From assembly GCA_902826685.1 (NCBI GenBank), contig CADEFT010000026.1:1-64000 (forward strand): 64,000 bases of DNA. Reading direction: 5' to 3'. This document shows positions 1-64,000 of this stretch, piece by piece (within the stretch, counting starts at the first letter, position 1; each line of letters begins with the position of its first letter). The notes under the pieces were generated by a model. It made no database searches. It saw only the letters and a program-made list of their open reading frames with translations, and was not told where the DNA came from. The translations under genes and the position numbers were made by a program. Origin of the DNA: an uncultured Acidobacteriota bacterium. Its GTDB lineage: Bacteria; Acidobacteriota; Terriglobia; Bryobacterales; Bryobacteraceae.

Positions 1-39
1 CCCCTTCCCCCGCTCAGCGGCGCCGTTCAGGCTCATCCT

Positions 40-3000
40 TCAATGAGAAAATGCTGCTGCGGCCTCAGCGTCGATTTCCAGTTCCGGTTCCATCTCGTCC
101 AGGTACGGCACGCCGGGAGTCAGTTCGTCGAACGGGATCTCTTCGCCGCCCGGCAGCATGATGGTGCCGGCGGCGATGTAGTGCAAGCCCCAACGCAGCG
201 GTTCGGGGCGCTCTTCGGGATGTTGGGCGAGGTGGATTAGCAGGGCGCGGTCGGCGTCCGTCGATTGACGTGAGAGATGCCGCGCCAGCGCGGGCCATAG
301 CGGATCGGTAATGCCTTTAGTGGGGAGTGGGCCGGGAGCGCTGTCGAGGGACTGGCGGCAGGCGGTTCCGAGAAGGCGTACGGGCGCGGGCAGGTTGGGG
401 TTTTGCTTCGCGGCCTCGGCAAGCGTACAACGGTAGGTGGCGGCGTTCGCGCCGAGGAGGAGGATATGGGCGAAATCTTCCGAAGATTCGGATTCAGGCA
501 GTTTCCAGAACCGCACCAACTCCCACGCCTCATCACGCATCAGATTCCACGCCCAGAGTTTGGCCCAGGCTCTTGCCCGGTACTGCGCAGACTTCCTCGA
601 AATATCGCGTGTTAACTCGGCTGGCAAGTAGCGCGTAAAATTCAGCGGCAAATAGCGAGCGAAGCCCCGCACAAACTCACGCGCAAAACCCTGCGCCAAC
701 TCGCGCTCATGCTCGCGCGCCAACCCCCGCTCAAAGTCTCGTGCCAAGTCCCGCTCAAACACCGGCGCGAAGTCGCCTGTTGGCATGGCGAAACTGTGAA
801 GCGCGACCGACGCAGCGCCTCGCAATTCCGCCGCGCAAACGCCTGTGACAGCGAGTGTTTGCAGAAAAAGGCTGAGGGATCGGCGGCGTGAAGGCCATCC
901 ATTCAAGAGCGAGACCTCCCAAGGTTCTGCGGGCCAGGTACAGTTAGTAAATGTCCAGAGGCGGCCGAGTGCAATGGCCTGTCGAGAGCGGCTGTCTTCC
1001 AGAGCGTGAATCGCAGGAGCAATCTCTGGTGCCGGTGATATGACTCCCAGGTTGGCGTCACTCGCGCAGGTCTCCAATCGCATCCATTCAAACAAGGTGC
1101 CGACAGCGGCGCGAGCCTGAAACGCAGTTTTCACTCTCTTACGGCGCTCTGCCTGCTGGGATGCTTTCAACGCTACCGCGCACACGCTCTCCTGGTACGA
1201 AAACTTTTGCGCACACGCCTCGGCGAAAGAGCCCACCCAGCTTTCAAACCGGGTAGCGGATCCCGCCCCATCCGCGAAGATCGCCCCCTGCAGCGGCAAA
1301 GGCAGCTTCGGAATCACCCCGTCGAGCGATTTCGCCTGATCGTCCTGCGCCATCCCCGCCCACAGCCGCAACAATTCCCAGCACTGGTCCTTTTTCGCGC
1401 GCTCAACAATGGCGTCCTCCGGCGACATTTCAAACATCAAATGCCGCGCCGCGGCAAAGTCCTGATAGCTCAGATGCGCAAACTGAAGCGAACCGTCGGA
1501 GCGGTCCCGCAACAGCCCCGCCTGATTCACCAGCCAATTCAAGAAATTTTCTTTCTTCTCGATCGCAGGCGGCAGAAACCGCTCCAGGTGCGACGGCTGA
1601 TACACGATGCCTTTGGCCTCGTCGCCGCCGCTTCTTTCGTCCTGCATCCGGAACGCCATCGCCGCTACGGCTTTTTGACGTTCCTTCTCATCGTCCGGCC
1701 GCCACTCATCCCGATCCGCCTTCTCGCGGCGCGCCAGCAGGTGGCAGAAAAGCCGGTCATAGAGACGGTGGCGGCGGTCCGGCAGCGGCTCACTGCGGCT
1801 GATCACCAGCATCATGGAAAGCTGCATCGGGTTGCCGCCCAGCGCCTGCGCGTCCGGCGACCGCTCCCACGCCTCCAGGAACCCGCGCAAGGAGGATTCA
1901 TGATCCGATTCCCCGCCGTAATACTTCTGCCAAAAGCGCCCCGCGAACGTCTTTTGCTCCTCGGGCTTCAGTGGCTGGAAGAACCGCCGGTCGAACCGGT
2001 CGTAAGTGGAAGGCTTCTCCGTGGCCGTGGGACGCGTGGTCACAATGGCCGTGACGTTGCCATGGTCCGTCAGGAACGTGTGCAGCTTCTGCCGGAACGT
2101 CTCGGCGGCGCCGCCCAGTTCATCCCATCCATCTACCAGAAGGACGGGGCGGGGATGCGCGGCCTTCAACGCGTCGGCCAAGCCATCCACGGGCAGTTCG
2201 CGTGCCTTGAGAGCGGCGGTGATGGACTCGACAAGAGAACCCGCGGGCAGCGAACGGAGTTCGAGAAAAATCGGGAAACACTCGGGCGAGTCGTCAAGCA
2301 GCCGCGCCATCACATGCTTCATCCACGTGGTCTTGCCGCATCCGGCCGGACCTTCGAGCACCAGCCTTCCCCCGCGCAACGCCGCTACCTGCGCCGGCGT
2401 CAGCGGCTCGCCCTCCTCATTCGGATCGGCCGAGAGCCGCAACTCCTGGTACATCTCCTCGAGCGGTATCGTCTTCGGCTGCCCCGGCGGAGCGGGCCCC
2501 GCCGGACGCCAAAGCTCCGTGAATCGCGCCTTGGCGCGGTATCCGGCGTAGTCGTACACGCGGGACGGCTGGCGTACGGTGGTGCCGGCGGAGTTCTTAA
2601 CGGCCGCGAGTTCGCTGACCAGGCCAGGTAAATCGTTGAACTCTTCGAACTCGACAAACTCCAACTTGGCACTAGCGAGGCGTTTCTCAAACGCCGCCCT
2701 GTTCTGTCTCCGGACCAGCACATAGTGAGGCCCGCCCGCGCCGCCAAACTTGTCGATCTCCCACTCGATCTGGTGCTGCACCGATTCTTCCACTTCGAAC
2801 CCAATGAACAGGAGCGTCCTTTGCACCAGATGCGTGCGTAGCATGAACAGCGGAGCATCCTGCTGCCCGTAAAGCTTTGCGTAGGACGCATGGTCAAGGA
2901 CGATCTGATCCGGATCGTCGATGGTGCCATGCAGGTGCCATACGGTTTCGGCATGCTCGCGGGACAGCGCGGCGAACGCCGCCTTGCTATGCGGGGCTAT

Positions 3001-3423
3001 GATGTTCGGAGACTTTTTCGGACAGGCCCAGTGCAGTACCTTGTCGTAGTTGGTGGTGATGACCAACTTTTCCGAGAGACTCCAGATAGCTCTGGCAAGG
3101 TCGAGGCCGGTATGGTTTTCGTCGTGGCCGGGGTCGAACTGTTTCCGCAAAAAGTCCGGCCAGCCGGGCAGAGCGTCTTTGGCCGCCGTAGCCGCATCTT
3201 CGAACCGGCCTTTGTTCACATAAGCCAGCACGATGGCCGCATCGTCCGGCTTATTCTCGTCCGCTAACCGCGCGGCGGCATCCCGAAGCAGCCCCGGCCA
3301 GCTTGGAAACAGCGCCTGCCCGGCCGCATCCCGCACCGCCTGCGAAACCCCGGCCCCGGCAAACGGAACCACGCGCCTGGCGCGGAGTGCCTCCACTAAC
3401 GACTGAGGGTAACGAGCGGACAT
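40..3423 (-). CDS. SIR2-NACHT (STAND/NLR-like) protein, candidate anti-phage defence sensor
   Basis: 1127 residues in two recognisable modules plus a long C-terminal region. Residues about 10-270 are a SIR2-like domain: GAGVS at 23-27, TTNYD at 123-127 (N125) and HLHG at 163-166 (H165), the positions that carry NAD hydrolysis in bacterial SIR2 effectors. A NACHT-type NTPase follows, with Walker A GPAGCGKT at 358-365, Walker B LLVDGWDE at 428-435 and a TTRPT segment near 462-466. The remaining ~600 residues are probably helical and presumably the sensor part; residues 889-944 are seven 8-residue repeats. SIR2 effectors joined to STAND NTPases are known from Avs5-type and bacterial NACHT defence proteins, which deplete NAD on phage sensing; that role here is inference. 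The start is supported by AGGAG at 3427-3431. It lies 30 bases behind the receptor gene on the same strand, so it may be co-transcribed. Confidence 0.85.
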   Translation of the reverse strand: MSARYPQSLVEALRARRVVPFAGAGVSQAVRDAAGQALFPSWPGLLRDAAARLADENKPDDAAIVLAYVNKGRFEDAATAAKDALPGWPDFLRKQFDPGHDENHTGLDLARAIWSLSEKLVITTNYDKVLHWACPKKSPNIIAPHSKAAFAALSREHAETVWHLHGTIDDPDQIVLDHASYAKLYGQQDAPLFMLRTHLVQRTLLFIGFEVEESVQHQIEWEIDKFGGAGGPHYVLVRRQNRAAFEKRLASAKLEFVEFEEFNDLPGLVSELAAVKNSAGTTVRQPSRVYDYAGYRAKARFTELWRPAGPAPPGQPKTIPLEEMYQELRLSADPNEEGEPLTPAQVAALRGGRLVLEGPAGCGKTTWMKHVMARLLDDSPECFPIFLELRSLPAGSLVESITAALKARELPVDGLADALKAAHPRPVLLVDGWDELGGAAETFRQKLHTFLTDHGNVTAIVTTRPTATEKPSTYDRFDRRFFQPLKPEEQKTFAGRFWQKYYGGESDHESSLRGFLEAWERSPDAQALGGNPMQLSMMLVISRSEPLPDRRHRLYDRLFCHLLARREKADRDEWRPDDEKERQKAVAAMAFRMQDERSGGDEAKGIVYQPSHLERFLPPAIEKKENFLNWLVNQAGLLRDRSDGSLQFAHLSYQDFAAARHLMFEMSPEDAIVERAKKDQCWELLRLWAGMAQDDQAKSLDGVIPKLPLPLQGAIFADGAGSATRFESWVGSFAEACAQKFSYQESVCAVALKASQQAERRKRVKTAFQARAAVGTLFEWMRLETCASDANLGVISPAPEIAPAIHALEDSRSRQAIALGRLWTFTNCTWPAEPWEVSLLNGWPSRRRSLSLFLQTLAVTGVCAAELRGAASVALHSFAMPTGDFAPVFERDLARDFERGLAREHERELAQGFAREFVRGFARYLPLNFTRYLPAELTRDISRKSAQYRARAWAKLWAWNLMRDEAWELVRFWKLPESESSEDFAHILLLGANAATYRCTLAEAAKQNPNLPAPVRLLGTACRQSLDSAPGPLPTKGITDPLWPALARHLSRQSTDADRALLIHLAQHPEERPEPLRWGLHYIAAGTIMLPGGEEIPFDELTPGVPYLDEMEPELEIDAEAAAAFSH
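592..759 (-). repeat. Seven in-frame 24-bp repeats encoding octapeptides
   Basis: Within the SIR2-NACHT gene, residues 889-944 read as seven consecutive octads: FERDLARD, FERGLARE, HERELAQG, FAREFVRG, FARYLPLN, FTRYLPAE, LTRDISRK. The rough consensus is aromatic-x-Arg-x-hydrophobic-x-Arg-x. Each octad is exactly 24 bases, and neighbouring DNA units are similar, strongest at 712-759. The next residues (SAQYRARA) may be a decayed eighth unit. The predicted segment is strongly basic and helical. The period suggests growth by slippage or unequal exchange, which could make copy number variable between strains. Confidence 0.85.
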
Positions 3424-3453
3424 AGCTCCTCACTATATCAGCCCGCCCAGTAC

Positions 3454-6400
3454 TTAGAAATCCAACCGCGCCCCAATCAATCCATTCCGCGGCCCCGCCA
3501 GATCCCGCGACTGCACGGCGCGGATCCGCGCTACCGCCCCCGGCGCCGAGATATTCAACGCCGGTATGTCGAAGTTCGAATGATTGAACAGATTGGTAAA
3601 CGAAGCCTGCACCCGGAAGAAGAACCGCTCCTTGATGGGAAACGTCTTGAACAGCGCCGCGCTGGCGGTGTGCCGCCCCGGTCCGATCAGGATGCCGCGG
3701 CCCGAATTGCCGAACCTTCCGGCGGCCGGCACCGCGAACGCCGAGGCATCGAACCACCGCTCGATATCGCGCGCGCCCCGGTCCAGGTTGCCGTTCCCGA
3801 TGCGGTCCGGAATGCCGCCCAGCGTCTGCGTATTCGATGGATCGGCGCCCGCGAAAGCCGGCGTCAGGTATTCGCCCGTCTGCGCGATATACGATCCGCT
3901 CAACTGCCATCCGCCCACGATCAGGTCCGCCACGCGCGATTGATTGGCCAGCCGTTTGCCTTTGCCCACCGGCAGTTCCCAGATGGCCGTGGAAAGGAAC
4001 CGGTGCCGCGGGTTGTACTGCGCATTGGCGCGCTCGCGCACGCGGTTGAAGGAATTCTCGATCGTCGTGCCACCCTCGACGCCGCCCGTTTCGTCCACAT
4101 CGGTCAGCGTCTTCGCCCAAGTCCAGGCCAACTGGTAGGAAAGCCCCTTGCGCCACTTACGTTCGAGCTCGGTCGAAAGCGCATGATAAGTATGGCTGCC
4201 GCCGTTCTCGCGCATATTGATGTTACGGAACAGCGGGAAGGGCCGCCGCGCCTGGGCGAACGCCACCGCGCTCGCCGCCGGTTGATTGATGTTGCGCGCA
4301 TACACTAACTGAGTAGACTTAGTACCCACATAGGAAAGCCGCAGCCCCGCGCCGCCCAGGTCGCGCTCGATGGTGAAGTTCCACTGCTGCGCATACGCGT
4401 TGCGCAGATTCGGGTTGATACCGGTGACATCCACGTTGCCGGTGGTGCCGCGATCGCGGAACGGCCGCTGCAGCGTCAGTTCCGGAGCCCCGCCCACCAC
4501 CGCGTTCACGAAGCTTTCCGTCACCGCGAACGGCCCGCCATAGAGCACCGAAAACACGTCGGCCGTGAAATCGTCGGAGAAGACGCCATAACCGCCGCGC
4601 AGCGACGTCCTGGTCCCGCCGAACGGCCGCCACGCAAATCCGATGCGCGGCTGGAAATTGTTGCGGTCGCTGAACCGCAGCGCGCGCTCCGGAATGCCCG
4701 CCTGCTGAGCGGTAACGATGGGAATATTCGACGGAAACAGCGGATTCACGTAGTTGGTCAGAATCTGCTGGTTCGGCACCACCAGCCGCCCGGCGCCCGC
4801 GTCCACGTTAAAGATGATGTCGTTGCGGTCGCGCGCCGGCTGATCGTACTCATACCGTACGCCGTAGCTCAGCGTGAAATTCGACGACACCTTGAAGTCG
4901 TCCTGCACGAATCCCGTCAGGAAGTAAAATCGCGCATAGCGTGGAGGCCGCACCGCCAGCCGCGACGAAGACTGCGGATACCCCAGCAGAAAATCGGAGT
5001 ACCCATGACCGCTGTAGGCGTTTGTGAAATTGTAAGTGCCAAACTGCGGCCGGATATAATCGTTATACTGCTGCGGGCGGAACTCAAAGCCCGCCTTGAT
5101 CGTATGCCGCCCGCGGATGTTCGTCACCTGGTCGACAAACTGAAACGTGTTCTCCGCCGGGGCCGCCATCGCCAATTGCCCCAGCGTCTGAAACCCCAGA
5201 ATCGACACCGTCGGCACGTTGTAAACTTCCGGAGCCGCCTGCACGCCCTGCACACCCAGCAGATCGATCAGTTCCTGCCCCAGCAGAATGCCGCGCCGCG
5301 GATTGAAGTTACGCGCAAACCCGGCCTTGAATTCGTTGATCAGATGAGGCGTCAGCGTCCATGTATCGGAAATCGCCACCTGCCGCGCCATGCGCGTCTG
5401 CACACGATACCCGGTCGCCTCCGCCGGCAGTCCGCTATCGAGCACCTTCGGTTCGGACCGTTTGTAACTCACCCGCGCATACAGCGTATTGGTCGAAGCC
5501 AGGTTGTAATCGGCGCGGATATCGAACTGATCGTGCCGGATCTGCTGCGGCACATTGGCGCGATAGTTCGCCACCGCCAGTTCCGGCGCGCCGAAGTTCG
5601 GCACTGGGAAGAATCTCTCCTGCCACCGTACCGCCCCCGCGTTCAGACGGTTCGCGGGAATGACGTTGCCGGGAAACGGATTCCCGCCGAGCGGATCGCG
5701 CACCACAATCGACTGGCCCAGTAACTGCGAAAAGTTCCCCTGCCGCATTAGAGCCGTGGGCACGTTCGGCGTAATCACCGCGGGCTGCCGCTGCCGCTCC
5801 CCTTCGATCGCTCCAAAGAAAAACAGCTTGTTGCGAATCGCCGGCCCGCCCATTGCAACACCGAAGTTATTGCGGATGTTCTGCCCCAGCGTGGGCGCGA
5901 AAAACGGCCGCGCATTCAGCGCCGAGTTTTCGTGATACCAGAACCCGCTGCCGTGTATCTCATTAGTCCCGCTCTTGGTGATCGCCGTGATATTGGCCAC
6001 CTCGCCGAACTCGGCCTTGTTATTGACGATCTCAAATCGCACTTCCTGAATCGATTCAAACGACGGTTCGGCGGGCCCGATGGAATTGCCGAACGCCGGG
6101 GAATTCGAGCTGATACCGTCCACGTTGAAATAATTCTGGCTGCCGCGCCCGCCGCCAAGCGAAAAGCGCGAGCCGCCGCCCTGCCCTCCCGTGGGCGTCA
6201 TGAAAACATAGCGATATAGGCCCGAATCGCCCGTGCCCGACACGGTGGATCGTATGTTCAGCGGCAGATCGCGCAAATCCCGCAGCGACCGCACGTCGGA
6301 AATGCTGGGAACGTCGGTTTCAATCACCGGCGCCGCGCCCTCCACCGTCACCTCCACACCCACATCGCCTACTTCCATCCGTACATCGGCGCGCAGCGTG

Positions 6401-6684
6401 CGCAGCGATTCGAGCTCGATGCCTTTCGACACGAACGTCTTAAACCCCGCCGCCTTCGCCGTCACCGTATACTTGCCGGCAATCAGGTTCGGAAATTCAT
6501 AGTTACCCGCGGCGTCGCTCGTAACGGCGCGCAGCGCGTTGGTTCCTTCATTGCGCAGTTCCACGCTTACCCGCGGCACCACGGCGCCGGTGGAATCGGT
6601 TACCGTCCCAACGACGGTGCCAAAAGTTGCCTGCGCCGGCAGCAGACCCGGCAGAAGAAGCAATACAGCCAAAATTCTTTGCAT
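3454..6684 (-). CDS. Oar-like TonB-dependent outer-membrane receptor
   Basis: 1076 residues. A signal peptide (hydrophobic core near residues 4-18, ending LLPAQA) is followed by a carboxypeptidase-regulatory-like (CarboxypepD_reg) beta-sandwich at about 20-105 with the typical 'GTVTDSTGAVVPRVSVELRN' opening. A plug domain follows to about residue 250, and then a long beta-barrel rich in aromatic and Asn/Gly residues that ends in Phe, the usual outer-membrane-protein C-terminus. This is the layout of the Oar-like receptors expanded in Acidobacteriota, thought to import large or complex ligands. The substrate cannot be read from the sequence. The gene starts 18 bases behind the Gcr-type gene on the same strand. 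Confidence 0.9.
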   Translation of the reverse strand: MQRILAVLLLLPGLLPAQATFGTVVGTVTDSTGAVVPRVSVELRNEGTNALRAVTSDAAGNYEFPNLIAGKYTVTAKAAGFKTFVSKGIELESLRTLRADVRMEVGDVGVEVTVEGAAPVIETDVPSISDVRSLRDLRDLPLNIRSTVSGTGDSGLYRYVFMTPTGGQGGGSRFSLGGGRGSQNYFNVDGISSNSPAFGNSIGPAEPSFESIQEVRFEIVNNKAEFGEVANITAITKSGTNEIHGSGFWYHENSALNARPFFAPTLGQNIRNNFGVAMGGPAIRNKLFFFGAIEGERQRQPAVITPNVPTALMRQGNFSQLLGQSIVVRDPLGGNPFPGNVIPANRLNAGAVRWQERFFPVPNFGAPELAVANYRANVPQQIRHDQFDIRADYNLASTNTLYARVSYKRSEPKVLDSGLPAEATGYRVQTRMARQVAISDTWTLTPHLINEFKAGFARNFNPRRGILLGQELIDLLGVQGVQAAPEVYNVPTVSILGFQTLGQLAMAAPAENTFQFVDQVTNIRGRHTIKAGFEFRPQQYNDYIRPQFGTYNFTNAYSGHGYSDFLLGYPQSSSRLAVRPPRYARFYFLTGFVQDDFKVSSNFTLSYGVRYEYDQPARDRNDIIFNVDAGAGRLVVPNQQILTNYVNPLFPSNIPIVTAQQAGIPERALRFSDRNNFQPRIGFAWRPFGGTRTSLRGGYGVFSDDFTADVFSVLYGGPFAVTESFVNAVVGGAPELTLQRPFRDRGTTGNVDVTGINPNLRNAYAQQWNFTIERDLGGAGLRLSYVGTKSTQLVYARNINQPAASAVAFAQARRPFPLFRNINMRENGGSHTYHALSTELERKWRKGLSYQLAWTWAKTLTDVDETGGVEGGTTIENSFNRVRERANAQYNPRHRFLSTAIWELPVGKGKRLANQSRVADLIVGGWQLSGSYIAQTGEYLTPAFAGADPSNTQTLGGIPDRIGNGNLDRGARDIERWFDASAFAVPAAGRFGNSGRGILIGPGRHTASAALFKTFPIKERFFFRVQASFTNLFNHSNFDIPALNISAPGAVARIRAVQSRDLAGPRNGLIGARLDF

Positions 6685-6702
6685 ATCCGCTTCAGTTTCC
6701 TC

Positions 6703-8589
6703 TCAAACTCCTGTACTCCGGTGCCGCCACAGGAAACGGGCCGGATGGCGGCGCAATTCAGTCAGTAACGCGGCCCAAAGCCGGCGGCGGCTTTGAGCGT
6801 CCACATCGCGGGCCCGCACGGCGAGCCACAATCCCAGGGCGAATGAAACCGTAAAGTTGAGCACCGCCGTCAACGTCAGCCCGGCCGCCGCCCACCCGAG
6901 CCCGCGCCAATCGAGCAGGCCGCGCCACGCGAGCCCACTGGCATCATATGCCAACGAGGCGCTCGCCAGGGTGATGTGCCGCACCTCCAGCGGCACACCG
7001 GCAAAGATCGCCAGAAAGGGCAGCAGCCCCAGCAGCAGGCCCAGCGCGACATAGCCGGCCACGCCGCTCAAATGCTCGTTCACAAACGCCGCCAGCTTCA
7101 CCCTCGACCCGCTGCCCCCACTCTGCGCGATGGCCCCGGCCAGACGGTTGCGCGCCATCCAGTTCGCCGTCCACCCTCCGGACAGACTCGACAGCCAGAG
7201 GGAAACTCCGGTCAAGGCCGCGAACACCGCCGTCGCCGAATGCCACGGATGCAACGATTCCACACCGTGCCGGGCCACTTCCTCGCTCAACGCCGGAGAA
7301 CCCGTCTTCCACACCAGCAGCGCGTCGATCGCCATCGCCATCGGCATCGCCCCCAGCAGGTTGCCGATCGTGACGATCGTCTGCGTGCGCGCGATCGCCG
7401 CCGTCAGGTCCACTTCCGAACGGTCCGGCCCCGTGTTGTCGATCGCATCCGCCAGCGCCGCCGCCGTCATCGACGGCATCTTCGACGCCAGCTTCCAGCC
7501 GAGCAGTTGCATCGAAACAAAGCTCACCGTGTAGTTCAGGCTATGCGCGATGCCGGTCCACAGCGGCGCCAGACCCATCTCCGAAGACCGGTACTTGAAC
7601 AGCGCCGTGAACGCGGTGATCGCGCCCGCGCCCACCGCTCCCAATCCCATCGCCCGCCATTCGGGACGCGACAGGGCGATGTAGTGTTCTCCGCTCTTGC
7701 CGGCGTGCGCCACAATGCGCCGCGCCAGCCGGTTCACGCTATTGCGCGCCAGGTTGCGCAGTCCCCGCTCCTCGGCGAAAGCAAGCGCCATCGACGATGC
7801 GAAAGACCGCACGTCGGTTTCCCCGTCGTGCACCCGCAGCAGCACCTCGATCCGCTCCAGTTGCGCCATCACCAGGTCCAGCCGGAATACCAGGTCCGTC
7901 GAGACGCCCTGCTCCTCCAGACGTTGGTGCGCCGCGTCCGCCGAGCGCCGGCAGCGCATCAGGACCTGCCGCAGTTCTTCCATCCGCCGCGGATTTTCCG
8001 GCTCCTGCGCGAAACGGCCCGCCGCGTCGGGAAGTTCGTAAAATGGCGACTCGGTCTCATAGCGATGCGGCATCAACTGCATCACGATATAGGAGAGGCC
8101 CAGCGACGCCGCGCGCACCGCCAGCAGACGCACCGCCACCCGCAGGTCATTGGCGGGTTCCACCAGAAGCTGCCGCCACAGTTCCACCAGGCCATCGTCG
8201 AGGAAGGTGAGCCAATCGGCATCGGAAGGGTCGAGATCGGCGGCCACCAGCGCCCGGTAGAGGTCCAGATCGTCCTGGACGCGGGGCAGCAGACGGCGCT
8301 TCACCCTCTGCTCGATCGCGTGGAACAGAGAGATTGGCTCCGGCAGCCCCGCTTCCGAATAGACGCGCGCCGCAAAAGCTCCCGTCCAAATGCGCCGGAA
8401 CCGGTCCCGCGACCCCGCATCGGCCGCGATTCCTTCCGCCAATTGCCGCAGCCGCGCCGGACGCTCGCGCAGCGGAACGGCCTTGAGCCACGCCAGGGTA
8501 TGCTGCAGCCACTGGCGCTCGATCTGCTGATCCTCGCTGAGCGGCAGCAGCGCCAGCGCCTGCACCGGGTCTGGCCGCAAGTCCGCCAT
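6703..8589 (-). CDS. Gcr-type membrane protein ('site-specific recombinase' family, PF10136-like)
   Basis: 628 residues. The N-terminal half is soluble and helix-rich. The C-terminal half holds several hydrophobic segments, with the family signature near 520-560: a glycine-rich helix (GYVALGLLLGLLPFLAIFAG) followed by a 'PLEVRHITLASASLAY' segment, close to what is seen in Neisseria/beta-proteobacterial Gcr. The family was named for a recombinase effect, but its members look like polytopic membrane proteins and no recombinase catalytic motif is visible, so the name should not be taken literally. It starts 8 bases after the DUF1501 stop and ends 18 bases before the receptor start, inside a minus-strand run. 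The family is better known from Proteobacteria, so transfer is possible. Confidence 0.72.
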   Translation of the reverse strand: MADLRPDPVQALALLPLSEDQQIERQWLQHTLAWLKAVPLRERPARLRQLAEGIAADAGSRDRFRRIWTGAFAARVYSEAGLPEPISLFHAIEQRVKRRLLPRVQDDLDLYRALVAADLDPSDADWLTFLDDGLVELWRQLLVEPANDLRVAVRLLAVRAASLGLSYIVMQLMPHRYETESPFYELPDAAGRFAQEPENPRRMEELRQVLMRCRRSADAAHQRLEEQGVSTDLVFRLDLVMAQLERIEVLLRVHDGETDVRSFASSMALAFAEERGLRNLARNSVNRLARRIVAHAGKSGEHYIALSRPEWRAMGLGAVGAGAITAFTALFKYRSSEMGLAPLWTGIAHSLNYTVSFVSMQLLGWKLASKMPSMTAAALADAIDNTGPDRSEVDLTAAIARTQTIVTIGNLLGAMPMAMAIDALLVWKTGSPALSEEVARHGVESLHPWHSATAVFAALTGVSLWLSSLSGGWTANWMARNRLAGAIAQSGGSGSRVKLAAFVNEHLSGVAGYVALGLLLGLLPFLAIFAGVPLEVRHITLASASLAYDASGLAWRGLLDWRGLGWAAAGLTLTAVLNFTVSFALGLWLAVRARDVDAQSRRRLWAALLTELRRHPARFLWRHRSTGV

Positions 8590-8597
8590 CGCAACCG

Positions 8598-9884
8598 TTA
8601 CAGCAACTCCGCGAGAGGTTCGCCCGTCTTGTCCTCGAGCGAATTGGCGATCTTGATCGGCCGTCCGATCGGAGTGTCGTACTCTTTCATCCAGTCGATA
8701 CCGAACGCCTTGTAAATGGTGGCGAAAACGTCGCCCATCGAGGTCGCGCGGCCAACGGGATTGGCCCCCTGCTCATCGCTAGCCCCAACAATCCGCCCGC
8801 CCTGAATGCCGCCGCCGCCCATGGCAAGCGACCAGCAGGTGGGCCAGTGATCGCGCCCCAGGTCCGGGTTGACGAAGGGAGTACGGCCGAATTCGCCCAT
8901 CGCCAGCACCACCGTGGAATCGAGCAAGCCGCGGTCCTTCAAATCGTCGAGCAGCACCGAAAGCGTGCGGTCAAGCGGAGGACACAAGCGGTCCCTGTGC
9001 CCTTCATCGTTGCGGGCATGCGTATCCCACGAGTTCGAATGAAACCCGGCCGCGGTCACAAACCGCGTACCGGCTTCCACCAGCCGCCGCGCCAGCAGCG
9101 CGCTCTGGCCCACGCCGTCGCGCCCGTAGCGATCCCGCAGCGCGTCGCTTTCCCGGTTCAGATCGAACGCCTCGCGCACCTTCGGCGTCAATAGCATCTT
9201 CCATGCCTGCGCCGTGAACTTGTCCATATTGGCATGCTCGGCGCCGTCATAGAGTTTGCGATAGTGCCGGTCCACCAGGCTCAGAAACGATTGCCGGCTG
9301 GCGATCGCCTGTTCGGAAACCGACTTCGGCAGCGCCAGATCGGCCACCTGAAAATCCTTCTTGCTGGGGTCGGGAATGCACATCGGATCGTAGTCGCCGC
9401 CCAGAAAGCCCGACCGGAAATACTCCTCGTATTGGCGCGCCCGTTCCCACTGCGGCGCCAGCACGTGCGGCGGCATGGCGTTCCGGGCGCCAACTTCCTT
9501 GGCGATGATGGACCCGATGCTCGGGAAATGCATCGCCGCGTTCGGCTCATGGCCGGTGATGGCGTAGTGCGTTCCCTGCGGATGATCGGTGCCGCGCGTA
9601 TGCATGGAACGGACGATCGAAATCCGGTCCATCCGCCGGGCCACCTGTGGCAACAGCTCCGAAATCTGGATGCCCGCCACGTTGGTCGAAATCGCCTTGA
9701 AAGCGGAACTGGGCTTCGGATCCCAGGTATCCACCTGGCTCGGTCCGCCTTCAAGCCATAGCAGGATGCAGGACTGCGCTTTCCCCCCGCCCGCCATCTT
9801 GCCCGCGGCTTTGAGATACTGCGCCAGATTGACGCCCAGCAGGCTCAACGATCCGGCATGGATGAAACTGCGTCTTGTCGCCAT
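8598..9884 (-). CDS. DUF1501 protein (sulfatase/alkaline-phosphatase-like fold), Tat-exported
   Basis: 428 residues from the ATG at 9884, which lies 2 bases after the stop of the upstream DUF1549/DUF1553 gene. A longer reading frame exists, but this start gives a clean Tat-type leader (MATRRSF, then a hydrophobic stretch). Features of the family are the early 'LWLEGGPSQVDTWDPKP' segment, a 'GTHYAITGHEP' segment and 'VLAMGEFGRTPFVN' with 'GRDHWP' further on, which match the metal-binding layout of the alkaline phosphatase superfamily. DUF1501 genes almost always sit next to DUF1549/DUF1553 genes in Planctomycetota and Acidobacteriota, as here. Reaction and substrate are unknown. This is the first of three copies in the window. 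Confidence 0.88.
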   Translation of the reverse strand: MATRRSFIHAGSLSLLGVNLAQYLKAAGKMAGGGKAQSCILLWLEGGPSQVDTWDPKPSSAFKAISTNVAGIQISELLPQVARRMDRISIVRSMHTRGTDHPQGTHYAITGHEPNAAMHFPSIGSIIAKEVGARNAMPPHVLAPQWERARQYEEYFRSGFLGGDYDPMCIPDPSKKDFQVADLALPKSVSEQAIASRQSFLSLVDRHYRKLYDGAEHANMDKFTAQAWKMLLTPKVREAFDLNRESDALRDRYGRDGVGQSALLARRLVEAGTRFVTAAGFHSNSWDTHARNDEGHRDRLCPPLDRTLSVLLDDLKDRGLLDSTVVLAMGEFGRTPFVNPDLGRDHWPTCWSLAMGGGGIQGGRIVGASDEQGANPVGRATSMGDVFATIYKAFGIDWMKEYDTPIGRPIKIANSLEDKTGEPLAELL

Positions 9885-9886
9885 TG

Positions 9887-12406
9887 CTAATGGTTCTCCG
9901 CAAACTCCCGCGAACCGAGCAGCGCCCAAACGAAATCCTGAAAGGCCTGTTCGCGATCGCCCCGCGCGGCGATCAGCTTCTCAACGCCTTCCCGTTCCTC
10001 ACGCCCGGGCTGCCGGCCGAACGCTGCCAGATAGAATTCTTCGATCATCTCACGGTCGCTTCGCCCGGCCTGTAGCAACTTCTTCAACCGCCCGCCCGGC
10101 GCGCTCACTTTTTCGTTATACGCCGGTCCGGCCAGCAGGTTCAACGCCTCGCCTAAATTCGGCTTGGCGTTGCGCTCAGGCATCGTCAGCCGGTTAGGCC
10201 TGCCGTAAAGCTCCAAGAATCGCGAGAAAAACAGGTCCGATTCCCTGAGTTGCACCGCCCGCGTACCAACCGCCGCCTGCCCCGCCGCCTTGGCCGTGTC
10301 CGATACGCCGGTGGAAAACGTTTCCGGCACCCCCGTCACATCGGAAATCGCATCGAGCAGCACTTCGGCGTCGAGCGGACGCGGCAGCGCATGCGAGTAA
10401 TTGGTCCGGTCCTCGCGATTGGCTTCGGTCGCGACGCCGCTCGACTGATAGGTCCGCGACGTCACGATCAGCCGGATCAGCCGCCGCAAGTCGTGGCCAT
10501 GCGTGCGAAAATCCGCGGCCAGCCGGTCGAGCAGCTCCGGATGCGTGGCCGGATTGGTGGAGCGGAAATCGTCCACCGGATCCACCAGTCCGCGTCCGAA
10601 AAAGAAACCCCACATGCGATTCACCGCCGCTTCGGCGAAGTAAGGATGGCGCACCATCCAATCGGCCAGCGCCTTGCGTGGATTGTCGTTGTCGGAAGCG
10701 TTCACCGCCCGCCCGTCGAGCAGCACCGGCTTCAACTCCGCCTTGGTGCGCGGATGATGCAGCTTGACGCTGCCATCGACGTCGCCGTTACCCATCGGCT
10801 GGTTCGCCGGATGATCGAAGATCACGTATTCGGCGCCCGTATCGCCCATCTTGAACACGCGTCCGAAGAAAGCGGCCATGCCCCAGAACTGATCCTGGCT
10901 CCACGCTTCATAAGGATGGTTGTGGCACTGCGCGCAATCGAGGCGGCGTCCGAAAAAGACGCGCACTTCCTCCGCCATCGATTCTCCCGGCGGCGCGATC
11001 ACGTCGTAAGGCAGCATGTGCCGCGTCGGCCCGTCGTAGCCCTGCGCCACCAGCCTCTCGCGCGCCACCTGATCGTAAGGCTTGTTGCGCGCAATCGCAT
11101 CGCGCACCCAGTCGCCGTACATCTGACTCCATTTGGGCTGAATCCCGTTGGCGAATACGGCCACGCGAAATACATCGTCGAAGCGGAACGTCCAATAGTC
11201 GATGAATTCCGGCGACCCGATCAGCCGGTCGATCAGCTTCTCGCGCTTGGCCGGATCGGTGCCGGCCAGAAATTCGCGCACACGGTTGGGCGGCGGCAGC
11301 ATCCCGGTCAGATCCAGGCACAGGCGGCGCAGAAACTCCTCGTCTGAAGACCCTGGCGAAGGCGGAATGCGAAACTGCTTCAGCTTTTGCACGATGAGAT
11401 CGTCGATGAAGTTCACCCGCGCCAGGGCGGGAAATTCGGCCAGCGCCGGACCGATCACACCCACCGTGACACTGGCCGCCAACCCGGCCGCGCGAACGAG
11501 CACCGCCGTCTCGCCCAGCCGCGCACCGGCGCTCACCAGGCCCGCATCGGTCACCGCCGCGATGTCTTTGTCGTTCGATAGAAAAAGCGCCTGATTGGTG
11601 AAGTCTTCGGTTCGCCCATCGGCCAGATGCGCCGTCACCAGCAGCCTGTGCCGCCCGTCTTTTTCGAGCGTGACCGTTTTCGGAAACACTTCCAGCCGGT
11701 CCACACGATTCTCGCGCGCATCCGGCGATCCGGACGGTGCGCCCTTCTTCACCCACGCGAGAATCGACTGATACTCGGGCGACCCCACGGCGAAACGCTT
11801 CCCGCCGCCATGCGGCACCGCGCCCGTTGCCTTGCGCAGAATCAGGCTCTGTTCCGGATGCGCCAGATCGATGCGCGGCTGGCGCTCGCCTTTCACCTCC
11901 GCCGTCAATACCTGATACGCCCCGCCCTTGACGATCCATTCGTGATCGTCGCCCGGATGCAGCGCGCCCGCGGAAAGCTTGAATCCGCCGCGCCCCTTTA
12001 CACCGCCATGGCACGCCGCGCCATTGCAGCCCTTGCGCGTCAGAATGCCGCCGATATCGAGGCCAAAGGAAAACTCGCGCACCGCCGCGACCTCTTCGAT
12101 CTTCACTTGCGACCGCGCGGTCAGCGCTTGCACGCGCGCCGTCACCGTCACCGCGCCATTGGCCCGCGTCTCCAGCCGGCCGCCCGCCGCCGCCAGCGCC
12201 GCCTTCGTCGCATCGGATACGGACCAGGCGGCTTCGGAAGTGAAGTCGCGCTCCATGCCATCCGACATCGTGCCAATCACCAGAAACTGCTGCCCCGCAC
12301 CCGCTCCGCGCAGCACGCGCGACGAAGGCTCCACGCGCAGCGATACCAGGGAAGGTCCAGCCGCCTCCAGCGCCAGGGCGGCCAACGCCGTGAGCAGTCC
12401 CCTCAT
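9887..12406 (-). CDS. DUF1549/DUF1553 protein with Ig-like domains and cytochrome-like motif
   Basis: 839 residues. A signal peptide is followed by a bacterial Ig-like (Big2) domain at about 20-105, then a haem-binding-like motif C127-x4-C132-H133 (CNGAACHGG). A second Ig-like domain lies near 240-325. DUF1549 (about 345-560) contains a CxxCH in 'LDCAQCHNHPYEAW', and DUF1553 runs to the end. This 'planctomycete-type cytochrome' architecture suggests a periplasmic or surface redox/hydrolytic complex, but the biochemistry is not known. The start overlaps the stop of the PPC gene by four bases (ATGA), and the stop is 2 bases ahead of the DUF1501 start, so the three are translationally coupled. 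Confidence 0.88.
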   Translation of the reverse strand: MRGLLTALAALALEAAGPSLVSLRVEPSSRVLRGAGAGQQFLVIGTMSDGMERDFTSEAAWSVSDATKAALAAAGGRLETRANGAVTVTARVQALTARSQVKIEEVAAVREFSFGLDIGGILTRKGCNGAACHGGVKGRGGFKLSAGALHPGDDHEWIVKGGAYQVLTAEVKGERQPRIDLAHPEQSLILRKATGAVPHGGGKRFAVGSPEYQSILAWVKKGAPSGSPDARENRVDRLEVFPKTVTLEKDGRHRLLVTAHLADGRTEDFTNQALFLSNDKDIAAVTDAGLVSAGARLGETAVLVRAAGLAASVTVGVIGPALAEFPALARVNFIDDLIVQKLKQFRIPPSPGSSDEEFLRRLCLDLTGMLPPPNRVREFLAGTDPAKREKLIDRLIGSPEFIDYWTFRFDDVFRVAVFANGIQPKWSQMYGDWVRDAIARNKPYDQVARERLVAQGYDGPTRHMLPYDVIAPPGESMAEEVRVFFGRRLDCAQCHNHPYEAWSQDQFWGMAAFFGRVFKMGDTGAEYVIFDHPANQPMGNGDVDGSVKLHHPRTKAELKPVLLDGRAVNASDNDNPRKALADWMVRHPYFAEAAVNRMWGFFFGRGLVDPVDDFRSTNPATHPELLDRLAADFRTHGHDLRRLIRLIVTSRTYQSSGVATEANREDRTNYSHALPRPLDAEVLLDAISDVTGVPETFSTGVSDTAKAAGQAAVGTRAVQLRESDLFFSRFLELYGRPNRLTMPERNAKPNLGEALNLLAGPAYNEKVSAPGGRLKKLLQAGRSDREMIEEFYLAAFGRQPGREEREGVEKLIAARGDREQAFQDFVWALLGSREFAENH

Positions 12407-14025
12407 GACGGCCTCCGCGCGACGATCATCACCGGCACCCGCTTCGAAGCGATCACCTCACCCACGCGCCCCTCCACCACCGGCCGCACCGTTACCCGCG
12501 CCGATGCGGGCAGTTGCGAAATCTTCGCCTCCGGACTCGCCATCAACATCACCGTCGAGGACTGCTCGATTCCGACGTAGCGTTCCCGGCGTCCGGCATT
12601 CGGCAATGGCGGCTTCTCCACTGGATTCTCCATGCCCGTTACCGCCGTCACACCTTCCGGCAAGCCCTCCACCGCGATCGCCACATAGCCCTTGAATCCT
12701 TCCTCGCGCTCCAGGCGGATGGTGAGCGGCTTCGACTGGCCGGGCTCCAGATTCACGCGGTCCTCGACGATCTCCACCGCGCCGGCGTGCGCGATCTGCG
12801 GCCGCACCAGTACGCGATAAGCGAAATCGGGCGCCCAGCAATCGGTGGTGATATCGCGGATCTCCAGCAGATACTCACCCGCCGACCGCAGCGTCACCGT
12901 CGTCTTGGCCTGAATCATCTTCATCATGTACAGACCGTTGTTGTTGCGCTTGGTGTAAACGTTGGTGACCACTTCGAAGCCATCGGGCTGCATCAGCCGC
13001 ACCACCGGATTGAAGCGCGGCATGGTCGCCTCCGGCGTTTCGATTTCAATCGCCAGATCCTGCGGCTTATCGATCTTCACTTTGATGCGATGGACGTCCG
13101 CCGCGCGGCTCAACCGTCCGGCCACAATGCCATTCGGGGGCATCACCGGAACCATGGCCGAGCCATCCGCCGCGGCTCGATATACTTCCACCTCACCCGT
13201 TGCCTTGGCGTTGCCGCGCACGCTCATCGCGGCCACCCATTGCGGATCCACGCGACGCGTGAACAGACGCTCGGCCCAGGCGGGCCTGGCGATCGGATGC
13301 AGTTTCGGCATTGCCGTCTCGCCGCGCGTCATACGAAGCTGATACACGAAATCGGGCCCGCCGCCGCCACCGAACGCGGAAATCTTCGCGCAATAGCGCC
13401 CCGCCTTATCGAACCGGTGTACCAGCCGCGCGTCATGATCGAGCCCCGGAAAATGCAATGGCTCGTCGTTATAAGCGATGCGAACCTCGCGCTCCGGATC
13501 GAACCAGCTATCGGCCCGCGTCCACAAACTCACTTGCGGATCGAACCCGCCAAAGCCGGAAACAACTTCAAAGGTATACGTTTCGCCCGCCTGCGTTTGG
13601 AAACAATGGCTATCCATCTCGCCCTTTTCCGCGATTACGCCTTCGAGCGCCGGCGCCCTGCCGATTCTCAACGTCGCCTCGTTGGTCACACCGGAACCGG
13701 TCACCAGCCGGAACGGCTGCGGGCCTTCGACCGCGTTCACCGGAATGGACACGCGGAGCCGTACCAGCGACGCCTCCGCTTCCGCTTTCGCTTCCACGAT
13801 CTCCGCCGTGAATCCGCTCGCGGCGAATAGAACCGCTCGGGCCGCCGACAGGTTCACGCCGCGAACCGTGGTTTCAAGCGTCTGGCCCGCCTGACCGCCA
13901 AGCGGGTAGAGCGAAGCGATCCGTGGCTCGGGCGCGGGTTTCTTCGCGTCCGCGCCGAAGGCGGACGCCGACATCAGCATTGCCGCGGTGAAGGTCCGGA
14001 ACAATGGAGATTTCCTTTGTCCCAT
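12403..14025 (-). CDS. Exported protein with PPC (pre-peptidase C-terminal)-like domains
   Basis: 540 residues with a signal peptide (hydrophobic part about 9-22, ending SAFGADA). The body looks like several beta-sandwich domains. An IPT/TIG-like start near 30-120 (LYPLGGQAGQTLETTVRG) is followed by PPC-like segments around 130-230 (MDSHCFQTQAGETYTFEV; FDKAGRYCAKI) and 270-400 (AGEYLLEIRD). Such proteins commonly lead DUF1549/DUF1553/DUF1501 operons and probably bind surface or carbohydrate ligands. It is the first gene of the minus-strand operon and overlaps the next gene by ATGA. It is divergent from the receptor at 14247 across a 221-base promoter region. Confidence 0.75.
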   Translation of the reverse strand: MGQRKSPLFRTFTAAMLMSASAFGADAKKPAPEPRIASLYPLGGQAGQTLETTVRGVNLSAARAVLFAASGFTAEIVEAKAEAEASLVRLRVSIPVNAVEGPQPFRLVTGSGVTNEATLRIGRAPALEGVIAEKGEMDSHCFQTQAGETYTFEVVSGFGGFDPQVSLWTRADSWFDPEREVRIAYNDEPLHFPGLDHDARLVHRFDKAGRYCAKISAFGGGGGPDFVYQLRMTRGETAMPKLHPIARPAWAERLFTRRVDPQWVAAMSVRGNAKATGEVEVYRAAADGSAMVPVMPPNGIVAGRLSRAADVHRIKVKIDKPQDLAIEIETPEATMPRFNPVVRLMQPDGFEVVTNVYTKRNNNGLYMMKMIQAKTTVTLRSAGEYLLEIRDITTDCWAPDFAYRVLVRPQIAHAGAVEIVEDRVNLEPGQSKPLTIRLEREEGFKGYVAIAVEGLPEGVTAVTGMENPVEKPPLPNAGRRERYVGIEQSSTVMLMASPEAKISQLPASARVTVRPVVEGRVGEVIASKRVPVMIVARRPS

Positions 14026-14112
14026 TCTAGGCGGTTTCCTTGCGGGTTCGACCGGTAATCTTCACTTCTCGTTCAGCGCGCTGCACGAGAGCGGCGTTTC
14101 CCGAAGTTTCCC

Positions 14113-14141
14113 TTGACTTCATTTTTCAGCCGCAGTCTACT
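14113..14141 (+). promoter_or_regulatory. Putative sigma-70 promoter for the receptor gene at 14247
   Basis: TTGACT at 14113-14118, a 17-base spacer, and TCTACT at 14136-14141. This fits the -35/-10 consensus at about nine of twelve positions and lies some 105 bases upstream of the ATG. It is in the 221-base gap between two divergent genes. The rest of that gap (14026-14246) shows no other clear element except a G-rich stretch just upstream of the ATG. Confidence 0.45.
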
Positions 14142-14246
14142 ACCTATCAGAGCCCTGAAGCTTTGCCGGAGGCTGGAACGGAAATCAAATCCGCGTTCCA
14201 GGCCCTTGACCGCCAAGTTTCGGGTTTTTGCTTTTTGGGGGTTCGA

Positions 14247-17200
14247 ATGAATTGTAAACTCGCAGCGATTCTGCTGTTGAATTCCGCCGCAATCTGGGCG
14301 CAGGGCACCGCCACGCTGGTGGGCCGCGTCACCGATGTGTCCGGCGCGGTCGTCGGCGGCGCCAAAGTCCAGGCGCGCAACACGCAAACAGGCCTCGAGC
14401 GCACCACCGTCACCGCCGAAAGCGGCGATTATGAGCTGCCGCTGCTGCCCATCACCGGCACCTACGTCCTCAGCTTTTCCAAAGACGGCTTCCAAACGCA
14501 GGAACGGACCGGTCTGGTCCTGCAAGTGGATCAGCGCGCCCGCATCGATGTTTCGATGAACGTCGGCACGGTGGCCGAACGCATCGTCGTCGAAGCCGCG
14601 GCGCCCGTCGTCAATACCGAAACCGGAACGATCGGCCAGGTCGTCAGCAACAAGAGCATCGTCGACCTGCCTCTCAATGGCCGCAACTACACGCAGCTTG
14701 CCGCGCTGCTTCCAAACGCCGTTGTGCAGAACTCCGGTACCGCCGGTTCCACCATGGTTTCGGTTTCCGGCGGCCGCCTGGGCAAGACCGAATTCCTGCT
14801 CGACGGCATCAGCCTCAATGAGCAGTTGTTTGACGGCGTGGCCGTGCGTCCCTCGGTGGACGCCATCGCCGAATTCAAGATCGTCTCCAATTCCTTTTCG
14901 GCCGAATACGGCCGCGGCAACGCCGTCATGATCGCCACCATCAAGGGCGGCACCAACGATTTTCACGGCACCGTTTATGAGTTTCTGCGTAATGACAAGC
15001 TGGATGCGCGCAACACATACCTGCCCACCAAGGCCACCTACCGCCAGAATCAGTTTGGCGCCGCCGCCGGTGGACGCATCATTCGCGACCGCGCGTTTTT
15101 CTTCCTCAATTACGAGGGCACCCGCATACGCCAGGGCCGCACCGCCAACCCGGTGGTTCCCACGCAGGCTTTCCGCGATGGTGACTTCTCGGCCCTTGCC
15201 ACGCCCATTCGCGATCCGCTTACGCAGCAGCCTCTGCCCGGCAACCGCCTGCCGGCGAACCTCATGAGCCCGGCCACACGCTACTTCCTGCAGTTCATTC
15301 CGCTGCCCACCACCGCCACCGGCACCGCGCCTTCCGCCCTGCCCTTCCGCAGCGGGGTCAACCAGGCCAACGCCCGCTTTGACTTCAACCTCACTTCGAA
15401 AAATTCGCTCTTTGTCCGTGAGACCTACACACGCCGCGAAGATTTCAGCCCAGGCGCTTACGCTAACAACGGCGGCTTCACCCAGGACAACCGTACCCAT
15501 AGCGCCGTCGTCACCGACACGCATATCTTCTCCGCGGCGGTGATCAACGAGTTGCGCGCCGGCTATACCCGGTTCTTCAACGCCAACCTCAACCAGGGCC
15601 TCGGCACCAACCACACCGGCCTCGCCGGCATCGGCGGCTTCGAGCTCACTTCGCTCAACTTCCCCGGCTTCCCGCAGCTTTCCATCGCCGGCTTCCAGGG
15701 CATCGCCGGCAACGCCTTCCAGCCGCTGGTCAATCCCTCCAATATGTATGAACTGGTGGACAACATCCGCTGGAACAAGGGCAGCCACTCGATGACCTTC
15801 GGCTTCGACTTCCGCGAATACCGCTTCACGTCCACCAACTCGGCCAATTCGCGCGGCGCCTTCAACTTCACCGGCGCCTATACCGGCAACTCCTTCGCCG
15901 ACTACCTGACCGGCTTTCCCTTCACCGGCAACCGCAGCTTCCCGCGCAACCAGTTCGGCCAATACGACCGCCGCTATCACTTCTACGCACAGGACGACTG
16001 GAAGGTCAATTCCCGCCTCACGCTCAACCTCGGGCTGCGCTATGAGCTGAACCGCATTCCGAAATTCATCAACGACCAGGCGGCGCGGTTCGATTTCGTG
16101 CGCAACAAGATCCAGGTGCAGCGCCGCGCCGACGGCAGCATCAACACCACCACCCAGCAGGTTTCCCAATTCGCCTTCCCCGTCTTTGCCGACGTGTTTG
16201 AAAGACCGGAGGATGCCGGCCTGCCCAACAGCCTCTTCTACCAGGACAAGAACGACTTCGCGCCGCGCATCGGCCTCGCCTACCGGCCCTTCTCCGACAA
16301 TAAGACCGTGGTGCGCGCGGGCTTCGGACTCTTCTACCTGCTCACCAGCGGCAACAACACCGTCAGCGTGCCGGTGATCAACGCGCCCTTCATCGTCGAT
16401 GAAGCCGCCAACCAGACCGCTATCGGAGGCGTGCCCCAGCGGCGCGTTGAAACCTTCTTCCCCGCCTTCTCCAGCGGCGCCAGCTTCCTGGCCGGCTTCG
16501 CCTTCGGGTTCGATCCGCGCATGGTCACCCCGCGCATGACGCAATACAACTTCGCCATTCAGCGCGAGCTCTTCCGCGATTTCTCGCTCGAAGTCGCCTA
16601 TGTAGGCAATCAGTCCCATCACCTCGAACGCGAACTGCAACCGGCCAACTTCCCCGCCATCAGCCCCGGCGACACGCGCCCCATCCAGCAGCGCCGCCCC
16701 AACCCGCGCTTCTCCGCCGGCAACTACTTCGACACCAGCGGCAACGCCCACTACAACGGGCTTGAAATCAAGGCCGAGAAACGGTTCTCAAAAGGCATCG
16801 GCTTCCTGGTGGGCTACAACTGGGGTAAGACTATCGACATGGATACGGCCGATCAGGGCAGCGGCGGTTCCGACAATCCCTACAACTACCGCACCATGCG
16901 CGGACCGGCCACCATCAGCTTCCGCCAGCGCCTGGTTTCGAGTTTCGTCGCCGACCTGCCCTTCGGCAAAAATCGCATCATCGGCGGCTGGCAGTTGGCG
17001 GGCATCCTGACCTTCCAGGGCGGTCTGCCGTTCACGCCCACTCTTGGCGCCGCCGATCCCACCGGCACCGGCCGTTCCTACGGCCTGCGTCCCGACGTGC
17101 GCGGCACCGGCGAAGTCGCCAACCCCGATCGCAACCAGTGGTTCAACATCGCCGATTTCCCCATCCCGGCGCAGTTCACCATCGGCAACGCCGGTCGCGG

Positions 17201-17429
17201 CATTCTTCGTGGGCCCGGTATCTCGAACCAGGATCTTTCGCTCATGAAGAACTTCCGCTTCAGCGAGTCCAAGTACCTGCAGTTCCGCCTGGAATACTTC
17301 AACGCGTTCAACGTGACCAACCTTTCGAACCCGAACTCGGCGGTCGATCTGCCGGCCGTCGGCGGCCGGATCTTCAGCACCTCCACTCCGGCGCGAATCG
17401 GACAAGTCGGTCTGAAATTTTATTTCTGA
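14247..17429 (+). CDS. Oar-like TonB-dependent outer-membrane receptor
   Basis: 1060 residues from the ATG at 14247. A longer frame begins with TTG at 14040, but only the ATG gives a proper signal peptide (MNCKLAAILLLNSAAIWAQG) and it has a G-rich Shine-Dalgarno-like stretch just upstream. CarboxypepD_reg domain at about 20-105, plug to about 260 (PLNGRNYTQLAALLPNAV; GGTNDFHGTVYEFLRND), then the beta-barrel ending in FYF. The next gene starts 1 base after its stop, so receptor and exported TIM-barrel protein are co-expressed. A carbohydrate-type ligand would fit but is inference. Confidence 0.9.
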   Translation: MNCKLAAILLLNSAAIWAQGTATLVGRVTDVSGAVVGGAKVQARNTQTGLERTTVTAESGDYELPLLPITGTYVLSFSKDGFQTQERTGLVLQVDQRARIDVSMNVGTVAERIVVEAAAPVVNTETGTIGQVVSNKSIVDLPLNGRNYTQLAALLPNAVVQNSGTAGSTMVSVSGGRLGKTEFLLDGISLNEQLFDGVAVRPSVDAIAEFKIVSNSFSAEYGRGNAVMIATIKGGTNDFHGTVYEFLRNDKLDARNTYLPTKATYRQNQFGAAAGGRIIRDRAFFFLNYEGTRIRQGRTANPVVPTQAFRDGDFSALATPIRDPLTQQPLPGNRLPANLMSPATRYFLQFIPLPTTATGTAPSALPFRSGVNQANARFDFNLTSKNSLFVRETYTRREDFSPGAYANNGGFTQDNRTHSAVVTDTHIFSAAVINELRAGYTRFFNANLNQGLGTNHTGLAGIGGFELTSLNFPGFPQLSIAGFQGIAGNAFQPLVNPSNMYELVDNIRWNKGSHSMTFGFDFREYRFTSTNSANSRGAFNFTGAYTGNSFADYLTGFPFTGNRSFPRNQFGQYDRRYHFYAQDDWKVNSRLTLNLGLRYELNRIPKFINDQAARFDFVRNKIQVQRRADGSINTTTQQVSQFAFPVFADVFERPEDAGLPNSLFYQDKNDFAPRIGLAYRPFSDNKTVVRAGFGLFYLLTSGNNTVSVPVINAPFIVDEAANQTAIGGVPQRRVETFFPAFSSGASFLAGFAFGFDPRMVTPRMTQYNFAIQRELFRDFSLEVAYVGNQSHHLERELQPANFPAISPGDTRPIQQRRPNPRFSAGNYFDTSGNAHYNGLEIKAEKRFSKGIGFLVGYNWGKTIDMDTADQGSGGSDNPYNYRTMRGPATISFRQRLVSSFVADLPFGKNRIIGGWQLAGILTFQGGLPFTPTLGAADPTGTGRSYGLRPDVRGTGEVANPDRNQWFNIADFPIPAQFTIGNAGRGILRGPGISNQDLSLMKNFRFSESKYLQFRLEYFNAFNVTNLSNPNSAVDLPAVGGRIFSTSTPARIGQVGLKFYF

Positions 17430-17430
17430 G

Positions 17431-18807
17431 GTGAACCGGCGCTCCTTCATTGCCACGGCCGCCGCGGCGCTCCCTGCCCCGGCGGCCGAGCCGTTCCGTT
17501 ATCGCGGCTACCTCGGCTGGATTACCGACCTCGCCACCGAGCCTGAACCCCACGCCGCCTGGCCTTCCATCCGGCTCGATACGGGCCTCGCCCGCGATTA
17601 CCACCGGACGTTCACTCTCATGCGGGAATGGAAACTTCAGGACCTATGCATCTGGGGCCTGCAAATCTCGCGCTCCTGGCCGCTGCGCCTGGAAGACGCG
17701 GTAACACCCGATCGCGCGCGCCGCGTCGATAAGCTCATCGCCGATGCCCACTCCCACGGCCTTCGCGTACTCTCCGGGCTCGGCATCTACTCCTGGGGTT
17801 TCGACGAAATCCTGAAAGCCAACCCGCGTCTGATGAAAGGCAACAGAAGCACCATGTGCGGCAGCGAAGACGAGTCCTGGCAATGGATGCGCAAGGTCAT
17901 CGATTACGTCTTCCGCTTCCCCATCGACGGCGTCTCCATGCAATCGGCCGATCAGGGCCGCTGCCCTTGCGAAAAATGCGCGCGCTACGGTGAGACCGAA
18001 TATCACGCCCGTCTGAATATCCGCTGCGCCGAATACATCCGCGCCCGCTATCCGGGCAAGACCATCGGCGTCTCCGGTTGGGGCATGCGCTTTGCCGATC
18101 CCGCCAGCCTGCCACACCTGACGGCCTTGAGCCGCCACATCGATTACCTGATCGACGTGCGCGACACATCAAGCCAGTCCGGGCGCCAATCCGGCCCCAC
18201 CCTGCGCCGCCGCCTCATCGCCGGATTGAAATGCGCCTTCGGAACCCTCGGCGGTCCGCAGGTGGAGCCGCCGCAGCACTGGCCCCGCGACCGTTGGTTC
18301 CTGCCCACCATCCGCTCGGTGGGCGAGCATCTCCAAGCGCTCCATTCTGACGGTGGGCGCGCCTGCGAGTGGTTCTATCACATCCTCGCCAACCCGGGCG
18401 ACGAGCTTTCCACCTGGGTCGCCGCGCGCACCCTCGCCGATCCCGCCGCCGGCTGGCGCCGCCATCTGGACTATTCCCTCGCCCGCCTCTACAAAGTGAA
18501 ATCGAAGCCCGTTCGCGAGGCGCTCGCCGAAGCCTTCCTCGCCGCCGAGCAGGCCTACGTGCAGCACATTCCCGGCTTCTGCGGCACCATCTCGCTCGAG
18601 CCCCTGGTTTCAAGCGAACCCGGTCCGCCCGTCTATCTCACCAAACGCCTGAACGCCGCTCAGCGCGCGTCCTATGAAAGGGATTTGACCGCCGTTCGCG
18701 CCCAGTTCGAGAAACTCGCGCCAGAGGTCCCCGAACGGCCGCGCATGCAGTTTGCGCTGCGCGCCCTCGACAACGTGCGCGCCGATCTAAGAGCGGTCAG
18801 GGAGTAA
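17431..18807 (+). CDS. Exported glycosidase-like TIM-barrel protein
   Basis: 458 residues, GTG start at 17431 directly after the receptor stop. N-terminal MNRRSFIATAAAALPAPAAE is a Tat-type leader. The body alternates beta strands and helices with barrel-like motifs (LRVLSGLGIYSWGFDEILKANP; IDGVSMQSADQGRCPCEKCA; TIGVSGWGMRFADP), resembling DUF4838/alpha-glucuronidase-like and GH20-like barrels. The CPCEKCA segment is common in such proteins. No exact family is assigned and the catalytic acids are not identified. The 3' end overlaps the convergent IclR gene by 11 bases. Pairing with a receptor argues for action on an imported or surface-bound glycan. Confidence 0.7.
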   Translation: MNRRSFIATAAAALPAPAAEPFRYRGYLGWITDLATEPEPHAAWPSIRLDTGLARDYHRTFTLMREWKLQDLCIWGLQISRSWPLRLEDAVTPDRARRVDKLIADAHSHGLRVLSGLGIYSWGFDEILKANPRLMKGNRSTMCGSEDESWQWMRKVIDYVFRFPIDGVSMQSADQGRCPCEKCARYGETEYHARLNIRCAEYIRARYPGKTIGVSGWGMRFADPASLPHLTALSRHIDYLIDVRDTSSQSGRQSGPTLRRRLIAGLKCAFGTLGGPQVEPPQHWPRDRWFLPTIRSVGEHLQALHSDGGRACEWFYHILANPGDELSTWVAARTLADPAAGWRRHLDYSLARLYKVKSKPVREALAEAFLAAEQAYVQHIPGFCGTISLEPLVSSEPGPPVYLTKRLNAAQRASYERDLTAVRAQFEKLAPEVPERPRMQFALRALDNVRADLRAVRE

Positions 18808-19594
18808 AGATATGGCCAGCGGTCTCATGCAACTCGGCGGCTACCGGCGCAGGTTCCGGAATCTGCGCCGTCGTGCCCGTGACCGAAAGAGCCGCCACGA
18901 AACGCCCATCGGCGCGAAACACGGGCACGGCCACGCACCGCACCCCCAGTTCCTCCTCCTCATCGTCCACACCGAAACCGAGCTTGCGGACCTTGGCGAT
19001 CTCCCGCTGCAGCGCCCGCGGCGAGACGATCGTGTTGCGCGTATAGCGGATATACACCGGCTTGTTCACCAGCCGCGCCAGAATCGCCGGCGGTCCGAAC
19101 GCCAGCAGAATCTTGCCCACTCCGGTACAGTGCAGATCCATCCGCCGCCCCACGTACGTGTCGATCTTCAACAGTCCCGGATTCTCCACCTTCTGCACAT
19201 ACACGCCCTGATCGCCATCGGGCACCGCCAGGTGCGACGGCAGCCGCAGCCTGTCGGTGAGCACGCGCATGTGCGGCAGCGCGGCTTCGGAAAGCGACAG
19301 GTTCTTCATCATCCCCTGGCCCAGCCCATAAGCCTTCAGCCCAAGGGAATAGTTCAACGAATCCGGCCGCTTGTGCACATACCCCAGCCGCTCGAGCGTC
19401 AACACGATCACGTGCGCCGAGCTCTTCGGAATATTCAGCTTCCGGCTGATCTCCGATATATTGAGCCCGCGCTGCGAGCCATCGAGGTATTCCAGTATGG
19501 CGAGCGCGCGTTCCACCGCGTGAGCGTTCGGAGCAGATGCCGGCACTGTCCCGTATTCTGGACCGCCGCCCGGCCGCAATGCAACCCTCTCCAT
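18797..19594 (-). CDS. IclR-family transcriptional regulator
   Basis: 265 residues. An N-terminal winged helix-turn-helix (about 24-85: AVERALAILEYLDGSQ, then ISEISRKLNIPKSSAHVIV) is followed by the IclR ligand-binding GAF-like domain (LSEAALPHMRVLTDR; DLHCTGVGKILLAFG; GFGVDDEEEELGVRCVAVPV). IclR members usually control neighbouring catabolic genes in response to a small acid. The ATG at 19594 lies only 14 bases from the start of the divergent RraA gene; an in-frame GTG at 19546 would leave room for promoters and still keep the whole DNA-binding domain. Its likely targets are the RraA-family gene and perhaps the 14247-18807 pair. Confidence 0.92.
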   Translation of the reverse strand: MERVALRPGGGPEYGTVPASAPNAHAVERALAILEYLDGSQRGLNISEISRKLNIPKSSAHVIVLTLERLGYVHKRPDSLNYSLGLKAYGLGQGMMKNLSLSEAALPHMRVLTDRLRLPSHLAVPDGDQGVYVQKVENPGLLKIDTYVGRRMDLHCTGVGKILLAFGPPAILARLVNKPVYIRYTRNTIVSPRALQREIAKVRKLGFGVDDEEEELGVRCVAVPVFRADGRFVAALSVTGTTAQIPEPAPVAAELHETAGHIFTP

Positions 19595-19608
19595 TTCTCA
19601 AAGGAATC

Positions 19609-20286
19609 ATGAACTCCGTGCTGAACATCGAATCGCCCCTCGCCCTGTGCGAATTTGCCGAGCGAAATCTCTACACCGCCGTCGTGTCCGATTCGCTCGA
19701 TCAACTGGGAGTCCGCGGCCAGGCCATGCGCGAATACCTGCGCCCGGTCCACGCCAACTGCAAGTTCGCCGGCTGGGCGCGAACTATCTGCTGCTCGGAT
19801 ATCTATCACGTGCCCGCCGATCCCTACTCGATCGAGATCGAAGCCGTCGACTCGTTCCTGCCCGGCGAAGCCGCCGTCATCGGCACGCAGAAATCGGTGC
19901 GCAACGCTCCCTGGGGCGAATTGCTGTCCACCGCCGCCAAGGCCCGCGGCGCCCGCGGCGCCGTCGTCGACGGCCTCATCCGCGACGTCCGCAAGATCGA
20001 GGAACTCGGCTTCCCCGTCTTCGCCTCCGGCATCAAACCCGTCGACTCCATGGGCCGCGGCATCGTCACTTCCTACAACGATCCGGTCGAGTGCGGCGAG
20101 GTGATCGTCCACCCCGGCGACTTCGTTTTCGCCGACTTCGACGGCGTCGTCGTCATTCCCAAGGCGATGGTGCATCAGGTGCTTGAAATGGCCTACGACA
20201 AGGTGCGCCGCGAAGATTCGTCACGTTCGGAGCTGATGGGCGGTGCGTATTTGCGGGATGTATTTCGCAAGTATGGGGTGCTCTGA
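19609..20286 (+). CDS. RraA-family aldolase/decarboxylase-like protein
   Basis: 225 residues from the ATG at 19609 (AAGGA at 19601-19605). A longer frame starting at 19537 would overlap the IclR gene. It shows the RraA/HMG-CHA aldolase signature: GELL near 103-106 and VVDGLIRD at 119-126, with R125 and D126 matching the substrate- and metal-binding Arg-Asp pair of 4-hydroxy-4-methyl-2-oxoglutarate aldolases. Similar proteins are annotated as dimethylmenaquinone methyltransferase or RNase E regulator. With an IclR neighbour, a retro-aldol step in aromatic or sugar-acid breakdown is the most likely role. Confidence 0.85.
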   Translation: MNSVLNIESPLALCEFAERNLYTAVVSDSLDQLGVRGQAMREYLRPVHANCKFAGWARTICCSDIYHVPADPYSIEIEAVDSFLPGEAAVIGTQKSVRNAPWGELLSTAAKARGARGAVVDGLIRDVRKIEELGFPVFASGIKPVDSMGRGIVTSYNDPVECGEVIVHPGDFVFADFDGVVVIPKAMVHQVLEMAYDKVRREDSSRSELMGGAYLRDVFRKYGVL

Positions 20287-20291
20287 TGGAG

Positions 20292-20324
20292 TGTATAAGA
20301 ACAATTGTGAATTGTTCTTATACA
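20292..20324. promoter_or_regulatory. Perfect 33-bp palindrome, probable operator of the toxin-antitoxin operon
   Basis: Two exact 15-base arms, TGTATAAGAACAATT at 20292-20306 and its reverse complement at 20310-20324, surround the trinucleotide GTG. The element starts 6 bases after the RraA stop and ends 30 bases before the ParD-like ATG. Antitoxins of this type repress their own operon by binding such inverted repeats. A weak -35-like TTGTGA (20305-20310) falls inside it. No T-tract follows, so it does not look like an intrinsic terminator. Confidence 0.7.
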
Positions 20325-20354
20325 TGCTACCGTGTGGATTGGAGGCTCCATCCC

Positions 20355-20621
20355 ATGACCACGATGACCATCTCTCTACCGGAGTCGCTTAAGGACTTCA
20401 TCGAGCAACAGGTGAAAACAAAGGGCTATGGGAACACCAGCGAATATCTCCGCGGTCTCGTACGCAACGCGCAGGAAGCCGAATCGAATAAGCGGCTCGA
20501 AGCTCTTCTATTGGAAGGGCTCGAAAGCGGTGGCGCGGATATCGAAGCCGATCAGAAATTCTGGTCGGATCTGAAGACTGAGGCAACAGCCCTGCTTGCG
20601 AAGCGTAAAAAGCGGGCATGA
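20355..20621 (+). CDS. ParD-like antitoxin
   Basis: 88 residues. The ATG at 20355 has GGAGG at 20341-20345. The N-terminal MTTMTISLPESLKDFIEQQ plus YGNTSEYLRGLVRNAQE is the ribbon-helix-helix DNA-binding domain of ParD/CopG-type antitoxins. The charged C-terminus would wrap the toxin. It overlaps the toxin gene by four bases (ATGA), the usual antitoxin-first arrangement. It probably represses the operon through the palindrome just upstream. Confidence 0.9.
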   Translation: MTTMTISLPESLKDFIEQQVKTKGYGNTSEYLRGLVRNAQEAESNKRLEALLLEGLESGGADIEADQKFWSDLKTEATALLAKRKKRA

Positions 20622-20941
20622 AAATTGTCCTCCGCCCCGCGGCCCGCAGGGACGTTATTCTTCAGGTCGGCTATTACATCGACGAGCTTGCATACGAGGC
20701 CGCTGAGCGATTTCCCGCCGCGGTTGAGACAGCCGTTCAACAGATTGCGGAGCGGCCGGACATCGGGTCTTTGCAATTTTTCGATAGCCCAAAGCTCAAG
20801 GGACTTCGATGCCGGCCCGTCCCCGGCTTTGAAGACATTCGGATATATTACCTGCAACTTCAGCCTGGCCTGATTCGCGTAATCAGGATTCTCCATGGAA
20901 GGCGCGACCTCGCGGAAATCTTCAACGCGCCCGAAGAATGA
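20618..20941 (+). CDS. ParE/RelE-superfamily toxin
   Basis: 107 residues. MKIVLRPAARRDVILQVGYYI at the start, a helical region, then 'GLRCRPVPGFEDIRIYYLQL' and 'IRVIRILHGRRDLAEIF' match the ParE-like fold, including the C-terminal ILHGRRD strand. ParE members poison DNA gyrase while RelE members cut mRNA on ribosomes; the sequence does not decide between these, though the ParD partner and the HGRRD end favour ParE. It overlaps the antitoxin by ATGA. Confidence 0.88.
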   Translation: MKIVLRPAARRDVILQVGYYIDELAYEAAERFPAAVETAVQQIAERPDIGSLQFFDSPKLKGLRCRPVPGFEDIRIYYLQLQPGLIRVIRILHGRRDLAEIFNAPEE

Positions 20942-20998
20942 ATAAGGGTTCGGCGCCTCATTCTCAGACATCTCCAGGCGTGCTATCTGTTGAACTGC

Positions 20999-21754
20999 AT
21001 GGACGAGCTTTTAACCTCAATCGCCGCGAAGAAATCCCTTCTTGACGAATTGCGTCCCATCTCGCGGAAGGCTCTCGCCAGTCTTGAGCATTACTACGAC
21101 ATCGAGCTCACCTACACCTCAAACGCCATCGAAGGCAACACACTCAGTCCGGTCGAAACAACTCTTGTCATTGAGAAAGGAATCACCGCTGGCGGCAAGC
21201 CGCTCAAGGATCACCTGGAAGCACTCGACCACTACGACGCGATCCGCTACGTCCGGGAACTGGCCCGCCAGGAAACACCGATCACCGAAAGCGACATGCG
21301 CAACCTGCACAGACTGGTGATGCAGCGCTCCGCCCCGGACATCGCTGGGGGATACGCCGATCTTCCCCGCTATGTCCTTACAGAAACCGGCCGCCACGGC
21401 TTTCCTTCCCCCGCGGAAATTCCTGCGCTTATGGGGGATTTTGCGGGCTGGCTCTCAACAGCGCCGAATACCCCGAACACGTCATTCACCGCCCATCGCC
21501 GTCTTGTCGAGATTCACCCTTTCGACGACGGCAATGGACGCTCGGCGCGGCTTCTGATGAACCTCGTCCTGATTCGCGGAGGCTATCCACCCATCGCCGT
21601 GCGCCCGGAAGACCGCCTGGAGTACACCCGCAGTTTGCAAGCGGGGCAAGGCACGGACAGCTTCAACGCCCTGCTCTACCGGCGGCTGGATGCAACTTTG
21701 ACGGAATACTTGAGCGCCTTGCAACATTCTCAGCCCGAAAGTGGATCGCGATAA
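20999..21754 (+). CDS. Fic-domain protein (probable AMP transferase)
   Basis: 251 residues from the ATG at 20999; a TTG at 20990 is the alternative start and neither has a strong Shine-Dalgarno. The catalytic Fic motif HPFDDGNGR is at 173-181 and complete (His, Asp, Gly-Asn-Gly, Arg). An N-terminal inhibitory motif SNAIEGN is at 41-47 (E45), which places it in the class with a built-in autoinhibitory helix. The usual activity is AMP transfer to Tyr, Ser or Thr of a target protein; the target is unknown. It follows the ParE-like toxin by 57 bases and the PIN-like gene follows it by 4 bases. Confidence 0.92.
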   Translation: MDELLTSIAAKKSLLDELRPISRKALASLEHYYDIELTYTSNAIEGNTLSPVETTLVIEKGITAGGKPLKDHLEALDHYDAIRYVRELARQETPITESDMRNLHRLVMQRSAPDIAGGYADLPRYVLTETGRHGFPSPAEIPALMGDFAGWLSTAPNTPNTSFTAHRRLVEIHPFDDGNGRSARLLMNLVLIRGGYPPIAVRPEDRLEYTRSLQAGQGTDSFNALLYRRLDATLTEYLSALQHSQPESGSR

Positions 21755-21758
21755 ATCG

Positions 21759-22622
21759 ATGACTTCCCAGAAGCCCATTCTTATCTTCGACACCAGCGTG
21801 ATCAACAAGCTGTTCGATGAAAACCAGGAATTCGGGCCGCTGGCCGCTGGGCTTGAAGCCGGCTACTGGGTGCGGCTGACCGGCTCCAATATCAGCGAAC
21901 TCGCCGCGACGCAGGAACCTGAAAGACGAACCAAGCTTTTCGATACATGCCGACGGTTGCTCTCATCCGGCGAATGCATCGATCCTTTCGCCTGGATCGT
22001 GGAAAAGCACGTGAAAGCCTTCGATCAGAACGAGGAACACTACGAATGGGAATCCGTGGACATACGCAACGCCCCCATTGGGAAACACGTTGCGTTGCCT
22101 ACTGCCTTTGACGATGAACTGGCCGTGAGACAAAAGGAGAGCGCCACAAAAATGCAGCGCGGGTTCGAAGACTGGTTTTGCCGGATGCGCCCCGACTTCG
22201 ACGATATCCTTGCGAGGGGAGTTCCCCGTCCCCAAAACTTTGCGGCCTTCGTGACGATTCTCCAGGAGCCGTCTGGGGCCTTCTGGACCGGCTACGGCAG
22301 AATGATCTACGCACGTTTTGTGGCAGAAGAGCCTGACGAACAAAAGCTCAGACGCTTCGCCGGTCGCTGCCCACCGTTTCTGATGATGGTTCTGGCCCTC
22401 GCGCGAGCTCAATACTCGAGGGCGATTGTCGACAGGCCGACGAAGAAGAAGCGCGCCGGGCGCGTCGATCTCCTGACGTCCGTATACCTGCCATATTGCA
22501 GCGCTTTTGTCACGCACGATGATGACCACGCGGTGTGCCTGAGCGAAATGGCGAGGATCGCAAAGCTCGACCGGGAAATTCTTTCCTACACGAACTTTCG
22601 CAGAAGATTGTCATGCTTGTGA
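21759..22622 (+). CDS. PIN-like domain protein
   Basis: 287 residues from the ATG at 21759, 4 bases after the Fic stop. Acidic residues are placed as in PIN nucleases: D11 in LIFDTSVINKL, E47 in SNISELAA, D237 in AGRVDLLTSVYL, and D254-D256 in FVTHDDDHAVC. The insert between the second and third acids (about 190 residues) is longer than in VapC toxins, so it is not a standard VapC but a larger PIN-like protein. RNA cleavage is likely from the fold and not shown. Tight spacing says it is made together with Fic. Confidence 0.7.
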   Translation: MTSQKPILIFDTSVINKLFDENQEFGPLAAGLEAGYWVRLTGSNISELAATQEPERRTKLFDTCRRLLSSGECIDPFAWIVEKHVKAFDQNEEHYEWESVDIRNAPIGKHVALPTAFDDELAVRQKESATKMQRGFEDWFCRMRPDFDDILARGVPRPQNFAAFVTILQEPSGAFWTGYGRMIYARFVAEEPDEQKLRRFAGRCPPFLMMVLALARAQYSRAIVDRPTKKKRAGRVDLLTSVYLPYCSAFVTHDDDHAVCLSEMARIAKLDREILSYTNFRRRLSCL

Positions 22623-22711
22623 TCGGTGGCCCATCAAACCATCTCGCTCGCGTCCGCCATTCTGGACACCCCCTTCCCCCCATCCCACCCTGCCGTAAAC
22701 TAAAAGCAGCC

Positions 22712-25300
22712 ATGCTGACCCCAGTGTTGCTCCTGTTGTCCCTTTCGGGAGGCGCCGCGTGGCCGCAATCCTCCAACTTCTTCCGCGACACCATGCAGCC
22801 CCTGCTCGCTGCCAACTGCACCACCTGCCACAACGCCAAGGTCAAGCAGGGCGGCCTCGATCTGTCCACCCGCGACGCGCTGCTCAAAGGCAGTGAGCAC
22901 GGCCCCGTCGTCGTCTTGGGCGACCCGCCGCAGTCGCAGCTCTACAAAGTCGTCGCCCGTATCGCCGAGCCCGCCATGCCGTTCAAAGGCAAGAAGCTCC
23001 CCGGCGACGTCATCGAGAAGTTCGCCGAATGGATCAAGCAGGGCGTGCCATACGAAACAGCGGAAGCCGATCCCGACGCGCCCGACCTCGCCCAGGTGCG
23101 CCAACACTGGGCCTTCCGCAATCCCGTGCAGCCCAAACTGCCCGCGCCCGGCTCGGGCAACCCCATCGATCTCTTCGTCAACGCCGAACTCGCCAAACGC
23201 AACCTGAAGCCGCTCGCCGCCGCCAGTAAGCGTACCCTGCTGCGCCGCGTCACCGTCGATCTCACCGGCCTCCCGCCCACGCCCGAAGAAACCGCCGCGT
23301 ACCTGAACGATTCAAGCCCCGATGCCTATGACAAGGTGGTTGACAAGCTGCTCGATTCGCCCGCCTACGGCGAGCGCTGGGGCCGCCAATGGCTCGACGT
23401 CTGGCGCTATTCCGATTGGTACGGCTGGCGCGTCCAGAATCAGGTCCGCTATTCGCAGCGCCACATCTGGCGCTGGCGCGATTGGACCGTCGAATCGCTG
23501 AACGCCAACAAGCCCTACGATCGGATGATCCGCGAAATGATCGCCGGTGACGAGATCGCCCCCGCCGACCCCAACGTCACCCGCGCCACCGGCTACCTCG
23601 CCCGCAACTGGTACATGTTCAATCGCAACGTGTGGTTGCAGGACACCGTGGACTACACGGCCGCTTCGTTCCTCGGCATCACGCTCAAGTGCGCGCGCTG
23701 TCACACGCATAAATACGATCCCATCCCGCATGCCGATTACTACCGCTTCCGCGCCTTCTTCGAAGCCGAAGAAGTCCGCGCCGACCGCATGCCCGGTGAA
23801 GCCGACCTCACCAAGCAGGGACTCGCCCGCGTCTATGACGGCGACGCCGCTAAACCCACTTACCGCTTCATCCGCGGGAACGAAGCCACGCCCGATACTT
23901 CCGTCCCTCTGCAGCCGGGCGTGCCGCGGCTATTCGGCAAACCGGACCTGAAAATCGAACCCATCGCGCTGCCGCCGGAGGCCTATTTCCCCGATGGCCG
24001 CTCCTTCGTGCCGGACGATCTCATCGCGCAGGCCAAGGCGCAGATCGAAAAAGCCGAAGCCGATTGGAAAAAAGCCAAGGAGAAGCCGGAGCCGGCCGCC
24101 GTCGCCGCCTCGCTCGAAAAGCGCCTGGAAGCGGCCAGGCTCGCGCTTCCCGCCCTCGAGGCCCGCATCAAAGCCGATCTCGCCGCCATGGCCACGCCCG
24201 TGCCGGAGAACGCCGAACAACTCGCCATCGCGGCGCGGGAAGCTGAATTGCGCGCCAACAAACTGCGCGCCGAAGCCGATCTTCTCCTCGGCCAATACGA
24301 ATTCGAGCTCGGCAAGTCCGATCCCAAAAAACTCTCCTCCGCCACGGCAAAATTGGAAGCCGCCGTCAAGGCGTTGCGGGAACCCGCCGAAGGCTATACG
24401 CCCATCGGTCCCAAGTATCCGGTGACAAGCAGCGGCCGGCGCCTGGCGCTCGCCGGCTGGATCGCTTCCAAGGACAATCCGCTCACCGCGCGCGTGGCCA
24501 TCAATCACATGTGGATGCGCCACTTCGGCAAACCGCTGGTCCCCACCGTGTTCAACTTCGGCCGCAGCGGCAAAGCGCCCACTCATCCGGAGTTGATGGA
24601 TTGGCTCGCCACCGAATTCATGAGCCGCGATTGGGACATGAAGGCCATGCACCGCCTGATGGTGACGTCGAACGCCTACCGCCGCGCCACCTCGGGCTGG
24701 ACCGCCGAATCGGCCCAGTTCAAAGCCGATCCCGACAACATCTACCTCTGGCGCATGAACGTACGCCGCATGGAGGCTGAAGCCGTGCGCGACAGCGTTC
24801 TCTCCCTCGCCGGCAAACTCGATCGCACCCTCGGAGGTCCGGAAATCGACGAGACCAAGGGCGATGAGATCTACCGCCGCAGCCTCTATTTCCGCCATGC
24901 CCCCGACCTGCAAATGGACATGCTCAAGACCTTCGATGTAGCCAGTCCCAACGAATGTTTTGAGCGCTCGCAAAGCATCGTGCCGCAGCAGGCGCTCGCG
25001 CTCGCCAACGGCAGTCTCAGCCTCGCCATGTCGCGCCTCATCGCCGCCCGGCTTCCCTCCGATTCCACGTTCGCCAGCGCCGCCTTTGAACGGATTCTCA
25101 ACCGCGCCCCATCGGCCGCCGAAGCCGCCGAAACCGCCAGCTATCTGGCCGCGCAAACCAGCCTCTATGGAGAAAAGCTCACCGCCTTCTCCACCGGTCC
25201 GAAAGCTCTCGTGAACGCCGCCGAAGATCCGGCGCAGCGCGCGCGGGAAAGCGTGGTCCACGTGCTGCTGAACCACAACGATTTCGTCAGTGTGAGGTAA
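22712..25300 (+). CDS. DUF1549/DUF1553 protein with N-terminal cytochrome-like domain
   Basis: 862 residues from the ATG at 22712; the frame is open further upstream but would overlap the PIN-like gene, and only this start gives a signal peptide (MLTPVLLLLSLSGGAAWPQ). CxxCH at 36-40 (NCTTCHNAK) is in a planctomycete-type cytochrome c domain. DUF1549 follows at about 150-350 with a second CxxCH (LKCARCHTHKYDPI). A charged, probably coiled-coil insert lies at about 438-558, and DUF1553 makes up the rest. It leads a four-gene operon; the DUF1501 ATG is 2 bases after its stop. The 89-base gap upstream holds a weak -10-like TAAACT at 22696-22701 and nothing else recognised. Confidence 0.88.
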   Translation: MLTPVLLLLSLSGGAAWPQSSNFFRDTMQPLLAANCTTCHNAKVKQGGLDLSTRDALLKGSEHGPVVVLGDPPQSQLYKVVARIAEPAMPFKGKKLPGDVIEKFAEWIKQGVPYETAEADPDAPDLAQVRQHWAFRNPVQPKLPAPGSGNPIDLFVNAELAKRNLKPLAAASKRTLLRRVTVDLTGLPPTPEETAAYLNDSSPDAYDKVVDKLLDSPAYGERWGRQWLDVWRYSDWYGWRVQNQVRYSQRHIWRWRDWTVESLNANKPYDRMIREMIAGDEIAPADPNVTRATGYLARNWYMFNRNVWLQDTVDYTAASFLGITLKCARCHTHKYDPIPHADYYRFRAFFEAEEVRADRMPGEADLTKQGLARVYDGDAAKPTYRFIRGNEATPDTSVPLQPGVPRLFGKPDLKIEPIALPPEAYFPDGRSFVPDDLIAQAKAQIEKAEADWKKAKEKPEPAAVAASLEKRLEAARLALPALEARIKADLAAMATPVPENAEQLAIAAREAELRANKLRAEADLLLGQYEFELGKSDPKKLSSATAKLEAAVKALREPAEGYTPIGPKYPVTSSGRRLALAGWIASKDNPLTARVAINHMWMRHFGKPLVPTVFNFGRSGKAPTHPELMDWLATEFMSRDWDMKAMHRLMVTSNAYRRATSGWTAESAQFKADPDNIYLWRMNVRRMEAEAVRDSVLSLAGKLDRTLGGPEIDETKGDEIYRRSLYFRHAPDLQMDMLKTFDVASPNECFERSQSIVPQQALALANGSLSLAMSRLIAARLPSDSTFASAAFERILNRAPSAAEAAETASYLAAQTSLYGEKLTAFSTGPKALVNAAEDPAQRARESVVHVLLNHNDFVSVR

Positions 25301-25302
25301 CC

Positions 25303-26757
25303 ATGCGTCCAAAGTTGTGTTCGGATCGCCATTCGCGCCGCGTCTTCCTGGCCGATACCTCCATGGGGCTCACCGGCCTCGCCCTCGGCTCGCTGCTGCC
25401 GCGCAAAGCCGGCGCGGTTGACGACTTGCCAAACGGCAAGCCGCACTTCCAGCCCAAGGCCAAACGCGTCATCTGGCTGTTCATGCTCGGCGGTGTCTCG
25501 CACGTCGAATCGTTCGACCCCAAACCCGTCCTCAATCAGTTCGCCGGCAAGCGCCTTTCCGAAACGCCGCTCAAGGAGGTGCTCTCCAACCCGCTCACCA
25601 AAGAGAATCTGAAAGCCTTCGTGCCCGGCCAGCACGAAATCAAACTCACGCTCTACCCCATGCAGACCGGCTTTGGCAAGCGCGGCCAGAACGGCGTCGA
25701 AGTCAGCGACTGGTTCCCGCACATGGGCGACCTGATGCATGAGGTTTCGCTCATCCGCTCCACCTGGACCACCGACAACGACCACGGCGCCATCCTGCAA
25801 TTCCACACCGGCCGCCACATCTTCGATGGCTATCTGCCGACGCTCGGTTCCTGGGTCCATTACGGACTGGGCTCGCTGAACGAGAATCTGCCCAGCTTCG
25901 TCGTCCTCGGCGAGCCGCCCGGCGATTGCTGCGGCGGCAACGGCACCCACGGCTCCGGCTACCTTGGACCCGAACACGCCGGCGTCTACATGGAGGCGAA
26001 TCCCGACCGACCGCTGCCCTTCGTTTCCCCCGGCGCCGGCATGTATCGCGAAGAGCAGAAGCGTGAGTTTGAATTCCTCAGCAAGCTCAACGGCCTCTCG
26101 GCCATCGAATACCCCGAAGACGCGGCGCTGCGCGCCCGCATCAAGTCTTACGAACTCGCCTTCCGCATGCAGATGGCCGTGCCCGAGGCCATCTCGTTCA
26201 AAGACGAAGCGGCCGAAACCCAGAAGCTCTACGGGCTCGACCACGAAGTCACCAAGCCCTTCGGCGAGGTCTGCCTCGCCGCCCGCCGCCTTTCCGAGCG
26301 CGGCGTCCGTTTCGTGCAGGTCTATCACGGCGGCGCGGGCAATGCCTGGGATGCGCACAAGGATCTGAAAAAGAATCACAGCGGACTGGCCGAAAAAGTC
26401 GACAAGCCCATCGCCGGTCTGCTGCGCGATTTGAAACAGCGCGGCCTGCTCGATGAGACCCTCGTCGTCTGGGCCACCGAGTTCGGACGCACCCCCGGCG
26501 CCGAAGCCTCCAACGGCCGCGATCATCATCCCTTCGGCTTCTCCGTCTGGATGGCCGGCGGCGGCATCAAACCCGGCGTCGTGCATGGATCCACCGATGA
26601 AATCGGTTTCCACGCCGTCGAGAATCGCCACTACGTCACCGACATTCACGCCACCGTGCTGCACCAGTTGGGAATCGATCCCAGGCGGCTCGATGTGCCC
26701 GGCCGCAAACGCCTCGATATCGACTACGGCAAACCCATCCGTGAAATTCTCGCGTAG
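25303..26757 (+). CDS. DUF1501 protein, Tat-exported
   Basis: 484 residues. The twin-arginine leader (SRRVFLADTSMGLTGLALGS) is preceded by about ten extra residues. Family features: 'FMLGGVSHVESFDPKPVLN' early, 'DNDHGAILQFHTGRH', 'VWATEFGRTPG' and 'NGRDHHPFGFS' near the C-terminus, which are likely metal ligands by comparison with the alkaline-phosphatase/sulfatase fold. It is the second of three copies in the window and the longest. It is coupled to DUF1553 upstream, and the next gene starts within its last codons. Confidence 0.88.
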   Translation: MRPKLCSDRHSRRVFLADTSMGLTGLALGSLLPRKAGAVDDLPNGKPHFQPKAKRVIWLFMLGGVSHVESFDPKPVLNQFAGKRLSETPLKEVLSNPLTKENLKAFVPGQHEIKLTLYPMQTGFGKRGQNGVEVSDWFPHMGDLMHEVSLIRSTWTTDNDHGAILQFHTGRHIFDGYLPTLGSWVHYGLGSLNENLPSFVVLGEPPGDCCGGNGTHGSGYLGPEHAGVYMEANPDRPLPFVSPGAGMYREEQKREFEFLSKLNGLSAIEYPEDAALRARIKSYELAFRMQMAVPEAISFKDEAAETQKLYGLDHEVTKPFGEVCLAARRLSERGVRFVQVYHGGAGNAWDAHKDLKKNHSGLAEKVDKPIAGLLRDLKQRGLLDETLVVWATEFGRTPGAEASNGRDHHPFGFSVWMAGGGIKPGVVHGSTDEIGFHAVENRHYVTDIHATVLHQLGIDPRRLDVPGRKRLDIDYGKPIREILA

Positions 26758-28540
26758 CTCGCTCGCGCTGGCGGTGTGGACGATTCCCGCCCTGCAGGAC
26801 ATCGCCGTTCCCACCGATCCACAGATCCGGCCCGACGGCCAGGGGTACGCCTACACACGCAAGGGCCGCGTTTATACATCTCCCCTCGACGGCGGAGCCG
26901 CCGTCGAAATCGCCCATGGCTCCCGCCCCCGCTGGTCGAAGGATGGCAAGACTCTCGCCTATCTCGGCACCGATGGCCAGGTGCGCGTTGCCGGCCGCAC
27001 GCTCACCCATGCCCCTTCGCCCATCTCTTCCTACGCGCTCGCGGGCGAAGACGTTTTCTACCTCGCCGCCGATCCCGACACCAAGCCCGAACCCGTGATT
27101 CCCGAACAGAATCTGCGCTACTCGCGCCTTTATCGCCAGGCTGCGGCCGGCGACCCGCAGCGCATAGTCAAGGGAGACCGCCACATCGTCGGCTTCGCCC
27201 TCTCACCCGATACCGCCCGCGTCGCTTTCGCCGTGCAGAAAACGCCGCTCAATCGCGATGTCTTCCACGTCGATCTGTTTGAGCTCGATCTGCGCACCGG
27301 CCGCGAGACCGCGCTTGCCGCCCAGCCCGGCCGCGATGCCGACCCCTCCTATTCGCCCGACGGCAAAACCGTCGCGTTCCATTCCCAGGGCGGCACCGTC
27401 AATTATTTCGAAGCCCGCCACGTCGCTCTCGTTCCCTCGGGCGGCGGCGCCATCCGCTATCTCACCCGCAATTCGCCCTACGACGTTTTCCGCGGCGGCA
27501 ATGTTTTCACCTGGGCGCCCGATTCCTCCGCCATCCTCTATACCGCCGGCCGCGGCGTGAAAGACTATCTGGTGTCGCAAAACATCGCCAGCGGCGCCAC
27601 CACCGTGCTCGCCGAACGCATCGCCGGGGCCGCCAGCTTCACGCCCGATCTCACCAAAGCGGTCTTCGCCCAGTCCAGCCCGGTGCGCCCGGCCGAAATC
27701 GCGTCGCTCGAACGCGGCGCCATCCGCCAACTCACACGCCTCCAAAGCCACCTCGAACAGTATCCGAAGATCGTTTCCAAGGTCGTCGAATGGACTTCGC
27801 CCGACGGCCTGAAAGTCGAAGGCGTTCTCTGGCTGCCTTTCCACCACAAGCCCGGCAGCAAGGTGCCTTTGCTGGTCGAACTGCACGGTGGACCCACCGG
27901 TGCCACGCTCGATTCGTTCCCTGTCCCGCGCACCTATCCCACGCAGGTTTTCCTCGAACGCGGCTTCGCCATCCTCTCCCCCAACTTCCGCGGCTCCTCG
28001 AACTACGGCGCCGCGTTCCGCCTCAAGAACGCGCTTTCCCAAGGCATGGGCGACTACCAGGACGTGATGTCCGGCGTCGACTATCTCGTCCACCAGGGCA
28101 TCGCCGATCCCGAAAAGCTCGGTGTCATGGGCTGGTCCTACGGCGGCTATCTCACCGGCGCCACCATCAGCCAGACCACGCGCTTCAAAGCGGCCTCCAT
28201 CGGCGCGCCCGCCACCGATTGGATCACCTACTACGGCCAGTTCGACGGCGCCAAGGAAGTCCTGTGGACCTACTTCGGCGGCACCCCCTGGCAGGTGCCT
28301 GAAAACTACATGCGCCACTCCTACCGGTCCAAACTCAAGGACATTCGAACCCCCAGCCTGCTGCAGGTCGGCTCGCTCGATATCAATCACAACGGCGAGA
28401 TCTACCAGGCGCTGACCGATTCGAACGTGCCTGTCGAATACACCGTCTATCCGCGCGAGCCGCACGGCTTCGTCGAACCCGTCCATCAGCGCGATCTCAT
28501 GGAACGTAACCTGGCATGGTTCATCCGATGGATCCGATGA
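26741..28540 (+). CDS. S9-family peptidase (prolyl oligopeptidase/dipeptidyl-peptidase-like), exported
   Basis: 599 residues if read from the GTG at 26741; the frame is open further up, but that part is a shadow of DUF1501. The GTG start gives a signal peptide (KFSRSSLALAVWTIPAL) and overlaps the upstream gene by 17 bases. An N-terminal seven-bladed beta-propeller (WD40/TolB-like, 'SPDGKTVAFHS') is followed by an alpha/beta-hydrolase domain from about 350. The catalytic triad is visible as S466 in GWSYGGY, D547 in SLDINHNG and H575 in EPHGF. It would cut short peptides in the periplasm or outside the cell. The four-gene operon context suggests processing of a product of the DUF1553/DUF1501 pair or nutrient peptides. 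Confidence 0.9.
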   Translation: MKFSRSSLALAVWTIPALQDIAVPTDPQIRPDGQGYAYTRKGRVYTSPLDGGAAVEIAHGSRPRWSKDGKTLAYLGTDGQVRVAGRTLTHAPSPISSYALAGEDVFYLAADPDTKPEPVIPEQNLRYSRLYRQAAAGDPQRIVKGDRHIVGFALSPDTARVAFAVQKTPLNRDVFHVDLFELDLRTGRETALAAQPGRDADPSYSPDGKTVAFHSQGGTVNYFEARHVALVPSGGGAIRYLTRNSPYDVFRGGNVFTWAPDSSAILYTAGRGVKDYLVSQNIASGATTVLAERIAGAASFTPDLTKAVFAQSSPVRPAEIASLERGAIRQLTRLQSHLEQYPKIVSKVVEWTSPDGLKVEGVLWLPFHHKPGSKVPLLVELHGGPTGATLDSFPVPRTYPTQVFLERGFAILSPNFRGSSNYGAAFRLKNALSQGMGDYQDVMSGVDYLVHQGIADPEKLGVMGWSYGGYLTGATISQTTRFKAASIGAPATDWITYYGQFDGAKEVLWTYFGGTPWQVPENYMRHSYRSKLKDIRTPSLLQVGSLDINHNGEIYQALTDSNVPVEYTVYPREPHGFVEPVHQRDLMERNLAWFIRWIR

Positions 28541-29766
28541 AGCGCCTGACTCTTCTCGTTCTGCTCGTCTCTTCCGGCTGCGCCCGGCGTCTGCCTATTC
28601 CCATACCTTCCGGAGTCGATGCCAAAGAGTATGTCTGGGTCGCCAGGCTCGGCGCCCGCTCGGCCACGCTCGCCTGGGGATCGACCAAAGGTTCCGATTC
28701 CATCGGACGTTCCGCCACCGCCATGGCCGCCGCCGAAGTCGTCCTCAACGGCCGGACCCTGCCTCCGTCGGACCACAACTTTCGCGACATCGACCAACTC
28801 GATCCCGATACGGAATACAACTACGCCGTGCGCCTCAGCGGCCGCCAGATCGGCAATGGATCGTTCCGGACCTGGCCGTCCGATTCTCAAAAACTGACCT
28901 TCTTCGTCATCGGCGACTACGGCAACGATTCGCCCGCGCAATACCGCGTCGCGACCGCCATGCGCCTGGCGATGGAGCAGTCCGCCGACCCGGTCCGCTT
29001 CGTCATCACCACCGGCGACAACGTCTACGGCGATATCTCAAGCGACGCACAGTGGGACGCGAAATTCTTTCATCCTTACCGCCCGCTGATCGCGCGTATT
29101 CCCTTCTATGCCAGCCCCGGCAACCACGATGGCGACGAAAGCCAGATCGCCAGTAATCTCACCCTCTACCTCGATAACTTCTTTTTTCCTTCGAAACCGC
29201 CCGCCGGCACCCACGCCGTGTACAGCTTCCGCTATGGCGCGCTGGCGGAATTCTTCGCGCTCGATTCCACCGAGAACACCCCGGCCGGCCGGCAAAAGAA
29301 TTACACCCCCGATGGCCCACAGTCGCGCTGGCTCGCCGCGAGCCTCCCCGCTTCCACGGCCACCTGGAAGATTCCCTACTTCCACCATCCCATCTGGAGC
29401 GCCGGCCCCACGCACGTCGCCAAACGCGGCGTCGATGGAGGCCGCAGCCTCACCCACTGGGCCGATCTTTTTGAACGCAGCAACGTGGCCGTCGTCTTCA
29501 GCGGACATGAACACAACCTGCAGTACACCGACGCCGCCCGCACCGGCGGCACGCTCTACGTCGTGAGCGGAGCCGGTGGCGAACTGCGCTCCAACGCCAG
29601 CGAGGCGTCCCGCCGCGAACACTTCATCGCCGACGCCGCGTCCCAGGTTCATTTCCTCAAAGTCGAAATCGACGGACGCGCCATGCGCATTCACCCCCTC
29701 ACGCTCGGCGCTCAAGGCGGACTCGAACCGGTGGCCGCGCCCCTTGCGGTTCCCGCCCGCTTTTGA
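28537..29766 (+). CDS. Purple-acid-phosphatase-like metallophosphoesterase, probable lipoprotein
   Basis: 409 residues. The ATG at 28537 overlaps the peptidase stop (ATGA), and two further in-frame ATGs lie just upstream. The leader ends VSSGC with Cys15 as a possible lipid-attachment site (the lipobox is not canonical). A fibronectin-III-like domain sits at about 30-115 and the catalytic domain follows with the metallophosphoesterase motifs GDYG, GDNVY, GNHD, a 'YFHHPIWS' segment and SGHEHN, in the order of purple acid phosphatases. It probably hydrolyses phosphate esters at the outer face of the membrane. It is the last gene of the operon that began at 22712. Confidence 0.87.
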   Translation: MKRLTLLVLLVSSGCARRLPIPIPSGVDAKEYVWVARLGARSATLAWGSTKGSDSIGRSATAMAAAEVVLNGRTLPPSDHNFRDIDQLDPDTEYNYAVRLSGRQIGNGSFRTWPSDSQKLTFFVIGDYGNDSPAQYRVATAMRLAMEQSADPVRFVITTGDNVYGDISSDAQWDAKFFHPYRPLIARIPFYASPGNHDGDESQIASNLTLYLDNFFFPSKPPAGTHAVYSFRYGALAEFFALDSTENTPAGRQKNYTPDGPQSRWLAASLPASTATWKIPYFHHPIWSAGPTHVAKRGVDGGRSLTHWADLFERSNVAVVFSGHEHNLQYTDAARTGGTLYVVSGAGGELRSNASEASRREHFIADAASQVHFLKVEIDGRAMRIHPLTLGAQGGLEPVAAPLAVPARF

Positions 29767-29772
29767 GGAACC

Positions 29773-29841
29773 GCGAACAACGGAGACCGGCGCGAGCTTT
29801 GGTTCCTGATGTTTTGGAGGACCGCGCCGGTCCCTGTTCGC
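29773..29841. other. Long imperfect inverted repeat after the phosphoesterase gene
   Basis: GCGAACA at 29773-29779 pairs with TGTTCGC at 29835-29841, and GACCGGCGCG at 29785-29794 pairs with CGCGCCGGTC at 29823-29832. This gives a stem of 7 + 10 base pairs with an internal bulge and a 28-base loop. It lies 7 bases after the stop at 29766 and well before the next ATG (29905). It may act as a factor-dependent terminator or mRNA-stabilising structure. No U-tract follows, so an ordinary intrinsic terminator is unlikely. Confidence 0.55.
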
Positions 29842-29848
29842 TTCTAAG

Positions 29849-29877
29849 TTGAACTCCCTTTGCATCGGTGCTAGTCT
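29849..29877 (+). promoter_or_regulatory. Putative promoter for the receptor gene at 29905
   Basis: TTGAAC (29849-29854), a 17-base spacer, TAGTCT (29872-29877). The match to the -35/-10 consensus is moderate, and the position (27 bases before the ATG, just after the inverted repeat) is plausible. Confidence 0.3.
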
Positions 29878-29904
29878 TGGACGGCGTTGCTTCAGGAGCT
29901 AACC

Positions 29905-32900
29905 ATGCGCTTATCCTTCTGTCTCTCTGCCTTCACCTTCCTCGTTTCCCTTGCCTCGGCCCAGATTCGATCCGGCACTATTGTGGGCAAAGTAAGCGAT
30001 TCCAGCGGCGCGGCGGTCGTCGGGGTTGAAGTAACGGTACGGGAAATCAATACCAATGCCATCTTTACCGTAGAGACGAAAGAAACCGGCGAGTATCTGG
30101 CTCCTTATTTGCAGTTCGGCAGCTACGAGGTCAAGGCCAAAAAGGACGGCTTCAAGGCCGTCACACAGACCGGCATCAACCTCACCACGGCGCAAACGGC
30201 CCGCGTCGACATCGTGCTTGAAGTAGGCGCGGTCGAAACGTCGGTCTCGGTGGTGGCCAACGTGGTGGAACTGCAAACCGAGTCGAGCCGGGTCACCAAC
30301 GCCGTCTCCGAGCAGGTCATCAAGTCCATTCCCAACATCAACAACAATCCGCTCAACTACGCCGTGCTCCAGCAAGGCGTGGTGGCGCGCGCGGCGATGA
30401 ACGACACCCAGTCCGCCCAGAGCTTCGGAATCGGCACCGAGGGACGCCGCACGTTCTCCAATTTCCAAATAAACGGCGGCCAGTCGTTCGGTAACGACGT
30501 ACAACTGGATGGCGTTTCCATTCAGGCTTCGGCCTGGAACGAGGTGGCCGTGATGCCCAATACCGAGGGCGTGCAGGAAGTGAAAACCACCATCAACAAC
30601 ATGTCGGCCGAGTATGGCCGCAGCCAAGGCACGGTGATCATCACCACCAAGAGCGGGACCAATGAGTTTCACGGCTCGGGCCAGTTCCGTTTGCGCAATG
30701 AGGCGCTGAATGCGAACCGCTTCGAGAACAACGCCAACCAGCCCTACGTACCCCGTCTGCCGTTTAAGCAGCAAGGGTATTCGGCCACGTTCGGCGGGCC
30801 CGTGGTGTTGCCCAAACTCTATAACGGCAAAGACCGCACGTTCTTCTTCACCAGCTACGAGGGATTCCGCTTCAATCAGGCGCTGGACTACTTCCGGACG
30901 GTGCCCACCGCGGCCGAGCGGTCCGGCAATTTCAGCAACTCCCTGGCGCAGGTGGGCGGCGCGTTTGTCCCGGTGTCCGTATTCGATCCTTTCAACGTCA
31001 CGCCCGTGGCCGGAGTTTCCGGCCAGTGGCGGCCGAATCCATTCCCCAACGGCATCGTTCCGGCCAGCCGCATCAACCAGCAATTCGCCCGAATGGTCAA
31101 CCAGTTTCCGCTTCCCAATCGCACACCGGACGACGTTCGCGGCTTGAACAATTTTTACAATCGCATGGTGCGGAGATTTAAACGCGACGCGATCAATGCC
31201 CGCGTCGATCACCGCATGTCCGCTCACTCGCTCTATGGCACGTTCGGGTCCAACATCGGGTCGATCGACTCGCCCAACGGCTGGGGCGAGGGGACCCGCG
31301 CGTTCACCACGCAGGGAGGATTCATCGGCGGGGTGAACGGCGACCGCAACTACTACGGCTCGATCGGCGATACCTGGGTCATCAACCCCACCACGGTGGC
31401 GGACCTGCGCGTCGGCCTGACGCGTGTCGCGGCCGAGAACCGCTCGCAAACCTACAGCGACCTGAACTTCACCGAACTCGGTGTACCCTCGTCGTTCCTC
31501 GGCGCGCCCGGCCTGGCCGGCGCCTTCCCCGAATGGAATCAAGGCGGCGGCGGCTGGAACCTGGCAAGCGGCCTGAACAACACCGGCTACCTTGCCAAAA
31601 TCGAGCGCCAGACAAATTGGAACATCGTCGGCTCGGTGACCAAGACGGTGGGAAAGTGGACCCATAAGTTCGGCGGTGAATTCCGTAACTACCTTTCCAA
31701 TTACTCCGATGCACGCGGATCCTTCTGGTTCCGCTCGGCGGCCAACTTCACGGCGGGTAACATCATTCAGGCGCAAGGCCAGACCGTGAACGTGGTAACA
31801 GCGGAACAATCCGGATCGCCGATTGCCGCCGCTCTGCTCGGGGCGGGCGACATCCAGGCGGGAGAGAATGCCGTGCTGCTGGCGCTGTCGGCCAAATACG
31901 CGGCCTTTTACGCGCAGAGCGACTGGCGAGCCACCAGCCGCCTGACCGTAAATCTGGGGCTGCGCTACGACCTGCAGCAGGCGCCAAGCGAACGCTATAA
32001 CCGTATCTCCAGCTACAGCTATCGCGGTAACAATCCCTTCGGCGCGGCCGGGAATTTCATGTTCCCCGGCAACAACGGCATTGGCAAGAGCCTTTACAGC
32101 ATGCCACTCGATAACCTGGGCCCCCGTCTCGGGCTGGCCTACCGGGTGACCGATACGTGGGTGGTTCGTTCCGGCTTCGGCGTCACTTACACTCCTTCGA
32201 ACACCGGTTACTTCGGCGGCCCCTATTACTTCGGAGCGCAAAATTTCGTCGACCGCACCAATCAGCCAATTGCCGGGCAATATGGATCGAACCCGCAAGG
32301 CGCACTGGTGGCGCCCTACAACCGCGTAACCGAATTAATAACCGCCATCGGCTCGAATCGAAACGCCCCTCAGTACTACGGCGACGGCTCGAACGAGCCC
32401 CGCTTCGACTACGACACGATGAAGAACGGCAAGATTCTGCAATGGAACCTCTTTGTCGAGCGCAAGCTGGGCCAACAGTGGCTCGCCCAGATCGGTTATT
32501 CGGGCGCGCGTGGCTACCACCTGCAACTTGGCCGCTACAACGTCAACAGCGATCAGGACCTGCCCGATTCCCTCCTGCAGACCTGGCGCAGCCAGTACAT
32601 TGCCAGCAACGGAACCAATCCGGCCAACCAGCAGGTGCTGAACACGTATCAACCCTCCACGGGCGCGCGCCTGCCTTTCAACGGCGTTTTCGCCAACCCC
32701 ACCGTTCCGTTGCGCAACACCCTGCTGCCCTACACGCTCAATCCGAACAACCTGATCGGGGCTCCGCAGGGTTACTACACCTACAACGCCCTGATGACGC
32801 AGATACAAAGGAATTTCTCGAAGGGCCTGCTGTTCAGCGTGCACTACACCTGGTCCCGCACCATAGAGAACTGGTTCGGCGAGGCGCAGGGCAATAATTT

Positions 32901-33693
32901 CGCCGAAAACGCCGGCACCGCGCCCGCGACGCTCGACCGCCGGAACCTTTCCAACAGCTACTACATTTCACCGAACGACATCCCGCATCGCGTGGTGGCG
33001 ACGTGGGTGTGGACTCCGCCGGTCGGCAAGGGCCGTTCGCTCGACTTCAACAACCGGTTCGCCAACGTCGTGCTGGGCGGCTGGAATGTCGGCGGAACGT
33101 TCATCGCGCAGTCCGGCCAACCCCAGCAGGGCTTCACCGGGGCAACCGGGTCGTTGACCGGATTAGGCGACCGTTTGGCGGGTGTGCCCGTGGAAGTGCC
33201 GAAGGAACTTCAGCGTTGGTACAACAGCGCCAGCACCGCCGACCGGACGGTGAGGCTGCCCAGCGGACGCAGCGTCACGGTCTGCCGCTATTGCTTCCTC
33301 AAGTACAGCGCGGATGCCTTCAGCGGGCGTCTGGTCACCACAGCCAACGGCGGCGTTCAACCGGATATCTACTGGTTCGGCTCGGCGGCGCTACGCTATG
33401 GCGACATTCGCGGAAACGGCCGGTGGAACGTGAACATGAGCCTGCAGAAAGAGATTCCGATTCGCGAACGCTTGCAGTTGCAGTTCTCGGCGGAAGCTTC
33501 CAATCTTTTCAACAACACGCAGTTCCGGCCCCAAATGACCGCCGGACTCGGGAGCACATTCACGGCCGTCAGCGCCGCTCAGGCGGCTCAAGGGATCAAG
33601 CCCGGCATGATCCAGAACGACAACTTCGGCACCTGGGGGATGACGACGTTCGATCCGCGCCAGGTCGAACTGCGGCTCCGGTTGCGATTCTAG
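29905..33693 (+). CDS. Oar-like TonB-dependent outer-membrane receptor (largest copy)
   Basis: 1262 residues from the ATG at 29905, with CAGGAGCT at 29893-29899; a TTG at 29887 is an unlikely alternative. Signal peptide (MRLSFCLSAFTFLVSLASAQ), CarboxypepD_reg domain at about 20-105, plug to about 270, and a beta-barrel ending LRLRLRF. A two-cysteine segment (VTVCRYCFLKYSADAF) in the late barrel is unusual for these receptors. It is about 180-200 residues longer than its window neighbours, mostly in barrel loops. It lies on the same strand as the receptor at 33785, separated by about 91 bases. Confidence 0.9.
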   Translation: MRLSFCLSAFTFLVSLASAQIRSGTIVGKVSDSSGAAVVGVEVTVREINTNAIFTVETKETGEYLAPYLQFGSYEVKAKKDGFKAVTQTGINLTTAQTARVDIVLEVGAVETSVSVVANVVELQTESSRVTNAVSEQVIKSIPNINNNPLNYAVLQQGVVARAAMNDTQSAQSFGIGTEGRRTFSNFQINGGQSFGNDVQLDGVSIQASAWNEVAVMPNTEGVQEVKTTINNMSAEYGRSQGTVIITTKSGTNEFHGSGQFRLRNEALNANRFENNANQPYVPRLPFKQQGYSATFGGPVVLPKLYNGKDRTFFFTSYEGFRFNQALDYFRTVPTAAERSGNFSNSLAQVGGAFVPVSVFDPFNVTPVAGVSGQWRPNPFPNGIVPASRINQQFARMVNQFPLPNRTPDDVRGLNNFYNRMVRRFKRDAINARVDHRMSAHSLYGTFGSNIGSIDSPNGWGEGTRAFTTQGGFIGGVNGDRNYYGSIGDTWVINPTTVADLRVGLTRVAAENRSQTYSDLNFTELGVPSSFLGAPGLAGAFPEWNQGGGGWNLASGLNNTGYLAKIERQTNWNIVGSVTKTVGKWTHKFGGEFRNYLSNYSDARGSFWFRSAANFTAGNIIQAQGQTVNVVTAEQSGSPIAAALLGAGDIQAGENAVLLALSAKYAAFYAQSDWRATSRLTVNLGLRYDLQQAPSERYNRISSYSYRGNNPFGAAGNFMFPGNNGIGKSLYSMPLDNLGPRLGLAYRVTDTWVVRSGFGVTYTPSNTGYFGGPYYFGAQNFVDRTNQPIAGQYGSNPQGALVAPYNRVTELITAIGSNRNAPQYYGDGSNEPRFDYDTMKNGKILQWNLFVERKLGQQWLAQIGYSGARGYHLQLGRYNVNSDQDLPDSLLQTWRSQYIASNGTNPANQQVLNTYQPSTGARLPFNGVFANPTVPLRNTLLPYTLNPNNLIGAPQGYYTYNALMTQIQRNFSKGLLFSVHYTWSRTIENWFGEAQGNNFAENAGTAPATLDRRNLSNSYYISPNDIPHRVVATWVWTPPVGKGRSLDFNNRFANVVLGGWNVGGTFIAQSGQPQQGFTGATGSLTGLGDRLAGVPVEVPKELQRWYNSASTADRTVRLPSGRSVTVCRYCFLKYSADAFSGRLVTTANGGVQPDIYWFGSAALRYGDIRGNGRWNVNMSLQKEIPIRERLQLQFSAEASNLFNNTQFRPQMTAGLGSTFTAVSAAQAAQGIKPGMIQNDNFGTWGMTTFDPRQVELRLRLRF

Positions 33694-33722
33694 ACGCCGC
33701 CGTTCGCTTCATCTTGCGCTCC

Positions 33723-33751
33723 TTGAATCCCGCAACGGGATGATATAGGCT
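33723..33751 (+). promoter_or_regulatory. Weak putative promoter for the receptor gene at 33785
   Basis: TTGAAT (33723-33728), a 17-base spacer, TAGGCT (33746-33751). An alternative -10, TATAGG, would have a shorter spacer. The spacer holds a small TCCCG/CGGGA inverted repeat. The evidence is only a modest consensus match. Confidence 0.25.
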
Positions 33752-33784
33752 TTATTGCTACTGCCTAAGGGGGGCAACGCTGGG

Positions 33785-36700
33785 ATGTCACTCTCTCGCA
33801 ATCTGCACTTTGTGCTTCTTTCCGTTTTGGCCACTGTGCTCGAAGGCCAGGAAACCACCGGCTCCATCGTCGGCGTCGTGCGCGATGCCAGCGGCTCGGT
33901 GGTCACCGGAGCGCAAATCACCGTCACCCGGTCCGACACCGGAACCGAATCCCGCACCACCACAGACGATCAGGGCAACTATCAGTTGCCGCTATTGCGC
34001 GCCGGCGTCTACAAGCTCACCGCCGAGCTTTCCGGCTTCCAGAAACTGCAGCGCGACAACGTCGTCGTCAACACCACCGAGCGCTCCCGCGTCGATCTCA
34101 CCCTCAGCGTCGGTTCGGTCACCGAGACCGTTTCCGTTACCGCCGAAACGCCCCTGCTGCAGAGCGAGAAAGCGACCATCGGCCAAGTAGTGGAGCAGCG
34201 CACCATTCAATCCATCCCGCTCGCCACTCGCAATTTCACCCAGATCCTCGGCACCTCGGCCGGTGTCGTCGGCGCCATCTTCAACGCCGATAACCCCGGC
34301 ACCGGTTCGGATTCGGTGAGCGTGAACGGCGGCCGCCGCGGCTCCAATAACCTGCTGGTCGATGGCGTTCCCACCACCAATCCGCTCAATAACGCGCCCG
34401 ACGGCGACGGCACCCCTTCCATCGAATTCCTCAGCGAGTTCAAGGTGCTCACCAGCCTTTACAGCGCCGAATATGGCCGCAATCTGGGATCGGTGATCAA
34501 CGTCACCACGCGCTCCGGCACCAACGGCCTGCATGGCACCGCCTACGAATTCCTGCGCAATACCGCGTTGAACGCCCGCCCCTTCTTCAGCCCGCGCCGC
34601 GGCCAGAACAACCAGAATCAGTTTGGCGCCAACATCAGCGGACCCGCCATCATTCCCAAGATTTACAACGGCAAGGATCGTACGTTCTTCTTCGCCGGCT
34701 GGGAGAGCTCGCGCCAGTTGAACGCCAATTCGACGGCGGCTGCGATTGTGCGCGTTGTGCCGACTCTGGCCATGCGCGACGGCAACTTCAGTGGCGCCCG
34801 AACCATTACCGACCCCTCCACCGGACAGCCCTTTCCGGGCAACGTCATCCCCACCTCACGCATTAACGCCATTTCCAAGGCCATCCAGGACCAGTTCATC
34901 CCCCAGCCCAACTTCATTTCCGGCGCCAGCAATTTCTTCGCCGCCCGCTCCATCGCCACCAACATCGACCAGTACACCTTCCGCATCGACCATCGCATCA
35001 GCGATAAAGACACCATCTTCGGCCGCTGGTTTGAAAGCTGGCAGAAGGATATCTCCCCCTTCGGCGCTGGATTGCCCGGCTTCGGCCAGAACGCCAATCG
35101 CCAGAAGCATTCGGGCCAGGTTACCTACACCCGCGTCTTTTCCGCCGCCCACGTGCTCGAAGGCCGCTTCGGATTCGACAACACCGATCAGTTCATCAGT
35201 TTCGAAAACGACGTCAACCCCACCACGCTCGGCTTCCGGCCGCTGCCGGTGACTTTGATTCAGGGCCTGCCCCGCGTCGACATCGTCAACTACGTCACCT
35301 TCGGCAATACCAACAACTGGACCGACCTCATCAAGCGCTACACCATGGGCGCCACCATGACCTGGGCGAAATCGAAGCACAACGTCCGCTATGGCGGGGA
35401 ATTGCAAATTCAGCCCATGAATCCCCAGAACGCGCAGGAGTCGCGCGGTTCCTGGCGTTACGACGCCGCCGCCACCGGCGACGAGTATGCCGATTTCCTG
35501 CTCAGCCAGCCGCGCCTCAAAACGTTTGCCGCCGGGCCCGGCCAGATGCACATGAAGGATCACGTCCTTTCCTTCTTCATCAACGACGACTGGAAGGCAA
35601 CCAATAAACTGACGGTGAACGCCGGCATGCGCTACGAAGCCCACTTCCACCCAGGCGGCACCGACCTCGATTTCGTCAGCTTCTGGCCACAGCGTTACAC
35701 CGGCGTCGGGTCGCTTGAAAGCTCCGGCATGATCCAGGCCAACCGCAACGGCATCCCGCCCACCACCATCTTCGGCGATTGGAATAACCTCGCCCCGCGC
35801 ATCGGCATCGCCTACCGGCCTTCCGATAACTGGGTGATCCGCACCGGCGCCGGCCTGTTCTTCGATCTGCGCTCCGGCCAGACGGCGCAGGCGTTCTTCG
35901 GTAACCCGCCCGTGTTCACGCGCACCACGCGCGATTGCCGCGTAGCCGGCAGCGGCTGCACGATGACGACACCGGATAACTGGACCTTCGTCGATCCCGG
36001 CTACGACGCCAACAACATCCCGTTCCCGGTGCGGCCCACGGACTCGCTCGTCATCGGCGCCATCGAACCCAATACCAAGACCGACAACGCCTATCAGTAC
36101 AACTTCAGCCTCCAGCGCCAGCTTCCCCGCAACGTCCTTCTGGAAGCGGCCTACGTCGGAACCAAGGGCACCCACCTGATCGCGCGCCGCAATCTGAATC
36201 CTTTGATTCCTCTCTCCGGCGGCGTTCTCCAGCGCGCCTTCCCCGGCTTCGGCGACATTTTTGCCACCGGCCAGAACGGCAGCTCCACGTTCCATTCCTT
36301 CCAGTTCACCTTCCGCCAGCGCATCGGCACGGCCAATATTCAGGCCGCCTATACGCTCGGCAAAACGCTCGGCAATGGCGACGACGGCGCCCGCTTCCAG
36401 ACCAACATCTTCCGCACGCCCTGGAACGATTTCTCCCGCGCCAAAGGACCGGCCAATTTCGACCGGCGCCACCGTCTGGCGTTGACGTTCGTGCAGGACC
36501 TTCCCAACAAGTTCGCCGGAGGCGCCGGTAAGTTCCTGTTCAACAACTGGTCGCTCAACGGCTTCTTCGTCACCCAGACCGGCAACCCGATCACGGTCAT
36601 CAACAGCACCAGCGGCCTCGATCTGGGCGGTATCGCCACCGACGTCGCCGGCGCCTTCAACTCCGACGTGGTCGCCGGAGCCGCTCTCACCACCGGCGGC

Positions 36701-37012
36701 GGCGTGCGCCAGCGCCTGCAGAATTTCATCAACAAAGACGCCTGGATCCTCGCCCCGCGCAACCGCTACGGCAACTCCGGCCGCGGCATGTTCTACGGTC
36801 CCGGCCAATCGAACCTCGATGTTTCGATCTTCAAGGATTTCCGCTTCCGGGAGCGGCTCAACACCCAGTTCCGCACCGAATTCTTCAATCTTCTGAACCT
36901 GCCAAACTTCGGAAACCCACAAGCGAGCCTGAACAACGTCGCCTTCGGCCAGATCACCACCACGTCGGTAAATGCGAGGCTGATCCAATTCGCGCTCAAG
37001 GTCACGTTCTAG
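33785..37012 (+). CDS. Oar-like TonB-dependent outer-membrane receptor
   Basis: 1075 residues from the ATG at 33785 (AAGGGGGG about ten bases upstream); a TTG ten codons earlier is less likely. Signal peptide (MSLSRNLHFVLLSVLATVLEGQ), CarboxypepD_reg domain at about 22-105 (GSIVGVVRDASGSVVTGAQI), plug (SIPLATRNFTQILGTSAGVV), and a barrel ending FALKVTF. A CRVAGSGC pair of cysteines in a barrel loop may form a disulphide. It runs into the FG-GAP/UnbV gene with almost no gap, so the two are likely one transcript. Confidence 0.9.
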   Translation: MSLSRNLHFVLLSVLATVLEGQETTGSIVGVVRDASGSVVTGAQITVTRSDTGTESRTTTDDQGNYQLPLLRAGVYKLTAELSGFQKLQRDNVVVNTTERSRVDLTLSVGSVTETVSVTAETPLLQSEKATIGQVVEQRTIQSIPLATRNFTQILGTSAGVVGAIFNADNPGTGSDSVSVNGGRRGSNNLLVDGVPTTNPLNNAPDGDGTPSIEFLSEFKVLTSLYSAEYGRNLGSVINVTTRSGTNGLHGTAYEFLRNTALNARPFFSPRRGQNNQNQFGANISGPAIIPKIYNGKDRTFFFAGWESSRQLNANSTAAAIVRVVPTLAMRDGNFSGARTITDPSTGQPFPGNVIPTSRINAISKAIQDQFIPQPNFISGASNFFAARSIATNIDQYTFRIDHRISDKDTIFGRWFESWQKDISPFGAGLPGFGQNANRQKHSGQVTYTRVFSAAHVLEGRFGFDNTDQFISFENDVNPTTLGFRPLPVTLIQGLPRVDIVNYVTFGNTNNWTDLIKRYTMGATMTWAKSKHNVRYGGELQIQPMNPQNAQESRGSWRYDAAATGDEYADFLLSQPRLKTFAAGPGQMHMKDHVLSFFINDDWKATNKLTVNAGMRYEAHFHPGGTDLDFVSFWPQRYTGVGSLESSGMIQANRNGIPPTTIFGDWNNLAPRIGIAYRPSDNWVIRTGAGLFFDLRSGQTAQAFFGNPPVFTRTTRDCRVAGSGCTMTTPDNWTFVDPGYDANNIPFPVRPTDSLVIGAIEPNTKTDNAYQYNFSLQRQLPRNVLLEAAYVGTKGTHLIARRNLNPLIPLSGGVLQRAFPGFGDIFATGQNGSSTFHSFQFTFRQRIGTANIQAAYTLGKTLGNGDDGARFQTNIFRTPWNDFSRAKGPANFDRRHRLALTFVQDLPNKFAGGAGKFLFNNWSLNGFFVTQTGNPITVINSTSGLDLGGIATDVAGAFNSDVVAGAALTTGGGVRQRLQNFINKDAWILAPRNRYGNSGRGMFYGPGQSNLDVSIFKDFRFRERLNTQFRTEFFNLLNLPNFGNPQASLNNVAFGQITTTSVNARLIQFALKVTF

Positions 37013-37032
37013 CGTTTCTTCTGCCGCTGCCC

Positions 37033-38616
37033 GTGCTCTGGGCCCAACAGGGCATGGGCAGTGCCACGAAAGTGCAGCCGCGCACTTCCACCAAAGCGGC
37101 GGCTTCCATCCCCACGCCGCGCATCGATCTACGCGACGTAGCCCGCCAGTGGGGCATCGTCGCGCCCAACTTTTATGGCGGCGTGACCGCCAAGCGCCAC
37201 ATCCTCGAAATGACCGGAAACGGCGTTGGTCTGGCCGATGTCGACAACGACGGCAACCTCGATATCGTTCTGGTCAACGGCGCGCGCTTCGATTCCGCCT
37301 CCCGCCCGTCGGTGCTCTACACCAATCGCGGCAACGGTAAATTCACCGCTTCCTCTCTTCCCACCACCGGCTGGGCGCAAGGCGTCTGCGCCGGTGACAT
37401 CGATCGCGACGGCTACACCGATCTGCTCATCACCGCCTACGGTGGCAATCAACTGCTGCGCAACACGCGCGGGCTTTTTCGCGCCGCGCCGTTTCCCGCC
37501 ACCCCCGGTGCCTTTCACACCGGCTGCGCCTTTCTCGACTATGACCGCGATGGCGATCTCGACGTCTTCGTCTCCAGCTACGTCGCCTTCTCTCTTCCCG
37601 ATGTCCTCAGGGCCGCCAGAATCCCTCCCTGCAACTGGCTGGGACTCGATGTCTTCTGCGGACCGCGCGGCTTTGCCACCGGCGCCAATCACCTGTTTCG
37701 CAACGAAGGCAACGGACGCTTCTCCATCGCCACCGGTGTCGCGCTGCCCGGCCTGCACTACGGCCTCGCCGCCGCCGCCGCCGATTTCGACAACGACGGC
37801 TGGCCCGATATTTACGTCGCCTGCGATTCCACGCCCAGCGTTCTCTATCGCAACAATCGCGATGGCACCTTCACCGATGTCGCCGTTCCCGCCGGTGTCG
37901 CCTATGGTGAAAATGGAGAGGAACAGGGCGGAATGGGCGTCGCCGCCGCCGACTACGATAACGACGGCCGGCTCGACATCCTGCGCACCAACTTCATCGA
38001 TGAAACCGCCACCACGCTCTACCGCAATCTGGGCGATTGGTTCTTCTCCGATGAAACCGTCCACGCCGGGATGGGCGTCCATACGCGATATGTCTCCTGG
38101 GGCGCGGCGTGGGTCGACCTCGATCAGGATGGCTACAAGGACCTGATCGCCGCCAACGGACACATTTATCCGGAATTGAAATCCGGCTACACGATGCCGC
38201 CCATGCTCTACTACAACCTGCGCAACGGCGCGTTCCGTTCCGTCGATCTCAACCTGCCGCCCGCCTGCTCCCGCGGCCTCGCCACCGGCGATCTCGACAA
38301 TGACGGCTCTCCGGAAATCGTCATCATCAATCACAACGGCCCGCCGTCGGTGCTGAAAAACTTCGGCCAACGCGGCAACTGGCTCCGCGTCAAAGCCGCC
38401 GCCGGAGCCGTGATCACCGTCCATGCGGGCGGCATCGCGCAAACCGCCGTCGTATCGAGCGGAGGCAGCTATCTCTCTCAATCCGACTTCCGCCAGCACT
38501 TCGGCCTGGGCGCGGCCCTCGTGGCCACGCGCATTGAAGTGTTATGGCCCGATGGCTCCAAGTCGTCTCTCGAAAATCAGCCGGCCAATCGCGAAGCCGT
38601 CTTCACCGCACCTTGA
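37033..38616 (+). CDS. FG-GAP repeat / UnbV (CRTAC1-like) exported protein
   Basis: 527 residues from the GTG at 37033. The body is a beta-propeller of FG-GAP/VCBS repeats with calcium-binding loops (DVDNDGNLDI, DIDRDGYTDL, DYDRDGDLDVF, DFDNDGWPDI, DYDNDGRLDI, DLDNDGSPEI), ending in an ASPIC/UnbV domain (GGSYLSQSDFRQHFGLG, RIEVLWPDGSKSSLEN). The GTG has no Shine-Dalgarno and cuts into what reads as a signal peptide. The same frame upstream codes HVLAFLLPLPVLWAQ, and an ATT at 36988 preceded by GAGG (36976-36979) would start a good leader, so the true start is probably further upstream than 37033. Such proteins are surface or periplasmic and bind ligands through the propeller. The 3' end overlaps the convergent TPR gene. 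Confidence 0.85.
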   Translation: MLWAQQGMGSATKVQPRTSTKAAASIPTPRIDLRDVARQWGIVAPNFYGGVTAKRHILEMTGNGVGLADVDNDGNLDIVLVNGARFDSASRPSVLYTNRGNGKFTASSLPTTGWAQGVCAGDIDRDGYTDLLITAYGGNQLLRNTRGLFRAAPFPATPGAFHTGCAFLDYDRDGDLDVFVSSYVAFSLPDVLRAARIPPCNWLGLDVFCGPRGFATGANHLFRNEGNGRFSIATGVALPGLHYGLAAAAADFDNDGWPDIYVACDSTPSVLYRNNRDGTFTDVAVPAGVAYGENGEEQGGMGVAAADYDNDGRLDILRTNFIDETATTLYRNLGDWFFSDETVHAGMGVHTRYVSWGAAWVDLDQDGYKDLIAANGHIYPELKSGYTMPPMLYYNLRNGAFRSVDLNLPPACSRGLATGDLDNDGSPEIVIINHNGPPSVLKNFGQRGNWLRVKAAAGAVITVHAGGIAQTAVVSSGGSYLSQSDFRQHFGLGAALVATRIEVLWPDGSKSSLENQPANREAVFTAP

Positions 38617-39499
38617 CATCGAGGCGCGGCATCGCGGCGTTGCGCCGCTGCTCCGCCGCCTCCGCTTCGGCGCGCAGCTTGTGATGCGCCTCGCGATGCG
38701 CCTTCGCCCTCTCGCGATCGCCGGCCTCGGCATAAAGCGAAGCGAGCAGAAAGTGCGCCCCTTCATGAGAAGGGTTCAGCTTCAGCGTGGCTTCAAGCAG
38801 CGCCTTGTCGCGCAACCGCCGCCCCAACTCGAAGTACGCCGGCCAGAACGTCGCGTCCGCCGCCATCGCCTTCCGCAGCCGCGCTTCCGCATCGTCGCCC
38901 GTCAACGCCAGCAGGTACCCGGTCAGCGGACTTTCCGGCATCCGCTTGAGCCGCGCCTGAATGGCGGGCAGCCGTCCTTCCGCGTCCGGAATCAGAGTCT
39001 CGATCGAAGCGAGCGCGACATCGGAATCCGGCAGCGCCAGAAACGCTCCGAGGGCCTCGGCCTTCCGTCCCTGCGCGTATAGAGCCAACCCGCGCAGCCG
39101 CCCCAACTCCGCATCGCCCGGAAACGCCTTCAGCCCCGTATCCGCCACCGCCAGCGCGCCATCGGCGGTCCGGTGATCGAGCAGTAACTGCGCCAGCCGC
39201 CGGTACGCCGCGCCATCGCGCGGGTCCAGTTCCAGAATCCGCTGCAGCGATCGCGCCTCGCCAAGCCCGTCCTGGCGCGCCCCGCGCACCAGTGCCAGCC
39301 CACGCCAGATCAGCACCTGCTTCGGCTCGATCTTCGCGGCCTCTTCCAGATGCCGCGCCGCCTCGTCCAGCTTGCGCTGTTTGAACAACACCAGCCCCAG
39401 CCGGTACCGCGAGTCGGCGTCTGTGGCGTCCCGCGCCGCCGCCGCGCGCAGCGCCGCCTCGTCCGGTTGCAGCAGGGAGAGAGCCAGCAACAGCTTCAT
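38603..39499 (-). CDS. Exported TPR-repeat protein
   Basis: 298 residues. A short hydrophobic N-terminus (MKLLLALSLLQ) is followed by tandem 34-residue TPR units from about residue 20 to 280 (for example 'SRYRLGLVLFKQRKLDEAARHLEEAAKIEP' in two pieces around 32-61), with a charged Arg/Lys/Glu-rich tail. TPR arrays act as protein-protein scaffolds. The ATG overlaps the DUF1501 stop by four bases, making it the last gene of the five-gene minus-strand operon. It probably assembles the exported complex encoded upstream. Confidence 0.82.
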   Translation of the reverse strand: MKLLLALSLLQPDEAALRAAAARDATDADSRYRLGLVLFKQRKLDEAARHLEEAAKIEPKQVLIWRGLALVRGARQDGLGEARSLQRILELDPRDGAAYRRLAQLLLDHRTADGALAVADTGLKAFPGDAELGRLRGLALYAQGRKAEALGAFLALPDSDVALASIETLIPDAEGRLPAIQARLKRMPESPLTGYLLALTGDDAEARLRKAMAADATFWPAYFELGRRLRDKALLEATLKLNPSHEGAHFLLASLYAEAGDRERAKAHREAHHKLRAEAEAAEQRRNAAMPRLDVKVR

Positions 39500-40845
39500 G
39501 CGAGCAGCGGCCGGATCACTTCTCCTCCGGTCTGGCTCAGTTGCTTTTCCCGTCCGGCATGCAGATAGCGCAGCTTGTTGTCGTTGAGACCCAACAAGTG
39601 CAGCAGCGTGACATGGAAATCCTTCAGCGGATGGACCGCCTCCACCGCCTGCAATCCCGTCTCATCGGTCGCTCCCACGATCTGGCCCGTCTTCACTCCG
39701 CCGCCCGCCAGCCATACCGGCATCGCCGTGGCGTTGTGATCGCGTCCCCATACCGCATCGCCGCGGCGAATGCCGTTGTCCGGGCTTCTTCCGAACTCGC
39801 CAGCCCACACCACCAGCGTCTGGTCCAGCAACCCGGTGCGTTTCAGGTCTGTCATCAACGCGGCCATCGGCTTATCGATCGCCCGAATGCGCGCCCCATG
39901 CGCCTTGTCGATGTAGTCGTGCGAATCCCATCCCATGGCGATCACTTGTACAAACCGCACTCCCGCTTCCACCATCCGCCGCGCCAGCAAACAGCGCCTT
40001 CCGAAAGCATCGGCATCCTGATTAGGCCCGCCGATTCCGTACATCTCGAGCGTCTTCGGTGCCTCTTTCGAAAGCTCCACCACCCCCGGCATCTCGGCCT
40101 GCATGCGGAACGCGAGTTCATAGCTCTCAATCCGCGCCGCCAGTTCCGCGTGGTCCGGATGCCGCTCGCGATGCCCGCGATTCAACATGCCCAGCAGGTC
40201 GAGATTGGCGCGCTGCTCACCAGCCGTTACACCCTCCGGCGGCGTCATGTCCAGCACCGGTGCGCCTTCCGGACGCAGCGGCGTCCCCTGATACTGCGGC
40301 GGCAGAAACCCGCTGGACCAGTTCGCCGCCCCACCCTGCGGATACGCCACATCCGGCAGCACCACAAACGCCGGCAAATTCTCGTTCGGCGTCCCCAACC
40401 CGTAGGTGGTCCACGCGCCAAGCGCCGGATCGCCACCAAACGGATTGCCCGTGTTGAGGTGATAAAGCGCGGTGGGATGATTCACGCTCTCCGCCCGCAG
40501 CCCGCGATAGAAACAACAATCGTCCACCACCCCGGCAAAATTTTCGAACAGCGAGTTGACCTCGATACCCAACTTCCCGGCCCGGCGGAATTCGAATGGA
40601 CTGCGCACGTAATAGCGCTCGCCGGTATTCATGTTCGCCTCGAAACGCGAGCGCTCCTTCTGAAACTTGGTCATGTGGAGCTGAGTCAGTTTCGGCTTCG
40701 GATCGAAGGTGTCGATGTGGCTCGGGCCGCATTCCATCAGCAGAAAAATGCAGTGCTTGGCTTTTGCCGCATGATGCGCCTTCCGCGGACCCGCCATTAA
40801 TGACGATAGCGCCGCCTGATACAGAAACCCGCGTCTAGTAAACAT
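39496..40845 (-). CDS. DUF1501 protein, Tat-exported
   Basis: 449 residues from the ATG at 40845; the frame extends further but only this start gives the twin-arginine leader MFTRRGFLYQAALSSLMAG. Family features are 'IFLLMECGPSHIDTFDPKP' near 35-55, 'NHPTALYHLNTGNPFG', 'VVWAGEFGRSPD' and 'WGRDHNATAMPVWLAG'. It overlaps the upstream DUF1553 gene by 11 bases and the downstream TPR gene by four. It is the third DUF1501 copy in the window. The enzymatic reaction is unknown; the fold suggests a metal-dependent hydrolase. Confidence 0.88.
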   Translation of the reverse strand: MFTRRGFLYQAALSSLMAGPRKAHHAAKAKHCIFLLMECGPSHIDTFDPKPKLTQLHMTKFQKERSRFEANMNTGERYYVRSPFEFRRAGKLGIEVNSLFENFAGVVDDCCFYRGLRAESVNHPTALYHLNTGNPFGGDPALGAWTTYGLGTPNENLPAFVVLPDVAYPQGGAANWSSGFLPPQYQGTPLRPEGAPVLDMTPPEGVTAGEQRANLDLLGMLNRGHRERHPDHAELAARIESYELAFRMQAEMPGVVELSKEAPKTLEMYGIGGPNQDADAFGRRCLLARRMVEAGVRFVQVIAMGWDSHDYIDKAHGARIRAIDKPMAALMTDLKRTGLLDQTLVVWAGEFGRSPDNGIRRGDAVWGRDHNATAMPVWLAGGGVKTGQIVGATDETGLQAVEAVHPLKDFHVTLLHLLGLNDNKLRYLHAGREKQLSQTGGEVIRPLLA

Positions 40846-43309
40846 AGGCGAACTCGTTTGAATTGAACAGCACCAGGCACACATCGGCCAGCGCCCGCGT
40901 CTCGGCGGATACTTCGCTCGCGTGCAGGTTGCGTTCGTACGGTTCAGCAGCCGGCTGCTGTGTGAACAACACGGTTTCGCCCGTCAGTTCGCTGGTGATC
41001 TTGTGGACCAGTGGCTTCTCCGCTTCGGGGCCCGGCGCCGCCTTGCTTCCATAAACACCGGCCATTCGCTTCCAATGAGCCACCGTCGCGGCTGCCTCTT
41101 CCATCGAAGGCGGCCGGCCATAGGCGAGCAGAAACGCCCGCTCGATCCTCCGTTCGATAGTGGCCGCCTCGCGTTCCAACCGCGCCGCGAACCCGAGCGC
41201 CATGTCCCGCGCCAACTGTCCGTTGAACAGCGCGAACGCCTGCGTTGGAACCGTCGACGCCTCGCGCCGCTCGCAGGAAAGATCGAGTGACGGCCCGTTG
41301 AAAACCTCGATCATCGGGTCCGCCAGCGCACGCTGTTGAAAGGTATAAATGGTACGCCGGTTCCGCAGCCGCTTGAGCGGCGAAGCGCGATACGCCGGTG
41401 CCAGCGATCCCATGCGGTGCTGCGGCTGCCGCGCCACGTCTTCATTGATTTGCGCCGAAACACCTGGCCCACCGGCCTCCAGGCTCAACTCACCCGCCAC
41501 AGATAGCATGCTATCGCGCAGCACTTCGGCCTCCACCCGCCGCGGCGCGAAGTTCGCAGTCTGATAGGCGCTGGAAAGCAGAACCAGCCGGTGGATCGCC
41601 TTCACGCTCCATCCGCTCTCGATGAAAGCGTCCGCCAGCCAGTCGAGCAATTCCGGATGTTCCGGCTTGCGCCCCATCTTGCCGAAGTTGTTCGAATCCG
41701 CCGCCAGGCCCTGGCCGCAATGATACTGCCAGATGCGATTCACCATCACCCGGGCCGTCAGCGGATTGCGGGAATCGGCGATCCACCGCGCCAGCGCCGA
41801 GCGCCGCCCGCCAACCGTCCGCGGCACCTCCACCTCCGGATACCCCCCATACCGGCCAAGCAGCGAAAGCACGCCGGCCTCCACCGCGCCGCCCGGTGCC
41901 GTCACGTTGCCGCCGGGCAGAATGCGCACCACTGGCGGCGCATACTCCGCCAGCTTGGGATATTTCAGATTCGGCCCGCCATCGGTCTCTCCATCCAGCG
42001 GACCGCTGGAAACGGCAAACGCCTTCGCCTCAAACCGGTCCAGCGATTCCCGGTAAAGCTGCGAATGTTTTTGGAAGAGCTTGAAGTTCTCGTAATCGTC
42101 CGGCGTCAGATCCTTCCTCGTTTGCAGGGCCTTCTTGAGTTCGCCCGCCGGTACGTCTTCCGGACGCGTCACGCCGTGGCGTTTCATCACCCCCAGCGTG
42201 ATCGCACCGTCGATGGCTTTCATCGCGTCATCGCACTGCGCCGCCAACCGGCTCAATCGCTTGCGGCCGTACTCGAGATCGGCGGTATTCTCAGACGCAA
42301 GAAATGGCATCTTAGGACGCGCGAATTCCGTGGTGGCGAATACCGCCTGCATCCGGTAATAATCGCGAGTGGGAATGGGATCGAATTTATGGTCGTGGCA
42401 TCGCGCGCAGCCAAGCGTCAATCCCAGAAACGTGGCCGCCACCGAATGCGTGACGTCATCCAGAAACATCTGCCGCGTGACCGCTTCCACCGACATCCCG
42501 GTATGTTCCCAAGGCCCGGCGCGCAGGAACCCGGTGGCGATGGTAGCCTCCGCGTCGCCGGGATACAATTCATCCCCGGCTATCTGCTCCCGGATGAATC
42601 GATCGTAAGGCTTGTCCTGATTGAAGCTGCGAATGACGTAATCGCGGTAGCGCCACGCATTGGGCCGCTCGAAGTCGTTCGAATATCCACCGGTGTCCGC
42701 ATAGCGCGCGACATCCAGCCAATGCCGTCCCCAGCGCTCGCCGTAGCGCGGCGAAGCCAGCAGCCGGTCGATCACGCGCGGCCACGCCTCCCGCGACTCA
42801 TCGTCTAGGAAAGCCGCGATTTCTCCGGGAGTGGGCGGCAACCCCGTCAAATCGAACGTCACCCTCCGCAGCAGGGTGCGCCGGTCCGCCGGTGCGCCCG
42901 CAGGCAGGAAGCTGTCAATCCGCTTTGCTTTGTCGCGCGGCTTCAACGGGCGAAACGCCCACAGATCCTCATCCTTATACTGGCCCCACCCTTCAGCCGC
43001 CACCCAGGAAGCGCCAGCGTCAATCCACTTGGCGATCGCCTCCACCTGGTGGCGATCCAACGCCTTCGCCGGCGGCATCCGCGGCACGCCCTGGCCCGTG
43101 ACAGCCTTGTAGATCAGGCTTTCGCCAGCTTTGCCGGGCACCAGCGCCGGTCCACGCGCGCCGCCGAGCAGCATCGCCTCCCGCGACCGCAAATCGAGCT
43201 TGGAAAGAGTTTGCCCGTCGCCATGGCACCCGGCGCACTCGCGCTTCAAAAGGGAAACGGCGTCCTCCGCCCGCAGCACACAAAGCGACACCGCCAGCAG
43301 CAGACGCAT
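40835..43309 (-). CDS. DUF1549/DUF1553 protein with cytochrome-like domain
   Basis: 824 residues from the ATG at 43309, which gives the leader MRLLLAVSLCVLRAED. CxxCH at 25-29 (ECAGCHGDGQ), then a planctomycete-type cytochrome segment (AIAKWIDAGASW), DUF1549 from about 145 to 345 with a second CxxCH (LGCARCHDHKFDPIP), and DUF1553 from about 540 to the end. It is the third copy of the family in the window and lacks the coiled-coil insert seen in the copy at 22712. The gap to the FG-GAP/UnbV gene upstream is 13 bases. Confidence 0.88.
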   Translation of the reverse strand: MRLLLAVSLCVLRAEDAVSLLKRECAGCHGDGQTLSKLDLRSREAMLLGGARGPALVPGKAGESLIYKAVTGQGVPRMPPAKALDRHQVEAIAKWIDAGASWVAAEGWGQYKDEDLWAFRPLKPRDKAKRIDSFLPAGAPADRRTLLRRVTFDLTGLPPTPGEIAAFLDDESREAWPRVIDRLLASPRYGERWGRHWLDVARYADTGGYSNDFERPNAWRYRDYVIRSFNQDKPYDRFIREQIAGDELYPGDAEATIATGFLRAGPWEHTGMSVEAVTRQMFLDDVTHSVAATFLGLTLGCARCHDHKFDPIPTRDYYRMQAVFATTEFARPKMPFLASENTADLEYGRKRLSRLAAQCDDAMKAIDGAITLGVMKRHGVTRPEDVPAGELKKALQTRKDLTPDDYENFKLFQKHSQLYRESLDRFEAKAFAVSSGPLDGETDGGPNLKYPKLAEYAPPVVRILPGGNVTAPGGAVEAGVLSLLGRYGGYPEVEVPRTVGGRRSALARWIADSRNPLTARVMVNRIWQYHCGQGLAADSNNFGKMGRKPEHPELLDWLADAFIESGWSVKAIHRLVLLSSAYQTANFAPRRVEAEVLRDSMLSVAGELSLEAGGPGVSAQINEDVARQPQHRMGSLAPAYRASPLKRLRNRRTIYTFQQRALADPMIEVFNGPSLDLSCERREASTVPTQAFALFNGQLARDMALGFAARLEREAATIERRIERAFLLAYGRPPSMEEAAATVAHWKRMAGVYGSKAAPGPEAEKPLVHKITSELTGETVLFTQQPAAEPYERNLHASEVSAETRALADVCLVLFNSNEFAYVY

Positions 43310-43322
43310 ACAGTTGAAAATA

Positions 43323-46300
43323 TCACTTGCCGCCACGCGAATAGAGCGGCCGCAGCAGCCGCAGCGCCGGACGCGTGGCCAAAGCCTCACCCGGAAAGCG
43401 CTCCGATGGCCCGTAAGGGTAGGACTTCATCCCATGAAACGGCAGCGGCTCCACGGTCTGCGAATAGGCGGTATTGGCGTCGGCGTCCTTCGCCCAGCCA
43501 TCCACCAGCAGCAGAAAATCGCGCTTCCATCCGTTGGGCAACTCCGGCGCCTGCGCTGCGAAACGAACCCAAACCTCGTCCCCGGAACCGAAGATCACCA
43601 TGCGGTCGTCGGCTTCTTCGAGCAGCGCGTTCACATCGCCATAGCGGGTGTACATCCCAGGAGTCGGGTTCCAATTGGACACTCCACTGGTGATCTCATA
43701 ATCGAAGCTTTCCGGCTGACGCCGCTCCGGATGAATCGCCGGCTTTGAGAACCCGTGGAACCGCAACCCGGCTTCGGCGCGCTTCAACGTGTGCAGCCGC
43801 GGCGCGGGCGCATCCTCCGAAACACCCAGGAACGCTTCATCCCAATAGACCACCATGTTCGTCACAATGCGCACCTGGCGCGATGCCGAAAGAAACTTGC
43901 CGCTCAGGTCCACCGCGATCGTCTTCACCTTGCCGGAGGGAATGCCCATATCCTCGATCACGGTGCGCCACTCGCCCTTGCCGTCGCGCACCTGCAAGTA
44001 AGGCGCGGTAAGGGCGCGCCCCGGTATCTGCGACTGGCGCCGGAACGTCGATCCATCGGCCCAATCCACCCACCCGTTCAGCACCAGGAACGTACCCTCC
44101 GCCGGCGCATCGCCGAAATCCAGTTCGAGCGCGTGCGTTTCCGCCGTATTCAGCATCGTGCGATGGAACGTATCGGCATACGCGCGATCCCGCGCCATCA
44201 GCTTCGCGCGCACATCCACGCCGCGCCCATCCCGCGCCGCGATGGGATAAATGCGCCGCTTCGCCGCAAACAGCCGGAACTCAGGGTACGGAGGAGCCTT
44301 CCATTTGTCGTTCGAATAAATCTCCACGTCCGCCGGATGATCCACCGCCATCAGCTTCAACTGATCGAGGTAGGTGACCTCGGCCAGTTCCTCGGTGAGC
44401 CGGATCTCGTAGTGGCCCTCGCGCTCGCGCAGCGCCTCGCCGGGAATCGAAACATACTCATCGTGATCCACGGCAAAATAGGTCCCGTCCCCCGACGTGG
44501 CGCCCAGCGGAGCCACCCCCAGAACATCCGTCAGAAACTCGAACCGCGAACCGTTCCAGGTGAAGATCATCGGGCACGATCCGGAAAGCCGCTGCGCTTC
44601 GTTGTAGAGCGCGATCCGATTCACCGCCTGCCGCGTCTCGTTCTGAATCATGCCGTTCGGCCACGTAATCCGCACCGCGTCAATGACCGTGGACCCGCCC
44701 AGCCCGAAGGCCAGCGGAAATCCTTCGTACAGCCTCTTCTGATAGCGGCGGCCCGCTTTGATCTCCACTTCCGAACCCGCCGCCAGTTTCAAATTCTTGG
44801 TACCGTTCAAACGCACCGTGAACCAGCGATTGCGGCTGATCGTGGCATTGTCGAACACCACGATGCCCTTGGCATCCACCGCGGCCAGATCCACCCGGCC
44901 GTCATTGTTGAAATCGGCCGAAGTCATCACCGCCGCCTCGCGCAACCCGGGAACTTTGCCTCCGCCCGCAATCACCTCGGTGACACCGGCGTTCGTCACA
45001 TCGGCGAACGCAAACCCGCCCGCCACCGCTGGAGCCGCCATCGGCTTCCACTGCCGCCCCTGCTCATTGCGCAGCATCTGCAGCTTTCCGTCCGCCTGAA
45101 ACGCCAGGTCGAAATAGCCGTCGTGATTCACATCCCACGCCGTCAGCCGCGTGGCGCCGGGCGCGACCGCCGGCATCGGCTGCGCTTCCCACTTGCCGGC
45201 CAGCCGGTCGCGATAGAACACGGTGGACTTCCCGCGGTAGCTCATCACCACGTCCACGCCCTTGGTATCGGCGATGGTGCGTACCGCCACCGCGTCCACC
45301 GGCGTTCCTTCGGCGAAAGGAAAGTCCGCCGTGCGATCGGCGAACCCCGCTTCTCCCTGATTGCGCAACAGCACCGGCTTCTCGCCGATCAACATCAGGT
45401 CCAGATCGTAATCGTGGTCGTAATCGATCCACAACGCCTTGACGAACACGCCCTCGGCCAGCGGCTTGGCGTCCTTCACCAGCTTCCCCGCCCGGTTGCG
45501 AAACAATTCCGCGCCCGAAGCGGTCAGCATGCAGACCTCCGGCAGCGCATCGTTATTGATGTCGCCCGCCGCGAAAAACCGCCCGGCTTTGAACTCCGCC
45601 ACGGCCACGGGAGTCCGCGCCCCGGCAAACAACAGTCCCCCGTCTTTCGACCAGACCAATAAATCCGCCTGCGCGTCGCCATTGAAGTTGAGCGCCACAA
45701 GTCCAGCCGTCGCCGCATCCACGGTTCCCGCCAAAACCCGCGCCGTGAACTTCGCTGCCACCGCCTCCGAACCCGGCGCCACCGCATCGATGGGATCGTA
45801 GATCTCGGCGTATTCGTTCCACTCCATGTCTTCCGAATTGCCGGATGCTTCCATCGCCTTCTTCAATTCCTGGAAGACGGCCAGTTCCTTCATGGCCTCT
45901 TCGCGCTTCCCCGCCAGCCGGTAGGCGTTATAAAGCTGGAAGTGCGGCGCGGCGAGACTGGGCGCCAGCCGCGCGGCCAGTTGAAACTTCCCCGCCGCGT
46001 CCGGAAGCCGGTTGAGCAGCTTATAGAGGACGCCCAGGTTGTAGTGCGATACCGCATCGCCGGGCTCCAGTTTCACCATCTGTTCGAACTGCTCCACCGC
46101 CGCTTCGCTTTCACCCGTCTTCTTGTAGTGAATGCCCAGGTTGAACCACGTATGCGGCAGTTTCGGATCCTGCTTTTGCACGCGCTTGAGCTCTTCCACG
46201 CCTTCCACGGTCTTGCCCGCGCGCAGAAGCGCCAGACCGTAGTTCAACCGCTCCCGCACCGATTCCTTCAAGGCCAGCGCTTTGCGGAATTCCTCCACCG

Positions 46301-46421
46301 CCTGCACCTGCGTGGTCGGGTTCTCGTAAAATGCCTTGCCCCGATTGCGCAACTGCCAGAGTTGGTCTTCCGGATCGGGAGCCTGCAACATCGCAAAACA
46401 CAGCAGTAGTTTCCAACTCAT
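43323..46421 (-). CDS. TPR + FG-GAP/UnbV exported protein with long C-terminal extension
   Basis: 1032 residues from the ATG at 46421, which overlaps the upstream stop by ATGA; the longer open frame upstream is a shadow of the PQQ gene. A short leader (MSWKLLLCFAMLQA) precedes TPR units at about 20-165 (GKAFYENPTTQVQAVEEFR; HTWFNLGIHYKKTGESEAAV). An FG-GAP-type propeller follows at about 195-520 and an ASPIC/UnbV segment near 530-615 (GSTVIDAVRITWPNGMIQNE). The last ~410 residues are a beta-rich region I do not recognise. Context suggests a scaffold or ligand-binding part of the exported five-protein set. Confidence 0.8.
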   Translation of the reverse strand: MSWKLLLCFAMLQAPDPEDQLWQLRNRGKAFYENPTTQVQAVEEFRKALALKESVRERLNYGLALLRAGKTVEGVEELKRVQKQDPKLPHTWFNLGIHYKKTGESEAAVEQFEQMVKLEPGDAVSHYNLGVLYKLLNRLPDAAGKFQLAARLAPSLAAPHFQLYNAYRLAGKREEAMKELAVFQELKKAMEASGNSEDMEWNEYAEIYDPIDAVAPGSEAVAAKFTARVLAGTVDAATAGLVALNFNGDAQADLLVWSKDGGLLFAGARTPVAVAEFKAGRFFAAGDINNDALPEVCMLTASGAELFRNRAGKLVKDAKPLAEGVFVKALWIDYDHDYDLDLMLIGEKPVLLRNQGEAGFADRTADFPFAEGTPVDAVAVRTIADTKGVDVVMSYRGKSTVFYRDRLAGKWEAQPMPAVAPGATRLTAWDVNHDGYFDLAFQADGKLQMLRNEQGRQWKPMAAPAVAGGFAFADVTNAGVTEVIAGGGKVPGLREAAVMTSADFNNDGRVDLAAVDAKGIVVFDNATISRNRWFTVRLNGTKNLKLAAGSEVEIKAGRRYQKRLYEGFPLAFGLGGSTVIDAVRITWPNGMIQNETRQAVNRIALYNEAQRLSGSCPMIFTWNGSRFEFLTDVLGVAPLGATSGDGTYFAVDHDEYVSIPGEALREREGHYEIRLTEELAEVTYLDQLKLMAVDHPADVEIYSNDKWKAPPYPEFRLFAAKRRIYPIAARDGRGVDVRAKLMARDRAYADTFHRTMLNTAETHALELDFGDAPAEGTFLVLNGWVDWADGSTFRRQSQIPGRALTAPYLQVRDGKGEWRTVIEDMGIPSGKVKTIAVDLSGKFLSASRQVRIVTNMVVYWDEAFLGVSEDAPAPRLHTLKRAEAGLRFHGFSKPAIHPERRQPESFDYEITSGVSNWNPTPGMYTRYGDVNALLEEADDRMVIFGSGDEVWVRFAAQAPELPNGWKRDFLLLVDGWAKDADANTAYSQTVEPLPFHGMKSYPYGPSERFPGEALATRPALRLLRPLYSRGGK

Positions 46422-47785
46422 GGTTTGTTCCGAAAGGCGTATAAAGTTCCACGCGTTCGCACGAACAGGCGATCGCCGCTGATGGCCGGCGTGGCGTAAC
46501 ACTCCTCGCCCAGATCGCCGGTCCCTAAGGGCTGCCACTGCGCGCCGGCCTTGAGCGTGGTGATTTTCCCCTCCACGCTCGCCAGGTAGATTTTCCCATC
46601 GGCGGCGACTGGCGACGCGAAGTATTCCCCCGGCGCCGCGCGGCCCTGCTTGAGAACGGCACCCGTTGCCGGATCGAGCGAAGTAACGATGCCGCCATCC
46701 TTCACCATGTAGAACACACCGCCATACAACAAAGGCGACGGGACATAAGGCAGTGAGCGCTTGACCCGCCACTTCACCGCCGACTTCGGCAGTTGGCCTT
46801 TTCCATCGAGAGGAATCGAGACCGCGCCATAGTCGCCCAGGCCCATCGACCGCGCCGCCTCCCATTCCGCCGCATCGAGCAGCTTGTCGTGATTGCTATC
46901 CATCCACCCGAAGTGCTCAAACCAATCCTTGTCTTCCTTGAACTCCGCGAGCGAGATTCGCTTGTCCCCGTCTTTATCCAGCTTCGCCAGCGACGCCGCA
47001 AACGACGGCATCCACGGTTGATCGCTGCCGCTGGTGGTCACCAGAACCGATCCGTTGTGGACCACCGGCGACCCCATCGATCCTTGCGAAGCGTGCGCAA
47101 TCCACCATCGCGGCTCGCCCGTCGAAAGGTGATAGGAGTCGATGCGCGTCGAGCCGATGGCGATCACCTGATCTCCCTGCACAATCGGCACCGACCAGCC
47201 TTCGCCGCTCGCCGGGCGGTCCCGTTTCCACCGGGCCCGGCCGGAATCCTTGTCAAGCGCGAGCAGATAGGAACCGCGCGCCTGATCGCACAACAGCAGC
47301 AACAACCCGCCGTCGACCACCGGAGCGGTCGACATCCCATAGAAATTCTCGAACGGCCCAAGCGGATGACGCCAGCGTTCCTCGCCTTCGTGGGAATAGG
47401 AAATCAACCCGAAATCGGGAAAGAAAACGTATACGCCCCGCGCATCGGCGGCCGGTGTCGACGACGCTGGATCGTTGGCGCGAAACACGGTCTGCGTTCG
47501 CGGCCGCTTCAACTCGCGCCGCCACAGTGGACGGCCCGTGGCCGCGTCATAGGCTAGCGTGAGGAGGTTCTCGCCTTCGTTCGCCGTCAGGAAAATGCGC
47601 CCCGCGACGACAACCGGCGAAGATCGCCCGAACGGCACAGCCACCTTCCAGGCAACGTTACGCTCCGGCCCGAATTCGGCGGGCAGATTCGCCTCTTCTC
47701 CCACTCCCGAACCGTTCGGACCACGGAACCGCGGCCAGTCGGCGGCTGTGAGATTGAAACCGATGAGCAACAGCAGCGGGAACAC
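46418..47785 (-). CDS. PQQ-type beta-propeller protein with inserted EF-hands, exported
   Basis: 455 residues from the GTG at 47785. The frame is open to 47899 but that would overlap the divergent receptor gene. The GTG start gives a leader (FPLLLLIGFNLTAA), although the AAGGA before it is too close to be ideal, so the exact start is uncertain. The body is a quinoprotein-like WD propeller (DWPRFRGPNGSG; LTLAYDAATGRPLWRREL; YLLALDKDSGRARW). Two EF-hands, DKDGDKRISLAEF and DSNHDKLLDAAEW, are inserted near residues 268-310. Enzyme activity is not implied, since many such propellers bind no PQQ. It is the first gene of the five-gene operon. Confidence 0.82.
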   Translation of the reverse strand: MFPLLLLIGFNLTAADWPRFRGPNGSGVGEEANLPAEFGPERNVAWKVAVPFGRSSPVVVAGRIFLTANEGENLLTLAYDAATGRPLWRRELKRPRTQTVFRANDPASSTPAADARGVYVFFPDFGLISYSHEGEERWRHPLGPFENFYGMSTAPVVDGGLLLLLCDQARGSYLLALDKDSGRARWKRDRPASGEGWSVPIVQGDQVIAIGSTRIDSYHLSTGEPRWWIAHASQGSMGSPVVHNGSVLVTTSGSDQPWMPSFAASLAKLDKDGDKRISLAEFKEDKDWFEHFGWMDSNHDKLLDAAEWEAARSMGLGDYGAVSIPLDGKGQLPKSAVKWRVKRSLPYVPSPLLYGGVFYMVKDGGIVTSLDPATGAVLKQGRAAPGEYFASPVAADGKIYLASVEGKITTLKAGAQWQPLGTGDLGEECYATPAISGDRLFVRTRGTLYAFRNKP

Positions 47786-47865
47786 TTCCTTCGATGATAC
47801 GCCCGCCCCGGTCTGCAAACGCGCGCTCACGGGTGTAGACTGGCTGGTCGCCAGAGGAGGCCGCA

Positions 47866-50800
47866 ATGCTTCGAGTGCTTTTTCTCCTGCTCGCCGCATC
47901 GCTTTCCCATGCCCAGACGCATGGCGAGATCACCGGTCAGGTGAGCGATTCTTCCGGAGCCGCCATGACCGGCGTATCCATCACCCTCACCAATGAAGGC
48001 ACAAACGTCACGCGGCAGGTCTCGACCAACGCCGCAGGTGGCTACGGCTTTCCGTCGCTGCTGCCCGGAACCTATCGCGTGCGCGCCGAAGCGGGCGGCT
48101 TTCAATCGATGCAGCAAACCGGCATCCAACTGCAGGTGCAGCAGACCGCGCGTATCGACTTCCACATGGAAGTCGGCCAGGTCAATGAAACGCTCAGCGT
48201 GAGCGCCGCGGCTTCCCTTCTGACCACGGAGAACGCCACCACCGGGACCGTGATCGAAAACAAGCGCATCGTCGAACTGCCGCTTGACGGCCGCAATTTC
48301 CTGCAACTCGCCGCGCTCAGCCCCAACGTCAGCTACGGATTCGGCACCGCCGGCCAGCAGGCCAGTATTCAGGGCGGCCAGCGCTCGCAGCAGAACATCA
48401 GCATCGCCGGACTGCGCAGCGAGTTCAACCACTTCACGCTCGACGGCATCGAGAACACCGACAACAATTTCAACAGCTATGTCTTTCTGCCCTCCATCGA
48501 GGCGCTGCAGGAATTCAAGGTCCAGACCGGCGTTTACCCGGCCGAGTTCGGGCGCAACACCGGACAGATCAACGTCTCAACCAAGGCGGGCACCAATACC
48601 TATCACGGCTCGCTGTTCGAGTTCTTCCGCAATACGCGCCTGGACGCCATCGACTACGGATTCACAACCGTCGCGCCCATACGCAATCCCTTCGTACGCA
48701 ACCAATTCGGATTCTATTTAGGCGGCCCGGTGCGAATCCCCAAGGTTTTCGACGGCCGGAACCGCCTGTTCTTCATGGCCAACTACGAAGCCTTGCGCGA
48801 GCGCAAAGGCCTGCGCCAGCTCGCCGACGTTCCCACCGGGGCCATGCGCGCCGGCGATTTCTCCGCTATTCCCCAGGTGCTGTTCGATCCCGCCACCCGC
48901 GCCCGCCAGGGCACGCAAGTCACAGCCTCGCCCTTTGCCGGCAATCGCATCCCCACCAACCGCTTCAGCTCGAAATCGGTGCGCCTGCTGCCCTACTATC
49001 CTCTCCCCAACGTCGGCGGTGCCAGCCTGGCCCGCAATTACCAGGCCCTCGAAGGACGCATCCAGGATGCCGATCAGTTCACCATCCGCGGCGACTTCGC
49101 CGAAAACGCCAATTCCAACTGGTTCGGCCGCTGGAGCCGCACCGAAGAGTACTCGGTCACGCCCAGCACCTTCCCCCAACAAGGCTTAAAGCTCGACACC
49201 CGCGCGCAGCAGGCCATGCTTTCAAATACACGGGTGTTCACGCCCTCCATCGTCAACGAGTTCCGCTTCGGCTACAACCGCTTCCTCAACTCGAATCTGC
49301 AGCAGGGCGCCTATCTCAACAATGCCGTCGGCGAGCTCGGCGGCATTCCCGGCATCGCGCCGCCGGACCCCATCATCTACGGCATCCCTTCCATCGGGAT
49401 CACCGGGTTCACCGGATTCGGCGATACCTCCACCGCTCCCAATCTCACGCGGACCAACGTCTTTCAGTGGCTGGACAATGTTTCCATCAACCATGGCCGG
49501 CATTCGTTCCGCTTCGGCGGCGAGTGGCGGCGCGATCGTTACAACCAGATCGGCAATCAGTTCCCGCGCGGATCGTTCGCCTTCTCGGGTCAGGCCACGC
49601 AGAATCCGGCCGCCGCGGCCAATACCGGCGCGGGCATGGCGGACTACATGCTCGGGCTGGTGCGCACCAGCGCCGGCTCGCTCGGCCTGGCCGTGGCGCA
49701 GCTTCGCGGCACACGCCAGTATTACTACTTCGACGATTCCTGGAAGATCCGCCCGAACGTGACCATCAGCCTCGGGCTGCGCTACGAATTTTCGCCGCCC
49801 TACATCCATAAGCACGATGGCTTGATCAATACGCAGGTCAACTCGCTGTTCGATCCCGCGCGCCGTCCGGTGGTGGTGCGCGCGGGCAGCGGCGATTTCT
49901 ACGAAGGCATTCCGTTCCGCTATGCGCCCAGCGTCCAGGTTGCGCGCGACGGGCGCCTCGGCCGGGGCCTCGTGCAGACCGACTACCAGGATTTCGCGCC
50001 GCGCCTCGGCATCGCCTATAGCCCTACCCCGCGCTGGACCTTGCGCTGGGGCCTGGGTGTATTCCTCACTCAGGACATCGGCAACGCCCGCTACGACATG
50101 GCGCGCAATCTCGCCGCGCGGCGCAACGACACCGCCAACAACGATTTCCCCAATCTCACCTTCGACGCGCCTTTTGCCAGCCTGGGCACCGTCGTCGTGG
50201 CCGCCCCAACCATTCTTTCGAATCAATACGACCGCCGGACCCCTTATGTCACGCAGTACCTGTTCAACATCCAGCGCGAGCTGACGAAAGACTCGGCGCT
50301 TGAGATCGGCTATCTCGGCAACCAGGCGCACAAGCTCGAACGATGGGTGCCGGTCAACTTCCCCACTCCCGGACCGGGCGACGTGCAGAGCCGCCGGCCC
50401 TTCCCCGAACTGGGCATCGTTCAATTGCTGCAAAGCGCGGTCAATTCGAACTATCACGCCTTGACCGGCAAGTTCACACGCAGTTTCTCGAAGGGCTTCA
50501 CTTCGCTTGTGAGCTATACCTTCTCAAAGGCGATCGACACCGGCAGCGGCATCCGCACCCACGCGGGCGATGAAGACTTCCCGCAGGATCCTTACAACCT
50601 CAACGGCACCTCGCGCGGGCTCTCCAATTTCCACCAGCAGCACCGCGCCGTCGCTTCCCTGCTGTGGGAGCCTCCCCTTGGCAAAGGAAAGTCCCGGTTC
50701 CAAGGCGGAGTCCCCAACGCGGTCTTCGGCCAATGGCAGTTGGGCGGCATCTTTACCTATCGCACCGGCCTTCCCTATACCGTCCAGAACGGACTCGATG

Positions 50801-51174
50801 ACGCCAACATCGGCTGGACCAGCCAGCATCCCAATCGCACCAGCGCGCCGCTCATCCCCGCCGCCGGCAAAGACCCCCAGCTTTATTTCAATCCGGCGGC
50901 CTTCTCCCGCATCCCCGCCTATACCTTCGGCAACGTCGGCCGCGACACCATGATTGGGCCGGAGCAATTTTCCTGGGACTTCTCGATGATGAAGAAGTTC
51001 CCGATGCCGAAGGAAGGACACGACCTTCAGTTCCGCTTTGAAGCCTTCAATCTGCCCAACCGGCCAAACTTCAACATTCCGAATGCAACGTTGAGCAGCA
51101 CTTCGTTCGGACGCATCAGTTCCACCACAACAACCATGCGGTCCATGCAGTTTTCTCTCAAGTACATCTTTTGA
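47866..51174 (+). CDS. Oar-like TonB-dependent outer-membrane receptor
   Basis: 1102 residues, ATG at 47866 after GAGGAGG. Signal peptide (MLRVLFLLLAASLSHAQ), CarboxypepD_reg domain at about 18-100 (GEITGQVSDSSGAAMTGVSI), plug (ELPLDGRNFLQLAALSPNVS; GGQRSQQNISIAGLRSEFNH) and a barrel ending QFSLKYIF. A TAGACT (47836-47841) 25 bases before the ATG may be a -10 element, but no good -35 is seen. The divergent PQQ-propeller gene starts 80 bases away, so both may share this control region. The 16-base gap to the next gene suggests read-through. Confidence 0.9.
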   Translation: MLRVLFLLLAASLSHAQTHGEITGQVSDSSGAAMTGVSITLTNEGTNVTRQVSTNAAGGYGFPSLLPGTYRVRAEAGGFQSMQQTGIQLQVQQTARIDFHMEVGQVNETLSVSAAASLLTTENATTGTVIENKRIVELPLDGRNFLQLAALSPNVSYGFGTAGQQASIQGGQRSQQNISIAGLRSEFNHFTLDGIENTDNNFNSYVFLPSIEALQEFKVQTGVYPAEFGRNTGQINVSTKAGTNTYHGSLFEFFRNTRLDAIDYGFTTVAPIRNPFVRNQFGFYLGGPVRIPKVFDGRNRLFFMANYEALRERKGLRQLADVPTGAMRAGDFSAIPQVLFDPATRARQGTQVTASPFAGNRIPTNRFSSKSVRLLPYYPLPNVGGASLARNYQALEGRIQDADQFTIRGDFAENANSNWFGRWSRTEEYSVTPSTFPQQGLKLDTRAQQAMLSNTRVFTPSIVNEFRFGYNRFLNSNLQQGAYLNNAVGELGGIPGIAPPDPIIYGIPSIGITGFTGFGDTSTAPNLTRTNVFQWLDNVSINHGRHSFRFGGEWRRDRYNQIGNQFPRGSFAFSGQATQNPAAAANTGAGMADYMLGLVRTSAGSLGLAVAQLRGTRQYYYFDDSWKIRPNVTISLGLRYEFSPPYIHKHDGLINTQVNSLFDPARRPVVVRAGSGDFYEGIPFRYAPSVQVARDGRLGRGLVQTDYQDFAPRLGIAYSPTPRWTLRWGLGVFLTQDIGNARYDMARNLAARRNDTANNDFPNLTFDAPFASLGTVVVAAPTILSNQYDRRTPYVTQYLFNIQRELTKDSALEIGYLGNQAHKLERWVPVNFPTPGPGDVQSRRPFPELGIVQLLQSAVNSNYHALTGKFTRSFSKGFTSLVSYTFSKAIDTGSGIRTHAGDEDFPQDPYNLNGTSRGLSNFHQQHRAVASLLWEPPLGKGKSRFQGGVPNAVFGQWQLGGIFTYRTGLPYTVQNGLDDANIGWTSQHPNRTSAPLIPAAGKDPQLYFNPAAFSRIPAYTFGNVGRDTMIGPEQFSWDFSMMKKFPMPKEGHDLQFRFEAFNLPNRPNFNIPNATLSSTSFGRISSTTTTMRSMQFSLKYIF

Positions 51175-51190
51175 ACGGTTAGAATCAGGC

Positions 51191-51631
51191 ATGGCGGGCC
51201 GGATCTGTTTCCACTGCAAGCGGAGAGTGGAACCCGGCGAGTCTCACGACTGCTGGACCACCACCGAGGCCGCGCTGCTCAAACCCTTGCCCGAAGAGCT
51301 GCGGGACGCCTTCGAACGGCTCCGCGAGACCGCGCTCACTTTCGGCGAGCAGCGGATCTACGCGTCTCACCACTCCATCATGTTCTCGCGCGACTCCTGC
51401 TATTTCTTCGTGCGCCCGAAGAAGAGCTTTCTCGAAGTCTGCCTGTTTCTGGCGCGCGAAATCAAAGCCCCGCGGATCCACCGGTGCGACCGGTCTTCCA
51501 AGTCGAAATTCTTCCACATCGTTCGAATCCAGCATCGCGATGAGGTGGAATCGCCGCTGACCGATTGGCTGCGCGAGGCCTATACGCTGCTCGATGTCCC
51601 GCCGCGCAAAAAACGCCCGGGAACGGATTGA
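51191..51631 (+). CDS. DUF5655-like protein with N-terminal zinc-ribbon-like cysteines
   Basis: 146 residues. N-terminal CFHCKRRVEPGESHDC gives a C-x2-C...H-x-C pattern that could hold zinc. The rest matches the DUF5655 layout: 'HHSIMFSRDSCYFFVRPKKSFLEVCLFL', an 'APRIHRCDRSSKSKFFHIVRI' stretch, and the final 'PLTDWLREAYTLLD' (given in parts to keep them short; segment about 58-135). The family is of unknown function and is often described as transport-related without proof. A TAGAAT sits only 5 bases before the ATG, which would make the mRNA nearly leaderless. It starts 16 bases after the receptor stop. Confidence 0.7.
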   Translation: MAGRICFHCKRRVEPGESHDCWTTTEAALLKPLPEELRDAFERLRETALTFGEQRIYASHHSIMFSRDSCYFFVRPKKSFLEVCLFLAREIKAPRIHRCDRSSKSKFFHIVRIQHRDEVESPLTDWLREAYTLLDVPPRKKRPGTD

Positions 51632-51690
51632 GGTCCGCCCCCGGGCCAGGTGGCTTAAACGGAGGTGTCGCGTAACGTGCGACGAACGAA

Positions 51691-51709
51691 CCGCCGGCCA
51701 ATCCGGCGG
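51691..51709. terminator. Short GC-rich hairpin in the largest gap
   Basis: CCGCCGG (51691-51697) and CCGGCGG (51703-51709) form a perfect 7-bp stem with a 5-base loop. It lies in the 261-base gap 51632-51892 between the DUF5655 gene and groES and could end the upstream transcript, but no U-tract follows. A second weak hairpin (GTCGC/GCGAC) lies just before it. No CIRCE heat-shock operator is present in the gap. Confidence 0.35.
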
Positions 51710-51892
51710 CGCACTACTTCCTGATTACAAGGCGATTATGAATCGCGCCCGTCCCGTTTACAACACAAGGTTTGCCCTAGTTTCGCGGCGCCGAATCGTC
51801 TAGCCTTCACCCGGCCGTGGTATGCTTTCCTAGAATGGATCGTTGGGCTTTCGCCCGAAATTCAGTTTTCGCTCAAAAAGGAATAAGCGGCT

Positions 51893-52189
51893 ATGGCAGT
51901 GAAGTTTCGCCCTTTGCACGACAACATCGTGGTGCAGCGCAAAGAAGAAGAGGTTGGTATGGTTGGGGGCCTGTTCATCCCCGATAGCGCCAAGGAAAAG
52001 CCTCAACAGGGACTGGTGATTCGCGTAGGGGCGGGCCGCGTCAATAAGGATGGCGTCCGCACCCAGCCCGACATAAAGGAAGGCGACACGATCCTGTTCG
52101 GCAAGTATGGCGGCAACGACATCAAGATCGACGGCGAAGAGTACCTGATCCTTTCCGAAAACGAGATTTTGGCCGTAATCGGCAGCTAA
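51893..52189 (+). CDS. groS: GroES co-chaperonin (Hsp10)
   Basis: 98 residues, ATG at 51893 with AAAGGAA about ten bases upstream. Conserved features are the N-terminal 'FRPLHDNIVVQRKEEE', the mobile loop near 20-35 (VGMVGGLFIPDSAKEKP), 'GKYGGNDIKIDGEEYLIL' and the C-terminal 'ENEILAVI'. It forms the heptameric lid of GroEL. The groEL gene normally lies directly behind; here a Skp-like gene follows 9 bases after the stop. Other groES copies may exist elsewhere in the genome. Confidence 0.97.
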   Translation: MAVKFRPLHDNIVVQRKEEEVGMVGGLFIPDSAKEKPQQGLVIRVGAGRVNKDGVRTQPDIKEGDTILFGKYGGNDIKIDGEEYLILSENEILAVIGS

Positions 52190-52198
52190 GAGGGCGCG

Positions 52199-52717
52199 AT
52201 GAGAATCCTTCCCCGTCGCCTGTTCGTATTGGCTTGCGGGCTCTTGCTGAGCACCGCTGCCTGGGCCCAAATGAAAGTCGGCGTTGTTGATATGCGCGAA
52301 GCCGTCAACGGTACCGCCGAAGTCAAGAAAGCCGTCGCCGCCCTCGAAGCGCGGTTCAAACCCCGGCAGGCCGAAGCCGAGAAGCTCCAGAAGGATATCG
52401 CGGAGATTCAAGGCAAGCTGCAGTCGCTGCAGGGCAAACTGAACCAGCAGGGCGAGGCGGAACTCGTGGGCCAGGGCCAGCGGAAAGAGCGTGAATTGCG
52501 CCGCATCACCGAAGACCTGGACGGCGACCTGCAACGCGAGCAGCAGGAGATCGGTGGCATGGCCCTGGGGCGCATGCGCGCGGTGGTTCAGAAAATCGCC
52601 GAAGCCCAAGGCCTGGATGTCGTGGTCGACGTCAGCCAGACCCTCTATTTCAAACCGGTCCTCAGCCTCACCAAAGCCGCCATCGAAGCCTACGACAAGG
52701 CCCATCCGGCACAGTAG
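52199..52717 (+). CDS. OmpH/Skp-like periplasmic chaperone
   Basis: 172 residues. Signal peptide (hydrophobic core near 8-23, ending AWA), then 'KVGVVDMREAVNGTAEVKKA', a long coiled coil (about 45-130, Glu/Gln/Lys-rich) and a C-terminal strand segment (VVVDVSQTLYFKPVLSLTK). This matches the OmpH/Skp family, trimeric periplasmic chaperones that escort outer-membrane beta-barrels to BamA. It lies 9 bases after groES, not next to bamA as is more usual. With so many large barrels encoded nearby, a heavy demand for such a chaperone is plausible. Confidence 0.88.
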   Translation: MRILPRRLFVLACGLLLSTAAWAQMKVGVVDMREAVNGTAEVKKAVAALEARFKPRQAEAEKLQKDIAEIQGKLQSLQGKLNQQGEAELVGQGQRKERELRRITEDLDGDLQREQQEIGGMALGRMRAVVQKIAEAQGLDVVVDVSQTLYFKPVLSLTKAAIEAYDKAHPAQ

Positions 52718-52729
52718 TAGACTGGGTGC

Positions 52730-53218
52730 ATGCCCGGATACCTGGAGCAGTATGGCGCCGGCGAAGAGAAGCGTGAGCGGCGCCTTCTCCAGATCGCCGG
52801 AGGCACGCTCGGCATTGCCTTGCTAGGTTCGATCCTCTATTTTTCTTTTCGCGACTGGCCGCTTGAACGCAAAATCAAACAGTTCATCGAAGCGGTCCAG
52901 CACCAGGATTACAAGACTGCCTACACTTTCTGGGGCTGCACCGCGGAGGCTCCCTGCCGCGACTACGCCTACGATAAGTTCCTCGAGGATTGGGGCCCCA
53001 AGGGTGTGAATTCCCGTGCCGCCGCAGCCGGAAAACTGGTGGAAACCGAGCGCTGCGGTTCGGGTTTCATTGCCGAGGTAGGCAGTGGCGGAGCCGATGA
53101 CGTGGCGCTTTGGGTGGAACAATCCACACGCCTCGTCGGATATGCCCCCTGGCGGGAATGCCCGGAAAAAAAGCTGCGTTTGCGCAAGTGGCTGCGTATG
53201 CGCTTCGGCATCGGGTAG
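52730..53218 (+). CDS. Single-pass membrane protein of unknown function
   Basis: 162 residues. About 20 charged residues at the N-terminus, one membrane helix near 22-41 (IAGGTLGIALLGSILYFSF), then an extracytoplasmic domain with four cysteines in two pairs (WGCTAEAPCRDYAYD; ETERCGSG; WRECPEKK). The segment 'KIKQFIEAVQHQDYKTAYTFWG' resembles the start of small NTF2-like/DUF4864-like domains, a weak similarity. It starts 13 bases after the Skp-like gene and is convergent with the AsmA gene, with 1 base between the stops. Confidence 0.65.
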   Translation: MPGYLEQYGAGEEKRERRLLQIAGGTLGIALLGSILYFSFRDWPLERKIKQFIEAVQHQDYKTAYTFWGCTAEAPCRDYAYDKFLEDWGPKGVNSRAAAAGKLVETERCGSGFIAEVGSGGADDVALWVEQSTRLVGYAPWRECPEKKLRLRKWLRMRFGIG

Positions 53219-53219
53219 T

Positions 53220-55505
53220 TTACGGCCGCGATTCCAGATCGAACGGCCACAGCGTGCCCGTCATCTTCAACCGCCGCTGGCCGCTCGAAAGATCGACCAT
53301 CAGTTTTCCATCCGCCTCGGATCGTCCCTGCCCGGTAAATGTCTCAGGCCCCGCGCTCGCTTCGAGCCCGCCCAAACGCAAGACCGGAGTCTTGAACTCG
53401 AACGCGCCCGTGACACTCTGAAACGGACCGTCCGGCAGATCCAGTCCATGCGCGGTGAAGCGGCCGACCGCTGCCGCGTTGCGAATCAGGCTCAGGCCCA
53501 CGCCGGAGGAATCCACCGTACCTTCGGCGTCGACGGTGCCGTTCTTCCAGGTAACGCCCCGCAATTCACCCGTGAGCCGGTACTCCGGTTCCGGCCGCGC
53601 CAGGGTCAGCGTCAATTCGCCTGTGCCCGCCGCCTCTCCGTTCTTCCAGGCGAGATTCGATACGGCGATCTGCGTCCCGTTCCACACCGCTCGCGCGGTC
53701 AACGATCCAAGCGGCGCAGCTCGATGCTCAAGCGACTCGATCTCGACATCGGCCGTCAACCGGCGATCCCGAAGCCATTCCGGCGCGGCCGGAGTCCGGC
53801 TCAGCGTGCGGGCGAAAAAGCTGCCCCGCCGGCTGAGCGTGGGAAGCAGCACACGCTCAATCTCGGCCAGATCGGCTTCCGCGATCCGCAGTCGCAAACG
53901 CTGCGGCTGATCGCGGTACGAAGCACGAAAAGCCACCGCGCCCAGCACGCCGTTAACGGCATCGAGAGTAACGCGATTCCCCCGGATGGCCGCCGACGCC
54001 GAGCGCAGCAGCACGGGCTCGGCCAGGCCCGCGACCGCAATCCGGGCGTTGCGCAACACCACATTACCGGACCATTCCGCCGCCGTCTCCGCCGACTGCT
54101 GGTATCGCAACACGCCGCTCCATTCGCCCTGCGCCATCGAATCGAGCAATGGGATTCCCGCCGATCCGGAAAGCTGCCGCTGGCTATCGCGCAGAAGCTC
54201 GATCGGCAATGGCTGATCCCTGGTGTTCCAGGTGAAGGCGTGACCGTCGGGGCGATAGGAGCCCTGAATTTCCACGGTCTTGCCGGCGCCCAGGTCGAGC
54301 ATGGCGGGCTTGAGCGAAAGAGCCCCCCGGTCGATCGCGAATTCCGCCGCCGTCAGCTTCGCGGAGGCGCCCGCGGCTTTCACCGAAGCTTCCGGCATCT
54401 GGACGATTCCCTGCAATCCGTGAGCCGGCGAGTACCCGAGCACGCCGTTCAGCTTTCCATCAAGCGAGACGCGCTCAGGCAGCGGCACGTTCAAATACTG
54501 CAGGATGCCCTTCACCGGCCCGAACGGCTGTTCGCGAAACTGCAGAATGGAGCCCCAAACCGGATTGTCCAGCAATGAACGGGCGCGCAGACGCAGTCGC
54601 AGCGGCGCGGGCTCGGCCTCCGAGCGCGTCTCGATGTCCAACTCGCCTTCAGGAAATCGTAGCGAGCCCTGATACCGGATGGGCCAATCGCCGCCTCCGG
54701 TATTGAGCAGGCTATACCGCTGCTGCACGTCTTCCACCCGCGCCCGGCCTTCCACCGCCAACAGCCGTAGCGGTCCGTGAATGCGCGCCCGGGAGCCGAG
54801 AAATCCACTCAAACCCGCGCCGTGGCCTTCAAGCAGCACCGCCAGATCGGATATCGCCGTTCGCTCCAGGTCGAGATTCAGATCGAGTTCGTCCGCCCGC
54901 AGAAGGCCGCGCCCCGAAAGAACGCCAAAGCCCTGTGCCAACCGGTCCGTGCGCGCCGGTTCCACGGAGAACCGGATGCCCATCTCGGGTTTCGAGGCCG
55001 GCGTGATATCGACATCGGAGTTGATGCAATACACCGTGCTCTTGGTGTCGCCGAATTTGAAGTTGATGCGCCCGCCGCGCACCTGGATTTCCGGCAGCGA
55101 TAGCACCGCCGTCGAACGCCGCAGCAGCGGCCGTATGTTCCACGTCCCCGAGGAATGCTTGACAAGATTGACGGTGGGTTCCACCAGCGTGATGCGGGAA
55201 ACTTCCCAGCGCCCGCGCAGCAGACTGGCCATCGAGATTCGCGCGTTGAGCGATGAGACGTAGGCGAACGGCTCGATGCCGATAGCCGGATCTTCGTGGA
55301 TGACCACATCGGCCAGAGAGAATCCAAATCCAGTGAAAAGGTTGAACCGGAGCTTCCCTGTGATCTCCACCTTGCGGTTGAGCGAAGATTCGATCGCGGC
55401 CTGAATGCGCGTGCGGTAATGGCCCGCCTGCAGCCATGGCAATTGCCAGGCCGCCAGAGCGATAAGGGCGGCCAGTACGGCCCCGAAGATCGCCTTGCGC
55501 TTCAC
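53220..55505 (-). CDS. AsmA-family protein
   Basis: 761 residues from the GTG at 55505, which overlaps the stop of the upstream nucleotidyltransferase by four bases (GTGA). The longer open frame is a shadow. One N-terminal membrane helix (KAIFGAVLAALIALAAWQLPWL), then 'HYRTRIQAAIESSLNRKVEI' and 'FGFSLADVVIHEDP', the typical AsmA opening, followed by a long beta-rich repeat region. AsmA/TamB/YhdP-like proteins span the periplasm and are linked to lipid transport and outer-membrane homeostasis. Placement in an operon with xdhC and mocA-like genes is not an obvious functional match. Confidence 0.85.
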   Translation of the reverse strand: MKRKAIFGAVLAALIALAAWQLPWLQAGHYRTRIQAAIESSLNRKVEITGKLRFNLFTGFGFSLADVVIHEDPAIGIEPFAYVSSLNARISMASLLRGRWEVSRITLVEPTVNLVKHSSGTWNIRPLLRRSTAVLSLPEIQVRGGRINFKFGDTKSTVYCINSDVDITPASKPEMGIRFSVEPARTDRLAQGFGVLSGRGLLRADELDLNLDLERTAISDLAVLLEGHGAGLSGFLGSRARIHGPLRLLAVEGRARVEDVQQRYSLLNTGGGDWPIRYQGSLRFPEGELDIETRSEAEPAPLRLRLRARSLLDNPVWGSILQFREQPFGPVKGILQYLNVPLPERVSLDGKLNGVLGYSPAHGLQGIVQMPEASVKAAGASAKLTAAEFAIDRGALSLKPAMLDLGAGKTVEIQGSYRPDGHAFTWNTRDQPLPIELLRDSQRQLSGSAGIPLLDSMAQGEWSGVLRYQQSAETAAEWSGNVVLRNARIAVAGLAEPVLLRSASAAIRGNRVTLDAVNGVLGAVAFRASYRDQPQRLRLRIAEADLAEIERVLLPTLSRRGSFFARTLSRTPAAPEWLRDRRLTADVEIESLEHRAAPLGSLTARAVWNGTQIAVSNLAWKNGEAAGTGELTLTLARPEPEYRLTGELRGVTWKNGTVDAEGTVDSSGVGLSLIRNAAAVGRFTAHGLDLPDGPFQSVTGAFEFKTPVLRLGGLEASAGPETFTGQGRSEADGKLMVDLSSGQRRLKMTGTLWPFDLESRP

Positions 55506-56062
55506 GGCCGCACCAGCCGTTCGTAGTCGGCGGGCGCGTCGACGTCGGTTAGTATGCCCGGGTCGGACACATCCACGTAACAGACCTCGGCCAGATGAGA
55601 GTGGATGACATCGCTCGCCTTCGTCGTACAGGCGAGAAATTCTTCGACAAGCGAGGCCGCGCAAAGCACTGGATGGCCGCGACGGCCCTCGAACCTCGGA
55701 ATGACCAGGGAAGCGTACTCCCCGGCCACGAGCACGACAGTGGATTCCCGGATCGCCGGATAGTCCACCGGCGTGAAGAAAAATCCATCGGTATGGGGGG
55801 GCAGCGCGCGCAGCCCGCATTGCAGCGAGCTCAACATCCCGAGATCCGGATTCGGATTCACCGTGAACAGCGCAGGCCGCTTCGCTCCCGCCCGGATCGC
55901 CTCGGCGTGGTGGCCCAGCACCACGATCACCGAATCGCAAAGCCTCGCGAAAAGCCCGTTCAGACGGTCGAGGAACGTCTCGCCGTCGTAGGCAAGCAAC
56001 GCCTTCGGCCGGCCCATCCGGCTGGAAGCGCCGGCGGCCAGGATGATGGCCGCGCGGCTCAC
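55502..56062 (-). CDS. MobA/MocA-like nucleotidyltransferase (molybdenum cofactor)
   Basis: 186 residues from the GTG at 56062, overlapping the XdhC stop (GTGA). The N-terminal 'AAIILAAGASSRMGRPKALL' is the NTP-transferase signature (Gly-rich loop, R, and PK). 'GMLSSLQCGL', 'FTPVDYPAI' and a 'GHPVL' segment are further family motifs. MocA-type enzymes add CMP, and MobA-type GMP, to molybdopterin; the XdhC partner favours the MocA type feeding xanthine-oxidase-family enzymes. No molybdoenzyme is encoded in the window. Confidence 0.85.
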   Translation of the reverse strand: MSRAAIILAAGASSRMGRPKALLAYDGETFLDRLNGLFARLCDSVIVVLGHHAEAIRAGAKRPALFTVNPNPDLGMLSSLQCGLRALPPHTDGFFFTPVDYPAIRESTVVLVAGEYASLVIPRFEGRRGHPVLCAASLVEEFLACTTKASDVIHSHLAEVCYVDVSDPGILTDVDAPADYERLVRP

Positions 56063-56895
56063 TTGAGGATGGTCCGCAAAGACTCGTTGAGGAAAATGGA
56101 TTTGGCCGCGCGGCGCCATTCCGAGTCCGGGTTGCGGCGCACGGCGATCATCTCGGCCACCACGCTGACGGCGATCTCTTCCGGCGTGATGGCGCCGATA
56201 TCGAGCCCCATCGGCGCATGAATCTTCTCGAACGCCGAGCGCGGAATACCTTCTTTTTCCAGTTCCCGTATGACGCCGATCGTCTTGCGCTTACTGCCGA
56301 TCATGGCGATATATTTGGCCGGGGTCGATACCGCCCAGCGCAGCACTCGCATGTCGTCTCGATGCCCGCGCGTGACAATTACCAGGTAACAGCTTTCATT
56401 GACCGGCAGCTTCGGAAAGAGCGATTCATACTCCTCGGCGTACACCTGGTCGGCTTCCGGGAAGCGGTCCCGATTGGCGAACTGCTCGCGATCGTCGGCG
56501 ATCACCGTGGCAAACCCGGCGAGCGATGCCACCTTGGAAAGCGATTTCGAAACGTGACCCGCGCCGAAGATATAAGCAAACGGCTGCGGCAGCACTGGTT
56601 CCACGAATACGTTCAGTTGGCCTCCGCAGATCAGTCCGTTGTCGTAGGCGGCGTCCTGGCCCAGGCTGAAGGTGAGGTGCTTCGGCTTTTCCGTTTCCAT
56701 CACTTCCCGGGCGGCGTTCCAGACTTCGGCTTCGACGCAGCCTCCACCCACCGTGCCCACCATGCTGCCGTCCTCGCGAACCAGCAGCTTGGCGCTTTCA
56801 TAACTCGGAATCGAGCCATTGACCTGAACGATGGTCGCAACGGCGCACTTCTGCCCGCTACGGCGCAACCGCACCAGCTCTTCGTAAACGTCCAT
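56059..56895 (-). CDS. XdhC-family molybdenum cofactor insertion protein
   Basis: 278 residues from the ATG at 56895 (a TTG at 56907 also opens the frame). N-terminal XdhC/CoxI domain (KCAVATIVQVNGSIPSYES; GTVGGGCVEAEVW) and C-terminal Rossmann-type domain (YIFGAGHVSKSLSKVASLAG; AMIGSKRKTIGVIRELEKEG). XdhC binds and sulphurates the cofactor for xanthine dehydrogenase-family enzymes. TATAAT lies at 56907-56912, 11 bases before the ATG, so the transcript may be leaderless or have a very short leader. It is the first gene of xdhC-mocA-asmA. Confidence 0.9.
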   Translation of the reverse strand: MDVYEELVRLRRSGQKCAVATIVQVNGSIPSYESAKLLVREDGSMVGTVGGGCVEAEVWNAAREVMETEKPKHLTFSLGQDAAYDNGLICGGQLNVFVEPVLPQPFAYIFGAGHVSKSLSKVASLAGFATVIADDREQFANRDRFPEADQVYAEEYESLFPKLPVNESCYLVIVTRGHRDDMRVLRWAVSTPAKYIAMIGSKRKTIGVIRELEKEGIPRSAFEKIHAPMGLDIGAITPEEIAVSVVAEMIAVRRNPDSEWRRAAKSIFLNESLRTILK

Positions 56896-56914
56896 GATCA
56901 ATCGCAATTATAAT

Positions 56915-57769
56915 TCAGCGGCGTGGACCCACGACGCCTTCGAGAGTATCGGCCGTAAGCACCTTCTTGAGCCAGCGATCCAGGTCCAGGGGCTTAGCGG
57001 CGGCGATGCGCTGATCGGCCCATTTCGGCAGGGCACCGAACTTCTCATGCAGCAGGCTGCGCAGGCTCTCCGCACGGCCCTCCGCTAGGCCCGCCGCGCG
57101 CCCTTCCTCCAGCCCTTCCCGAATGGCCTCCCGGCGCCACTTCATCAGAACGGGATTCTTGCGGATATCCAGAATGACGCTCATACGATCTATCTCCCAT
57201 TGTACTCGCCGGGGCAAGCCGCGAAGCCCGGACAAAATCACCAACTGCGCCAGCGCCCGCTCTCGCTCCGCCCCCCGCAGCCGCACGATCCGGCCCACGA
57301 TCTCCTGCAGTTTCGCATCGGCATCCCGGGCCAGAACCGCCAGGGCGTAGTCGGCCGGACAGGAACTGGCAAGCATCGCCTCGACATCCAGTTCCCGGAT
57401 ATCCGCCAGCGTGTACGCACCCGCCGTTTCCCCCAGGTTAACGCCGGACGCCATCCTCATCCTCGCCCGTCCCACATACAACACCACCTGCCGGATCTTC
57501 CGCCGCTGATACTTCTGCCCCAGCAGGAAGCAGTAAACGCCCTCCCGGTACGCCATGTTGCGATCGTTGCTGCCCTGAACCTCCAGATGCAGCAGCGATC
57601 CATCGGAGAGCAGCATCACCAGGTCCAGACGGCGCTCGATCAGCTTCGGAAACTCGACGTTCAGGAACTCGCGCACGGCCACTCCACCCGTCAGCCAATC
57701 GAGCAGTGCCGGACGGTCATGCTGCAGCATGTCTTTGAGAAGGCCGTCGTGGTTGAACCGGTCGCTCAT
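56915..57769 (-). CDS. Rpn/DUF4351-like PD-(D/E)XK nuclease family protein
   Basis: 284 residues from the ATG at 57769; the frame opens earlier but this start leads into 'MSDRFNHDGLLKDMLQHDRP', the usual beginning. The N-terminal nuclease-like core has 'LIERRLDLVMLLSDGSLLHLEVQ' as the D...ExQ motif (about 42-62). The C-terminal part has the repeated 'EGLEEGRAAGLAEGRAESL' Glu-Gly-Arg pattern common in Rpn and cyanobacterial-type DUF4351 proteins. Relatives are linked to recombination or phage defence, so this is accessory in nature. It sits between xdhC and hisD-like genes and its stop is 20 bases from the XdhC start. Confidence 0.72.
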   Translation of the reverse strand: MSDRFNHDGLLKDMLQHDRPALLDWLTGGVAVREFLNVEFPKLIERRLDLVMLLSDGSLLHLEVQGSNDRNMAYREGVYCFLLGQKYQRRKIRQVVLYVGRARMRMASGVNLGETAGAYTLADIRELDVEAMLASSCPADYALAVLARDADAKLQEIVGRIVRLRGAERERALAQLVILSGLRGLPRRVQWEIDRMSVILDIRKNPVLMKWRREAIREGLEEGRAAGLAEGRAESLRSLLHEKFGALPKWADQRIAAAKPLDLDRWLKKVLTADTLEGVVGPRR

Positions 57770-57814
57770 TGGACCAGTATCGGCTTTATGGCGCGGCGGT
57801 AAGATCGTGGTCTG

Positions 57815-59098
57815 ATGATTCGCCACCTCAAGCGGTCGCTGGCCGCCGAACAGAAAGCCGAAGCCGATTCCCAGGTCCGCCTCACCGTCGAGAGGATCCT
57901 CGCCGATATCGCCTCACGAGGCGAAGCCGCCGTGCGCGACTATTCGCGCCAGTTCGATCATTGGGACCCGCCGGCGTTCCGGCTCTCCCCTCATCACATT
58001 CAGGAATGCATCGATTCTCTGCCCAATCAGGCCATCGACGACATTCTCTTCGCCCAACAGCAGATTCGAAACTTCGCCCAGGCGCAGAAGGACGCCCTGC
58101 GCGATCTCGAAGTGGAAACGCTGCCCGGCGTCATTCTCGGACACAAGAACATCCCGGTCAACAGCATCGGCAGTTATGTTCCCGGCGGCAAGTATCCGCT
58201 GCTCGCCTCCGCCCACATGAGTATCGTGACCGCGCGCGTGGCCGGCGTGAAGCGAATCCTTTCCTGCGCCCCGCCGTTTGAAGGCAAGCCCGCGCCGGCC
58301 ATCGTCGCCGCCATGCACCTGGCCGGTGCCGGCGAGATCTACGTTCTGGGCGGTGTGCAGGCCGTCGCGGCCATGGCCCTCGGCACCGAATCGATGGAGC
58401 CCGTCGACATGCTGGTGGGGCCCGGCAATGCCTACGTCGCCGAAGCCAAGCGCCAGTTATTCGGGCGCGTTGGCATCGATCTTCTGGCCGGGCCCACCGA
58501 AACGCTCATCGTCGCCGACGATTCCTGCGACGCCGAAATGGCCGCCGTCGATCTGCTCGGCCAGGCCGAACATGGCCCCACCTCGCCCGCCATCCTGCTC
58601 ACCAATTCCTCCGCTCTCGCCCAAGCCCTTCCCGCCGAAATGGAGCGTCAACTGGCCAAGCTCCCAACCGCCCCCGTCGCCTCGGTGGCGTGGCGCGACT
58701 ACGGCGAAATCATCCTCTGCGATACCTACGAGGAAATGGCCGCCGAGGCCGACCGCATCGCCTCCGAACATGTCCAGATCCTGACGCGCGATCCCGATTT
58801 CTTCCTCTCCCGCATGACCAACTATGGAGCCTTGTTTCTCGGCCCCATGACCAACGTCTCCTACGGCGATAAAGTCATCGGAACCAATCACACCCTGCCT
58901 ACCCGCAAGGCCGCGCGCTACACCGGCGGCCTATGGGTCGGCAAGTTTCTGAAGACTTGCACCTATCAGCGCGTCACCAGCGCCGAAGCCTCCGTCAAGA
59001 TCGGCGAGTATTGTTCCCGCCTGTGCGCGCTTGAAGGATTCGCCGGCCACAAGGAACAAGCCGACCTGCGCGTACGCCGCTACCGCCGCGACGATTGA
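57815..59098 (+). CDS. HisD-family dehydrogenase, probably not histidinol dehydrogenase proper
   Basis: 427 residues, the length of HisD. Catalytic and zinc positions found by comparison: E318-H319 (SEHVQI), Q250 and H253 (GQAEHGP), H359 (GTNHTLPT) and H412 (GHKEQA). The Asp that completes the zinc site in E. coli HisD (D360, in an L-A-D-F context) appears as Gly376 in LWVGKFLKT. The '[20 protein letters not shown]' segment also differs from HisD (PNHVLPT) and resembles the paralogous alcohol dehydrogenase group that includes sulfopropanediol dehydrogenase. No other his gene is nearby, and a Tat-exported glycosidase-like gene follows 25 bases later. An NAD-dependent polyol/alcohol oxidation is a better guess than histidine synthesis. 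Confidence 0.75.
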
Positions 59099-59123
59099 TT
59101 AAGATGGACGAGGGTTTCCGTCC

Positions 59124-61739
59124 ATGCCGTCCACTAACTTCAACCGCAGACAGTTTCTGAAGGCCGGCTCCGCCGCCGCCCTTGCCCCCGGTTCCGCCGC
59201 CGCGCCGCGGTCCCTGGCGATCGTGCTCGATTCCGCCGCCCCTCCGGCCATCCGATGGGCCGCCGGCGAGTTGAAGGCCGCGCTCGAAACAACGGGCGCC
59301 ACAGCCGTCATCTCCGGAACCCTCGCCGATGCGCCTCCGTCGAGTTTCGCCATCCTCACATCCGGCGGCCAGGCGCCTTCGGCACCCGAGTCGCTCTCCA
59401 TCGCTCCCGCCAGGCTCGATGGACGGGAAGTCCTGATGGCTTCCGGCCACGATACCCGCGGCACCGTCTATGCGCTCCTCGAACTGGCAGACCGCGCGCG
59501 TCTCGGCTCCAACCTCATGGCCGCCGCCACCGAGCGTCCGCGGAACCCGGTCCGCGCCATCTCCCGTCTTTTTTGCAGCAACGTCGAAGATCTCGGCTGG
59601 TATCACGATCGCGGCATGTGGCGCGAGTATCTGACCATGCTCGCCACCCAGCGCTTCAACCGGTTCCATCTCGCCTTCGGCATCGGTTACGATTTCTTGC
59701 GCGAAGTGACCGATGCCTACTTCCTCTTCCCCTATCCCTTCTTCCTTGGTGTCAAAGGCCATAACGTGCGCGTACCGGAGCTGCCCGATGCCGAGCGTGA
59801 CCGCAACCTCGAAACCCTTCGCTTCATCAGCGAGCAGACCGCCGCCCGCGGCATCGAATTCCAACTCGGTCTGTGGATGCATGGCTATGAATGGCTCAAC
59901 ACCACCAACGCCAACTACACCATCGCCGGAGTCACAAAGGAAAATCACGGACCCTATTGCCGCGACGCCGTGCGCGCCCTGCTGCAGGCCCTGCCGGCGG
60001 TTACTGGAGTTACATTCCGCGTCCATGGCGAAAGCGGCGTGGAAGAAGGCAGCTACGAGTTCTGGAAAACCGTGTTTGAAGGCGTCACCACCTGCGGGCG
60101 TAAAGTCGAAATCGACATGCACTCGAAGGGGATGGATCAGACCATGCTCGATCTGGCTGTAAACTCCGGCATGCCCGTCAAAGTATCCACCAAATACTGG
60201 GCGGAGCACATGGGCATGACCTACCACCAGGCCGATATCCGCGAGGAAGAGCAGCCCAAGCCCGGCCGCCAGGCGAGCGCGCTGATGAAGTTCAGCGCCG
60301 GGTCGCGCCGCTTCACACGCTACGGCTATGGCGACCTGCTGCGCGAGAACCGTAAGTGGGGCGTGCTGCATCGCATTTGGCCCGGCACACAGCGCCTCCT
60401 GCTGTGGGGCGATCCGCTGACGGCCGCCGCGCATTCCCGCGTCTTCACCATGGCGGGCAGCGACGGCGTCGATATCATGGAGCCTCTGTCGTTCAAGGGC
60501 AGGCGCGGTTCGGGCATCGCCGGCAGCCGCTGCGCCTACGCCGACCCCTCGCTCGATCCCAAGTGGGACTGGCAAAAGTACGAATACACCTACCGCGTCT
60601 GGGGCCGCCTGCTCTACAACCCCGGCGCCGATCCCGATTCCTGGCGACGCGGTCTGCGCCCATCCTTCGGCGAAGCAGCCCCCGAGGCCGAGCAGGCGCT
60701 CGCCAACTCAAGCCGCATTCTGCCCATTGTCACCACCGCGCACGGTCCTTCCGCCGCCAACAACACCTACTGGCCCGAGCTTTACTACAACCAGTCGCTC
60801 ACCGGCGAGCAGGACAACGTGTACACCGACACGCTCTCACCAAAGGTGTTCGGCAACGCGAGCCCCTTCGATCCGCAGTTGTTCTCCGTCATGAACGAAT
60901 TTGCCGATCAATTGTTGAAAGGCGAGCGGAGCGCCAGGTACTCTCCGATCGAGGTGGCGCAGTGGCTCGAAGATTACGCCGCCGCAGCCTTGAAGCATCT
61001 GGCCCAATTGGACTCCAAGGCCACCGGCAACAAGAGCCGTCCCGAGTACCGCCGCTTTGCCATCGACGTGGCGATGGAAGCCGGCATCGGCCGCTTCTTC
61101 GCCGCCAAGTTCCGCGCCGCCGTGCTCTATCGCATTCATCAACAAACCGGCAGCCGGGCCGCGCTGGAGGAATCGCTGAAGGCCTACCGCACCGCGCGCC
61201 AGGCGTGGGCCACCGCCGCCAACCGCGCCAAGGGAGTCTACAAACCCGACATCACCATCGGCGAGCGGCCTTCCCTCCGCGGCCATTGGCTCGACCGCCT
61301 TCCCGCCATCGACGCCGATATCGCCCGGCTTGAAGCGCAGCTTCCCTCCGCCAAATCCGGCGAGCCCGATGCCCGCGCCGCCGCCGCCATCAAGGAAGCG
61401 CTCGGCCGTCCCAAGCGTCCCGCGCTTGCCGTCACTCACCGGCCCGCCGCCCGTTTCGCTGCCGGCCGCCCCGTCGAGATCGAACTTTCCATCGACCGCA
61501 AGGGAGCCTCCGCGCGCCTGTTCTACCGGCACCTGACCCAGGCCGAACGGTTCCAAGTCCTGGACATGCCCGAATCCGGCAATCGCTACAAAGTCTCCAT
61601 TCCCGCCCCCTACGCCAGCGGAGAATACCCGCTGCAGTATTACTTCGAGATTCGCGATACGGCGGGCCATGCCTGGCTTTACCCCGGCCTCGGCGAACAC
61701 CTCACCAACCCGCCGTACTTCGTTCTGCGCCGCTCGTAG
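59124..61739 (+). CDS. Tat-exported glycosidase-like protein (GH20/GH67-type N-terminal domain)
   Basis: 871 residues. Twin-arginine leader ([17 protein letters not shown]). The region about 27-130 looks like the alpha/beta N-terminal domain of GH20/GH67 enzymes ([38 protein letters not shown]). A TIM-barrel-like part follows (about 140-500) with '[18 protein letters not shown]', '[20 protein letters not shown]' and '[13 protein letters not shown]'. The C-terminal third is helical with a beta domain at the end. Possible catalytic acids lie in GVEEGSYE, but this is a guess. It is encoded 25 bases after the HisD-like gene, which may use its product. Confidence 0.68.
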
Positions 61740-61800
61740 GCTTTGGAAAAGTGCCTCCGGATGGCCTGTTATCATCGATAGCAGTGCCCCACGTTCGCGA

Positions 61801-62901
61801 ATGATCGTCGACCGAAAAATTGTCCGGTTCGACTCCCTGCCGCTCGATTGCGGTGTCACCTTGACGCCCGTCGATGCCGCCTACGAGTCCTACGGCGAGT
61901 TGAACTCGAAGAAGAACAACGCCATCCTGGTGTGCCACGCTTTCTCCGGCGACGCACACGCCGCCGGCCTCTCGCCCGAAACCGGAAAGCCCGGCTGGTG
62001 GGACAACATGATCGGGCCCGGCAAGGCCTTCGACACCGAAAAGTATTTCGTCATCTGCGTCAACGTCGCTGGCGGCTGCCGCGGCACCACCGGTCCTTCG
62101 TCCCTCAATCCCGCCACCGGCAAGCCTTACGCCATGGCCTTCCCCACCGTCACCGTCAGCGATATGGTGCGGCTGCAGAAAAAGCTGCTGGATCACCTGG
62201 GCATCGACCGCCTGCTGGCCGTCGCCGGTGGATCGATGGGCGGCATGCAGGTCCTCGAGTGGGCCGTGCGCTATCCCGATTGCGTGGCCTCGGCCTTTCC
62301 CATCGCCACCACCGCGCGCCATTCCGCCCAGCAGATCGCCTTCAACGAAGTGGGCCGCCAGGCCATCATGGCCGATCCCGATTGGAACGAGGGCAACTAC
62401 TACGACTTGAAGCCGCCCGCCCGCGGCCTTGCCGTCGCCCGCATGGTGGGTCACATCACCTACATGAGCGACGATTCGATGAAGGAAAAATTCGGCCGCC
62501 GCCTGCAGGGCAAGGACGGCCCGGCGTTCTTCTTCGACGACACGTTCGAGGTGGAAAGCTATCTGCGCCACCGCGGCAGCCAGTTCGTCGATCGCTTCGA
62601 CGCCAATTCCTATCTCTACATCACCAAGGCCATGGATATGTTCGATCTGGCGCAGGGTGGTTCCCTGCCCGCCGCGCTCGAAAAAGCGAAAGCCCGTTTT
62701 CTGGTCATCAGCTTCACTTCCGACTGGCTCTACCCCAGCTACCAGTCTCTTGAGATCGTCAGCGCCCTGCGCAGCCGCAACCGCGACGTGGCCTATTGCG
62801 AGTTGGCTTCCAACTACGGCCATGACGCATTCCTGGTGGAGGTGGACGAGCAGACCGAACTCGTCCGTGGATTCCTGGCCCGCGTGTTCAAGGAGATGTA
62901 A
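61801..62901 (+). CDS. metX: Homoserine O-acetyltransferase
   Basis: 366 residues from the ATG at 61801; the frame opens earlier but upstream it overlaps the glycosidase-like gene. The alpha/beta-hydrolase acyltransferase has its nucleophile S145 in GGSMGGMQ, and the Asp/His partners in '[12 protein letters not shown]' and '[11 protein letters not shown]'. Other markers are '[15 protein letters not shown]' and '[11 protein letters not shown]'. It acylates homoserine, the first step of trans-sulfuration or direct sulfhydrylation for methionine. Some MetX proteins use succinyl-CoA, which the sequence alone cannot exclude. It forms the usual metXW pair with the next gene (TAATG overlap). Confidence 0.95.
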
Positions 62902-63539
62902 TGGCGGCCGAACCCCAATCCAAAGATCATCAGCCACTGGTCCGCGATGTGCTCGGCCGGGGCGATTACGCCATCATCGGCGAGATCGTGGAGCCCGGTT
63001 CGCGCGTCCTCGACCTTGGCTGCGGCGAAGGCGAGTTGCTCGAATGGCTCGCCGATAACAAGCGCGTCGAGGCGCGCGGTGTCGAAATCTCGCGCACCAA
63101 AGTCCAGCGCGCCATCGCCCGCGGCGTTTCCGCCTATCAGGGTGACATCGACAACGGCTTGGTCGATTACCCCGACCACGCCTTTGACTACGTGATCCTC
63201 TCCCAAACTCTGCAGCAGGTGCACAATCCACTGAAGGTGTTAACCGACATGCTGCGTGTCGGGCGCAAGATCATCGTCGCCTTCCCCAACTTCGGCCACT
63301 GGCGCGTGCGCATCTCCCATCTCACCAGCGGACGCGCCCCCCGTACCGGGCTCTTCCCCTATAGCTGGTACGATTCCCCTAACATCCATTTCCTCACCGT
63401 CGAAGATTTCGAGCTTCTCTGCCGCGATCAGCGCTGGACCCTCGAACGCCGCTATTTCCTTTCCGGCAATCGCCGCGTCAGCGTCCGTCCCAATCTCATG
63501 GCGGAAGTGGCCGTGTATCTGATTCGATCCAGCAGCTAA
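62901..63539 (+). CDS. metW: MetW-family methyltransferase-like protein
   Basis: 212 residues. The ATG at 62901 overlaps the metX stop (TAATG). SAM-binding motif 'VLDLGCGEGELLEWL' at about 35-49, then 'DYVILSQTLQQVHNPLKVL' and 'VAFPNFGHWRVR', characteristic of MetW. MetW partners MetX and supports homoserine acylation. No terminator is evident after it. Confidence 0.94.
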   Translation: MAAEPQSKDHQPLVRDVLGRGDYAIIGEIVEPGSRVLDLGCGEGELLEWLADNKRVEARGVEISRTKVQRAIARGVSAYQGDIDNGLVDYPDHAFDYVILSQTLQQVHNPLKVLTDMLRVGRKIIVAFPNFGHWRVRISHLTSGRAPRTGLFPYSWYDSPNIHFLTVEDFELLCRDQRWTLERRYFLSGNRRVSVRPNLMAEVAVYLIRSSS

Positions 63540-63549
63540 GTCCCCGCCA

Positions 63550-63636
63550 TACCCCGAACTCAGTATTTCGCCGCCAGCCCGATGCCGCCCGGCGGAAACT
63601 TTGGTATTCTGACGGGCACATCGTCAGTTCGGGGTA
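63550..63636. other. 11-bp inverted repeat spanning the leader of the last receptor gene
   Basis: TACCCCGAACT at 63550-63560 is the exact reverse complement of AGTTCGGGGTA at 63626-63636. The two lie 65 bases apart. The second arm contains the GGGG stretch that is the only Shine-Dalgarno candidate for the ATG at 63646. Pairing would mask the ribosome site. Whether the region is transcribed is not known. Confidence 0.5.
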
Positions 63637-63645
63637 CTAAAAACC

Positions 63646-64000
63646 ATGTGGATTACTCGCCTGCTGTTGGCCGTGCTCTTTGCACTTTCCGCGATCGCGC
63701 AAACCGACCGCGGCATCATCACCGGGTCGATTACCGATTCCTCCGGCGCCGCCGTGCCCGAAGCCAAGGTCACCGCCACCAACGCCGCCACCGGCATTGC
63801 TTTCGCCACGATCACCACCGGATCCGGCGATTACACGATTCCCACGCTCCCGGTCGGCGTTTATCAGGTCCGCATTGAACGCCAGGGTTTCAAGAGCGCC
63901 GTGCGGGCCGACGTCACCATCACCGCCGGCAGCACGGCTACCGTCAACGCGCAGCTTGAAGTCGGCGCCGTCACCGAATCGGTGCAGGTGGCCGCGTCGC
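63646..64000 (+). CDS. Oar-like TonB-dependent receptor, N-terminal part (cut by window end)
   Basis: The ATG at 63646 opens a frame with no stop to the end of the window (118 residues seen). Signal peptide (MWITRLLLAVLFALSAIAQ), then a CarboxypepD_reg domain (GIITGSITDSSGAAVPEAKV; GSGDYTIPTLPVGVYQVRI) ending 'LEVGAVTESVQVAAS', the same opening as the other five receptors in the window. The plug and barrel lie beyond the edge. It follows metW by 106 bases, with an inverted repeat in the leader. Confidence 0.88.
   Translation, partial: MWITRLLLAVLFALSAIAQTDRGIITGSITDSSGAAVPEAKVTATNAATGIAFATITTGSGDYTIPTLPVGVYQVRIERQGFKSAVRADVTITAGSTATVNAQLEVGAVTESVQVAAS

Follow-up and report, generated by a model that had tools for sequence, protein, structure and literature searches.

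A perfect 33-bp palindrome upstream of an acidobacterial parDE operon is a predicted three-subsite ParD operator overlapping a putative -35 element

The window analyzed here is a 64,000-nucleotide stretch of DNA from an uncultured member of the Bryobacteraceae (Acidobacteriota; assembly GCA_902826685.1, contig CADEFT010000026.1, positions 1 to 64,000 of the forward strand). It encodes a predicted type II toxin-antitoxin pair, with a ParD-family gene followed by an overlapping ParE-family gene, both with profile matches above the cut-off. The antitoxin gene parD (20355 to 20621, plus strand) encodes 88 amino acids with the N-terminus MTTMTISLP and matches PF03693 (25.2 bits; cut-off, 21), TIGR02606 (49.7 bits; cut-off, 46.2), and the sequence of the solved ParD 7b22 (E value, 9.4e-7). 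The toxin gene parE (20618 to 20941, plus strand; 107 amino acids) overlaps the end of parD and matches PF05016 (37.8 bits; cut-off, 23), with no NCBIfam match at a threshold of 0.001. The parD start codon was placed at 20355 because relatives align from residue 1 and because GGAGG, the likely ribosome-binding site, is found at 20341 to 20345 (plus strand), 9 nt before the ATG. An alternative, longer open frame starts at 20286 and would place the palindrome described below within the coding region. The upstream neighbor of parD is an RraA-like gene (stop codon TGA, 20284 to 20286), beyond which lies an IclR-type gene that starts approximately 0.7 kb from the palindrome. A Fic-domain gene (20990 to 21754; PF02661, 61.6 bits) follows closely after parE and displays what are, by eye, ordinary Fic features, including HPFDDGNGR and an N-terminal TSNAIEGN stretch. 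The product of the gene at 21762 to 22622 has the N-terminus PILIFDTSVINKL and appears PIN-like by eye, with no Pfam match at 0.001.

Sequence inspection and a repeat search mark positions 20292 to 20324, which read TGTATAAGAACAATT-GTG-AATTGTTCTTATACA, as a perfect inverted repeat without strand assignment, consisting of two 15-bp arms that are 100% complementary around a 3-bp center. The palindrome starts 5 bases past the RraA-like stop codon, and 30 bases separate its end from the ParD start codon. This confirms the first-pass annotation, which had described an exact 33-bp palindrome with perfect 15-bp arms around GTG upstream of parD, and its claim that such a repeat is far beyond chance is borne out as well. 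Based on base composition alone, the expected number of perfect inverted repeats with 15-bp arms and a 3-bp loop is 1.3e-4 in the window and 0.015 in the whole 7.42-Mb genome, or 0.14 in the genome when loops of 0 to 8 bp are allowed. The runner-up perfect inverted repeat in the window (loop of 0 to 8 bp) has 10-bp arms. When up to three mismatches are allowed, the arm matches only the palindrome's own two places in the window, and exact matching across the 7.42-Mb genome likewise returns these two places and no others.

Same-genus RraA orthologues with sequence past the stop codon (L108 to L112) were compared with the window. None of these five loci has the palindrome, and no parDE, parE, or Fic match is found in the approximately 1.5 kb beyond their RraA stop codons. 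Within the next 150 bases after the stop, their longest perfect inverted repeats (loop of 0 to 8 bp) have arms of 4 to 6 bp. Four of the five genomes have no ParD match, and the fifth (G001) carries parDE on another contig. This control leaves out L113 and L115, which reach no further than the stop codon or slightly past it, and L114, which stems from another family and whose RraA orthologue also lacks the palindrome. Larger regions from three of the five genomes retain the IclR-RraA pair, with RraA being 82 to 83% identical, and their contiguous homology to window positions 15001 to 40000 stops at the RraA stop codon; one of the three shows an extra weak match to 30052 to 34594 and none to parDE. 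Since same-genus RraA loci without parDE are also without the palindrome, the repeat goes with parDE and not with RraA. The nearest relative found, with a ParD of 75% identity, carries three direct TAAGA words at a 10-bp pitch in the same register. When its 9-kb region is compared to window positions 15001 to 40000, parDE is the sole match and the gene context otherwise differs.

ParD relatives were searched in overlapping sets of 101 near, 396 phylum, 257 order, and 399 class genomes, yielding a ParD match in 25, 41, 87, and 68 genomes, respectively. Because up to 30 loci were sampled per search and complemented by 40 regions hand-picked from the match lists, with the weakest left out, the comparison covers a part of the ParD matches. 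The resulting 153 ParD loci were reduced to 126 distinct loci, window included, by dropping 3 without a usable match, 23 duplicates, and 1 with a short upstream region. Counts by residue 5 of ParD leave out 9 of the 126 loci, in which this residue is neither Thr nor Asn or is unread. Pair counts use 33 Thr-5 loci, and typing, fitting, and register counts use 34 (L025 was set to Thr by hand). Loci from L081 onward were retrieved only once the subsite hypothesis had been fixed, following L021 to L080, and are therefore considered held out. In addition, a scan of genome contigs gave one distant relative, and a plasmid search gave 177 records, one of which covers at least 80% of the query.

Three 5-bp subsites are predicted within the palindrome at a pitch of 10 bp (one helical turn), in the layout TAAGA-n5-TGTGA-n5-TCTTA. 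Outer subsite 1 (TAAGA, 20296 to 20300) and outer subsite 3 (TCTTA, 20316 to 20320) are based on pair enrichment in front of ParDs that, like that of the window, have Thr at residue 5, with held-out loci included. The central subsite (TGTGA, 20306 to 20310), centered on the dyad at 20308, is based on its position in the triple; no strand is assigned to any of the three. The pair test counted TAAGA/TCTTA or TGGCA/TGCCA words, with at most one mismatch each, at a distance of 10 or 20 bp. TCTTA/TAAGA pairs precede 9/12 Thr-5 ParDs at 10 bp and 9/12 at 20 bp in the discovery loci, and 12/21 and 11/21, respectively, in the held-out loci; as these are relatives of the discovery loci, they do not represent independent events. 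The held-out controls equal 2.1 and 1.9 (shuffle means) and 2.5 (mean at other distances; maximum, 7), and held-out Asn-5 ParDs are preceded by the same pair in 1/42 and 2/42 cases. The reciprocal pair, TGGCA/TGCCA, is found before Asn-5 ParDs in 37/41 (10 bp) and 23/41 (20 bp) discovery loci and in 28/42 and 26/42 held-out loci (shuffle means of 4.6 and 3.9; other distances, mean of 5.8 and maximum of 14), compared to 1/21 and 2/21 held-out Thr-5 loci. Shuffle means over all discovery and held-out pair counts range from 1.2 to 4.6. Repeated upstream subsites one helical turn apart, the arrangement of a ribbon-helix-helix tandem operator, are hence a feature of many of these loci. The genome contains two further PF03693 matches, and the 110 bases in front of their start codons include neither a TCTTA/TAAGA nor a TGGCA/TGCCA pair at a distance of 10 or 20 bp when up to one mismatch is allowed.

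Per-locus typing, with a false-positive rate on letter shuffles of 1.7% for each type, assigns 22 of the 34 Thr-5 loci to the TCTTA type, 2 to the TGGCA type, and 10 to neither; the 83 Asn-5 loci comprise 60 of the TGGCA type, 22 of neither, and 1 of both. One locus (L170) is typed TGGCA, yet its triple looks TCTTA-like. Both outer sites reach the register threshold at 18/34 Thr-5 loci (window included) and 41/83 Asn-5 loci, and the central words across these 18 fitted Thr-5 loci include TGAGA, TAAGA, TGTGA, and others. A quick tree of 117 ParDs, built from few columns with the residue-5 column left in and accompanied by long-branch warnings, groups 31 of the 34 Thr-5 rows, with a starred branch (SH-aLRT of 95) uniting 29 of these, and places L042, L101, and L138 elsewhere. 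It contains four changes of residue 5 and two of operator type, with one independent pair on supported branches. L138 is a Thr-5 locus among Asn-5 ParDs with neither operator type. L101, a Thr-5 ParD nested among Asn-5 ParDs, has a TGGCA-type operator and is an exception to the link between residue and operator. Residue 5 as the sole determinant was rejected as unproven, given the single independent contrast and L101. The link between residue 5 and the subsites is best treated as a lead only.

A parD promoter is predicted in register with the subsites. Its -35 hexamer, TTGTGA (20305 to 20310, plus strand; 4/6 consensus), overlaps the central subsite, and a 17-bp spacer separates it from the hexamer (20328 to 20333; 3/6 consensus) of an extended -10 element, TGC-TACCGT (20325 to 20333, plus strand), both elements being in a register that is found in relatives. 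The -35 consensus TTGACA itself includes the 5-bp word TGACA. Among loci with the outer pair, TTG is found over the central site as the start of a -35 element at 12/18 Thr-5 (window included) and 34/41 Asn-5 loci. TAnnnT is located exactly 22 bp from the start of the central subsite at 11/18 Thr-5 (window included) and 19/41 Asn-5 loci, while 0.32 and 0.57 loci, respectively, are expected by chance. A simple sigma-70 consensus scan of the region did not call the predicted promoter, which is drawn from comparison across loci. Transcription would start near 20340, 3' of the palindrome, and a parD message begun there would therefore not contain the hairpin. At four Asn-5 loci (L028, L029, L046, and L047), a -10-like hexamer (TATCAT, GATAAT, TATGAT, TAGAAT) is visible by eye just ahead of the first subsite, so the operator may cover the start site there instead of the -35 element. 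Another locus (L026) carries an imperfect 59-base inverted repeat 143 to 85 bases before parD, upstream of the operator, which is perhaps the terminator of the preceding gene.

Taken together, the palindrome is very likely the operator-promoter of parDE, read by ParD on three subsites and repressing its own operon. An autoregulated toxin-antitoxin operator had been proposed at this position in the first-pass annotation, and comparison supports that proposal: other parD loci show the same arrangement of subsites and the same promoter register, and the five same-genus RraA loci without parDE beside them lack the palindrome. ParD ribbon-helix-helix dimers would sit side by side on TAAGA, TGTGA, and TCTTA, one helical turn apart, each inserting a two-stranded sheet into the major groove. 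The -35 hexamer would double as the middle subsite, and the right subsite would fall in the spacer just ahead of the extended -10 element, so that bound ParD would exclude RNA polymerase and repress parDE. ParE probably tunes repression by altering the number of ParD dimers that bind together. We infer each of these steps, namely, ParD binding, the three dimers, repression, and the ParE effect, from the sequence comparison.

The Kis-Kid proteins are unrelated to ParD and ParE, though that locus is also named parD. Kis-Kid operator region I is likewise a perfect palindrome over a toxin-antitoxin operon promoter, but it overlaps the -10 element, whereas the window palindrome overlaps the predicted -35 element (PMC4803016). 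In the ribbon-helix-helix fold, it is established that strand residues contact bases, and CopG/PrpA-type operators similarly accommodate adjacent dimers with the sheet in the major groove, although they use other recognition motifs (PMC9731233). CopA-SO binds GTANTAC-N3-GTANTAC, with a 10-bp pitch, and represses its own operon (PMC8706911). The CopA-SO/ParE-SO operator is therefore alike in its short near-palindromic units, 10-bp pitch, and position at the promoter of a ParE-type operon, and differs in having two units and other bases and in being experimentally proven. Vibrio cholerae ParD2/ParDE2 (7b22, 7r5a) shares a ParD with a ribbon-helix-helix N-terminus but has only distant sequence similarity to the window ParD (7b22; E value, 9.4e-7). 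In ParDE2, three CopG-type domains are placed back to back, giving three DNA sites, which favors the operator model; for Mycobacterium tuberculosis ParDE1, repression required both proteins, which counts against it (PMC10899793).

The mirror symmetry itself is not shared by the relatives. The outer sites of the 18 fitted Thr-5 loci are oriented as TCTTA-TCTTA (8 loci), TCTTA-TAAGA (6 loci), TAAGA-TAAGA (3 loci), and TAAGA-TCTTA (1 locus), the last being the window's own. Symmetric pairs in 22 other fitted operators (fit score of up to 2; L051 scored on only 13 positions) average 7.7/15 with a maximum of 12, and the window palindrome is thus an extreme case and not the rule. The 15-bp arm had been put forward as a possible binding motif, which finds no support, as relatives keep 5-bp subsites at a 10-bp pitch with at best 12/15 symmetric pairs. 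This suggests that three short sites, rather than mirror symmetry, are what counts, and perfect 33-bp symmetry is probably one of several solutions in the family and not required. Because the subsites are nearly two-fold symmetric, either orientation should work.

Template switching or selection could have produced the symmetry. The former, in which quasi-palindrome correction in a working operator extended the symmetry beyond the subsites, is compatible with the operator model and a possible, if rather doubtful, origin. The extra symmetry would be tolerated because subsite orientation matters little, and at the mean symmetry of the 22 other operators, 15/15 has a P value of about 5e-5 per locus, although symmetric pairs are not independent of each other. 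However, selection for symmetric binding would give the same picture, and the two directions of copying are indistinguishable.

Readings that detach the palindrome from ParD fare considerably worse. That the repeat serves the RraA-like gene as a transcription terminator or 3' hairpin, with a 15-bp RNA stem after the stop codon, is improbable. The repeat does lie only 5 bases past that stop, and the RNA of 20280 to 20360 folds at -30 kcal/mol (z score, -5.0). However, the stem is AU-rich instead of G+C-rich, a U tract is absent, no terminator is called, 0/5 same-genus RraA orthologues have the palindrome after the stop, and similar subsites lie upstream of other parD loci. Very improbable, too, is an operator mainly for another regulator, e.g., the IclR-type protein encoded beyond RraA: IclR regulators bind palindromes and this gene starts approximately 0.7 kb away, but the IclR-RraA pair is present without the palindrome in same-genus genomes (L108 to L110), and the subsites and promoter register are kept at other parD loci. 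We give least credence to a repeat of the REP or mobile-element kind or the end of an insertion. Such elements typically carry perfect inverted repeats and parDE appears inserted beside RraA, but exact copies of the arm are confined to the palindrome, and viral contigs gave no exact match to the inner 29 bp of the palindrome when any base was allowed at the three central positions. The first-pass annotation had named a terminator or REP-like element, shown by many unrelated copies, among the outcomes that would overturn the operator; no terminator is called and the arm is without a second exact copy in 7.42 Mb.

The idea that the arm offers a handle on co-regulated genes found no support, as no second full operator was found and both copies with two mismatches lie in coding frames. 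A genome-wide 15-mer scan with up to three mismatches gave 44 places (two being the palindrome), 24 of them listed without a locus, which exceeds the 20 for the reversed control. The pattern of three sites plus the -10 element, with up to two mismatches, gave three places versus two in the control and is mismatch-free at parD only. The two copies elsewhere in the genome with two mismatches are L003 and L004. L003 falls within long open frames. L004 (G000:C71:5903-5917) is located in the coding end of one gene, approximately 84 bases before a 363-amino-acid open frame, and may be a weak candidate for a second ParD site. At about 1497 to 1525 of L004, imperfect outer words, AAAGA and TCTTG, are 20 bp apart, with no TAnnnT in register.

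According to a 2021 paper, it was then not known how parDE transcription is regulated, and the operator of V. cholerae parDE2 had yet to be identified (PMC8251345). Our search of the open literature found no paper announcing a three-subsite, -35-overlapping layout for parDE in general; a preprint on an antitoxin DNA ruler exists, and for V. cholerae the layout may have been published already. Tandem ribbon-helix-helix operators are already known in ParE-type systems, and the interest here lies in the layout that the loci share. We tentatively consider it possible that ParD operators in the phylum follow a common ruler of three subsites one turn apart, with the -35 element as the middle subsite, written in two sister-group alphabets: TGGCA/TGCCA with Asn and TCTTA/TAAGA with Thr at residue 5, in the strand expected to contact DNA. 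If true, this would amount to a switch of recognition that conserves the layout and changes the letters. A layout recurring before dozens of parD genes would provide an exact operator model, specifying the bases, the number of dimers, and the cause of repression, and two subsite alphabets may offer a route to how ribbon-helix-helix antitoxins shift specificity and stay mutually insulated.
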